Positions 1 through 47,076 of a DNA stretch of 47,076 nt are shown here, piece by piece (positions within the stretch are counted from its first letter, which is position 1; each line of letters opens with the position of its first letter). The DNA lies in contig CANKCB010000016.1 in NCBI GenBank assembly GCA_947480335.1, forward strand, positions 1-47,076. The letters run 5' to 3'. The notes below the pieces were generated by a model, which made no database searches, was not told the DNA's origin, and saw only the letters and a list, made by a program, of their open reading frames with translations. Made by a program: the position numbers and the translations under genes. The DNA comes from Gammaproteobacteria bacterium. Its GTDB lineage: Bacteria > Pseudomonadota > Gammaproteobacteria > Eutrophobiales > Eutrophobiaceae.

Positions 1-147
1 GGCACGGAGATGGTGATGCCTGGAGATAACGTGAAGTTGACGGTTGACCTGATATCGCCAATTGCGATGGAAGAGGGAGTCCGTTTTGCTATTCGTGAAG
101 GTGGCCGTACTGTTGGTGCCGGCGTCGTATCCAAAATACTGGTGTAA
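1..147 (+). CDS. tuf: Elongation factor Tu, C-terminal end (partial)
   Basis: The first 48 codons visible are the end of EF-Tu, the GTPase that delivers aminoacyl-tRNA to the ribosome. The stretch is the third, beta-barrel domain and contains the family-typical MVMPGDNV and [12 protein letters not shown] segments before a TAA stop at 145–147. The GTPase domain lies outside the window. The gene sits 15 bases before rpsJ, the usual tuf–S10 arrangement, so the two are probably on one transcript and no S10 leader RNA of the E. coli type can fit between them. Confidence 0.97.
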
Positions 148-162
148 TTGAGTAATTATAAA

Positions 163-477
163 ATGGCAGAGAAGCAAGTAATACGAATTCGGTTGAAAGC
201 CTTTGATCACCGTTTGATTGATCAATCGACACGTGAAATTATTGATACAGCACGTCGTACCGGTGCCCAGGTTAAGGGTCCGATACCGCTGCCTACCAAA
301 AAGGAACGTTTTACGGTTTTAACATCCCCGCATGTTGATAAGGATGCCCGTGACCAGTACGAAATACGTACACACAAACGGTTGATGGATATTATAAATC
401 CAACGGATAAAACCGTGGATGCGCTGATGAAGCTGGATTTGGCAGCTGGCGTTGATGTACAGATTAAACTTAACTAA
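163..477 (+). CDS. rpsJ: 30S ribosomal protein S10
   Basis: S10 lies in the head of the small subunit and, as NusE, also joins transcription antitermination complexes. The protein opens with the conserved [14 protein letters not shown] segment and is 104 residues from the ATG at 163, against 103 in E. coli. An in-frame TTG at 148 would add five residues (MSNYK). The ATG fits family length and alignment better, although the Shine-Dalgarno before either start is weak. First gene of the S10 group. Confidence 0.96.
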
Positions 478-519
478 TTTCAGTCAGACATAGAATTAAT
501 ACAGTTTCAGGCGAAGTAT

Positions 520-1173
520 ATGACAATTGGAATCGTTGGACGAAAGCGCGGGATGACAAGGGTCTTCATCGAGAATGGGGATTCTATTACTGTTTCTGTC
601 GTTGAAGCATTGCCAAACAAGGTTACCCGGCTCGCAGGTACAGATAACAGAGGTTACCGTGCTGTACAGGTTGCTTGGGGTGAAAAACGCAGGGACCTGA
701 TTAACAAGCCTGCCGCAGGAAATCTGGCCCAGGCAGAAGCAGGTACTGCTTATGGTCTGGTTGAGTTCAGGCTTGCGGAAAATGAAAAGACTGAATTAAC
801 GCAAGGCGCAGAAATCAAGGTTGATATTTTCGCCATTGGTCAGAAAGTCGATGTGACAGGAACAACAATAGGTAAGGGTTTTGCTGGTGTAATCAAGCGG
901 CATAACTTCAGGCATCAGCGAAATTCACACGGTAACTCAAAATCACATCGTGCGCCGGGTTCTATTGGTCAGAATCAGTCTCCAGGAAGAGTGTTTAAGG
1001 GTAAGAAAATGGCTGGCCATATGGGTAATGTTCGTCGTACCAGTCAGAACCTTGAAGTTGTACGGGTAGATGCAGAGCGGAACTTGCTGCTGATCAGAGG
1101 TGCGATTCCAGGTTCGAAAGGTGGCAAGGTGGTTGTTAAACCATCCGTGAAGAAAAAATCTAAAGGTCAATAG
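520..1173 (+). CDS. rplC: 50S ribosomal protein L3
   Basis: L3 binds 23S rRNA early in assembly and reaches toward the peptidyl transferase centre with a long loop. The 217-residue protein begins [15 protein letters not shown]. Near residues 147–165 it has the [20 protein letters not shown] loop, whose glutamine is the methylation site of PrmB in E. coli. An AGGCG motif precedes the ATG. It follows rpsJ by 42 bases and precedes rplD by two. Confidence 0.97.
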
Positions 1174-1175
1174 AA

Positions 1176-1793
1176 GTGGAAATTACATTACATCAAGCCG
1201 GAAGCAAGAAACCATCTACAATCAAGGTTTCTGATGCTGTATTTGCTGTTGGATACAATGAAACCCTGGTTCACCAGGCATTGACTACTTATATGTCAGC
1301 CGCCAGATCCGGGACCAAGGCACAGAAATCGCGTTCTGACGTCAGGGGTGGTGGTAAAAAGCCCTTTAACCAGAAAGGCACAGGTCGTGCACGTGCGGGT
1401 ACTATACGTAGTCCATTGTGGCGTGGGGGTGGTACTACTTTTGCTGCAAGACCTCGCTCTTATGCGAAGAAACTGAACAAGAAAATGTATCAGGGTGCAA
1501 TGCGCTCGATTTTTTCAGAATTGGCAAGACAGGGTAGGTTGAGTTGTATAGATAGTTTCAATATTGATGAACCGAAAACCAAGCTTGCCAAGCAATTGTT
1601 GGCTTCGTTGGGATTTAGTGAAGTACTGGTGATAACCGATGATGTCAATTCCTCTACCTATATGGCTATCAGAAATATCCCAATGGTAGATGTTATCGAT
1701 ACGACTGAAATAGACCCGTATTCACTGATAGGTTTCAGTAACGTATTAATCACCAAGGCTGCTGTAGAAAAGGTGGAGGCCTGGCTAGGATGA
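1176..1793 (+). CDS. rplD: 50S ribosomal protein L4
   Basis: L4 (205 residues) lines the peptide exit tunnel and in E. coli represses its own S10 operon. The tunnel loop is visible around residues 40–75 (RSGTKAQKSRSDVRGGG, then KPFNQKGTGRARAGT). The start is a GTG two bases after the rplC stop, with AAAGGT just upstream inside rplC. The stop overlaps the rplW start by four bases, indicating translational coupling. Because tuf abuts rpsJ, the E. coli leader target for L4 autoregulation is not evident here. Confidence 0.96.
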   Translation: MEITLHQAGSKKPSTIKVSDAVFAVGYNETLVHQALTTYMSAARSGTKAQKSRSDVRGGGKKPFNQKGTGRARAGTIRSPLWRGGGTTFAARPRSYAKKLNKKMYQGAMRSIFSELARQGRLSCIDSFNIDEPKTKLAKQLLASLGFSEVLVITDDVNSSTYMAIRNIPMVDVIDTTEIDPYSLIGFSNVLITKAAVEKVEAWLG

Positions 1794-2083
1794 ATCAGGA
1801 AAAATTAATGAATTTATTGCTCGCTCCGCGTATTACGGAGAAGAGCACGATGGTTGGTGAAAAGCATCAGCAATACGTTTTTAAAGTGTTGAAATCAGCG
1901 ACCAAGCCCCAGATTAGACAGGCAGTTGAACTGATGTTCAAGGTTGAAGTCGAGTCAGTACAGGTTGCCAATGTTAAGGGCAAGAGCAAGGTGTTCAAAC
2001 AGGCAGTTGGCAAACGGTCTGATTGGAAAAAGGCCTATGTCAAGCTGAAGCCCGGCTTTGAAATCAATTACATGGGTACTTAG
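1790..2083 (+). CDS. rplW: 50S ribosomal protein L23
   Basis: L23 (97 residues) forms the rim of the exit tunnel, where trigger factor and SRP dock. The family N-terminal segment [20 protein letters not shown] is present and length is normal. Translation starts at an ATG overlapping the rplD stop (ATGA), so it is likely coupled to L4 synthesis. The rplB start follows 14 bases after its stop. Confidence 0.96.
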
Positions 2084-2097
2084 AGAGAAAGTTTTTT

Positions 2098-2925
2098 ATG
2101 GCAATTGTAAAACCAAGACCGATTACACCTGGCCGTCGCGGAGTCGTAAAGGTAGTTACTCCGGATTTGCACAAGGGTGATCCGTACGAACCGCTGGTCG
2201 AGAGCCAGGGTAAGAAATCAGGCAGGAACAACCACGGCCATATTACGGTCAGGCATCGTGGCGGCGGCAGTAAACAGCGTTACCGCATTATCGATTTTAA
2301 ACGTGATAAGGACGGTATTCCTGCAAAAGTGGAAAGAATTGAATATGACCCGAATCGTACGGCCAATATTGCCTTGCTGGTATATGGTGATGGTGAACGT
2401 AGATATATCGTTGCTCCCCAGGGAATCAAGGCAGGTTCAATCGTAGTCTCCGGTGTTGAGGCTGATATTGAAATTGGAAACACCCTCCCTCTTCGAAATA
2501 TACCTGTAGGTGCTAACTTGCATTGTGTTGAGTTGCAGCCTGGCAAGGGTGCGCAGCTGGCAAGAAGTGCAGGCGCTAGTGTTCAGTTAATCGCGCGCGA
2601 AGGTGCTCATGCAACCCTGCGGTTACGCTCTGGTGAAATGCGCAAGGTGCCAATTGAGTGCAGAGCGACTATCGGTGAAGTCAGTAATGGTGAACACAAT
2701 CTAAGGAAGTTGGGGAAAGCTGGCGCGAAGCGTTGGCGCGGTATTCGTCCAACAGTCCGTGGTGTGGCGATGAATCCGGTTGATCATCCACATGGTGGTG
2801 GTGAAGGTAAAACATCTGGTGGTAGACATCCGGTTTCACCATGGGGCACACCTACCAAGGGTTATAAGACACGTAAGAACAAGCGTACCAGTAACATGAT
2901 CGTACGCAGACGCAATAAAGGGTAA
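2098..2925 (+). CDS. rplB: 50S ribosomal protein L2
   Basis: L2 is one of the most conserved large-subunit proteins and is needed for subunit association and the peptidyl transferase centre. The 275-residue sequence has the C-terminal [17 protein letters not shown] segment containing the histidine important for peptide-bond formation in E. coli (His229 there). AGAGAAAG provides a ribosome binding site before the ATG. Length matches the family (273–277). Confidence 0.98.
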
Positions 2926-2937
2926 CGGGAGAATTTA

Positions 2938-3216
2938 GTGGCAAGATCAGTTAAAAAAGGTCCTTTTGTTGATCATCACTTGATCAAAAAAGTCGATGCC
3001 GTTGTTGCCAATAACGACAAGCGGCCAATAAAAACATGGTCACGTCGTTCGATGATATTACCTGAAATGGTCGGTTTGACTATTTCGGTACATAACGGTC
3101 GGGATCACATGCCGATACATATCAGTGAAAATATGGTCGGGCATAAGCTCGGTGAATTTGCTGCAACACGTACGTTCCGTGGTCATACAGCAGCAGACAA
3201 GAAAGTAGCTAAATAA
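2938..3216 (+). CDS. rpsS: 30S ribosomal protein S19
   Basis: S19 (92 residues) pairs with S13 in the head of the small subunit near the A-site tRNA. It begins [14 protein letters not shown] and ends with the basic tail expected of the family. The start is GTG, preceded by ACGGGAGAA. It lies 12 bases after rplB and 18 before rplV. Confidence 0.97.
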
Positions 3217-3234
3217 GCGGGACTTACGAAGACT

Positions 3235-3570
3235 ATGGCGACAAAGGCAACATTACGATTTACGCGGCAAGCGCCAAGAAAGATGCGTCTGGTAGCCGAT
3301 CAAATCAGGGGTAAATCTGTAGAAAAGGCACTGAACATTCTCGCGTTCAGTGAAAAAGAGTCTGCAGAGGTACTGAAAAAGGTTCTTGAGTCAGCAATTG
3401 CCAATGCTGAACATAATGATAATGCTGATATTGATGAATTGATAATTATTGAAATATGTGTGGATCAGGGGCCAACCCTGAAACGTATGATGCCACGTGC
3501 ACGTGGTCGGGCTGACAGATTACTGAAGCCCACCAGCCATGTAACGATAACAGTTGCTGAACAGGAATAG
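3235..3570 (+). CDS. rplV: 50S ribosomal protein L22
   Basis: L22 (111 residues) contacts all 23S rRNA domains. Its beta-hairpin narrows the exit tunnel and is the site of macrolide-resistance mutations in other species. The hairpin is visible near residues 82–98 ([14 protein letters not shown]), and the start [19 protein letters not shown] is typical. Ordinary length and context. Confidence 0.97.
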
Positions 3571-3581
3571 TGAGCTAGATT

Positions 3582-4256
3582 ATGGGACAAAAGGTACATC
3601 CGACAGGTTTCCGTCTTGGAATTATCAAGGACTGGACGTCAACCTGGTATGCAGACAGTAAGGACTACGCAGGTTATCTGCATACCGATATGGAAGTGCG
3701 TGCGTTTTTGCGTAAAAAACTTGCCAGTGCTTCCGTTAGTCGTATCCAGATTGAAAGGCCTGCGAATAATGCCAAGGTAATTATTCATACTGCAAGACCG
3801 GGAATCGTTATCGGTAAAAAAGGTGAAGATATTGAACGCCTTCGCGCAGAAATAACCAAGATTATGGGTGTGCCAGCGACAGTCAGTGTTGAGGAAATTC
3901 GCAAGCCGGAACTGGATGCTTATCTGGTGGCCGAAAGCGTAGCCCAACAAATTGAAAGACGTATCATGTTCCGCAGAGCGATGAAAAGGGCTGTAACCAA
4001 TACCATGCGACTTGGTGCGCTGGGTATGAAGATCAACCTTTCGGGTCGCTTAAACGGTGCAGAAATTGCCCGTTCAGAATGGTACAGGGAAGGCAGGGTG
4101 CCCTTGCACACGCTGAGAGCTGATATTGATTATGGCACGGCCGAATCAAACACAACTTATGGTGTGATTGGTGTGAAAGTGTGGATTTTCAAGGGTGAAA
4201 TATTAGGCAAAAAGAAAGCTGAAGATGAATCAACTGTTGCAACTACGGCTGCCTAG
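3582..4256 (+). CDS. rpsC: 30S ribosomal protein S3
   Basis: S3 (224 residues) sits at the mRNA entry channel and contributes helicase activity with S4 and S5. It begins [14 protein letters not shown] type II KH domain contains the GxxG loop as [12 protein letters not shown] near residue 75, and the C-terminal domain includes the [20 protein letters not shown] segment. It starts 11 bases after rplV. Confidence 0.97.
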
Positions 4257-4277
4257 GATAATCAGGAATTAACAACA

Positions 4278-4691
4278 ATGTTACAGCCTAAAAAGACTAA
4301 ATTCAGAAAAATGGCCAAAGGTCGCAATCGCGGCCTTGCCACAGTGGGTAATAAGGTAAGCTTCGGTGACTTCGGATTGAAAGCTATAGGTCGTGGTCGT
4401 ATTACCGCGCGCCAGATCGAAGCTGCACGTCGTGCCATTACCCGTGCATTGAAGCGCGGTGGCAAGTTATGGATACGGGTATTTCCTGACAAGCCGATTA
4501 CCAAGAAACCGCTGGAAGTTCGGCAGGGTAAGGGTAAAGGTAATGTCGAATACTGGGTAGCACTGGTGCAGCCAGGTAAGGTTTTGTATGAAGTAGAAGG
4601 TGTGACTGAAGAACTGGCTCGTGAAGCCTTTAATCTAGCCGCAGCGAAACTGCCAGTGAAAACCTCGTTTGTACAAAGGACGATATTGTAA
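4278..4691 (+). CDS. rplP: 50S ribosomal protein L16
   Basis: L16 (137 residues) helps position A- and P-site tRNAs and is needed for late 50S assembly. The start [11 protein letters not shown] is nearly invariant. The arginine in [16 protein letters not shown] (residue 82) corresponds to E. coli Arg81, the residue hydroxylated by the oxygenase RoxA/YcfD. The numbering shift comes from one extra residue near position 24. The stop shares one base with the rpmC start (TAATG). Confidence 0.97.
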
Positions 4692-4888
4692 TGAATATTG
4701 CAGAATTGAGAAAAAAGTCCTCTGACGAGTTGCAATCTTTATTGCTGGAGCTTGCCAGAGAGAAGTTTAATTTACGTATGCAGCAGGGCACTGGTCAGCT
4801 GAGCAAGCCGAGTCAGATGAAATCCGTGCGCAGACAGATAGCCAGGGTAAAAACCATATTAACCGAAATGGAAGTGAGCAAAAGTTAA
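4691..4888 (+). CDS. rpmC: 50S ribosomal protein L29
   Basis: L29 (65 residues) is a small helical protein next to L23 at the tunnel exit. The N-terminal helix [20 protein letters not shown] and the ARVKTILTE segment are characteristic. Start and stop each share one base with the neighbouring gene (TAATG at both ends), so rplP, rpmC and rpsQ are probably translationally coupled. Confidence 0.96.
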
Positions 4889-5148
4889 TGAGTGAATCGA
4901 AGAGCATACCGAGGACGCTGACCGGTACAGTGGTCAGTAACAAGATGGATAAATCCATTTCAGTATCAATTGAAAGATTGATCAAGCATCCGGTTTATGA
5001 AAAGTATATCAGACGTTCGACCAAACTATTGGCTCACGATGAAAATAATGAATGCAACGAAGGTGATGTTGTCATCATCGAGTCTTCACGCCCGATTTCA
5101 AAACGGAAAGCATGGCGTTTGCAGAAAGTTGTAACAAAGGTTCAGTAA
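4888..5148 (+). CDS. rpsQ: 30S ribosomal protein S17
   Basis: S17 (86 residues) is a primary 16S rRNA binder with an OB fold. The core [20 protein letters not shown] and the end [12 protein letters not shown] match the family. It is the last gene of the S10 group by E. coli convention. Transcription very likely continues into rplN, because the 43-base gap holds no terminator hairpin. Confidence 0.96.
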
Positions 5149-5191
5149 GCAAAAATCTAGGATCCAGGACAGGGAATTTCGGAGAGTACAT

Positions 5192-5560
5192 ATGATACAA
5201 ATGCAAAGTACATTGGAAGCGGCGGATAATAGTGGTGCCCGTCGGCTTATGTGTATTAAGGTTCTGGGTGGATCGAAACGCAGATATGCCGGCATTGGTG
5301 ATGTCATCAAGGTCAGCATCAAGGAAGCAATTCCTAGAGGCAAGGTGAAAAAAGGCGAGGTTTATAACGCGGTAGTAGTGCGTACCCGAAAAGGTGTGCG
5401 ACGTGCTGACGGTTCAATTATCCGTTTTGATACCAATGCCGCCGTGTTATTGAATAACCAGGCTCAACCGATTGGTACCCGAATTTTTGGACCGGTTACA
5501 CGTGAATTACGAGGGGATAAATTTATGAAAATTATTTCTCTTGCTCCGGAAGTATTGTGA
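5192..5560 (+). CDS. rplN: 50S ribosomal protein L14
   Basis: L14 (122 residues) lies at the subunit interface and takes part in bridge B8; it is also the target of the silencing factor RsfS. Its sequence starts [20 protein letters not shown], near-universal for the family. GGAGAG stands before the ATG. It opens the spc group of genes. Confidence 0.97.
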
Positions 5561-5588
5561 ACCTAATTGGCATCAGAGTTACAGATAA

Positions 5589-5909
5589 ATGAATAATATT
5601 AAAAAAGGCGACGAAGTTGTGGTACTTACTGGTAAAGATAAGGGCAAGCGTGGTGTCGTGCTCAGAGTATTGCGATCCAAAAACAAGGTCGTGGTCGAAA
5701 ATATGAGTATGGTAAAACGCCACACCAAAGGTAATCCGATGCAAGGCAAACCTGGCGGCATTATTGAAAAGGAAATGCCAATAGATTTGTCCAATGTGGC
5801 GATCTGGAACCCGGTATCGAGCAAACCGGATCGGGTCGGAACCAGAAAGCTTGAAGATGGACGCAAGGTGCGTTTTTTCAGGTCCAATAATGAAGTTGTA
5901 GACGTTTAA
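5589..5909 (+). CDS. rplX: 50S ribosomal protein L24
   Basis: L24 (106 residues) is an assembly-initiator protein with an N-terminal KOW motif, seen as [20 protein letters not shown]. Length is normal (102–106). It follows rplN by 28 bases and precedes rplE by 24. Confidence 0.96.
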
Positions 5910-5933
5910 GACAGACAGAAGCCCTAGAAGATA

Positions 5934-6470
5934 ATGAGCAGATTACAGAAATTATATAACGAAACTGTCGTAAAACAGTTAACGGACCAGTTTAAATACA
6001 AGTCAGCCATGCAGGTGCCGCGTATTACCAAAATTTGTCTGAATATGGGATTGGGTGAAGCTGTTGCCGACAAGAAAATTATTGAGCATGCCGTTTCAGA
6101 CATGACCAAGATTTCTGGCCAAAAGCCGGTAGTTACGCTTGCCAGAAAGTCTGTTGCTAACTTCAAGGTTCGTGAAGACTACCCTATAGGCTGCAAGGTG
6201 ACATTACGCAGGGAAAGGATGTATGAATTCCTTGATCGTTTAATCACTGTTGCAATACCCCGAATCAGGGACTTCAGAGGGCTGAATGCACGATCGTTTG
6301 ATGGACGTGGGAATTACAGTATGGGTATCAAGGAACAGATTATTTTCCCGGAAATTGATTATGACAAGATTGATGTGCTTCGTGGTATGGACATTACAAT
6401 TGCAACCACTGCACGTACAAACGAAGAAGCGCGAGCATTGCTTGCCGCATTTAACTTCCCACTCAGGTAA
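5934..6470 (+). CDS. rplE: 50S ribosomal protein L5
   Basis: L5 (178 residues) binds 5S rRNA in the central protuberance and touches P-site tRNA. Family segments include [32 protein letters not shown] and the C-terminal [13 protein letters not shown]. In E. coli the S8 repressor binds near this start; a comparable RNA structure was not verified here. Confidence 0.97.
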
Positions 6471-6481
6471 GGTGTAGATAA

Positions 6482-6787
6482 ATGGCAAAATTATCAATGA
6501 TTAACCGTGAACTTAAGCGCGCGCGTATGGTGATCAAGTACGCAGCAAAACGCACGGAGTTAAAGGACAAGATCAGGGATATGTCCCTTAGCGAAGAAGA
6601 AAGATATGAGGCCAGAATCAAGCTTAACAAAATGCCACGTGATGCCAGTGCTTCACGCAAGCGTAATCGTTGTGCGTTAACCGGCAGAGCCCATGGTTAC
6701 TATCGCAAGTTTGGCTTGGGTAGAAACAAGCTGAGAGAAGCCGCCATGCGCGGAGATGTGCCTGGTCTGGTTAAGGCAAGCTGGTAA
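6482..6787 (+). CDS. rpsN: 30S ribosomal protein S14 (zinc-free type)
   Basis: S14 (101 residues) is in the head of the 30S subunit. This is the long form without a CxxC zinc ribbon: only one cysteine appears in the segment [20 protein letters not shown], where zinc-binding paralogues carry CxxC pairs. It ends with GLVKASW, the typical C-terminus. It starts 11 bases after rplE. Confidence 0.97.
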
Positions 6788-6830
6788 CAGTAACGACAAG
6801 TCATCCTAAGGAATAACAGAGAACACCATA

Positions 6831-7226
6831 ATGAGTTTACAGGATCCGATTGCAGATATGTTAACACGCATTAGGAATGGCCATGCCCGTTCCAAGTTGA
6901 GCGTGAGCATGCCCTCTTCAAAACAGAAAGTGGCAATTGCCGAGATTCTGAAGGAAGAAGGCTACATTACCGGATTTGGCGTCGAAGCCGATGGGCCAAA
7001 GAAGACACTGAAGGTTGACCTTAAATATTATGAAGGTAAACCGGTAATTGAGCTGTTGCAACGCGTCAGTCGTCCCAGCCTGCGCAAATATAAAAAGAGT
7101 GAAGACATTCTCAAGGTCAAGAGTGGTCTGGGTACAGCCATAGTCTCTACTTCAAAAGGTTTGATGACTGATAAAACCGCCAGAGAACAGGGTATTGGCG
7201 GCGAAGTTTTGTGTATCGTCGCGTGA
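6831..7226 (+). CDS. rpsH: 30S ribosomal protein S8
   Basis: S8 (131 residues) binds the central domain of 16S rRNA and, in E. coli, represses the spc operon. It begins [17 protein letters not shown] and ends with the conserved GGEVLCIVA segment. The 43-base gap after rpsN contains AAGGAATAACAGAG upstream of the ATG. Confidence 0.97.
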
Positions 7227-7238
7227 TGGAAAAATACT

Positions 7239-7772
7239 ATGTCTAGAATTGCAAATAAACCAGTAACTGTGCCTAAAGGTGTTGAAGCTACCATTAATGG
7301 TAATGATATACGCATCAAGGGTGACAAGGGTGAGATGTCATTTTCTGTTCATTCCCAGGTTAAGGTTGAGAAAGAAGAGAATATCATCAAGGTATCAGTC
7401 TTGAATAAATCAAAATTTGCCAATGCGCTTTCAGGTACTACACGTGCATTGTTACAGAATATGTTGACTGGTGTGTCAGTCGGATATCAGAAGAAACTGG
7501 ATATTGTTGGTGTCGGTTACAGAGCCCAGGCGCAAGGCAAAAAGCTGAACCTGACGCTGGGCTTCTCGCATCCAGTCGAATTCGAAATTCCAGAAGGGAT
7601 TACTATTGAGACTCCGAGCCAGACAGAAATTCTGATTAAGGGTGTTGATAAACAGAAAGTTGGTCAGGTAGCTGCCAATATCAGGGCTTATCGCCCGCCT
7701 GAGCCTTATAAGGGCAAGGGTGTTAAATATTCTGATGAACGTATTGTCAGAAAAGAAGCCAAGAAAGCTTAA
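7239..7772 (+). CDS. rplF: 50S ribosomal protein L6
   Basis: L6 (177 residues) has two related domains and sits near the sarcin-ricin loop and the factor-binding site. Visible marks are the start [15 protein letters not shown] and the second-domain end [18 protein letters not shown]. It lies 12 bases after rpsH. Confidence 0.97.
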
Positions 7773-7783
7773 CAGGTACTGTA

Positions 7784-8137
7784 ATGAATAAGAAAGATTC
7801 AAGAATTCGGCGGGCCAGAAAAACGCGCGCGCGCATCAAACTGATTGGGGCAAACCGGTTGTGTGTTTATAAAACCCCAAGGCACATTTATGCGCAGATA
7901 ATTGCTCCCGATAGCTCGGGAGTAGTGGCAAGTGCTTCTACACTGGATAAGGAATTTCGAAGCCAGGGTGCTAACGGCGGCAATGTATCAGCTGCAGTAA
8001 CGATAGGAAAAATGATTGCAGAAAGGGCAAAGAAAGCAGGTATCACCCAGGTTGCTTTTGACCGTTCAGGTTACAAGTATCATGGCCGTATCAAGGCGCT
8101 GGCAGATTCTGCCAGGGAAAACGGGATGGAGTTCTAG
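7784..8137 (+). CDS. rplR: 50S ribosomal protein L18
   Basis: L18 (117 residues) binds 5S rRNA with L5. The basic N-terminus ([13 protein letters not shown]) and the C-terminal [20 protein letters not shown] are diagnostic. Spacing to rplF is 11 bases and to rpsE 9. Confidence 0.97.
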
Positions 8138-8146
8138 GAATTAATT

Positions 8147-8656
8147 ATGGCAATAGCAGACTCAACTACGGGTAATGACGATTTACTTGAAAAACTGGTA
8201 GCAGTTAACCGTGTGGCAAAGGTTGTCAAGGGTGGGCGTATTTTCAGTTTTTCTGCGCTGACAGTTGTTGGTGACGGTAATGGACGTGTTGGTTTCGGTA
8301 GTGGTAAGGCGAGAGAAGTACCGGTCGCTATACAGAAAGCGATGGAAAAAGCCCGTCGTAACATGGTGTCGGTTCCGTTGAATGACAAAAATACACTGCA
8401 CTATCCGATGAATGCCAGACACGGCGCCGCAAAGATTTATATGCAGCCTGCATCTGAAGGTACCGGAATAATTGCCGGTGGTCCGATGCGAGCTGTTTTC
8501 GAATGTGTTGGTATCCACAACGTGCTTGCCAAATCGAATGGTTCAACCAATCCGACGAACGTGATTCGTGCAACTATCAAGGGTCTGACCTCCATGAGCT
8601 CGCCAGAAACATTTGCGGCGAAACGTGGTAAGTCAGTTGAAGAGATTTCAGGTTAA
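8147..8656 (+). CDS. rpsE: 30S ribosomal protein S5
   Basis: S5 (169 residues) shapes the decoding region and mRNA entry; changes in its loop cause spectinomycin resistance or ram phenotypes elsewhere. The double-stranded RNA-binding-like domain shows [20 protein letters not shown]. The second domain carries [15 protein letters not shown] and [16 protein letters not shown]. The stop is two bases before rpmD. Confidence 0.97.
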
Positions 8657-8658
8657 AT

Positions 8659-8841
8659 ATGGCAAAGAAAACAATCAAGGTTACTCTGACTAAAAGTCCA
8701 ATTCGTCGCATAGCCAGTCATAAGGCCTGTGTGACAGGGCTAGGTTTACGTAAGATCCGCTCCTCCGCCGTGCTGGAAGATACTCCTGCAGTCCGCGGTA
8801 TGATTAACAAAATTTCGTATATGGTAGCTGTAGAGGAATAA
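8659..8841 (+). CDS. rpmD: 50S ribosomal protein L30
   Basis: L30 (60 residues) is a small surface protein of the large subunit. The sequence [12 protein letters not shown], then [21 protein letters not shown], matches the bacterial family, and length is normal. It is tightly spaced between rpsE (2 bases) and rplO (4 bases). Confidence 0.96.
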
Positions 8842-8845
8842 TACG

Positions 8846-9277
8846 ATGCAACTGAATTCAATTAAACCGGCTGATGGTTCCAAGCAAGCTAGAAAACGCG
8901 TTGGTCGTGGTATTGGCTCAGGATTGGGCAAGACAGCTGGACGTGGTCATAAAGGGCAAAAAGCGCGTGCTGGTGGTTACCACAAGGTTGGTTTCGAAGG
9001 CGGTCAGATGCCGATCCAAAGGCGTTTACCCAAGCTGGGTTTTCGCTCGCATCTGGCAAGAATCACTGAGGAGATCCGTTTAAGTGAGCTCGAAATGCTA
9101 AAAGACTCTGTGGTTGATCTTGATACTCTTAAAAAGGCCAATCTGATATCCAAAGGCACCAAATATGTAAAAGTATTTGCATCAGGAGAAATTAAACGGG
9201 CAGTTACCTTAAAGGGGCTGCGCGTAACCAAAGGCGCCCGTACAGCAATTGAAGCAGCCGGAGGCAAGGTAGAATAA
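8846..9277 (+). CDS. rplO: 50S ribosomal protein L15
   Basis: L15 (143 residues) is a late-assembly protein with a long glycine- and lysine-rich N-terminal extension. This is seen as [20 protein letters not shown] followed by [18 protein letters not shown]. The globular C-terminus ends [15 protein letters not shown]. Four bases separate it from secY. Confidence 0.97.
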
Positions 9278-9281
9278 GCAA

Positions 9282-10628
9282 ATGGCAACATCAAACCAGA
9301 CATTACCCGGAGGCATTGGTGGATTGGCGCAGTTGAAAGAACTGCGGCAGCGTCTGCTGTTTCTGGTATTTGCCATGTTTGTATTTCGGGTCTGTTCATT
9401 TATACCGGTGCCAGGTATCAATCCTGCTGCACTGGCGGCATTGTTTGCACAACAAAGTGGAACGATTCTGGATATGTTTAATATGTTTTCCGGTGGGTCA
9501 CTGAAGCGATTATCGATTATCGCTCTTGGGATCATGCCATACATATCCGCATCCATTATCATTCAGCTGTTGAGTTTTATAGATCCGCACCTGAAACAGT
9601 TACGCAAGGAAGGCGAATCAGGGCGTCGCAAGATTACGCAGTACACCCGTTATGGCGCAGTCGTACTTGCTACCTTGCAGGCGATAGGTGTATCGCTGGC
9701 ACTGGAAGGACAACAGGCTGGCGGAACAGGTGTTGTACTGGATCCAGGCTTTGGTTTCAGACTGACGGCTGTTACTTCACTGGTAACCGGGACTATGTTT
9801 TTAATGTGGTTAGGTGAGCAAATCACAGAACGCGGAGTGGGTAATGGTATTTCGATGCTGATTTTTTCCGGTATTGTCGCCGGATTACCTGCTGCAGTCG
9901 CCAGTACCATAGAGCTGGCTCGCACTGGCGAGTTGAATGTACTTATGTTGATTGTACTGTTCGCACTTACTATTGCTGTGACAGGTTTTGTTATTTTTGT
10001 AGAGCGTGGACAACGCAGGATTACAGTGAATTATGCCAAGCGGCAGGTCGGGCGGAAGATGTATGCGGGGCAGTCCAGTCATCTGCCATTGAAACTAAAT
10101 ATGTCTGGTGTAATTCCACCGATTTTTGCTTCCAGTATAATCCTGTTTCCCGCGACGCTTGCCAGCTGGTTTGGACAGGGAGAGGGTACTCGCTGGATTC
10201 AGAACATCACTGCGGTACTGCAACCGGGCCAGTTAATTTATACGTTGATTTATGGAGCTGGAATTGTATTTTTCTGCTTCTTTTATACAGCAATTGTGTT
10301 TGACCCAAAGGAAACGGCTGAAAACCTGAAAAAATCCGGTGCGTTTGTCCCTGGTATGAGACCAGGCGAGCAGACGGCAAACTATCTGGACAGTGTGCTG
10401 ACAAGATTGACCTTGTCAGGTGCGATTTACATCACGTTTGTATGTTTATTACCGGAATTTTTGATTTTGGAGTTTCATGTTCCATTTTATTTTGGTGGAA
10501 CCTCGCTGCTGATTCTTGTGGTAGTGGTAATGGATTTTATGGCGCAGGTTCAGGCCCATCTTATGTCGCATCAATATGACAGCTTGCTGAAGAAGGCGAA
10601 TCTTAAAGGCCAGGGTCGGCGTAGATAG
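9282..10628 (+). CDS. secY: Preprotein translocase subunit SecY
   Basis: SecY is the channel of the general secretion pathway in the inner membrane, working with SecE, SecG and SecA. The 448-residue protein has the expected ten hydrophobic segments. It has the plug-region segment [20 protein letters not shown], the signature GERITE-like [19 protein letters not shown], and the conserved cytosolic loop near residues 350–370 ([14 protein letters not shown]). It lies inside the spc group as usual, four bases after rplO. Confidence 0.98.
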
Positions 10629-10650
10629 GCAAAATTGCAGGAGAGAGAGT

Positions 10651-10764
10651 GTGAAAGTTAGAGCATCAGTAAAAAAAATGTGTAGAAATTGCAGGGTCAT
10701 ACGCCGTAACCGTGTAGTTAGGGTTATTTGCAGTGATCCGCGCCATAAACAGCGTCAGGGATAA
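10651..10764 (+). CDS. rpmJ: 50S ribosomal protein L36 (zinc-binding form)
   Basis: This is a 37-codon gene, easily missed because of its size. It translates as [20 protein letters not shown] continuing to HKQRQG, the classical L36. The zinc ligands are intact: Cys11, Cys14, Cys27 and His32. The start is GTG with GGAGAGAG upstream, 22 bases after secY, and rpsM follows by 15 bases. Position between secY and rpsM is the conserved one. Confidence 0.96.
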
Positions 10765-10779
10765 GTTGGAGATAACAGA

Positions 10780-11136
10780 ATGGCTCGTATTGCAGGTGTA
10801 AATATACCAGACAACAAGCATCTCAGGATTGCTCTTACCTATATTTATGGAATTGGTTTGACCCGCGCAAAAAATATTTGTGCGGCAACTGGTCTAGATC
10901 CCAAGACTAAAGTGAAGGATCTGGTTGAGGAAGAGCTCGATAAAATCCGTCAGGAAATCACCGGATTTGGAGTTGAAGGTGATTTGCGACGTGAAGTATC
11001 CATGAATATAAAGCGCCTGATGGATCTGGGTTGCTATCGTGGTATACGGCATCGTAAAGGTTTACCGGTACGTGGTCAGCAGACACAGACCAACGCCAGG
11101 ACACGTAAAGGCCCGCGTCGGGCAGTAAAAAAATAA
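10780..11136 (+). CDS. rpsM: 30S ribosomal protein S13
   Basis: S13 (118 residues) is in the 30S head and forms intersubunit bridges and tRNA contacts. It begins [20 protein letters not shown] and has the C-terminal [19 protein letters not shown] segment. A GGAG motif precedes the ATG. It is first gene of the alpha-operon group. Confidence 0.97.
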
Positions 11137-11154
11137 GCTGGAAATAATATAAAT

Positions 11155-11541
11155 ATGGCTAAGGTACGCACAACCAAGAAGAAAGTTAAAAAATCAGTCG
11201 TGGACGGTGTTGTTCACATCTATTCATCTTTTAACAACACCCTTATTACCATTACTGATCGCCAGGGTAACACCCTGTGCTGGGCAACATCAGGTGGCAG
11301 TGGTTTTCGTGGGTCACGTAAAAGTACCCCGTTCGCTGCTCAGGTAGCGGCTCAGTCGGCAGGTGAGCGTGCACAGGAATATGGCCTTAAAAATCTGGAA
11401 GTAAACATCAAGGGACCTGGCCCAGGTCGAGAGTCGGCGGTACGTGCATTAAATGCATTGGGTTTCAAGATCACCAACATCACTGATGTAACACCAGTAC
11501 CGCACAATGGTTGCAGACCGCCTAAACGGCGTCGGGTTTAA
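11155..11541 (+). CDS. rpsK: 30S ribosomal protein S11
   Basis: S11 (128 residues) lines the mRNA exit of the 30S platform. Diagnostic segments are [39 protein letters not shown] and the C-terminal [17 protein letters not shown]. The usual asparagine–glycine isoaspartate site near the end (HNG) is retained. Confidence 0.97.
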
Positions 11542-11559
11542 CGGAGAGAGTAATAGAAT

Positions 11560-12180
11560 ATGGCACGTTATATTGGTCCAAAATGTAAATTAAGTCGGCG
11601 TGAAGGAACGGACTTATTCCTGAAAAGCCGCGCGCGCTCTATTGAAACTAAATGCCAGATTGACAAGACCCCAGGTCAGCATGGCGGCAAGGCCAAGAGA
11701 TTGTCAGGCTACGCCGTACAGTTGCGTGAAAAGCAGAAGCTGAGAAGGATTTACGGCGTTCTGGAAAAGCAGTTTCGTCTTTATTATAAAGAAGCAGCGA
11801 GAAGGAAAGGTTCAACGGGCGAAAACCTGTTGCAGCTGCTGGAAACCCGTCTGGATAATGTTGTTTATAGAATGGGATTTGGTAGTACCAGAAGTGAAGC
11901 TCGTCAGCTGGTCAGCCACAGGGCAATTCTGGTCAATGGTAAGAGTGTAAATATTCCTTCCTACCAGGTTAGCCCGAATGATGAAATCCGGATTCGAGAA
12001 CGCGCGAAGAAGCAGTTACGTATACAGGATTCATTAAATGTAGCAGAACAGTATGGGCTTCCGGATTGGGTCGAAGTAGATACAAAAAAGATGGTAGGCG
12101 TTTTTAAAGCGGTGCCAGAACGTAGCGAATTACCATCAGAGATCAACGAACAGCTTGTTGTTGAGCTCTACTCCAAGTAA
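11560..12180 (+). CDS. rpsD: 30S ribosomal protein S4
   Basis: S4 (206 residues) nucleates 30S assembly and in E. coli represses the alpha operon by binding its mRNA. The start [19 protein letters not shown] and the S4 RNA-binding domain ([19 protein letters not shown], then [20 protein letters not shown]) are clear. A full CxxC…C zinc site is absent, as in most gammaproteobacteria. It lies 18 bases after rpsK. Confidence 0.97.
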
Positions 12181-12201
12181 GCAGATATAGGAACAGTATA
12201 C

Positions 12202-13221
12202 ATGCCATCAACTTTCAGCGAACTATTAAAGCCACGTCGAGTAGATGTTGAAACCATCAGCGATACCCAGGCAAAGATTATAATCGAGCCTCTGAACAGG
12301 GGGTTTGGTCATACTTTGGGTAATGCACTGCGTCGTGTTCTGTTATCTTCCATGTCCGGTTGTGCAGTGACAGAAGTGGAAATCGTAGGTGTATTGCATG
12401 AATACACCACCGTAGAAGGTGTGCAGGAAGATGTAACAGACATCCTGCTTAACCTGAAAGGTCTCGCAATTAAAATGCATTCAAACAATGATGCTATCCT
12501 GAAACTGAAGAAGTCAGGTCCAGGTGAAGTTCGTGCGAAAGACATCATTCTGGATCATGATGTGGAAATTGCTAACCCGGAACATATTATTGCCAACTTG
12601 ACCAAGGCCGGCGAACTGAATATGACCATGAAAGTTGAGCGCGGTCGTGGTTATAGACCCGTGCTGGCTGTTGCTACTGAAGACAGTCAACAGTCAATTG
12701 GACGTTTGAAGCTTGATGCATCATTCAGCCCGGTCAAGAGAATATCGTACGATGTACAAAGTGCACGTGTGGAACAGCAAACTGACCTGGACAAGCTGAT
12801 TATCGAGATTGAAACCAATGGCACGATAGATCCGGAAGAAGCCATTCGTGAAGCTGCAAGGATACTGCGTAACCAATTGTCAGTATTTGTTGATCTGGAA
12901 GCTGAAGAAGCAGAGATTGCAGCAGCCAAGAATGAGCCTGAAATTGATCCGATTCTGCTTCGGCCGGTTGATGATCTGGAGCTTACTGTACGTTCAGCAA
13001 ACTGTCTGAAAGCAGAGAGCATCTATTACATTGGCGATCTGGTACAGCGCACAGAAGTAGAATTGTTAAAAACACCCAATTTGGGCAAGAAATCCCTGAC
13101 CGAAATCAAGGACGTGCTTGCCTCACGTGGACTTTCTTTGGGCATGCGTCTGGAAAACTGGCCACCACCGGGTGTTGCTGACAGCAAACAACGGGAATTT
13201 CGAGCTGATAACATCGGTTAA
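12202..13221 (+). CDS. rpoA: RNA polymerase alpha subunit
   Basis: RpoA dimerises to nucleate RNA polymerase assembly, and its C-terminal domain contacts UP elements and activators. The N-terminal domain shows [20 protein letters not shown] near residue 30. The C-terminal domain (about 255–325) has the [20 protein letters not shown] helix and [16 protein letters not shown]. At 339 residues it is about ten longer than the E. coli protein, mostly at the C-terminal tail. Confidence 0.98.
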
Positions 13222-13259
13222 ACCCGGAAATCAAGATAACCTGAATAGTAGAAAATAAA

Positions 13260-13646
13260 ATGCGACATAAAGCGTTAGGAAGAAAATTTGGCCGGGATAG
13301 TTCCCATCGCAAGGCGATGTTCCGGAACATGGCGGTCTCACTCATGCAACATGAGATAATCAAGACTACGGTACCCAAGGCGAAAGAACTACGTCGGGTT
13401 GCCGAACCTTTAATTACGTTGGCCAAGAACGACTCAGCTTCACGTCGTCAGTTGGCATTCAATCGCTTGCGTGACAGAAGTATTGTTACGAAGCTGTTTA
13501 ATGAGCTGGGTCCCCGTTACAAACAGCGCCCAGGTGGTTATCTGCGCATACTCAAATGCGGATTCCGCGCTGGAGATAATGCGCCTATGGCAATCGTCGA
13601 ACTGGTAGACAGGGCTACAACGGCTGAAGCTGTAGAAGAAGCATAA
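13260..13646 (+). CDS. rplQ: 50S ribosomal protein L17
   Basis: L17 (128 residues) lies near the exit tunnel. The start [20 protein letters not shown] and the segment [20 protein letters not shown] are typical. It is the last gene of the ribosomal super-operon; its stop is followed within 30 bases by a strong terminator. Confidence 0.97.
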
Positions 13647-13675
13647 CTGTCTGTAGTTAAGCGGATAACAAATAT

Positions 13676-13703
13676 AAAAACCGGCCTAGGCCGGTTTTTT
13701 TTT
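13676..13703 (+). terminator. Rho-independent terminator of the ribosomal super-operon (works both ways)
   Basis: The perfect palindrome CCGGCCTAGGCCGG at 13681–13694 is flanked by five A on the left and nine T on the right. Its stem can therefore extend by A–T pairs. The A and T tracts suit termination of both rplQ (plus) and the converging minus-strand gene, whose stop codon at 13702–13704 overlaps the T run. Confidence 0.93.
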
Positions 13704-15510
13704 ACTGACGTTTTGCACTGACCAGATAGTTTTTCCAGCCGCCATAGGCAGTAATGTCCGTCGCAGAATCTATTACATAAGGCTCACAGATGAATCCGAT
13801 CACCAGGCTGCCATCAGCCAGTTGCACTTTGCCCAGGCCCAGAGGTGCTGGTATTCCGGCCAGAAACTTGCCGAGCTGATTGATAGCGATAGACCAGACT
13901 TCCACTGCTATGCGATTCCCACTGTCTTCATCCCTGATTAGTCCGGGACGAAAGGGTGGTCCTCCGGCCAGTGCATAAAGCCGGTAATTAGGAGCTGTCG
14001 TAGTAGCATCAACAAGTTCAGCATCAAGATCCAGTAATTGTTGATTCAAGGCCATGCCTGTCATATGTGCACCACATACCATCAATTTTATCCTGTCTGT
14101 GGCCGGTCTGGGTAAGGGTAGGCTATCTGCTAACCAGTAAAATCCGGTAGATGCCATACGCAGTCCGGATTCAGACAGGATTCGTCGTGACATTTTGATT
14201 AAATAACGATCTGTAAATTTATTGGCTACCAGGGAAACACTAAAGGGTAAGCCATTGGAGAAATTTCCAGCAGGAATCGCAATTGCCGAATAATCGAGTA
14301 GATTTACATAGTTGGTGTAGTAACCAAGCAGGCTGTTTAAACGGATGGGATCCTGATCCACGTCATTAATCTTATAGATCGTGCTCGCTGTTGGTGTGAG
14401 GATAAAGTCGACTGTGGAAAGTATAGAATCGGTAATGTGTTTGAGACCACGTAACTTATAGATGGACTGAAAGGTTTGAACAGCTGTAAATTGGGTGGCT
14501 TTCTCAATAATTGAACGTGTTACCGGATGTATGACTTCTGGTGTTTTCTGCATCAGACCTTCTATTGCAGCGTAGCGTTCGGCTACCCAAGGCCCCTCAT
14601 ATAACAGATCGGCTGCCTGCAAAAATGGGGCGAAATCTATGGTTACCGGAGTTCCGCCCAATTAAATCAGACGCTCTGTCATGTGCGTCATTAATTGTAG
14701 CAATTCCGGTTCGGAGGTTTGCAATTGTGATGGATCAATTACACCAAATTTAAATCGTATGGTAGGTGGAGAAATGTCGGAATCTGGTATTCTGGCAAAA
14801 CAGTCCTGGTCATCATGAACGGACATAACTGTGTATATCCTGTCAGCATCATCCGGGTTCAGTGCAAACAGACTGACACAATCAATACTTCGACAGGCGG
14901 GAACCACACCACGGGTGCTGACAACGCCGCAACTAGGTTTGACACCTATCAGATTATTAAACATGGCGGGAACCCTGCCTGAACCGGCGGTATCCGTACC
15001 CAGTGCGAAAGTGACCAACCCTGTTGCTGTGGCAACTGCTGAGCCTGAACTTGAACCACCAGATATATAATCAGGATCAAAACTGTTTTTAACACTTCCG
15101 TAAGGTGAGCGGGTACCGGTCAGTCCGGTTGCAAATTGATCCATGTTGGTTTTGCCTATTGGAATTGCGCCAGCATTTATCAGCTGTTCTACGACAAATG
15201 CAGACTGCCTGGGGGTATAGCTGAATTCGGGGCAGGCAGCTGTAGTTGGTATTTCAGTAAGATCAATATTGTCCTTGATAGCGAACGGGATGCCAAATAG
15301 CGGCAGAGTTTCAGTCGAGTGACCATTGAGCCTGTCCAGATAAGGTTGTATCTGTTGCCTCGACAGAAGGTGTATCCAGATATTGTGATCCTTGAATTCA
15401 TCACATCGAAGTAATATATAATCGATTACTTGTGCAGGTGTAAATATTTCTTCCTGGTAGAGTTTATGCAGAGAGCGTATAGATAAATCAAGTAGGGGCA
15501 TAGTCGTCAT
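13702..15510 (-). pseudogene. atzF: Allophanate hydrolase interrupted by an in-frame TAA
   Basis: Read through one stop, this is a normal 602-residue allophanate hydrolase, which converts allophanate to ammonia and CO2, the second step of ATP-dependent urea breakdown. The amidase-signature domain is intact: Lys79 in GIPFAIKDN, the GGSSSGSAVA loop and the nucleophile serine in GTDTAGSGR (about residue 177). After residue 282 (MTERLI) a TAA at 14662–14664 interrupts the frame. The very next codons give LGGTPVTIDFAPFLQ and LLYEGPWVAERYAAIEG, and the C-terminal domain with CGAHMTGMALNQQL continues to the end. A CAA-to-TAA change would explain the stop. The likely start is the ATG at 15510, one base after the carboxylase stop; a TTG at 15528 is also in frame. 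The amidase half could still be made alone. Sequencing error is not excluded. Confidence 0.88.
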
Positions 15511-15511
15511 C

Positions 15512-16630
15512 TCATTGTCGGGTGTCAATTAGTATCAATTCCTGTCCCTGGCGTACCTGGTCACCTGCTTGACACAGGATACGGCTCACGGTTCCAGTTG
15601 CAGAAGCGGGTATATGAAATTCCATTTTCATGGACTCCAGTATAATCAGAGTTTGATCCTGCTGGACCTGATCTCCCGGATTCACCTGTATTTTCCAGAT
15701 ACTGCCTGGCATATGTGCAACGATGGCAATTTCTGTCGATGATATAACTACCGCTTCCCTGTGTAATGCATTGGAATCGACATCTGATGTGAATGCAGCG
15801 AGCCCATGATCCGCCCAGCGTTGTCTTTCCTCGTCAAAGGCGTTTTGTTGAGTTAGTTTGAACGCATGGATGGATTCATCATTCTCACGCAAAAATGTAT
15901 TATATTCATCCAGTCTGAAAGGGCTGTCTTCTGTTTTGATCTTGTAGCGACCCAACGGAAATTCTTCACGGATAGTGAGCAACTCCTGCTCCGACACAGG
16001 GAAAAAGCGGATCTGATCAAAGAAACGCAGTAACCAGCATTTGTTTCCGTGAAAGGAATCTGTCTGTCTGTAACGATTCCACATTTGCAGGGTACGACCA
16101 ACAAACTGGTAGCCTCCGGGACCTCCCATTCCATAGATGCAGAGATAGGAACCTCCAATACCGACTGCATTTTCAGGGGTCCAGGTACGGGCCGGATTGT
16201 ATTTAGTGGTGACCAGACGATGTCGTGGATCCATCGGGGTGGCCACCGGTGCATCCAGATAAACGTCTCCGAGCCCCATCACCAGATAACTGGCATCAAA
16301 TACGATGTTTTTTACAGCTTCAACTGAATCCAGTCCATTTATTCGGCGTATGAATTCAATATTACTTGGACACCACGGTGCATCCGCTCTTACCGTTTGC
16401 ATGTATTTTTCAATTGCCAGCCGGGTGGAGCCATCATCCCAGGACAGCGGTAAATGAACAATCCGACCGGGAACTTCAACATCATGGATACTACCGAGTT
16501 GCTCTTCGGCCTTTAGCAGAAATTCAATCAATTGATACTGATGCAGTTTCAGACTGTCATAATGTATCTGTAACGAACGAATACCGGGTGTCACCTCAAT
16601 GATGCCAGGTAATCGATTGTTATTGATCCA
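15512..16630 (-). pseudogene. Urea carboxylase remnant (KipI-like and biotinyl domains only)
   Basis: Urea carboxylase is normally about 1,200 residues: biotin carboxylase, KipA-like and KipI-like carboxyltransferase halves, then a biotinyl domain. Only the end is here. The open frame of 360 codons from a GTG at 16594 covers the KipI-like (CT_C_D/AHS1) domain, with [17 protein letters not shown] and [13 protein letters not shown]. It then has a linker and the biotinyl domain with the lysine of ILESMKMEF at residue 323. Carboxylase-like codons ([20 protein letters not shown]) begin upstream of that GTG and run back to a TAA at 16631–16633, so the real 5' part was removed. The fragment cannot carboxylate biotin itself. 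The GTG overlaps the upstream sel1-type stop (GTGA), so it might still be translated. Confidence 0.88.
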
Positions 16631-17211
16631 TTAGCTAATTGATTAGATTTTTTAATTTGTTCTGCGCTCATTCTACTCATCAACTTCTTGCGATGGCCAG
16701 GCTGGTCTTCCACCACCCATTGGCACAGCGGGATCGTTGCACAGTCTGCAGCCTTCTTCTCAGCAAGGACCAGCCATTTCAGACCTTCTGTATCATCATT
16801 AAAATATTGATTTGAGTATAAGGTCCCCAGATTATACTGAGATTGCATAAAGCCCATTTCTGCCGCTTTTTGATAAAATTCACGCGCCTTATTATAATCC
16901 TTGGTAAGACCATCTTCTCCATATTCATAACTATTACCGCTATTATGACATCCGGCATCAGTGCCTAACTCGCACGCGCGGATATACCACATGGTTTTAT
17001 TCCCATATTTGGATCCGGAAATTTGGCGTTCTGAAATCATTAATCCAAGTTTTAAAGCTGCCAAAGCATCGCCTTGATCGGCCCCCTGTTTATAGAGATC
17101 GGCCGCGGCTTCTGATTCACCAGCTCGATATGCCGCATCACCAGGAGTAGTGCTACAGGCAACCAGAAAAGCTGCCAATAAAATACATGTCCAAGTGTTT
17201 CGTAATTGCAT
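16591..17211 (-). CDS. Sel1-repeat lipoprotein, C-terminus altered by a deletion junction
   Basis: This is a 206-residue predicted outer-envelope lipoprotein. The signal peptide ends in the lipobox LVAC (Cys19). The mature part carries Sel1/TPR-like repeats: [39 protein letters not shown] and [18 protein letters not shown]. Such repeats mediate protein contacts; no specific role can be assigned. The ATG at 17211 has TTGGAG upstream. The last roughly 12 residues ([11 protein letters not shown]) come from DNA that in another frame encodes urea carboxylase, so the native C-terminus was lost or replaced when the two genes were joined. Confidence 0.75.
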
Positions 17212-17463
17212 GGATTGTCTCCAATAAAATCTAACTAATTGCTAACAAGACCTGTACGGGGCTCGTTAATTTTTGCTATAGCGAGTCAGTTCGGCGCGGT
17301 TATCGGAGACAGATAAATCTGCGTTGGTAATCATTGTTTCCCCCGGTAATCAATGACGGATGATGTGGTTGAGTATAGACCGGGGTGATCGCGAGTGTCT
17401 AGATTTGACATAAGGACGACTTCGGCGGGATCGGTTTACTAGATTCCCGTGTCGGCTTTGGCT

Positions 17464-17506
17464 CCTGCGTCGCTCTACCGCCTACATTCATGTAGGCGTG
17501 CGCAGG
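17464..17506. repeat. Nested palindrome, REP-like element
   Basis: CGCCTACA (17479–17486) and TGTAGGCG (17491–17498) form an eight-pair stem around TTCA. Outside them CCTGCG (17464–17469) pairs with CGCAGG (17501–17506). Further out, ATTCC near 17443 faces GGAAT near 17505–17509. There is no T tract, so this looks more like a dispersed palindromic repeat than a terminator. Confidence 0.6.
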
Positions 17507-17680
17507 AATGACGCTTGGTTAGGATTTACATTTCCAGTCAGGGTGGTTCCGGCATTCGCCAGTATGACGGTGGGGTAGGTTTTAAAATTCCTGACAGTGA
17601 GACACCCGCCTACGACAATATGATGGATGCTGTTCTTACTGACCACATCCAGCATTTATCACTCTGCTGATGGGATGCAT

Positions 17681-17703
17681 TTACGGGCACAAGTGGCTAT
17701 AAT
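17681..17703 (+). promoter_or_regulatory. Possible promoter of the sugar cluster
   Basis: A perfect TATAAT stands at 17698–17703, 25 bases before the TTG start at 17728. No good −35 box lies at the usual 17-base distance; TTACGG at 17681 is too close. The site may depend on an activator, or the match may be chance. Confidence 0.4.
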
Positions 17704-17727
17704 CACGCCTCTTTGGAGGATACAGTT

Positions 17728-18702
17728 TTGGCTAAAATTCTGATTACCGGTGCTGGCGGATTTATAGGCTCACATCTGGTTGAGCGTTGCGTTGAACTGG
17801 GCCATACGGTGCGTGCCTTTGTTCATTACAACTCCAACAATTCGTTGGGTTGGTTGGAAAAGTCAGCTGTAAAGAATGAAGTTGAAACCGTTGCCGGTGA
17901 TATTCGGGATTATGATTCGGTGTCCAGCGCGTTGCGCGGTTGCGAAGAGGTGTACCATCTGGCTGCCCTCATCGGCATTCCTTACTCGTATGTCTCGCCA
18001 CTTGCTTATATTCAGACCAATGTGGTCGGCACATATAACGTTTTGCAGGCGGCACGTGAGCTTGGTACGTCGCAGGTGCTCATCACTTCGACCAGCGAGA
18101 CCTATGGCACAGCACAATACGTACCCATGGATGAGAAACATCCGATGGTGGGTCAGTCGCCGTATTCGGCCAGCAAAATTGGGGCTGATAATATGGCTGT
18201 CAGTTATTATCGCTCATTCAAATTGCCCGTGAAGATCGTCCGTCCGTTTAATACCTACGGTCCCCGGCAGTCTACGCGCGCCATAATTCCCACCATCGCA
18301 ACACAGCTTTTACGAGGCAAGACCACCATCAAACTGGGCAACATTACGCCGACGAGGGATCTCACGTTTGTGAAAGACACCGCCAATGCATTTGTTGAAA
18401 TCGCCAAAACGAAAGGCCTTTATGGTGAATACGTCAATATCGGCATGGGTGAGGAGATTTCGGTCGAAGACCTGGCCCATAAAATTGCCAATATCATCGG
18501 CAAGCCGCTGCACATCGAAACCGACGATGAACGTACACGTCCTGCAGCCAGTGAAGTAGAACGTCTGTTTAGTCAAAATGCCAAATTAAAGCAAAATACA
18601 ACATGGCAACAGCAATACACGCTGGACCGGGGGCTTGCGGAAACGATTGAATGGATCAAGCAAAACCTCAGCCTGTTTGCGACTGAGCATTATCATGTCT
18701 AA
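17728..18702 (+). CDS. LegB-like NAD-dependent nucleotide-sugar 4,6-dehydratase (SDR family)
   Basis: This 324-residue extended short-chain dehydrogenase most resembles LegB, which dehydrates a UDP-HexNAc in legionaminic-acid-type pathways. The Rossmann motif is GAGGFIGSH (residues 8–16) and the active site is STSETYGTAQYVP with Tyr146 and Lys150 in YSASK. The substrate end RPASEVERL-like segment (TRPAASEVERLFSQNAKL) is shared with LegB. I chose the TTG at 17728 because GGAGGA lies seven bases upstream; a TTG at 17713 would cover that site. First gene of a five-gene overlapping cluster. A general UDP-sugar epimerase is the alternative; substrate is not proven. Confidence 0.8.
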   Translation: MAKILITGAGGFIGSHLVERCVELGHTVRAFVHYNSNNSLGWLEKSAVKNEVETVAGDIRDYDSVSSALRGCEEVYHLAALIGIPYSYVSPLAYIQTNVVGTYNVLQAARELGTSQVLITSTSETYGTAQYVPMDEKHPMVGQSPYSASKIGADNMAVSYYRSFKLPVKIVRPFNTYGPRQSTRAIIPTIATQLLRGKTTIKLGNITPTRDLTFVKDTANAFVEIAKTKGLYGEYVNIGMGEEISVEDLAHKIANIIGKPLHIETDDERTRPAASEVERLFSQNAKLKQNTTWQQQYTLDRGLAETIEWIKQNLSLFATEHYHV

Positions 18703-19630
18703 AGTAGCCAGCCGTCTGTCAGGCGCGCACGCGCTTGTTATCGGCGGTGGCGGCTATATTGGTCGTCGTCTGGTGTCGAAACTGCACAGCTTTGGTGCAA
18801 TGGTTACCTCATTTGATTTGAATCCTGCTCCAGTTCCGGGTGCGATGACATGCACAGCCTGTGATATATCCAGTGATGATTCAGTTGCGCAGGCATTTTC
18901 CCGGTTAAAGGATCATCCGTTTAAATACGTTTTTCATCTGGCCGCGCAAAAGAACATTCCTGACTCAATCAAGGATCCTGCCACGACATTTGCCATCAAT
19001 GCGGGTGGGACGATGCGTGTGCTGGCCGCATGCCAGAAGCTGTCGACGATGCCTCATGTGATTTTTATTTCGACTTACGGGGTTGGATTGTCAGACGTAT
19101 CGTCAGAGTCGCCGTATTTAACCAGCAAGAGAATGGGCGAAATGTTGGTTCGATCTTATTTTACACATGGCGGACTACCGGCGACGATATGCCGACTCGC
19201 CAATGTTTACGGGCCGCAGCAATCCGAAGAGGGTGTGATTCCCTCGATGCTCAAGCAGATGATGGCCAACGTTGGGGAGTTACGCCTGGGGAATACAGCG
19301 GCAAGGCGCGACTTTATCTATATTGATGACGTTGTATCCGGACTCATTGCGGCGGCGATTGAACCGGGCTCTGCCGGGAAAATATTGGATCTGGGCACGG
19401 GGAAGTCTACCTCAGTAGCCGACGTAGTAGATATCGCCAGTGGGTTGTTGCATTTCAATGGCAAGGCCAGCACGGAGCAGAGTAGAATGCGGTCACAAGA
19501 TTCGTCCGAACTCGTAGCCAGCGTTGAGCCTATGCAGCAGCTATGTGAATGGAAGTCGGTTGTGGATTTAGAAGAAGGGTTGAGGCGGGTCATAGCCGCG
19601 GCGAATGAAGGAGTAGGTAGAATTGGGTAA
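18695..19630 (+). CDS. NAD-dependent epimerase/dehydratase (SDR family)
   Basis: This is a second extended SDR of 311 residues starting at ATG 18695, overlapping the stop of the gene before by eight bases. The nucleotide-binding loop is GGGGYIGRR (residues 17–25). The catalytic pair is Tyr141 and Lys145 in SPYLTSKRMGE, after the STYGVG strand. NVYGPQQSEEGVIPSML and RRDFIYIDDVVSG match nucleotide-sugar epimerases and reductases. It probably acts on the product of the LegB-like enzyme, as epimerase or 4-ketoreductase. The exact sugar cannot be read from the sequence. Confidence 0.78.
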   Translation: MSKVASRLSGAHALVIGGGGYIGRRLVSKLHSFGAMVTSFDLNPAPVPGAMTCTACDISSDDSVAQAFSRLKDHPFKYVFHLAAQKNIPDSIKDPATTFAINAGGTMRVLAACQKLSTMPHVIFISTYGVGLSDVSSESPYLTSKRMGEMLVRSYFTHGGLPATICRLANVYGPQQSEEGVIPSMLKQMMANVGELRLGNTAARRDFIYIDDVVSGLIAAAIEPGSAGKILDLGTGKSTSVADVVDIASGLLHFNGKASTEQSRMRSQDSSELVASVEPMQQLCEWKSVVDLEEGLRRVIAAANEGVGRIG

Positions 19631-20345
19631 CAAAACAACAAAAGCGTTTATTCTGGCGGGCGGTCGTGGCACGCGCTTTCACCCGTTTTCATTTACCATT
19701 CCCAAACCACTCATGCCAATTGGTGAAGAGCCAATTTTGCTGCATCTTATCAACCGGTTTAAAAGTGAAGGCATAACAGAGTTTGTTATTTCTCTCGGGT
19801 ACCACTCGGAATTAATCAAGGCCTACTTTGGCGATGGCGCCCGTTTCGGGGTGTCCATACGCTATGTAAAAGAAGACATTCCTCTGGGAACCGCCGGCCC
19901 GCTGTCGCTTATCCGGGATGAAGTGGCAAAGGACGAATACGTGTTCCTGATCAATGGCGATATCTATACAGAAATGAGTTTTCAAAAAATGCTACAAGCG
20001 GCAGAAGCCAGTGGCAGTGAATTGCTGGTTGGTTATGTCCAGAAAACCGAGAAAAGCAGCTTCGGCATTTTGAATATCGAAAATAATGCGATTACGAGTG
20101 TTACGGAAAAGCCCGAACGTACCTTCGCAATTAGCTCAGGCATTTATCTGGTGCGTGGCTCAGCGATAGAAAATATTCCCGTCGGCAAGTTTTTCACCGC
20201 GCCGGATCTGATGAACATCTATATGTCTTCCGGGCGCAAGGTCGGTGCTTACCGCATAGATGATTTCTGGATGGGAATTGAAAACGTTGAGAATCTGGAC
20301 GAAGTGATGAAGCGGGTAAACGCGACCTCCGCAAAAGGACGCTAG
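19623..20345 (+). CDS. Sugar-phosphate nucleotidyltransferase
   Basis: This 240-residue enzyme of the RmlA/HddC/GlmU-N type joins a sugar 1-phosphate to a nucleotide. The signature ILAGGRGTRFHPFSFTIPKP lies at residues 10–29, and INGDIYTEMSF gives the metal-binding aspartate. No C-terminal beta-helix acyltransferase is present. The start is a TTG at 19623 with AAGGAG about ten bases upstream, overlapping the preceding stop by eight bases. Base preference (GDP, UDP or dTDP) cannot be determined by eye. Confidence 0.8.
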   Translation: MGNKTTKAFILAGGRGTRFHPFSFTIPKPLMPIGEEPILLHLINRFKSEGITEFVISLGYHSELIKAYFGDGARFGVSIRYVKEDIPLGTAGPLSLIRDEVAKDEYVFLINGDIYTEMSFQKMLQAAEASGSELLVGYVQKTEKSSFGILNIENNAITSVTEKPERTFAISSGIYLVRGSAIENIPVGKFFTAPDLMNIYMSSGRKVGAYRIDDFWMGIENVENLDEVMKRVNATSAKGR

Positions 20346-20348
20346 CAG

Positions 20349-21068
20349 ATGACACCACGTAAAAGCACATTGCTGATTATCCCGGCCCTGAACGAAGAAA
20401 TGTCCATCGGTCCGGTGATACTTGGTGTGAAGCAGCATTTCGATTGCGACATACTCGTGATTGACGGCTACTCACGCGACCGTACCGTGGAGGTTGCCCG
20501 GGAAAACGGCGCGATGGTGGTTCAGCTTTCCAAATCTTTAGGGATTGCGGGTGCCATAGAATTGGGGATCCTGTACGCGAGTCGGGAAGGATACGAATAC
20601 CTGGCGCGTATCGATGCGGATGGCCAGCACCGACCCGAAGATCTGAACCGATTGTTGGCTGTAATTAAAGAGGACAAAGCCGATTTTGTGATTGGATCAC
20701 GGTTTCTGGGTGATTCTGAATACAAGCCGAATCTGCTCCGTCATTCGAGCATCGGTGTGATCTCGTTACTGCTGCGCTTGCTGTATCGCGTTAAAATCAC
20801 CGACTGCACCTCAGGCTGCCAACTGTATAACCGGCAAGTGATCGAGTTCTTTGCTAAAGATGTCAGTTTTGAATATTCAGAGGTGCGGGCTATCTGGATG
20901 GCGCACAAGGCCACGTTTCGGGTGCGCGAGGAATTTATCAATATGGCACCTCGAAGCGCCGGCGTTTCGTCATTCTCACCCATGATTGCCTGGCTCTATA
21001 TGTTCAATAACATTGCCGATTTGTTGCTCTCCATACCGGTTCCCATGCGGAGGTACGGCAAGCAATGA
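20349..21068 (+). CDS. Family 2 glycosyltransferase (DPM1/polyprenyl-phosphate type)
   Basis: This GT-A fold transferase has 239 residues. It starts with LLIIPALNEEMSIGPVI, has the nucleotide-sugar DxD-like motif ARIDADGQHRPEDL near residue 95, and FVIGSRFLGDSEY after it. There is no transmembrane segment, so it may rely on the DUF2304 protein encoded next for membrane attachment. Proteins of this group often move sugars to polyprenyl phosphate. It is three bases after the nucleotidyltransferase and overlaps the next gene by four. Confidence 0.82.
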   Translation: MTPRKSTLLIIPALNEEMSIGPVILGVKQHFDCDILVIDGYSRDRTVEVARENGAMVVQLSKSLGIAGAIELGILYASREGYEYLARIDADGQHRPEDLNRLLAVIKEDKADFVIGSRFLGDSEYKPNLLRHSSIGVISLLLRLLYRVKITDCTSGCQLYNRQVIEFFAKDVSFEYSEVRAIWMAHKATFRVREEFINMAPRSAGVSSFSPMIAWLYMFNNIADLLLSIPVPMRRYGKQ

Positions 21069-21436
21069 TGACCTTACTCGCCAGAGGCATCAGTATCGCG
21101 GCCGGACTGGGCCTGTTTTTTGTTGTTTCTTTTCTGGTGCGCAGACGTCGAATTTACAATCTCTACGCCGTTTCATGGTTTATTTTTTGTTTGATGTTTC
21201 TGGTGACGGGGATATTTGGCCGATTTACAGAAACATTAGCCACGATTCTGGGCGTCTATTATCCTCCAACGGCCATTCTGGTATTTGCATTGGGCTGCTT
21301 GCTGGTAACAGTCATGCATCTGTCCATGATTGTGACTCAGCAGCACAAGGACATAAAGCGTCTTGAAAAGGAAATGGCTCTGCTGCGCATACTTCCTCCC
21401 GGCCAGGAAGAAGAAAAAAGGGGACAGTTTATTTAA
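21065..21436 (+). CDS. DUF2304 membrane protein
   Basis: This small inner-membrane protein of 123 residues has three hydrophobic segments (about 5–25, 35–58 and 68–93). A charged helix likely to be coiled coil (QQHKDIKRLEKEMALLR) follows. It fits the DUF2304 family, which repeatedly occurs beside GT2 enzymes and whose role is unknown; a membrane partner for the transferase is an inference. The ATG overlaps the GT2 stop by four bases. The last codons (GQFI, stop) are supplied by a repeat sequence that recurs after the porin gene. Confidence 0.72.
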   Translation: MMTLLARGISIAAGLGLFFVVSFLVRRRRIYNLYAVSWFIFCLMFLVTGIFGRFTETLATILGVYYPPTAILVFALGCLLVTVMHLSMIVTQQHKDIKRLEKEMALLRILPPGQEEEKRGQFI

Positions 21437-21478
21437 TTCGGTTGAAATGGCAGATTTCTGTTAGATAAGTAAACTGTC
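21423..21478. repeat. Inverted/direct repeat, copy 1
   Basis: GACAGTTTA (21423–21431) is the inverse of TAAACTGTC (21470–21478). Within it, GTTTATTTAATTCGGTTGA (21427–21445) recurs exactly at 22805–22823 on the far side of the porin gene. The sequence style (GGGGACAGTTTATTTAATT) is like repeats associated with REP transposases; that link is inference. Confidence 0.6.
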
Positions 21479-21562
21479 ACCGTAATTCAGAGTAACAATT
21501 GAAGGCGCTGTCGTGTTAAATTGCCGCCTGTAATCAAAATCCTGATCCAGAAGGTAACATAA

Positions 21563-22798
21563 ATGGTCCACCCTGAATTGAAAAAAACCGCCAAATCCAC
21601 GGGGAGTATTTTCTTGTTGGCAGTCTTGTTACTGGCTATACAAATACCTGTAACCGTACTGGCCCAGCCGTGTGACATCGAGAATGTAGTCAATTGCGCG
21701 CCGGTGAAAACCGAAGCGGTGGCTACCGACAAAAAATGGAAGGGTCCGAGCCTGCGTTCACGCATCCGTCTTTATGGCAGCTTTGAATCCATCGATCCAC
21801 CCACATTGGCAACAGATAACTCCCGTTTGAACGACGCCTACATACGACGGGCTGATCTGACACTACGCGGTGACCTGCTAGAGCAGGTGGGATATTATTT
21901 CAAGGGGGAATTCAGGGAAGCTGATCTCGACATCCGGGATCTGTATCTGAGCCATAAATCTGATCTGGGTCTGTTCATGCTCGGGATAGTGGATCCGATT
22001 GATGAAGAGGTGGACCCGGCCAATCGCGAATTCATGGAAAGTGCAGCGATGGAAGACTTTGCCCCCGGCAATCAATTGGGTCTGGGGTATTTTCGCGAAG
22101 GTGAGAACTGGCTCTACTTTGCCGGTGCGTTCAAGGGCAAGGTAGATAAGCACAGAGTAGAGGATACCGGCGTTGTGTACTCGACGCGCTTTACCATCGC
22201 GCCACACGTTCCCAAGGGTTATCTTTTGCATATTGGTGGATACGCCAGCTGGCGTGAGTCCGGCAAAGGCAACGATCTGTTTCGATACAATGCTACCTCG
22301 ATGCTCAGGCAGGGTGAAAGCTATGTCGACACCGGTAAGGTTGCCGATAAGGAAGGGCTGGTGGGTATCGAATTGGGTCTGAACATCGGTTCTACCTCGT
22401 TAGACGGCCAATGTGCGGTAGTGCGTGCCACCGTGCCTTTGCCGGGGCTTGCCGCTTCCTATTTGAATGGATGTTATATTTCCGGTATCTGGAACATTAC
22501 CGGAGAAGAGCGTTTTTACGGCGGTGACGGGTTTACCCTGCTACGCCCCAAAACCTCTGTGTTTGAAGGTGGCCCGGGCGCCTGGCAGATCGGGACACGC
22601 TACGACACCATCGATCTAAGCGACGGTGTCATTCAGGGTGGTGGCCAGAATACCTGGACCTACTCTCTGAACTGGTATCTGAATCGCCAGCTATGGCTCT
22701 CCACCAATTACAGTCGCGCTACATTTAAAAACAATGCATACGCCGGGGATGAAACCGACGGTTGGGGCGCGAGGATTCAGTACATCATTGAGTGGTAG
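21563..22798 (+). CDS. Outer-membrane porin, phosphate-selective O/P-like
   Basis: This is a 411-residue beta-barrel protein. A signal peptide (hydrophobic FLLAVLLLAIQIPVTVLAQ) is followed by a mature chain that ends in IQYIIEW, the terminal aromatic expected of barrel proteins. Segments AYIRRADLTLRGDLLEQVGY, KGEFREADLDIRDLYLSH and MEDFAPGNQLGLGYF resemble OprO/OprP porins. Substrate is uncertain: phosphate, polyphosphate or another anion. AAGG lies before the ATG. It is bracketed by 19-base direct repeats and follows the sugar cluster by 126 bases, so it may have been acquired with or after that cluster. Confidence 0.78.
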   Translation: MVHPELKKTAKSTGSIFLLAVLLLAIQIPVTVLAQPCDIENVVNCAPVKTEAVATDKKWKGPSLRSRIRLYGSFESIDPPTLATDNSRLNDAYIRRADLTLRGDLLEQVGYYFKGEFREADLDIRDLYLSHKSDLGLFMLGIVDPIDEEVDPANREFMESAAMEDFAPGNQLGLGYFREGENWLYFAGAFKGKVDKHRVEDTGVVYSTRFTIAPHVPKGYLLHIGGYASWRESGKGNDLFRYNATSMLRQGESYVDTGKVADKEGLVGIELGLNIGSTSLDGQCAVVRATVPLPGLAASYLNGCYISGIWNITGEERFYGGDGFTLLRPKTSVFEGGPGAWQIGTRYDTIDLSDGVIQGGGQNTWTYSLNWYLNRQLWLSTNYSRATFKNNAYAGDETDGWGARIQYIIEW

Positions 22799-22804
22799 GG
22801 CTCG

Positions 22805-22823
22805 GTTTATTTAATTCGGTTGA
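22805..22823 (+). repeat. Direct repeat, copy 2
   Basis: GTTTATTTAATTCGGTTGA here is identical to the 19 bases at 21427–21445. It begins six bases after the porin stop. Flanking bases differ (GGGCTCG here, GGGGACA in copy 1). Confidence 0.65.
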
Positions 22824-22845
22824 GCTGTGGATTGAGATACGAATA

Positions 22846-22886
22846 GGGTCGGAGTGATTTACTTTAATTCACACGGCCCCTTTTTT
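22846..22886 (+). terminator. Imperfect hairpin and T tract after the porin gene
   Basis: GGGTCGGAGTGA (22846–22857) pairs imperfectly with TCACACGGCCCC (22869–22880) across TTTACTTTAAT, and six T follow. This can terminate the porin transcript; on the minus strand no T tract follows, so it would not stop gatB well. The phrase GGGTCGGAGTGATTTACTTTAATT also looks like dispersed repeat DNA. Confidence 0.6.
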
Positions 22887-22904
22887 CTTATTGAAGGCTG
22901 TACT

Positions 22905-24347
22905 CTACAACTTGTCCTTCAATAACTGGTTCACCTGTTGCGGGTTGGCTTTGCCTTGTGACTTCTTCATGATCTGGCCGACAAAGTAGCCGATCAGTTT
23001 TGCACGTTTTTCTTCCGGGCTGTCGCGGTATTGTTTGACCTGCTCCGGGCTGGCGTTGATCACTTCATCGACAATCTTTTCAATCGCGCCGGTGTCGGTG
23101 ACCTGTTGCAGCCCTTTGCTTGCAATGATTGCATCGGCATCGCCTTCGCCGTTGCACATGGCTTCAAAAACCTGTTTAGCAATCTTGCTGGAAATGGTGT
23201 TGTCGGCGATACGTTTGATCATGCCACCTAATTGACTGGCCGTGACCGGTGAGGCGGACAGTTCCAGATTGCGTGCATTCAGTGTGGCGGTCAGATCACC
23301 GATGATCCAGTTCGCACACAACTTGGCCTGGCCTCCGGCAGTGCTTACGGCGGTTTCAAAATAGTCGGCGATTTCTCTCGAACCTGAAAGTTGTTCGCTG
23401 TCGTACTCGGACAATGCATAGTCTTTGATGAAGCGTGTGCGTTTGTGATCGGGTAGTTCGGGCAGTGTGTTACGAATCAACGCAATGTCGTCGATGGTAA
23501 TGTGGATAGGTAGTAAATCCGGATCAGGGAAGTAGCGGTAATCGTTTGCTTCTTCCTTGCTACGCATCGGCCGGGTTTCGTCCTTGTCAGCATCATACAG
23601 ACGCGTTTCCTGGATGATTTTGTGGCCAGATTCGAGTAGATCAATCTGGCGCGCGATTTCATGATTAATTGCCAGTTCCACAAACCGGAATGAATTGATG
23701 TTTTTCAGTTCGGCGCGCGTGCCCAGCTTTTCCGTGCCTTTCGGTCTGACAGACACATTCGCATCACAGCGGAACGAGCCTTCCTGCATATTGCCATCAG
23801 AAATTCCCAGATAACGCACCAGTGTGTGGATCTTTTTCATATAGACCGCCGCTTCATGCGACGAGCGCAAGTCCGGTTCGGACACGATTTCGATCAACGG
23901 TGTGCCCGCACGATTCAGATCGATGCCGGTACGGCTGGCAAATCCCTCGTGTACCGATTTACCCGCGTCTTCTTCCAGATGGGCGCGAGTGATACGGATA
24001 GTTTTGCTGGTGCCATCTTCAAGTGTGATATCGAGCGTGCCATTGGCCACTACCGGCAATTCGTACTGACTGATTTGATAGCCTTTGGGCAGGTCAGGAT
24101 AAAAATAATTTTTACGGGCGAAGATGGAGGTGTCTGCGATTTCAGCATTGACCGCCAGACCAAACGTGATCGCCATGCGTACTGCTTCCGCATTGATAAC
24201 CGGCAACACACCCGGCAATCCGAGGTCCACCGCACAGGCCTGCACGTTCGGTGCGGCGCCATAACGTGTGGCAGCACCGGAGAACAGCTTGCTCCTGGTT
24301 GCCAACTGAACATGGATTTCAAGTCCTATGACCGGTTCCCATAACAT
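22905..24347 (-). CDS. gatB: Asp-tRNA(Asn)/Glu-tRNA(Gln) amidotransferase subunit B
   Basis: GatB binds misacylated tRNA and activates the glutamate or aspartate with ATP before ammonia arrives from GatA. The 480-residue protein starts [15 protein letters not shown] at an ATG that shares one base with the gatA stop (TGATG). Core segments [34 protein letters not shown] and [10 protein letters not shown], and the C-terminal tRNA-binding YqeY-like tail ([20 protein letters not shown]), are present. Length matches the family. Third gene of gatCAB. Confidence 0.97.
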
Positions 24348-25801
24348 CAGGCGAATCCTCCCGGTGTCTGTTTGTGCCAATCCGTGTGTAGTTGATACTG
24401 ATGCGCAATATTCAGCAATTTCGCTTCGCTGAAATAATCGCCGATGATCTGCAGGCCAATCGGTAACTGCCCGGAGAATCCCGCGGGTATTGAGATAGCA
24501 GGCAGGCCAGCCAGATTGACTGACACGGTGAAGATATCGGACAGATACATGCTGACCGGATCATCAATCAATTCATTCAGTTTGAATGCAGGCTTGGGTG
24601 TGGTCGGCCCCATGATCACATCCACCTGTTTTAGCGCATTCTGGAAATCATCGCGGATCAGACGACGGATTTTCTGTGCCTTCAGATAATAGGCATCGAA
24701 ATAACCGGCGGACAGCACATAGGTGCCGATCATGATCCGGCGTTTGACTTCACGCCCAAACCCTTCGGCGCGACTGCGAGTGTACAGATCCAGCAGGTCG
24801 ACCGGATTCTGGCAACGATAGCCAAAGCGGACGCCATCGAAGCGTGACAGATTGGACGAGGCTTCAGCCGGTGCAATCACATAGTAGGCCGGGATGGATA
24901 AATGCGTGTTGGGCAAATCGACTGGGTGCAAACTTGCACCAGCTTGTTCAAATTGTTTGATGGCCTCTTGCACCTTGTTCGCTGTGTCTGTGTCCAGATC
25001 ATCGGTGAAGTATTGTTTCGGTATGCCGACCTTCACCCCGGCAAGTGAATCAGACAAGTGTGCGGTGTAGTCCAGCTTCGGTCGAGCCAGTGAAGTGGAA
25101 TCTCGCGGATCAAATCCGACCATCGCGTTCATCAACATCGCGGCATCTTCAGCCGTGCGCGACATTGGACCACCCTGATCCAGACTGGAAGCAAACGCGA
25201 TCATGCCGTAGCGGGATACCAGTCCATAAGTCGGTTTCAGACCGGTGATGCCACACAATGCCGCCGGTTGCCGGATTGAACCACCGGTATCGGTGCCGGT
25301 GGCAGCAGGTGCCAGTCGGGCAGCTACAACACTCGCTGAGCCACCAGAGGACCCGCCGGGTACCCGTGAGGTGTCCCAGGGATTGGTTGTGGGGCCGTAG
25401 TAACTGGTTTCGGTAGAAGACCCCATCGCAAATTCGTCCATATTGGTCTTGCCGAGTGTGACCATGCCGGCGGCATCCAGTTTTTCGACAACCGTTGCGT
25501 TATAGGGGGCAATGAAATTGTCCAGCATCTTCGAGCCACAGGAGGTCCGGGTACCATCAACACAGAAGATGTCCTTGTGCGCGATGGGAATCCCGGTCAA
25601 CGGGCCATGATTCTTGTGCAAGATAGTTAAATCTGCGGCTTTGGCCTGAGCTAGTGCCCGTTCCGGGGTGGTGTTGATATAGCCATTTAGCTGCGGGTTA
25701 AGGCGTTCTGCACGCTCCAGATACAGTCGGGTCAGCTCGGTACTGCTGATTTTCCCGGTATTTAACAGTCTGGACAGCTCGGCGAGCGTATGTTCGTGCA
25801 T
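24347..25801 (-). CDS. gatA: Asp-tRNA(Asn)/Glu-tRNA(Gln) amidotransferase subunit A
   Basis: GatA is the amidase-signature subunit that hydrolyses glutamine or asparagine and channels ammonia to GatB. In the 484-residue protein the catalytic lysine is in [11 protein letters not shown]. The serine pair is in [13 protein letters not shown] and [13 protein letters not shown]. The start ATG at 25801 begins [13 protein letters not shown]. It belongs to the same superfamily as the allophanate hydrolase at 13702–15510 but is clearly GatA by its partners gatC (39 bases upstream) and gatB (overlapping). Confidence 0.97.
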
Positions 25802-25840
25802 TTGGCGTATTTCAGGTAAGTACGGACGATTTTTCGGTAA

Positions 25841-26128
25841 TTATTCTATGACCCGGGGAACCAGATAAAAGCCATTTTCCGTTTCCGGCGCAATTTGCTG
25901 GAATTTGGCACGTTGATCCGTCTCGGTGACGACGTCAGGACGCAAACGGGCATGGATATCCAACGGATGCGCGAGTGGCGCCACCGTGTCTGTCTGCACC
26001 GCCTGCATCTGTTCCACCAGCCCGAGTATGCTACCCAATGCCTGTTGGTACTGGGCTAATTCATCCTCCTTGACGGCCAGTCTTGCCAGCTTGGCAATTG
26101 TGCGGATATCTGACTGTTGTAGAGACAT
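25841..26128 (-). CDS. gatC: Asp-tRNA(Asn)/Glu-tRNA(Gln) amidotransferase subunit C
   Basis: GatC (95 residues) wraps around GatA and stabilises the GatAB complex. The family pattern is visible: IRTIAKLARLAVKEDELAQY at the start, LGSILGLVEQMQAV in the middle, and a proline/arginine-containing end FYLVPRVIE. I use the ATG at 26128, with AAGGAA eight bases upstream; an in-frame TTG one codon earlier is less likely. First gene of gatCAB. Confidence 0.95.
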   Translation of the reverse strand: MSLQQSDIRTIAKLARLAVKEDELAQYQQALGSILGLVEQMQAVQTDTVAPLAHPLDIHARLRPDVVTETDQRAKFQQIAPETENGFYLVPRVIE

Positions 26129-27458
<1,330 letters not shown>

Positions 27459-27468
27459 TATCCGGCAC

Positions 27469-27483
27469 GGGGGATTTACTATT
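27469..27483 (+). promoter_or_regulatory. Ribosome binding site that decides the mreC start
   Basis: GGGGGA at 27469–27474 can pair with the CCUCC of 16S rRNA with one G–U pair, and lies six bases before ATT 27481. It is too far from the in-frame CTG (27490) and GTG (27517). This favours an AUU start, a codon known from E. coli infC to lower and regulate initiation. Confidence 0.6.
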
Positions 27484-28368
27484 AAAACACTGTTTCTCAA
27501 AGGCCCTTCAACCAATGTGAAAACGGTACTGTTCGTGGTGATCTCTATCAGTTTGATGATTATTGATCACCGCGCAGGACATCTCGAAGCCGTCAGGTCT
27601 GTCCTGTCCACCATGGTTTACCCGCTTCAATATGTTGTAAATATGCCGGTGCAAGCGAGTCACTGGATTTCGCAGTCGGTTGTCTCACAAAAAAAACTGA
27701 TCGAGGAAAACGAACGTCTGCGGCAGGAGCATTTGTTGCTCAGTTCAAAACTGCAACGCTTTGATGTGCTCACTGAAGAAAACAAGCGATTGAGAAAACT
27801 GCTTGAGTCAACCGCCAACCTGGGTGAAACAGTCGACAAGGTTTTGATTGCCGAACTGGTAGCTGTTGAAATGGAAACCTTTCGCAAACAAATCGTGATT
27901 AACAAGGGTGAACGTGAAAACGTTTATTCAGGTCAACCTGTCGTGGATGCGAATGGCATCATGGGACAGGTGGTCCATGTGAGCCCGTATTCGAGTACAG
28001 TCATTCTGATTACCGATTCGACCCATGCGATGCCAGTGCAGATTAATCGCAGTGGTTTGCGTACAGTTGCTGTTGGTACCGGGCAGAACGGAATATTGCT
28101 GCTGGAAAATCTGCCGACCAATTCCGATATCGTTGTCGGCGATCTGGTGATTTCATCCGGACTCGGTGACCGGTTCCCCAAGGGCTATCCGGTAGGAATG
28201 GTCAGCAAGATCAGTATGGAGCCAGGCGAAGCGTTTGCGATGGTGCAGGTGACTCCCAGTGCCAAACTGGAACAGAGTCGTGAAGTATTGCTGGTATGGC
28301 CGCACAATGAAAAGTTGAATATGAATGCGACCACGGATGTAACGACAGATGTTAAAGCGGTGCCATGA
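27481..28368 (+). CDS. mreC: Rod shape-determining protein MreC, apparent AUU start
   Basis: MreC is a periplasmic coiled-coil protein anchored by one N-terminal helix that links MreB to PBP2–RodA. After the transmembrane segment (VLFVVISISLMII) come a coiled coil (EENERLRQEHLLLSSKL) and the double beta-barrel domain with DSTHAMPVQINRSGLR and GDLVISSGLGDRFPKGYPVG. No ATG opens the reading frame. The first usual start, GTG at 27517, would cut off KTLFLKGPSTN, which aligns residue for residue with E. coli MreC (MKPIFSRGPS). The codon opposite that methionine is ATT at 27481, with GGGGGA six bases upstream. I therefore place the start there, giving 295 residues; GTG 27517 (283 residues) is the fallback. 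Confidence 0.9.
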   Translation: MKTLFLKGPSTNVKTVLFVVISISLMIIDHRAGHLEAVRSVLSTMVYPLQYVVNMPVQASHWISQSVVSQKKLIEENERLRQEHLLLSSKLQRFDVLTEENKRLRKLLESTANLGETVDKVLIAELVAVEMETFRKQIVINKGERENVYSGQPVVDANGIMGQVVHVSPYSSTVILITDSTHAMPVQINRSGLRTVAVGTGQNGILLLENLPTNSDIVVGDLVISSGLGDRFPKGYPVGMVSKISMEPGEAFAMVQVTPSAKLEQSREVLLVWPHNEKLNMNATTDVTTDVKAVP

Positions 28369-28853
28369 TGAACAGACAACACAACGGTGGTGCCATCATC
28401 ATAATGAGTTTCGTGATTGCCTATATGCTCACAGCGATGCCACTGCCGGATTTTGCCCTGAACTGGCGTCCGGCCTGGGTGGTGATTGTATTGATCTACT
28501 GGTGTTTGGCTATACCCGATCGCGTCAGCGTGGGAATTGCCTGGTTACTGGGTCTGTTGTTGGATGTACAGCAGGGAACATTATTTGGTCAGAATGCGAT
28601 TGAACTGACCCTGATTGCCTATGTGATTGTCAGAATGCATCAACGCGTGCGGGTGTTTCCGCTGGTGCAACAGGCCATGCTGGTGTGCCTGTTATTGCTG
28701 GCGTCACAACTATTTACCTTGTGGGTTCGGGCGATGTTGGGTTTCCCGCCGCAGGACTGGACGTACTGGGCTCCGGCATTTACCAGTATGCTAATCTGGC
28801 CATGGTTATTTATCATACTCCGCGATGTCAGGCGGAAGTATCACGTGTTTTGA
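28365..28853 (+). CDS. mreD: Rod shape-determining protein MreD
   Basis: MreD (162 residues) is a very hydrophobic inner-membrane protein of the elongasome with about five membrane segments. It contains the family-typical PDFALNWRPAWVVIVLIYW and LGLLLDVQQGTLFGQNAIEL. The start overlaps the mreC stop by four bases (ATGA). Confidence 0.94.
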   Translation: MMNRQHNGGAIIIMSFVIAYMLTAMPLPDFALNWRPAWVVIVLIYWCLAIPDRVSVGIAWLLGLLLDVQQGTLFGQNAIELTLIAYVIVRMHQRVRVFPLVQQAMLVCLLLLASQLFTLWVRAMLGFPPQDWTYWAPAFTSMLIWPWLFIILRDVRRKYHVF

Positions 28854-28870
28854 GCCAGGAATAATCCCCT

Positions 28871-30760
28871 ATGTCTGCTTGGTTAAAGCTCAAGTATGTG
28901 GATGAAGAAACACAGCTGATCAGCTGGAGGATCACCGTATCTGCCATGCTGGTTACCCTGCTATTTCTGGCTATGCTCAGCCGGGCGTTTTACCTGCAGA
29001 TCGTCATGCACGATCATTACAGTACCCTGTCCCAGTCCAATCGTGTCAAGGTTGTGCCGATCGCTCCGACCCGTGGTTTGATCTTCAGTCATGATGGTGT
29101 GTTGCTCGCCGATAACCGCCCGTCTTTCAGTCTCGAAGTCATACCCGAAAAAACGGATGACATGGATAAACTGCTGGCACAACTGACTCCGATCATGAAT
29201 CTGAATGAATCAGATATCTCCCAGTTTCGGATCAGGCTGAAACAGAAACGTCGTTTTGAAAGTGTGCCGCTGGTCTTTAATCTCAGTGATGATGAAGTGG
29301 CGAGGATTTCTGTGGATCTGCACCGGTTCCCGGGAGTGGATATCGTTGCCAGATTAAACCGTTACTATCCGTTGGGGGCCAATACCGCGCATACGATTGG
29401 TTATGTGGGCATGATCAACGAGGAAGAATTGAAAGTACTCGATGCTTCCAATTACAGCGCAACCAGTCATATGGGAAAACTGGGCGTAGAAAAAGCCTAT
29501 GAGGATATTTTACACGGCAAGGTCGGCTACCAGCAGGTTGAAGTAAACGCACAGGGGCGGGTGGTCAGGGTACTGGATCGGACACCACCGGTTCCCGGCA
29601 AGAATATTTATCTGACACTGGATCTGTCCTTGCAGAATCTGGCGGTACAGGCGCTGGCGGGTCAACGTGGTGCAGTGGTGGCAATCGATCCTGAAACCGG
29701 TGCGATACTGGCCATGGTCAGTTCACCCAGTTTTGATCCGAATCTGTTTGTGAACGGTATCGACAGCAAATCCTACAATGAATACCTGAATTCACCCGAA
29801 ATACCTTTATTGAATCGTGTATTGCAAGGAAAATATCCGCCCGGATCGACTATCAAGCCGATGCTGGGATTGGCGGCATTGCATTATGGGATAAGGTCCT
29901 TTGCTGACACGACCTGGTGTCCGGGCTGGTATTCACTCAAAGGTAGCAGCCTGCGCAAGGGTGACTGGAAAAAGGACGGGCATGGACACACCAGTTTGGG
30001 CAGAGCAATTGCAGAATCCTGTGATGTTTATTTTTATGCGCTGGCCAATGATCTGGGCATTGATCGTATTCATGAATGGTTATATCAGTTTGGTCTGGGT
30101 CAAAAAACCGGAATTGACATCACCGGAGAATCCGCCGGCCTGCTGCCTTCAAAACAATGGAAACGTGCTACGCATAATGAATCCTGGTATCCCGGTGAAA
30201 CCCTGAATATCGGTATTGGTCAGGGTTCGATACTGGTCACCCCTTTGCAGCTGGCGGTGTCAACCGCCGCGATAGCCAGTCGGGGCAAGGTGATGCAACC
30301 CAGATTGTTTGCCGAGGCGCGGGATCCTGTATCCGGTAAAGTGGTCAAAGAGGGAGAACCAGAACGTATACAGATGATCTCCAATACCGAAGATGAATGG
30401 AGCAAGATAATATTAGCGATGAATGATGTGGTACATGCGCCAAATGGCACGGCCAGGCGGATTAGCGAAGGTGCGAATTATCTGTTCGCCGGAAAATCGG
30501 GAACTGCCCAGGTTTTCAGTTTGGCCCAGGACGAAAAATACGAGGCGAGCAAACTGGCGAAAGAGTTGCATGACCACGCCCTGTTCATTGCCTTTGCACC
30601 ACTGGAGCAGCCGAAGATTGCCGTTTCGATTATTATCGAGAACGGGGGTGGCGGTTCAGCCAACGCCGCTCCGATCGCACGACAGTTGCTGGACAATTAC
30701 CTGAATCGGCTGGAGCCGATAGAGACACCGGTTACTTATGAAACAGCAGACCTTCTTTGA
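28871..30760 (+). CDS. mrdA: Penicillin-binding protein 2, elongation transpeptidase
   Basis: PBP2 crosslinks peptidoglycan during lateral growth with RodA. The 629-residue protein has one N-terminal membrane helix (VSAMLVTLLFLAMLSRAFYL) and a dimerisation/pedestal domain with APTRGLIFSHDGVLLADN. Its transpeptidase domain has the motifs SxxK in PPGSTIKPM (about residue 325), SxN as SCD in IAESCDVYFY, and KSG in AGKSGTAQVF. The normal length and all motifs indicate an active enzyme. It overlaps mrdB by 23 bases. Confidence 0.97.
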   Translation: MSAWLKLKYVDEETQLISWRITVSAMLVTLLFLAMLSRAFYLQIVMHDHYSTLSQSNRVKVVPIAPTRGLIFSHDGVLLADNRPSFSLEVIPEKTDDMDKLLAQLTPIMNLNESDISQFRIRLKQKRRFESVPLVFNLSDDEVARISVDLHRFPGVDIVARLNRYYPLGANTAHTIGYVGMINEEELKVLDASNYSATSHMGKLGVEKAYEDILHGKVGYQQVEVNAQGRVVRVLDRTPPVPGKNIYLTLDLSLQNLAVQALAGQRGAVVAIDPETGAILAMVSSPSFDPNLFVNGIDSKSYNEYLNSPEIPLLNRVLQGKYPPGSTIKPMLGLAALHYGIRSFADTTWCPGWYSLKGSSLRKGDWKKDGHGHTSLGRAIAESCDVYFYALANDLGIDRIHEWLYQFGLGQKTGIDITGESAGLLPSKQWKRATHNESWYPGETLNIGIGQGSILVTPLQLAVSTAAIASRGKVMQPRLFAEARDPVSGKVVKEGEPERIQMISNTEDEWSKIILAMNDVVHAPNGTARRISEGANYLFAGKSGTAQVFSLAQDEKYEASKLAKELHDHALFIAFAPLEQPKIAVSIIIENGGGGSANAAPIARQLLDNYLNRLEPIETPVTYETADLL

Positions 30761-31829
30761 GAGATTGCATCTTGATGTGCCGTTGTTGCTAGGGCTTTTG
30801 CTGGCCTGTATTTTTGGATTGGTTGTTTTGTACAGCGCCAGTGGTCAGGAAATCAATACGGTTTATCAGCAGGCATTCAAGATGATATTGGCATTCGGTT
30901 TGATGGTTGCCGTCGCGCAAATTTCACCGACACAACTGGCGAGAATATCGATCTGGATATTTCTGTCCGGATTAATTTTGCTGGTGCTGGTATTGGTCAT
31001 GGGCTATATCGGCAAGGGCGCACAACGTTGGCTGGATCTGGGTGTATTCAGGTTTCAACCTTCGGAAATGATGAAGTTGGCGATGCCGATGTTATTGTCC
31101 TGGTATCTTGCAGAAAAGACCTTGCCACCGACGCTGTCGCAGACAGTCATGACGATCATGTTGATACTGGTTCCGGTATTACTGATCGTCAAACAACCTG
31201 ATCTGGGAACAGCAGTGCTGGTGGGTATCGCCGGTTTTTCCGCACTGTTTGTGGCTGGACTGGGCTGGCGTTATCTGTTCGGGATGATCGTGCTAGCGGC
31301 TTCGCTTGCTCCGGTATCCTGGCTATTTATGTACGACTACCAGCGACAGCGTGTATTGACCTTTCTTGATCCGGCAATGGACCCGTTGGGTTCCGGTTAC
31401 CATATTATCCAATCGATGATCGCAATTGGTTCTGGCGGTTTGTCGGGCAAAGGCTGGTTGAATGGCACCCAGTCGCATCTGCAATTTTTACCGGAGCGTT
31501 CAACCGACTTTATATTTGCCGTGGTATGTGAAGAGTTCGGCTTTACCGGAGTTGTGCTGTTGTTGTCACTCTATCTGTTTATCATCTACCGCGGATTCCA
31601 TCTGGCCATGAATGCACAGCAGTCCTTTGGCAAGATTCTGGGTACCAGCATCATCCTTACTTTTTTTGTTTATATTCTTGTCAACATCGGTATGGTTTCA
31701 GGCCAGCTACCGGTGGTGGGCATTCCCTTGCCACTGATCAGTTATGGTGGTACTTCAATCGTAACCTTGATGATAGGCTTTGGCATGGTTATGAGCGTGA
31801 ACACCCATCGCCGCTTCTTATCGGATTAA
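30738..31829 (+). CDS. mrdB: Peptidoglycan glycosyltransferase RodA
   Basis: RodA is the SEDS-family polymerase that makes glycan strands from lipid II in partnership with PBP2. The 363-residue protein has about ten membrane segments. Conserved SEDS motifs include GKGAQRWLDLGVFRFQPSE, the catalytic-loop region LPERSTDFIFAVVCEEFGF and GIPLPLISYGGTSI. Its start lies within mrdA, so synthesis of the pair is likely coupled. Confidence 0.97.
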   Translation: MKQQTFFERLHLDVPLLLGLLLACIFGLVVLYSASGQEINTVYQQAFKMILAFGLMVAVAQISPTQLARISIWIFLSGLILLVLVLVMGYIGKGAQRWLDLGVFRFQPSEMMKLAMPMLLSWYLAEKTLPPTLSQTVMTIMLILVPVLLIVKQPDLGTAVLVGIAGFSALFVAGLGWRYLFGMIVLAASLAPVSWLFMYDYQRQRVLTFLDPAMDPLGSGYHIIQSMIAIGSGGLSGKGWLNGTQSHLQFLPERSTDFIFAVVCEEFGFTGVVLLLSLYLFIIYRGFHLAMNAQQSFGKILGTSIILTFFVYILVNIGMVSGQLPVVGIPLPLISYGGTSIVTLMIGFGMVMSVNTHRRFLSD

Positions 31830-31833
31830 TAAT

Positions 31834-32838
31834 ATGATTTCAAACAGGGTAAAAAATTTCTGTCTGTACGTATGTATGCTGGTCATTCCGATCGCACAGG
31901 CACAGTTGCAGGATGAAACGGAGGTTCAGGAATTTATCGGGCAGATGGTTGCCAAGCATGGTTTTGACCGATCACAACTGATCAACATGTTCAGTCAGGC
32001 CAAAGTGTCTAATACAATACTGGAGGCCATTTCACGGCCTGCCGAAGCAATGCCCTGGTACAAATACCGCACCATCTTTATTCAGGATGAACGAATTCGT
32101 CTGGGCGCAGAATTCATGAACCAGAACCGCGATACGCTGCTGGCTGCAGAGCAGCAGTATGGTGTTCCGCCCGAGATCATTACTGCTATCATAGGTGTGG
32201 AAACCCGCTATGGAAAAAATGCGGGTAACTACAAGGTTATAGATTCGCTGGCGACACTTGGCTTTAAATATCCGAAGCGGGGCGAATTTTTCCGCAGCGA
32301 GTTGGAACAGTTTTTGTTAATGACGCGAGAACAGAACCTGGATCCGCAATCGATCAAGGGATCCTATGCCGGAGCGATGGGTATCCCGCAATTCATCTCC
32401 AGTAGTTTTCGCAATTTCGCTATTGATTTTGACCGGGATGGACATATCGACATCTGGGGAAATCCAGCCGATGCGATAGGCAGTGTTGCCAATTATTTCA
32501 GCAAGCATGGCTGGGTGAATGGAGAAAACATTGCTGCACAGGCTACGGCCAGAGGAGATAGATACAAGGAGCTGATTGATACGGCGCTGGAACCAAATCT
32601 GACCTTAAAGCAGATATCCGGTTACGGTGTCACAATCAAGACAAAACATCATCCTGACAAGAAGGCCAGACTACTGAGTTATGAGATGGAAAAAGGTGAA
32701 CAGCTCTGGTTGGGATTTACCAACTTTTATGTGATCACCCGCTATAATCACAGCGCACTGTATGCAATGGCTGTCTATCAGCTGGCTGATGCTATCTCTC
32801 ATGAACAAGGCAACAAGGATTTATACAGGAATGACTAG
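31834..32838 (+). CDS. mltB: Lytic murein transglycosylase B
   Basis: MltB cleaves glycan strands to 1,6-anhydro products. The 334-residue protein has the catalytic glutamate Glu123 in IIGVETRYGKNAG and the GSYAGAMGIPQFISSSFRNF and GSVANYFSKHGW segments. The signal peptide (LYVCMLVIPIAQAQ) lacks a lipobox at the processing site, so a soluble periplasmic form is likely, unlike E. coli MltB, which is a lipoprotein. It follows mrdB by four bases. Confidence 0.94.
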   Translation: MISNRVKNFCLYVCMLVIPIAQAQLQDETEVQEFIGQMVAKHGFDRSQLINMFSQAKVSNTILEAISRPAEAMPWYKYRTIFIQDERIRLGAEFMNQNRDTLLAAEQQYGVPPEIITAIIGVETRYGKNAGNYKVIDSLATLGFKYPKRGEFFRSELEQFLLMTREQNLDPQSIKGSYAGAMGIPQFISSSFRNFAIDFDRDGHIDIWGNPADAIGSVANYFSKHGWVNGENIAAQATARGDRYKELIDTALEPNLTLKQISGYGVTIKTKHHPDKKARLLSYEMEKGEQLWLGFTNFYVITRYNHSALYAMAVYQLADAISHEQGNKDLYRND

Positions 32839-33751
32839 GCGGATAACGTCCTTATTTGACATCCATAAAAAACTTCGCGTAAGACTTGGTCTGTTGGCCC
32901 TGCTGACTGCATTGCTCCAGGCCTGTGGAGGTACCATACCCATCGTATCTCAACCGGAGCAGGATCGTGGCCCTAAACCGGGAACGGTGGATGTTTCCGA
33001 TATAAAGGATGCGGTACCGAAGGATGAACCCAGAAGTAAATACGGAAACCCGGCGTCCTATGTTGTGAATGGCAAGACCTATTATGTGATGAAAAGCAGC
33101 AAGGGATTCTCCGAGCAGGGAATTGCTTCCTGGTATGGCGAGAAATTCAATGGTCGACGTACATCCAGTGGTGAAACTTACGATATGTACGGGATGACAG
33201 CGGCGCATAAAACCCTGCCATTGCCCACCTATGTCGAGATCAGGAATTTACAGAACGGTAAGATTATCGTTGTAAAGGTGAATGATCGTGGGCCCTTCCA
33301 TGAAAACCGTGTGATCGATCTGTCCTACTCGGCCGCTTCCAAACTCGGAATACTTGGAAAGGGAACTGGTCTGGTAGAATTACGTACGATAGACAGTGCC
33401 TATCAGCCGCGCGGTTCGGCAACACCTTCGGGTCCAGAATCGAACGAGATAGTGAAAATCACCAGGATAGAAGCACCTGTCGCCTCTGTTGCGATACCTA
33501 TAGACAGCAATTCGAAATCCGGTTTTTACATCCAGGTTGGTGCGTTTGCACAAATGGACAATGCACAAAAAATGTATGATAAACTTGCAGGCCTGAGAAA
33601 CAGTCAGGTCTCGATCAGTGAAGCGATGGTAAACGGCAGTCGTGTGTACCGGGTCAGGATCGGGCCGTTGGACGATGTCTCGGTGGCTGACGGTATTGTT
33701 TCACAGCTCGGATCGTTTGGTATTACCGAACATCGCATCACTACAGATTAA
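32831..33751 (+). CDS. rlpA: RlpA lipoprotein, septal-ring lytic transglycosylase
   Basis: RlpA cuts peptide-free (denuded) glycan at division sites in Pseudomonas. The 306-residue product has a lipobox ending ALLQAC (Cys32). A double-psi beta-barrel follows, with GIASWYGEKFNGRRTSSGE and VVKVNDRGPF (catalytic aspartate). The C-terminal SPOR domain GFYIQVGAFAQMDNAQKMYD binds denuded glycan. I chose ATG 32831, which overlaps the mltB stop; an ATG at 32804 is also in frame but deeper inside mltB. Confidence 0.93.
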   Translation: MTRRITSLFDIHKKLRVRLGLLALLTALLQACGGTIPIVSQPEQDRGPKPGTVDVSDIKDAVPKDEPRSKYGNPASYVVNGKTYYVMKSSKGFSEQGIASWYGEKFNGRRTSSGETYDMYGMTAAHKTLPLPTYVEIRNLQNGKIIVVKVNDRGPFHENRVIDLSYSAASKLGILGKGTGLVELRTIDSAYQPRGSATPSGPESNEIVKITRIEAPVASVAIPIDSNSKSGFYIQVGAFAQMDNAQKMYDKLAGLRNSQVSISEAMVNGSRVYRVRIGPLDDVSVADGIVSQLGSFGITEHRITTD

Positions 33752-33787
33752 TAACATACTCTGCTCGGGTACCCGGAAAAAATAACT

Positions 33788-34927
33788 ATGCATTTGAACA
33801 CGATTAAATTACTGCTAACCTTCTGCCTGTTACTGATTGGTACGACTGCCATGGCTGCCATTGTGCCAGCCGCGCCGGATATCGATGCTACTGCCTATCT
33901 GGTAATGGACTATAACAGCGGCCGGATTCTGGCAGAAAAGGATATCGACAAGCGTGTGGAACCGGCCAGTCTGACCAAGATGATGACTACGTACGTGGTC
34001 ACCAATGAAATTCTGGAAGGTAACATCAAGATGACAGATCTGGTGACCATCAGTGAGCGGGCCTGGCGTATGGAAGGCTCCAGAATGTTTGTTGAAGTGA
34101 ACAAGCAGGTGCCGGTTGAGGATTTATTGAAGGGTGTCATTATCCAGTCCGGCAATGATGCGAGTGTGGCGTTGGCTGAACATATTGCCGGTACCGAAGA
34201 AGTATTTGCTGAAGTGATGAACCAGTATGCAGCGAAGTTGGGTATGACCAATACCCACTTTACCAACAGTACCGGGCTGCCCGATCCAAATCATTATTCC
34301 ACTGCACGTGATCTGTCCATACTCGGTGTGGCCATGATCCGTGACCATCCGGATATCTATACCTGGCATTCGCAGAAAGAGTTCATGTTTAATGGTATCA
34401 AGCAGGACAATCGCAACTTGCTGTTATGGCGTGATAACAGTGTGGATGGTATCAAGACTGGCCATACTGAAACCGCAGGTTACTGTCTGGTATCCTCAGC
34501 GGTACGCGATGGAATGCGATTGGTCACAGTGATTATGGGTACGCCGAGCATGGAGTCACGCGCACGCGGCTCAGCTTCATTGCTGAATTTCGCCTTCCGT
34601 TTCTTTGAAACCCACAAGCTGTACAGTCCGGGCGATGTCATCACAAGTACGCCGGTCTGGAAAGGCGAGACCAATATGCTCAATCTGGGCGTGACCCGTG
34701 AATTATGGGTGACCGTGCCACGTGGTCAGTACAAACAACTGAAGCCGGTGACCGAAATTACTCCGACGATCATCGCACCGGTCAGCAAGAATACCGAGTA
34801 CGGCAAGGTCAAGCTGATGCTGGATGAACAGGAGCTTGCAAGCGCTCCGCTGGTAGCACTGGATGCTGTTAATGAAGGTAGCATTCTGACCCGCATCAAG
34901 GATGAGGTTAAACTGTTACTCCAGTGA
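33788..34927 (+). CDS. dacA: D-alanyl-D-alanine carboxypeptidase (PBP5/6 type)
   Basis: This enzyme trims the terminal D-Ala of peptidoglycan stems at the outer face of the inner membrane. The 379-residue protein has a signal peptide ending near AMA, SxxK as SLTK (Ser61, Lys64), SGN at 121–123, and KTG at 223–225 in DGIKTGHTETAGY. A PBP5-type C-terminal domain and a final amphipathic stretch ([12 protein letters not shown]) for membrane attachment follow. The stop overlaps the next gene by four bases. Confidence 0.97.
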   Translation: MHLNTIKLLLTFCLLLIGTTAMAAIVPAAPDIDATAYLVMDYNSGRILAEKDIDKRVEPASLTKMMTTYVVTNEILEGNIKMTDLVTISERAWRMEGSRMFVEVNKQVPVEDLLKGVIIQSGNDASVALAEHIAGTEEVFAEVMNQYAAKLGMTNTHFTNSTGLPDPNHYSTARDLSILGVAMIRDHPDIYTWHSQKEFMFNGIKQDNRNLLLWRDNSVDGIKTGHTETAGYCLVSSAVRDGMRLVTVIMGTPSMESRARGSASLLNFAFRFFETHKLYSPGDVITSTPVWKGETNMLNLGVTRELWVTVPRGQYKQLKPVTEITPTIIAPVSKNTEYGKVKLMLDEQELASAPLVALDAVNEGSILTRIKDEVKLLLQ

Positions 34928-35784
34928 GTACCGCCTCTCCCATTGTCTATTTAAACGGTCAGTACCTGCCGGTACAGGATGCGCAGGTATCTGTGCTCGA
35001 TCGGGGATTTCTGTTCGGTGACGGTGTGTATGAAGTCATCCCCGTATACGGTAACAAGGTATTCCGCTTTGCTGGACACATGGACAGATTGTGCAATAGC
35101 CTGTCTGCTATCGATATAAAAAATCCCTGTACGGATACCGAATGGGAAGTATTGTTTCACGAACTGATTAAACGTAATCCGGCTGACGGGGACCAATCCC
35201 TGTATCTGCAAATTACTCGCGGTGCGGGTAGTTCCAGAGATCATTTATACAGCGATAATCTGCAACCCACCGTTTTTGTCATGTGTCGCCCGGTTACCGC
35301 GAAAAAATACGATCAGGGAATCACCGCGATTACCCATGAGGACATCCGCTGGAAGTATTGCCATATCAAGGCGATTACCCTGTTGCCCAACATTATGTTG
35401 CGACAACTCGCGTTGAAAACCGATGGTTCGAGTGAGGCTATACTGATACGGGATGGTCTGGTGACCGAAGGCGCGGCCAGTAATGTATTTGTGGTTAAAG
35501 CAAACCGGATCAGTACGCCACCGAAAGATCGGACAATCCTGCCGGGAGTCACCCGTGACTTGTTGGTTGAGTTGTTACATCAGGCAGGCCTCAACTGTGT
35601 TGAAACCGAAATCACTGAACAGCAATTGCATGATGCAGATGAAATCTGGATTACCGGATCGCTGGCCGGAATTGCTCCTGTGGTAAAACTGGATGGCAGG
35701 CGGATAGGCAATGGCCAACCTGGCGTGCAGTGGAAAGTCGCAGTACAGTTGTTCAACGCCTACAAGCAGAGTTATAAGGGGTAA
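34924..35784 (+). CDS. dat: D-alanine (D-amino acid) aminotransferase
   Basis: This class IV PLP aminotransferase of 286 residues interconverts D-alanine and D-glutamate, both precursors of peptidoglycan. The PLP lysine is Lys149 in [34 protein letters not shown] and the phosphate-binding end [12 protein letters not shown] are typical. The GTG start overlaps the dacA stop (GTGA). The dacA–dat pairing supports a cell-wall role; branched-chain aminotransferase is a less likely alternative because of this context and the motif [16 protein letters not shown]. Confidence 0.9.
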
Positions 35785-35801
35785 GAGCCCTGTTGACCCC
35801 T

Positions 35802-36158
35802 ATGCAAGTATTCAAGGAGTTCCAGATTGAGGCAGCGCATTTGCTGCCGAACTTGCCGGACACACACAAATGTCGCCGTTTGCATGGGCACTCTTTCCTT
35901 ATATTGGTGACTGTCGAAGGACAGTTGGACCCGCAACTTGGTTGGGTGATCGATTTTGCCGATATCAGTCTTGCTTTTCGGCCCTTGTTTGAAAAACTGG
36001 ATCATCATTACCTGAATGAAATCGAAGGACTGGAAAATCCGACCAGTGAAAATCTAGCGCACTGGATATGGGAGAGGCTGGTAACCGCTTTGCCGGGACT
36101 GGCATCAGTGCAGGTAAAGGAAACCTGCACAGCAGGCTGTATCTATCGGGGAGTCTAG
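35802..36158 (+). CDS. queD: 6-carboxy-5,6,7,8-tetrahydropterin synthase
   Basis: QueD makes 6-carboxytetrahydropterin from dihydroneopterin triphosphate, an early step to the tRNA base queuosine. The 118-residue protein is very close to E. coli QueD. Zinc ligands are His13, His28 and His30 (AAH and LHGHS), the catalytic cysteine is Cys24 in HKCRRLHGH, and the end [13 protein letters not shown] is conserved. A TTG at 35793 would add three residues. It stands alone, 17 bases after dat; no other queuosine gene is in the window. Confidence 0.95.
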
Positions 36159-36160
36159 GA

Positions 36161-36186
36161 CCGCCAGTTTAGGCGGGGTTTCGGTT
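36161..36186 (+). terminator. Weak terminator hairpin after queD
   Basis: CCGCC (36161–36165) pairs with GGCGG (36172–36176) around AGTTTA, two bases after the queD stop. It is followed by GGTTTCGGTTTT. The stem is short and the T tract broken, so efficiency is uncertain. It separates queD from the converging ABC transporter genes. Confidence 0.5.
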
Positions 36187-36221
36187 TTAAAATTTCAGCC
36201 ACAGAGTAAATGCCTGCAACT

Positions 36222-36995
36222 TCAACTCTTCAGACCAATACCCCGGCGCAGCAATACCAGCGCAAAGGTCGTCAGACCACTTATAAATAGCAGAATAATC
36301 GCGAACGCATGGAAGATATTGATATCTGCTACACCCAGTATGCCGTAGCGAAACGCATTGACCATGTACAGTATCGGATTGAACCGTGACACCCCTTGCC
36401 AGAACTCCGGCAGCATATCGATAGAGTAAAACACCCCGCCAAGATAGGTCAGCGGTGTCAGTACAAACGTCGGAATGATAGAGACATCATCAAAATTACG
36501 TGCATACACCGCATTGATAAACCCGCCCAGTGAAAAGACCATGGAAGTCAGTGTGATGATGGAAATGACCACCGCATAACTGTGTATGTGTAGATGGGTA
36601 AAAAACAGGGCAACGATTGTTACTACCAGTCCAACGACCAGTCCTCTGGCAACTCCACCGAACACATAACCTGCGAGGATGACAAAATCCGGTATGGGCG
36701 CTATCAGCATCTCTTCAATATGCCGCTGGAATTTCGCGCCAAAAAAGGAAGATACGACATTGGCGTAACTGTTATTGATCACAGACATCATGATAATGCC
36801 GGGGGCAATAAATTCCATGTAAGCAAAGCCGCCCATCTGGCCGATTTTCGGTCCGATCAGGCTGCCAAAGATAATAAAATAAAGCGTCATGCTGACGGCG
36901 GGTGGCAGGATCGTCTGGCCCCAGATTCTCACAAAACGTGTGACTTCCTTGATGATGATAGTCAGAAACGCGGTGATGATTCTGTGATAGCCCAT
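36222..36995 (-). CDS. yadH: ABC-2 type transporter permease (YadH-like)
   Basis: This is the membrane half of an ABC-2 exporter, 257 residues from the ATG at 36995, with about six membrane segments. IIIKEVTRFVRIWGQTILPP, MSVINNSYANVVSSFFGAKF and LTPLTYLGGVFYSIDMLPEF are typical of the YadH/NodJ group; E. coli YadH is 256 residues. Its ATG lies one base after the stop of the ATPase gene. Substrate is unknown; related systems export polysaccharide, lipid or drugs. Confidence 0.88.
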   Translation of the reverse strand: MGYHRIITAFLTIIIKEVTRFVRIWGQTILPPAVSMTLYFIIFGSLIGPKIGQMGGFAYMEFIAPGIIMMSVINNSYANVVSSFFGAKFQRHIEEMLIAPIPDFVILAGYVFGGVARGLVVGLVVTIVALFFTHLHIHSYAVVISIITLTSMVFSLGGFINAVYARNFDDVSIIPTFVLTPLTYLGGVFYSIDMLPEFWQGVSRFNPILYMVNAFRYGILGVADINIFHAFAIILLFISGLTTFALVLLRRGIGLKS

Positions 36996-36996
36996 A

Positions 36997-37923
36997 TCAG
37001 TTGCCCGGAGGATTCTTGTCGTTGAGCAGGCGAATAAACAGTTCTTCCAGACGGTTGGATTTATTACGCATACTGGCAATGTTGATCCCGGCAGTACTGA
37101 GATACAGGAACAATTCATTGATATTCTGATCCCGGGTAATATCCGCTTCAAGAGTCAGAGGATCAGTCTGTCGCAAATTGAATTGGTTTGGCGCAGGAAT
37201 CGTTGTACAGGATTGTGCCAAATCCAGTACATACGATTGTGTACCTAATTTCGACAACAGGGCCTTCATCGTGGTGTCTTCAATAATCTTGCCCTTGTCG
37301 ATGATCGCAATGTTCTTGCACAGGTTCTCGGCTTCCTCAAGATAGTGTGTGGTCAACACGATCGTGGTTCCGGTCTGGTTAATTTGCTGCAGGAAAATCC
37401 ACATAGAACGGCGCAGTTCCACATCAACACCGGCGGTTGGTTCATCAAGTATGAGCAAGCGGGGTTCATGCATCAGTGCGCGTGCAATCATCAGCCGACG
37501 TTTCATACCGCCTGACAGTGTTCTGGATTTGTCATTACGCTTTTCCCACAGTCCGAGTTGGGTAAAGTATTTTTCAGCACGTTCTCCGGCCAGCTTTCTG
37601 GGTATACCGTAATACCCGGCCTGGTTCAGCACGATTTCAAGACAGGATTCCCATTGCGAAAAATTGACTTCCTGCGGAACTACACCGAGGCAGGATTTGG
37701 CCTCGTTCAGACTGATATCCATATCGTGATTGAAAACCTTGACCTTGCCGCCGGTTTTTCTGACCAGTGACGAAACGATACCGATGATGGTTGATTTACC
37801 TGCTCCGTTCGGCCCAAGCAGGGCAAAGAAGTCACCGTTTCTGACCTGCAGATCTACGCCTTTCAACGCATGCATCCGGTTTTTGTAAACCTTTTGCAAT
37901 CCATTTATTTCGAGTGCGAACAT
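36997..37923 (-). CDS. yadG: ABC transporter ATP-binding protein (YadG-like)
   Basis: This is the ATPase partner of the permease encoded next. The 308 residues equal the length of E. coli YadG. Walker A is GPNGAGKST, the Q-loop is in GVVPQEVNFSQWES, the signature is LSGGMKRRLMIARAL, and Walker B is LLILDEPTAGVD with the switch histidine in LTTHYLEEAE. A C-terminal regulatory-type extension of about 80 residues follows. Complete and apparently functional. Confidence 0.92.
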   Translation of the reverse strand: MFALEINGLQKVYKNRMHALKGVDLQVRNGDFFALLGPNGAGKSTIIGIVSSLVRKTGGKVKVFNHDMDISLNEAKSCLGVVPQEVNFSQWESCLEIVLNQAGYYGIPRKLAGERAEKYFTQLGLWEKRNDKSRTLSGGMKRRLMIARALMHEPRLLILDEPTAGVDVELRRSMWIFLQQINQTGTTIVLTTHYLEEAENLCKNIAIIDKGKIIEDTTMKALLSKLGTQSYVLDLAQSCTTIPAPNQFNLRQTDPLTLEADITRDQNINELFLYLSTAGINIASMRNKSNRLEELFIRLLNDKNPPGN

Positions 37924-37975
37924 GTCAGGAATGTGTAGAGTAAAGGTTCTATCTGCTTTCTTATGTCAGAGTATC

Positions 37976-38014
37976 GGCTGTGCGTATGCAGGTGTTTGCC
38001 TGCATCGCACAGCC
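37976..38014. repeat. Long hairpin between the cNMP-binding and ABC genes
   Basis: GGCTGTGCG (37976–37984) pairs with CGCACAGCC (38006–38014), and ATGCAGG (37986–37992) pairs with CCTGCAT (37999–38005). This gives 16 pairs with one bulged T and a six-base loop. It lies seven bases after the stop of the minus-strand gene at 38022. No T tract follows on either strand, so it may protect the 3' end of that mRNA, or act with Rho, rather than be an intrinsic terminator. Confidence 0.75.
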
Positions 38015-38021
38015 ATCTGAA

Positions 38022-38888
38022 TTATTTTTTATGTATCTTGTCGCGCTGGTTTTTCTGTATTTGTCCAATCTTCGACAAGGTGGTAGCCAGTGTGTTGTCA
38101 CGCGTCAGTATCAGCCTGAAATAGGCTTTGGGTATCCGGATTAATCGGGCAACGCCATTACTGCGTGCATAGGCATTACGAATTCCGGTTGCTCCAGGCA
38201 GTAGTGACTGTTCGCCGAAATAACCACCACGTTCGTGATTGGCCAAAACTGTAACCTTGCCATCATCATCCAGCGTAAAAATTTCTACTGAGCCACTGAG
38301 CACGACATACATACAGTTGGCCTTTTCCGATTCCTTAATGACGAAATCACCCGGGCCAACCGAACATATTTCTGTCCAGGTACCAATTGATTTCAGTTCT
38401 GAGTCCTTCAGACTACTGAACAGGCGCATGCCCTGAATCAACTCCCGTACTTCCTTATCTTGATCCACGGTAGTGACGTGGGTAACGGTCAGATCTTCCG
38501 GACCGATATTGTCACCACTGAGTGTCAGTTCAATGTATTTACGGTCTATGCGAAACAGCTTGGCCTTGTGTAATGACTTGACGGTGGCATTACGACGACC
38601 GGTTTCATCGACTACCGTTAATGCCTGTTCACCAAAAAAATCCCCGGCGCGCACTGTGGCAATGGTGACATCACGTCCCATGCCCCGCATGAGTACCTCT
38701 ACCGAGCCGTCCAGAATGACATACATGCAGTCTCCGATTTCAGATTCCTTGATGATGGTTTCTTTCATGCCATATTCAACAATGCTGTTTTCAGGTGCTT
38801 TTACGATCTGGGTCAACTCAGTATCAGACAACGAATTAAAAATCGGCACCTTGCGCAGGATGTTTATATCGGTTAACTGTTCGGTCAA
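38022..38888 (-). CDS. Tandem cyclic-nucleotide-binding domain protein
   Basis: This is a soluble 288-residue protein made of two cNMP-binding (CAP_ED) domains, about residues 12–135 and 152–275, with little else. Each has the phosphate-binding cassette: GDFFGEQALTVV with RRNATV in the first, GGYFGEQSLLPG with IRNAYA in the second. The layout is like regulatory subunits of PKA/PKG, not Crp, because no helix-turn-helix or other output domain is present. It probably acts by binding a partner. The start is TTG 38888 with AAGGAG eight bases upstream. Confidence 0.85.
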   Translation of the reverse strand: MTEQLTDINILRKVPIFNSLSDTELTQIVKAPENSIVEYGMKETIIKESEIGDCMYVILDGSVEVLMRGMGRDVTIATVRAGDFFGEQALTVVDETGRRNATVKSLHKAKLFRIDRKYIELTLSGDNIGPEDLTVTHVTTVDQDKEVRELIQGMRLFSSLKDSELKSIGTWTEICSVGPGDFVIKESEKANCMYVVLSGSVEIFTLDDDGKVTVLANHERGGYFGEQSLLPGATGIRNAYARSNGVARLIRIPKAYFRLILTRDNTLATTLSKIGQIQKNQRDKIHKK

Positions 38889-38930
38889 GGGTGTATCTCC
38901 TTTTGGTTCATGAGACTGACTTTACGGTCA

Positions 38931-38961
38931 ATTATACGCCAGTTAGGTGCAGGATTGTCAT
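38931..38961 (-). promoter_or_regulatory. Probable promoter of the cNMP-binding gene
   Basis: On the minus strand a perfect TATAAT (38931–38936) lies 42 bases before the TTG start. ATGACA (38956–38961) is a possible −35 at a long 19-base spacing. Confidence 0.45.
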
Positions 38962-39106
38962 CTGCGTTTAGTATGGTTTGGTTGCAGATAGAATACTGCA
39001 ATGCGGGTCGCATTTTCTTTACACCGGATGAGATACGGGTCACAGCTGCACTATTTATTGCTATGCGAATAGCGGGATATTCCTGGTAAACAGATCAATT
39101 GCAGGC

Positions 39107-39140
39107 AAAAAAAAGTCCCTCGGTACGAATACCGAAGGAC
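39107..39140 (-). terminator. Strong terminator of the small secreted protein gene
   Basis: Read on the minus strand, GTCCTTCGGTA and TACCGAGGGAC (39140 down to 39115) form an 11-pair stem closed by a TTCG tetraloop. Eight T follow (39114–39107). It begins 19 bases after the stop at 39160. Confidence 0.92.
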
Positions 39141-39159
39141 CGGGGTACCTTGGACTAAA

Positions 39160-39537
39160 TTACTGGTTCTTGCCTTTGTAAGCTCGCAGTGCCGCATTAA
39201 ACAGTTCAGCAATCTGGTTCATGTCATCTACAGCCGCATTATGCGTTGCATCAATACGAGCCTTGAACTCATCTGCCTGTTCCTTGGGAGCATCCGGTTT
39301 AACCAGGCCCATTTCCTTGTCCAGACATTCCAGGAAGGTATTGCCGAGTGCAAGGTAGTCCTTCATTTCTTTCTGTGAGGCTATCATTTCTGCTTCGGAG
39401 GCTGTACTACCGTTTACTATCTGGGGTTTGGCCGGATAGGAGCAGTTACCGCTGAAATCGATTTTATCCTGCGCATACGTATTCATTGAAAATCCGCACG
39501 CCAGTGTTAATGCAAGTACGCCAACAGTTTTATTCAT
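39160..39537 (-). CDS. Small secreted protein of unknown function
   Basis: The product has 125 residues: a signal peptide (VGVLALTLACGFSMNTYAQ) and a mature part of about 100 residues, mostly acidic helix, with two cysteines (GNCSYP and LECLDKEMG) that could form a disulfide. The LTLAC stretch within the signal is a poor lipobox, so release to the periplasm is more likely. GGAGA precedes the ATG. Not recognised as a named family. It has its own strong terminator, so it is a single-gene unit. Confidence 0.75.
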   Translation of the reverse strand: MNKTVGVLALTLACGFSMNTYAQDKIDFSGNCSYPAKPQIVNGSTASEAEMIASQKEMKDYLALGNTFLECLDKEMGLVKPDAPKEQADEFKARIDATHNAAVDDMNQIAELFNAALRAYKGKNQ

Positions 39538-39685
39538 ATCTTTCTCCGGACACCACTAGATTAAATTGTTCATTAAAAACAATGGGTTAATGTTCAGGCT
39601 GATAAACCTGTCCAAGCTACAGTCGATATATGTTACATTTTTTATTTGAGTTAATAAATTAATATTCGCCTTGGAGTTGCCCTGA

Positions 39686-39952
39686 ATGGAAGCAGAAGAT
39701 CCTTACTTTACTTTCCCCTGCGATTTCCCCATCAAGGCGATGGGACTGGCTGATGAAAGCTTTGACAGTGTGGTGGTCTCATTAGTTCGCAAACACTGTC
39801 CGGATCTGCACGAAGGAGCGGTACATGCCCGCCTGAGTAATGGCGGGCGCTATATGTCCGTGACGGTGACAATCCAGGCCACCAGCCGGGCCCAGCTGGA
39901 TGCTATTTATATGGACCTGACAGCTGACAAAAGGATACTGGTAGCACTGTGA
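39686..39952 (+). CDS. ybeD: DUF493 protein YbeD
   Basis: YbeD (88 residues) is a small cytoplasmic ferredoxin-like-fold protein of unclear role that regularly precedes lipB. FPCDFPIKAMGLADESF and the end YMDLTADKRILVAL match the family. TTGGAG lies upstream of the ATG. Its stop overlaps the lipB start by four bases, which suggests a role connected with lipoylation or at least joint expression. Confidence 0.92.
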   Translation: MEAEDPYFTFPCDFPIKAMGLADESFDSVVVSLVRKHCPDLHEGAVHARLSNGGRYMSVTVTIQATSRAQLDAIYMDLTADKRILVAL

Positions 39953-40617
39953 GTACGCTCCAGATTCAATGGCTGGGGCTGTCAGACTATGTAATGACGC
40001 TGGGCCAACAACGTTCCTTTACCGAGCAGCGCGGGCCATCAACCCTGGATCAGCTGTGGTGTCTGGAACATCCTTCCGTATACACACAGGGGCTGGCAGG
40101 CAAGGCTGAACATATGTTGAATCCGGGACAAATACCGGTTGTGCAGACAGACAGGGGAGGTCAGGTGACTTACCATGGGCCCGGTCAGTTAGTCATGTAT
40201 CCATTGCTAGACCTGCGGCGGCAGGGGATTTCCATCAAAAAGTACGTGTTTCTGCTCGAACAATCGATTATCACACTGCTTGGACAGTTTGACCTGCTGG
40301 CGGTCCGCAGCCCGGGTGCTCCTGGTGTATACATAAATAACCAAAAAATTGCTGCACTCGGCATTCGTGTGCGCAATGGTTGCTGTTATCATGGACTGGC
40401 AGTGAATGTGGATCTGGATATGGGGCCATTTGCCGGGATTAACCCTTGTGGCTATGCCGGACTAGGCGTGACCCAACTGGCGGATTTTGGTATCGAATTG
40501 TCTGTTGAAGAAGTCAGTCACAGGCTGGTGCCGATACTGGCACAAACACTTGGATACGACAGCACTGCGGACTTGCCCCTGCGTGATCGGGCAACAGACG
40601 GCTATCAGGTCGTCTGA
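39949..40617 (+). CDS. lipB: Octanoyl-[ACP]:protein N-octanoyltransferase
   Basis: LipB moves octanoate from acyl carrier protein to the lipoyl domains of 2-oxoacid dehydrogenases and GcvH. The 222-residue protein has DRGGQVTYHGPGQLVMYPL, the catalytic lysine Lys133 in NNQKIAALGIRV, and catalytic Cys167 in GINPCGYAGLGVTQL. The GTG start overlaps ybeD. LipA, the next enzyme, is encoded 24 bases downstream. Confidence 0.97.
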   Translation: MSTLQIQWLGLSDYVMTLGQQRSFTEQRGPSTLDQLWCLEHPSVYTQGLAGKAEHMLNPGQIPVVQTDRGGQVTYHGPGQLVMYPLLDLRRQGISIKKYVFLLEQSIITLLGQFDLLAVRSPGAPGVYINNQKIAALGIRVRNGCCYHGLAVNVDLDMGPFAGINPCGYAGLGVTQLADFGIELSVEEVSHRLVPILAQTLGYDSTADLPLRDRATDGYQVV

Positions 40618-40641
40618 ATACTTACCAACAGAGTTTGAATA

Positions 40642-41604
40642 ATGTCAGAGACACCGAATCAGCAGCAGTTAAAAGAAGAACAGCGCGGCAAGCTGAAGAC
40701 TTCCCGCATTCCGATTAAAGTCGTACCGACCGAAGGGCCGTTACCGCGCAAACCGGAATGGATACGGGCCAAGGCACCTACTGATCCGAAAGTAATCGGT
40801 TTGAAAAAGCTGTTACGCGAAAAAAACCTGCACACCGTCTGCGAAGAAGCCTCCTGCCCGAATCTGGGTGAATGTTTTGCCCATGGCACAGCCACCTTCA
40901 TGATCATGGGAGATCTGTGTACACGTCGTTGCCCGTTCTGTGATGTAGCCCACGGCAAACCCAAACCGCTGGATCAGGACGAACCGGAAAATCTGGCCTC
41001 CGCTGTTGAGCTGATGCAACTGAAATACGTGGTGGTCACCTCAGTGGATCGGGACGATCTGAAAGACGGCGGCGCCGGACACTTTGCCGCCTGTATCAGT
41101 GCATTGCGTCGTCGTACCCCACAGACCCGGATCGAAATTCTGGTGCCGGACTTCCGTGGCCGTATGGATGTCGCACTCGAAATCATGAACAACTCGCCAC
41201 CGGATGTGTTCAACCATAATCTGGAAAGTGTGCCGCGGCTCTACAAGAAAGTGCGACCCGGTTCGGACTATGAATGGTCTCTAGATTTGATTAAAAGTTT
41301 CAAGGCACAGCATCCGTCTGTGCCAACCAAGTCGGGCCTGATGCTGGGGCTGGGCGAAACGATAGACGAAGTAAAGGCGGTGTTGCGTGATCTGCGCGAG
41401 CATGATTGCGACATGCTGACATTGGGCCAGTATCTACAACCCAGCCGGTTTCATCTGGCGGTGGAGCGGTTCGTCAAACCGGAAGAGTTTGATGAGCTGG
41501 GTGCGTATGCAAACAGTATTGGTTTTAAAAACGTCGCCAGTGCGCCGATGGTACGTTCCTCCTATCACGCTGACCTTCAGGCGTCGGGCGGCAAAATCGG
41601 CTAG
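40642..41604 (+). CDS. lipA: Lipoyl synthase
   Basis: LipA is a radical-SAM enzyme that inserts two sulfurs into protein-bound octanoate. The 320-residue protein has the auxiliary cluster ligands in [13 protein letters not shown] and the SAM cluster CxxxCxxC as [10 protein letters not shown]. The C-terminal RSSYHA serine ligand region is present ([15 protein letters not shown]). The stop lies one base from the stop of the converging minus-strand gene. Confidence 0.97.
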
Positions 41605-41605
41605 A

Positions 41606-42427
41606 TTATTTGTTAATAAACAATCTCGGGTCGACTGATACCGTATTCATAATCACACCCAGATGTAAATGCGCACCGGTGGCACGGCCGGTCTTGCCCA
41701 CCTTGCCGATGATCTCGCCACGTTTCACTATTTGACCTGCCTTCACATCTATACGACTCATGTGACAATACATGGTGATCAGTCCCTGCCCATGTTCAAT
41801 GAAGACGGTATTGCCATTGAAATAATATTCGCCGGTATTGACGACCTTGCCGTCCGCCGCCGCTTTGATCGGCGTGCCTTCCGGGGCGGCCAGATCCAGT
41901 CCACTGTGCGGCGCACGCGGCTGGTTGTTGAAAAAGCGTGTCAGTCCAAATGAACTGCTCAGTTTAGCCGGAACCGGTAGTTCCAGTTGCAAGGGGATTT
42001 CATCCGTTTCTGTCCAGCTGGCTTTTACTTTGGTCATCACCGAGGTTTCGCGATTGATGCGTTCCATATTGGTCGGACTCGGGTTGACCATGCCTTCGTC
42101 TTTTAGCGTAATGCGTTGTTCAAGATATTTCTTGTCGTGGACATCAAAATTCTGGATGGATTTGCCCTTGGCCGTTTTAATGTCCAGCCGGTGTGTACCC
42201 GGTTTGATGCTCAGCGGCAAACCTACATAGGCGGACCAGTTGCCCGGCTCACCCAGCACGATGACACGCTTGCCTTGAAATTGGGCGAGCGGTCTGTCCT
42301 GTTCGTTAATGGTCAGTACGGCCACTCCACCCGGTACGCTGGCGAATTTCGCGGAGGGGTCGGTTTGTGCCGACAAGGGCAGAACCGATGTCAGCAAAAG
42401 GAGAACTAGGATGATTCTGATCGTCAT
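41606..42427 (-). CDS. M23 family metallopeptidase (LytM domain)
   Basis: This 273-residue exported protein has an N-terminal signal (IILVLLLLTSVLPLSAQ), an Ig-like middle region, and a C-terminal LytM/M23 domain. Zinc ligands are visible in APHSGLDLA (HxxxD) and HLHLGV, with a further histidine in MYCHMSR, so catalysis is likely. Such enzymes cleave peptidoglycan peptides or activate amidases. It overlaps xseA by four bases (ATGA), an arrangement that suggests joint expression rather than a shared function. Confidence 0.9.
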   Translation of the reverse strand: MTIRIILVLLLLTSVLPLSAQTDPSAKFASVPGGVAVLTINEQDRPLAQFQGKRVIVLGEPGNWSAYVGLPLSIKPGTHRLDIKTAKGKSIQNFDVHDKKYLEQRITLKDEGMVNPSPTNMERINRETSVMTKVKASWTETDEIPLQLELPVPAKLSSSFGLTRFFNNQPRAPHSGLDLAAPEGTPIKAAADGKVVNTGEYYFNGNTVFIEHGQGLITMYCHMSRIDVKAGQIVKRGEIIGKVGKTGRATGAHLHLGVIMNTVSVDPRLFINK

Positions 42428-43770
42428 GGTTTGGTGATTCCGGTTACCTGTGATTCGAAACTGCCATTGGCGAGGCGCGTACTGATTTTATCGCCGGTGT
42501 TGATCGCATTGATATCGCGCACGATGTTACTGTTGCTGGACACAATGGCATAGCCACGCTCCAGTGTCGATAAGGGGCTGACCGTTTGCAACGCATGCGC
42601 AGACAGTCCCAGACGATTACCCGCATCGCGCACAATCCTTTCCATTGCGGTGCGTAATTGTTCCTGCAGGTATCGACATTGCTGTCGGTAATGGCCGAGT
42701 TTTTGTACCGGATTGAACCGGTTGATTTCGGCCTGCAGTCTTGAAACCTGGGCGGTTTCATACTGGATACGCGCATGGATGGTCCGGATGTTGCGCAGGC
42801 TGAGTTCATCCAGACGCTGATTGATCGTTTGCAGGCGTTTGACCGGGTTCGGTAGCTTCTTGCGGCAGTATTCCAACGTTTGCTGATGGCGTTGCAACAA
42901 ACGCAATACCGTGGTGGTCAGCCAGTTGGTATGACCTTGTAGCTGCTCCAGCAGTTTGTTACTGTCCGGACTGACCAGCTCCGCCGCCGCTGAGGGCGTG
43001 GGAGCGCGTTGGTCAGACACAAAGTCTGCGATGGCAAAATCGGTTTCATGACCGATGCCGGTAATAACCGGTAGTGCAGATTGATAAATAGCCCGGACCA
43101 CCCGCTCTTCATTGAATGACCACAGGTCTTCGAGTGAACCGCCGCCCCGGGCAAGAATAATGACATCACATTCATTACGTACATTGGCCTTGTTCAGGGC
43201 TGCCTCAATCTGCGCCGCCGAACCTTCACCCTGTACTGCCACCGGGTAGATAATCACCTCGGCGCTCGGGTAGCGCCGGTTCAACACATGCACTATATCG
43301 CGTATGGCGGCACCACTGGGTGAGGTAATAACGCCTATCGTACCGGGATAGACTGGCAAGGGTTGTTTGTGTAACGGGTCGAAAAGTCCTTCCTGTTGCA
43401 GACGTTCCTTTAACTGCTCGAATGCCAGCTGCAAGGCACCGACACCGGCTGGTTCGAGCTGGTTAATAATGAGCTGGAATTCACCTCGGCCTTCATACAG
43501 GCTAATACTGGCCTGCGCCAGTACCTCGACGCCGTTTTCCGGACTGAACTTCAGGACCTGATTACGGCCTTTAAACATGGCGCAACGTACCTGTGAATAC
43601 TTGTCTTTCAGCGTGAAATACAGGTGGCCGGAAGAGGGTCTGGCCAGGTTCGAGATTTCACCCTGGACCCAAAGGGGCGGGAAACTGCCCTCCAGCACGG
43701 CTTTCACCTCGCGGTTCAGGCGGGTGATGCTATAAATATCGCGAGTGCTTGTGCGGTGCTCAGGTTGCAT
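42424..43770 (-). CDS. xseA: Exodeoxyribonuclease VII large subunit
   Basis: XseA is the catalytic subunit of the single-strand exonuclease VII. The 448-residue protein starts with an OB fold (LWVQGEISNLARPSSGHLYF). It then has the catalytic domain with PVYPGTIGVITSPSGAAIRD, ILARGGGSLEDLWSFNEE and TGIGHETDFAIADFVSDQRA. A long coiled-coil region (about 270–390) follows. The small subunit gene xseB is not in the window. Confidence 0.97.
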   Translation of the reverse strand: MQPEHRTSTRDIYSITRLNREVKAVLEGSFPPLWVQGEISNLARPSSGHLYFTLKDKYSQVRCAMFKGRNQVLKFSPENGVEVLAQASISLYEGRGEFQLIINQLEPAGVGALQLAFEQLKERLQQEGLFDPLHKQPLPVYPGTIGVITSPSGAAIRDIVHVLNRRYPSAEVIIYPVAVQGEGSAAQIEAALNKANVRNECDVIILARGGGSLEDLWSFNEERVVRAIYQSALPVITGIGHETDFAIADFVSDQRAPTPSAAAELVSPDSNKLLEQLQGHTNWLTTTVLRLLQRHQQTLEYCRKKLPNPVKRLQTINQRLDELSLRNIRTIHARIQYETAQVSRLQAEINRFNPVQKLGHYRQQCRYLQEQLRTAMERIVRDAGNRLGLSAHALQTVSPLSTLERGYAIVSSNSNIVRDINAINTGDKISTRLANGSFESQVTGITKP

Positions 43771-43805
43771 GATTGAAATTGTTTCCGTTATTTCGCATTG
43801 TTTGA

Positions 43806-43834
43806 TTTACCCGAACCGCCCGAGACACTATAAT
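43806..43834 (+). promoter_or_regulatory. Probable guaBA promoter
   Basis: TTTACC (43806–43811) and a perfect TATAAT (43829–43834) are separated by 17 bases and lie 38 bases before the guaB ATG, between divergent xseA and guaB. This is the best sigma-70-type match in the window. Confidence 0.7.
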
Positions 43835-43872
43835 GAAGCGCTATTTTACATATATTCCGGTCTGTTTCTGAA

Positions 43873-45333
43873 ATGCATATTGCTGACGAAGCCCTCACAT
43901 TTGATGATGTATTACTGGTCCCCGCCTATTCAAAGGTACTGCCGCGCGAAGTAAACCTGGAAACCCCGTTGACCCGGGAAATCCGCCTGAATGTCCCCCT
44001 GATATCTGCCGCGATGGATACGGTCACGGAAAGTCGTACTGCTATCGCCATGGCACAGGAAGGCGGTATCGGCATCATACACAAGAATATGAGTCCGGAA
44101 GAACAATCCCGACAGGTCAGGATAGTCAAAAAATACGAAGCCGGGGTGATTCGTGATCCGATTACGGTCGGTCCGATGACCAGTATCCGTGAAGTCATTG
44201 AACTGACCAATGCGAATGATATCTCCGGTGTGCCGGTCGTGGATGGCGATGAACTGGTTGGTATTGTGACCAGCCGCGATCTGCGTTTTGAAAAGAAATT
44301 TGATGATCCGGTCAAGAATATCATGACCCCGAAGGATCGTCTGGTAACAGTCAAGGAAGGCGCCAGTAATGACGAGATTACCGCCTTGCTGCACAAACAT
44401 CGAATTGAAAAGGTGCTGGTGGTGAACGACAAGTTCGCCCTGCGTGGCCTGGTGACAGTCAAGGACATACACAAGGCGATGAAATTTCCGAATGCGTGCA
44501 AGGATTCAGACGAGAGCCTGCGCGTTGGTGCGGCTGTCGGTGTGGGTCAGGGTACAGAAGACAGGGTACGGGCATTAATAGAGGCCGGTGTGGATGTGCT
44601 CGTAGTCGATACCGCACACGGACATTCAGACGGCGTGCTGAAAATGGTGCGCTGGATCAAGAAGAATTTCCCGGATTGTCAGGTAATCGGTGGCAATGTG
44701 GCCACAGGTGAAGGTGCGCTGGCACTGGTAGAAGCCGGTGCAGACGGTGTGAAAGTCGGCATTGGTCCTGGATCGATTTGTACGACACGTATTGTCACCG
44801 GAGTGGGTATGCCGCAAATCAGTGCGGTTAGAAATGTCGCCGAAGCGCTGAAATCGAAAGGCGTTCCATTTATCTCTGATGGTGGTATTCGTTTTTCAGG
44901 TGATCTGGCCAAGGCAATTGCCGCCGGTGCCTATTCGGTCATGATCGGTGGCATGTTTGCCGGAACCGAAGAGGCGCCCGGAGAGATTGAATTGTTCCAG
45001 GGTCGTTCGTACAAATCCTATCGCGGCATGGGCTCGATTGGCGCAATGGCGCAACAGCATGGTTCGTCTGATCGGTACTTTCAGGAGAACGATGAAATTG
45101 AAAAGCTGGTGCCGGAAGGCGTAGAAGGTCGCGTACCGTACAAGGGTTCACTGAATGCGATTGTGCTGCAACTGACTGGTGGTTTGCGTGCCGCCATGGG
45201 TTATACCGGCTGCCAGACTCTGGACGAAATGCGTACGAAGCCAAAATTTGTTCGCCTGACCAGTGCGGGTATGCGGGAAAGTCATGTGCACGATGTCACA
45301 ATTACCAAGGAACCGCCGAATTACCGCGTATAG
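43873..45333 (+). CDS. guaB: Inosine-5'-monophosphate dehydrogenase
   Basis: GuaB oxidises IMP to XMP, the rate-limiting step toward guanine nucleotides. The 486-residue protein has the TIM barrel split by two CBS domains (about residues 95–205). The catalytic loop [15 protein letters not shown] carries Cys303, and the flap has [15 protein letters not shown]. The start ATG 43873 gives [17 protein letters not shown]. guaA follows after 73 bases. Confidence 0.98.
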
Positions 45334-45406
45334 CCTTGTGAGTAAATCCGACTGGCAGCAGAGAGGCCAGCCACTAATCTAACGCCTAATCACCAGCCAG
45401 ACACTC

Positions 45407-46978
45407 ATGAACATCCATTCTGAAAAAATCCTGATTCTTGATTTTGGTTCGCAATATACTCAACTGATCGCACGCCGCGTGCGTGAGACCAGCGTCTATT
45501 CCGAAGTGCATGCATTTGATATGCCGGAACAGGCCATACGTGATTTCAAACCCAAAGCCATCATTTTGTCTGGTGGGCCGGAGTCCGTAACCGAATTAAA
45601 TGGGTTCAGAGCGCCGGAGTGTGTATTCAAAATGGGCGTGCCGGTGTTGGGCATTTGTTACGGCATGCAGACAATGGCTGAACAGCTCGGCGGCAAGGTT
45701 CGCAGTTCCAATTTGCGCGAATTTGGACACGCCAGTGTGCGTGCCCGTGGTCATTCACGCCTGCTGAAAGATATCCAGGACGAAGTGAATGCTGAAGGCC
45801 ACGGTCTGTTGAATGTATGGATGAGTCATGGTGACAGGGTTGATGAATTACCACCCGGTTTCAAGATCATTGCCTCGACAGCCAATGCGCCGATAGCGGC
45901 GATTGCGGATGAGTCCCGCCATTTTTATGCATTGCAGTTCCATCCGGAAGTGACACATACGACTCAGGGTCGGACGATACTGGATCGGTTTATCCATGAT
46001 ATCGCGGGCTGTGGTTCCCTGTGGACGATGGCAAATATCATTGAGCAATCGCGTGAGACCATACGCAACCAGGTCGGCAAGGACAAGGTCTTGCTGGCGC
46101 TGTCCGGCGGGGTGGATTCGTCCGTGGTGGCGGCCCTGTTACACGAAATCATCGGCAAACAACTGGTTTGCGTATTTGTAGATAATGGTTTGTTACGCCT
46201 GAATGAAGGTGCCCAGGTGATGGAAACCTTTGGCAGGCATATGGGTATCAACGTATTACGCGTGGATGCAGAAAAACGCTTTCTTGATGCACTGGCCGGC
46301 GTGTCTGACCCCGAACAAAAACGCAAAATTATCGGTCGTGAATTTATAAAGGTGTTTGAAGAAGAAGCTGAAAGGCTGCAGGACGTCAAATGGCTGGCGC
46401 AGGGCACCATCTATCCTGACGTGATTGAATCGGCAGGTACAAAAACCGGCAAGGCTCATGTGATCAAATCACACCATAATGTGGGTGGACTGCCGGAAAA
46501 AATGAATCTGAAACTGATCGAGCCCTTGCGTGAATTGTTCAAGGACGAGGTACGCAAACTCGGCGTCGAGTTGGGGCTTCCAGCGGAAATGGTGTATCGA
46601 CATCCGTTCCCTGGTCCGGGGCTGGGTGTGCGCATACTCGGTGAAGTCAAAAAGGAATACGCCGATTTACTCAGACTGGCCGATGCGATTTTTATTGAAG
46701 AATTGCACAAACATGATTTGTACGACAAGACCAGTCAGGCGTTTACCGTGTTTCTGCCGGTACGTTCTGTGGGTGTAAAAGGGGATGCCAGGGTTTACGA
46801 ATACGTCGTTTCACTGCGTGCGGTTGAAACCATCGATTTTATGACGGCGCGTTGGGCGCATCTGCCGTATCCCTTCCTTGAACACGTCTCCAACCGTATC
46901 CTCAATGAAGTCGCCGGCATTGCCCGTGTGACCTACGATATATCGAGCAAACCGCCCGCGACGATTGAGTGGGAGTAG
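45407..46978 (+). CDS. guaA: GMP synthase (glutamine-hydrolysing)
   Basis: GuaA aminates XMP to GMP. The 523-residue protein has an N-terminal class I glutamine amidotransferase domain with Cys84 in [16 protein letters not shown] and the triad histidine in [10 protein letters not shown]. The ATP-pyrophosphatase P-loop is [19 protein letters not shown], and the dimerisation domain ends KPPATIEWE. It forms an operon with guaB. No hairpin terminator is obvious in the 98 bases after it. Confidence 0.98.
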
Positions 46979-47076
46979 GATTTATTGGATTTATCGTTGA
47001 TTTATATAGGTTTTTTACTTACACAAAAGTTTCACAACCCAAAATAAGTGCTTGTTTTTATTAGCTTTTGAATTTA
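46979..47076. other. AT-rich end of window, no gene seen
   Basis: The last 98 bases are AT-rich and contain stops in all frames I read. They may hold the guaA 3' end and the beginning of an intergenic region. No hairpin with a T tract was found. Confidence 0.6.

Follow-up and report, generated by a model that had tools for sequence, protein, structure and literature searches.

AUU, AUC or AUA as the probable start of mreC across gammaproteobacterial families, with possible control of MreC dose through IF3

Non-canonical start codons are already known in bacteria, in infC, sigR and pcnB. Escherichia coli pcnB shares an AUU start with the mreC gene described here; Binns and Masters (2002) are reported to have found that this codon restricts synthesis of a protein probably harmful in excess. 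The gene infC, which encodes IF3, is autoregulated by IF3 and starts at ATT in E. coli and ATC in Streptomyces; an AUU, AUC or AUA start (hereafter AUH) is what infC and mreC have in common. Very few bacterial genes starting at codons other than AUG, GUG or UUG have been characterized experimentally, and IF3 discriminates against starts of this kind (PMC5472188). Streptomyces sigR resembles mreC in having a non-canonical start in one of two interacting operon partners, together with a strong Shine-Dalgarno site. In that paper the sigR start is conserved in the genus, misannotated in genomes and responsible for the partner ratio: GTC sets the amount of product relative to RsrA, and IF3 represses both this start and infC (PMC5472188). 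sigR differs in using GTC or GTT rather than ATH, in belonging to another phylum, and in that its IF3 dependence was demonstrated, whereas for mreC such dependence is expected by analogy. The E. coli K-12 mreC is an orthologue with the same operon order, and its MKPIFSRGPS matches IKTLFLKGPS of the gene studied here residue for residue, but it starts at ATG behind a weak Shine-Dalgarno site (-3.0 kcal/mol). To the known non-canonical starts mreC adds unusual breadth. A search of the open literature, which covers few of the subscription papers, turned up no report of mreC starting at a non-canonical codon.

The window, by which we mean the whole 47,076-nucleotide stretch analyzed (contig CANKCB010000016.1 of assembly GCA_947480335.1), holds mreB, mreC and mreD in that order, identified with NCBIfam and Pfam models. 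The features are as follows.

26412..27458, + strand: mreB, 348 aa, ATG start, TAG stop at 27456-27458 (NF010539 539 bits, TIGR00904 528 bits; open reading frame)
27445..27447, + strand: TGA, last in-frame stop ahead of the mreC frame (sequence)
27469..27474, + strand: GGGGGA, probable Shine-Dalgarno site, followed by the six bases TTTACT and then ATT (sequence; strong sites are usual for AUH-started mreC)
27481..27483, + strand: ATT (AUU), very probable initiation codon of mreC (conservation of the aligned codon; alignment with M1 of E. coli MreC)
27481..28368, + strand: mreC, 295 aa counted from AUU (TIGR00219 218.5 bits, cut-off 92.75; PF04085)
27484..27516, + strand: mreC codons 2-12, conserved N-terminus with K2, F5 and GPS (column conservation in 42 AUH-started sequences; codon-position pattern in Pseudomonas)
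27517..27519, + strand: GTG, probably a false start, chosen by the mechanical ORF finder (loci differ in where their first downstream NUG lies)
28365..28853, + strand: mreD, its ATG overlapping the mreC stop (TIGR03426 114 bits; open reading frame)

The window gene is an mreC orthologue both by its score above the model cut-off and by its place inside mreBCD. Its frame is open from stop to stop over 27448-28368, none of the 11 codons between TGA 27445-27447 and ATT 27481 is ATG, GTG or TTG, and ATT 27481 is the only start this frame allows for the conserved N-terminus. The codons that follow, AAA ACA CTG TTT CTC AAA GGC CCT TCA ACC AAT, read KTLFLKGPSTN. A first-pass annotation made from the letters alone had proposed the AUU start, with GGGGGA six bases before ATT 27481 and GTG 27517 as the codon that gene finders would take instead; each of these positions is correct in the sequence. 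It had also described a gapless N-terminal alignment with E. coli MreC in which ATT falls on the initiator, and this was borne out: residue 1 counted from 27481 aligns with M1 of the E. coli K-12 protein, the first 117 residues align without a gap, and identity is 39% over 273 columns. Like infC, then, the window mreC has AUH at the position of its orthologues' initiator methionine. The mechanical ORF list does begin the gene at GTG (27517..28368, 283 aa), a choice that removes the conserved codons 2-12. We conclude from the sequence comparison that mreC of this bacterium very probably starts with fMet-tRNA at AUU 27481, with GGGGGA as its Shine-Dalgarno site.

A base error at 27481 is unlikely, as ATT is shared by the two nearest genomes, L029 and L035, whose MreC is 80-82% identical. 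For the mreC start of the window, a conserved RNA structure was considered in which the mreB stop region pairs with GGA..TACTATT; the fold has a z of only -1.5, with 17 of 200 shuffles folding equally well, and for this reason no such structure is claimed. Upstream of mreB, on the minus strand at 25841-26131, an ORF listed as MMSLQQSD... begins with TTG followed by a Met codon, which makes the second codon the likelier start.

We searched 58 genomes, including the window's own, with an MreC family query, and 57 had a match; 51 loci were examined (the window, 30 from a first set and 20 from a second). The 36 loci from the window's own family carry ATT (25), ATC (7) or ATA (4) at the aligned codon; one more genome of this family, with a partial MreC match, stands outside this count. 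ATG at the same place in close relatives, which the first-pass annotation had expected as support for the site, occurs in 0/36; its AUU start is instead backed by AUH in 36/36. Of 370 gammaproteobacterial genomes in a class search, 341 had a match, and 84 class loci (L051-L134) were taken from about 150 best-scoring places, mostly one per family. Across the resulting 135 loci from 86 families, AUH stands at the aligned codon in 91 (ATT 46, ATC 31, ATA 14), making it more frequent than any other mreC start codon among the class loci sampled, and no local rarity. By family the count is 46/86, of which 44 have AUH only and two are mixed. The remaining loci have ATG (10), GTG (1), another codon exactly there (10, several of which have ATH, ATG or GTG one to four codons off) or an N-terminus that could not be aligned (23). 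Among 20 further loci from families already sampled, 11 have AUH at the aligned codon (L336 by extrapolation). Judged from these alignments, AUU, AUC and AUA are interchangeable at the mreC start across the 46 of 86 families sampled. In family f109, one locus (L105) has GTT at the mreC start position with no ATG, GTG or TTG from the in-frame stop to GTT, and another member (L326) has ATT; L105 is possibly a GUU start, comparable to the sigR GUU reported in two Streptomyces species.

These loci bear on whether the protein could extend further upstream, through an in-frame upstream start or stop readthrough, with the Ile internal. An upstream in-frame NUG is present in 9/91 AUH loci, as that reading needs, but in the other 82, the window among them, no ATG, GTG or TTG lies between the in-frame stop and AUH, and no canonical start could yield the conserved N-terminus. 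In 21/91 loci (13 families) just one to three sense codons separate AUH from the stop before it; each of the three kinds of stop occurs among these loci, and no other codon there is consistent as a start. By-eye comparison of the printed sequences of the window and L029 found a 1-nt indel between mreB and ATT with the downstream frame kept; the upstream reading frame is consequently not conserved even between close relatives. With the upstream codons of Pseudomonas also showing no coding pattern, an upstream extension is extremely improbable.

A profile built from an alignment of 42 AUH-started sequences was used to scan contigs, and the best 80 of 586 confirmed stretches were read; all are from Pseudomonas, Stutzerimonas and close relatives. 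AUH is the aligned codon in 80/80 (ATT 60, ATC 18, ATA 2), and 77/80 have no upstream in-frame ATG, GTG or TTG. A separate reading of the 30 best-scoring loci among 97 matching Pseudomonas-family genomes, which may overlap in species with the 80, gave ATC 27 and ATT 3, with no upstream NUG in 25/30. Across the 80 loci, mreC codons 1, 2, 3, 5 and 7 change at base 3 only, and codons upstream of AUH change at every base unless they lie near GAGGAG in the Shine-Dalgarno site. In Pseudomonas, coding constraint starts exactly at the AUH codon. The neighboring genes served as controls: mreB has ATG in 79/79 assessable loci (one locus holds only a partial mreB, and the ATG of L164 precedes the aligned place by one codon), and the first start codon in the mreD frame is ATG in 76, GTG in 2 and TTG in 1 of 79. 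The other genes of the operon thus do not use AUH.

The same constraint weighs on the possibility that the true start is a downstream NUG, GTG 27517 in the window, and that the preceding codons (KTLFLKGPSTNVK or equivalents) are untranslated. GTG 27517 is the first canonical start in the window frame, and a published Pseudomonas aeruginosa protein model begins at such a GTG. Against it stand the amino-acid constraint at codons 2-9 in the 80 loci and, in the 42 AUH-started sequences, an invariant F5 and an almost invariant K2 and R14; across the 91 loci the distance from AUH to the first NUG after it ranges from 2 to 97 codons, and the position of that NUG is not conserved. We consider a downstream start very improbable.

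The published P. aeruginosa model also gives the predicted mis-start a real counterpart, since its numbering begins at a GTG 16 codons after ATC. In PMC8137920, the key residues of P. aeruginosa PAO1 MreC are Pro114, Phe115, Arg175, Glu188 and Arg190, and the cytoplasmic part together with the membrane region is said to lie within the first 14 residues. Locus L245, from a genome inferred to be P. aeruginosa, encodes an MreC that matches PDB 6zlv at all 176 residues. Counted from ATC in L245, the key residues are 130, 131, 191, 204 and 206, a constant offset of 16; residue 1 of the published numbering then falls on a GTG within the membrane helix. The comparison suggests that the published model lacks its 16 N-terminal residues and that the true beginning is missing. 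A TAG lies three codons ahead of ATC in L245 with no NUG between; the codon before ATC is also ATC, so the exact ATC start in P. aeruginosa is ambiguous. The constructs named in PMC8137920 run to residue 330, a mismatch with the 328 residues that L245 gives from GTG.

Shine-Dalgarno strength differs with the start codon. With each of 46 families represented by its mean, sites ahead of AUH-started mreC average -7.4 kcal/mol; random positions give -3.2, and sites ahead of ATG- or GTG-started mreC average -3.8 (n = 11; p 0.0002 versus AUH). With 16 more loci, taking the strongest site among the in-frame ATG and GTG codons, the difference between AUH and ATG/GTG has p 5e-6. AUH-started mreC therefore has the strong, well-spaced site of infC-type genes. 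The pattern fits two routes to a modest output, in which either a weak start codon follows a good site or a good codon follows a weak site, and a strong site could also be a mere requirement for any output from AUH.

In a rival reading AUH is an old and nearly neutral accident: an ancestral change from AUG to AUH was offset by a strong Shine-Dalgarno site, with no regulation, and the pair persists as each part alone is costly to change. The association of strong sites with AUH is in its favor. So is the distribution that a single ancient origin would leave, with AUH over the whole class tree and none recognized in 21 loci from other classes. Those 21 loci, read by eye without a codon-by-codon tally from 74 matching genomes of other proteobacterial classes, lacked the N-terminal motif. 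In a quick tree of 117 rows AUH is spread across the class, with 27 changes among ATT, ATC and ATA, or 35 with ATG included; the root is not fixed, so gains and losses of AUH are not told apart. The 85 assigned rows of the 117 needed 9 changes between AUH and NUG, with 44 of 500 shuffles at or below this number, and clustering on these rows was rejected as not clearly beyond the shuffles. With 22 further loci read by eye the tree needed 16 changes; shuffles averaged 24.1, and 0 of 500 were at or below 16.

A neutral accident fits less well with the absence of ATG, which is one change away and is used in several lineages, yet occurs in 0/36 loci of the window's family and 0/80 of Pseudomonas and close relatives. 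The aligned base changed among T, C and A 8 times in the family and 6 times in the Pseudomonas set, although a conserved Ile would give the same. A conserved internal Ile predicts the same limitation of base 3 to T, C and A, which is for that reason not evidence alone, and we dropped it as sole evidence against AUG. The Shine-Dalgarno sites of ATG- and GTG-started genes are also weak, as though output were kept low with either kind of start. On this balance we regard a neutral accident as rather unlikely. MreB-MreC fusion was also considered for L067 and L073, whose open frames are very long, and rejected as chance opening in GC-rich DNA; by eye, L067 has its mreB stop in another frame.

Overall, the best explanation, and in our judgment a probable one, is an AUU, AUC or AUA start of mreC combined with dose control through a codon that IF3 discriminates. 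IF3 would act against the near-cognate AUH start, and with the strong Shine-Dalgarno site MreC output from the mRNA common with mreB would be modest and dependent on IF3 activity, as for infC and Streptomyces sigR. For the regulatory role taken by itself, in which AUH and a strong site together keep MreC modest and IF3-dependent, we judge the case evenly balanced. IF3 tuning of MreC dose is plausible from the infC and sigR analogy, the dosage sensitivity of E. coli MreC and the Shine-Dalgarno pattern, and from these we infer the IF3 dependence, the low output and a benefit for cell shape. In E. coli grown in rich medium, excess MreC gives shorter and wider cells, and MreD co-expression suppresses at least the shortening, as reported in PMC7793260. 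In E. coli, MreC made from its AUG start is reported at about twice MreD and PBP2; MreC is then not the scarcest partner there, which counts against a simple low-output reading. Any regulation must also be dispensable in some lineages, given ATG or GTG at the place in 11/135 loci, and ATG in E. coli.

The parallel with infC is limited by the gene product. As MreC is not an initiation factor, it cannot close an autoregulatory loop, any effect of IF3 would be one-way, and mreC falls outside the class of AUU genes whose product is the discriminating factor. As a positive control we examined infC in 50 of 93 matching class genomes: ahead of the IF3 motif, 36/50 carry AUH and lack any NUG, and 14/50 hold some NUG, several of these inside or near the motif. 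These counts are rough because the script did not find the IF3 motif in all loci, and a few of the 14 may truly start at NUG. In the window's own genome (locus L281, contig 11, 54500-55600) an ATC is the second codon after the in-frame stop of infC (HIVVEKQNRLNEEI), and infC there appears to start at AUC.

If these starts are right, a cell-shape gene carries an AUH start across dozens of families and in Pseudomonas, and a one-base change can test whether initiation-factor activity is linked to cell elongation. For annotation, gene finders limited to ATG, GTG and TTG will mis-start mreC wherever the start is AUH. In the structural literature, P. aeruginosa MreC would be numbered from inside the membrane helix, without the 16 preceding residues.

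Many Pseudomonas loci have further predicted elements between mreB and mreC.

Just upstream of position 3001 in loci L151, L156-L163, L165-L169 and L171-L214: leader ORF
2984-3020 in L161, and equivalents: predicted 9-bp hairpin, in which codons 3-5 pair with the mreC Shine-Dalgarno site and AUU lies in the loop

The leader ORFs (e.g. MNKENICLGGAAY and MNKHSKIHASLEGAAH) are 30, 36, 39, 42, 48 or 60 nt long, and their UAA stop overlaps the mreC AUU. They raise the alternative of coupled reinitiation at AUH after mreB, or after the short leader ORF, with start-codon discrimination relaxed. The gap from the mreB stop to AUH has a median of 43 nt (90 loci) and is 22 nt in the window, but gaps reach 377 nt, and in the window's family a gap of 14-36 nt in 29/36 loci leaves little room for a leader. 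A leader frame running from ATG to the TAA in ATTAA is present in 58/60 ATT loci, against 3 and 0 in the other frames, and it passes through the hairpin predicted to pair with the Shine-Dalgarno site. Any ATT with AA after it contains TAA, and the overlap of stop and start alone thus means nothing. ATG within 69 nt of the start, open or not, occurs by frame in 58, 37 and 6 of the 60 loci, and the 37 in the second frame weaken the case. In the 20 ATC or ATA loci of the same set, for which one frame was examined, no leader ORF has its stop at the mreC start. Coupled reinitiation is in our estimate unlikely.

For the hairpin, each pair is kept in 54-60 of the 60 ATT loci, z is -3.2 in L161 and -1.8 in L165, and mreC codon 4 is CTT in 54/60 loci versus 4.4% of other Leu codons. 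Double changes occurred in 3/17 predicted pairs of the Pseudomonas leader and in none of the Shine-Dalgarno stem, so the hairpin rests on pair retention and the codon 4 CTT bias. The species are closely related, and we treat the predicted leader and hairpin as a lead, not a result, and as not applicable to the window. A broader form of the preferred dose-control reading is tentative and less likely than not: mreC may be, with infC, a class-wide IF3-throttled gene whose AUH was kept since early in the class and ties MreC amount, and through it cell elongation, to the state of the initiation machinery. Many Pseudomonas would add a three-part translational switch made up of a leader ORF, a hairpin that conceals the Shine-Dalgarno site and carries AUU in its loop, and an overlapping leader stop. 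Elsewhere between mreB and mreC, at about 2890-2920 in L161 and in several Pseudomonas, a strong hairpin-like sequence, CAGGCAGCACTTTGCAGTGCTGCCTG, was seen by eye with no T run; it might influence mreB-mreC mRNA ratios.
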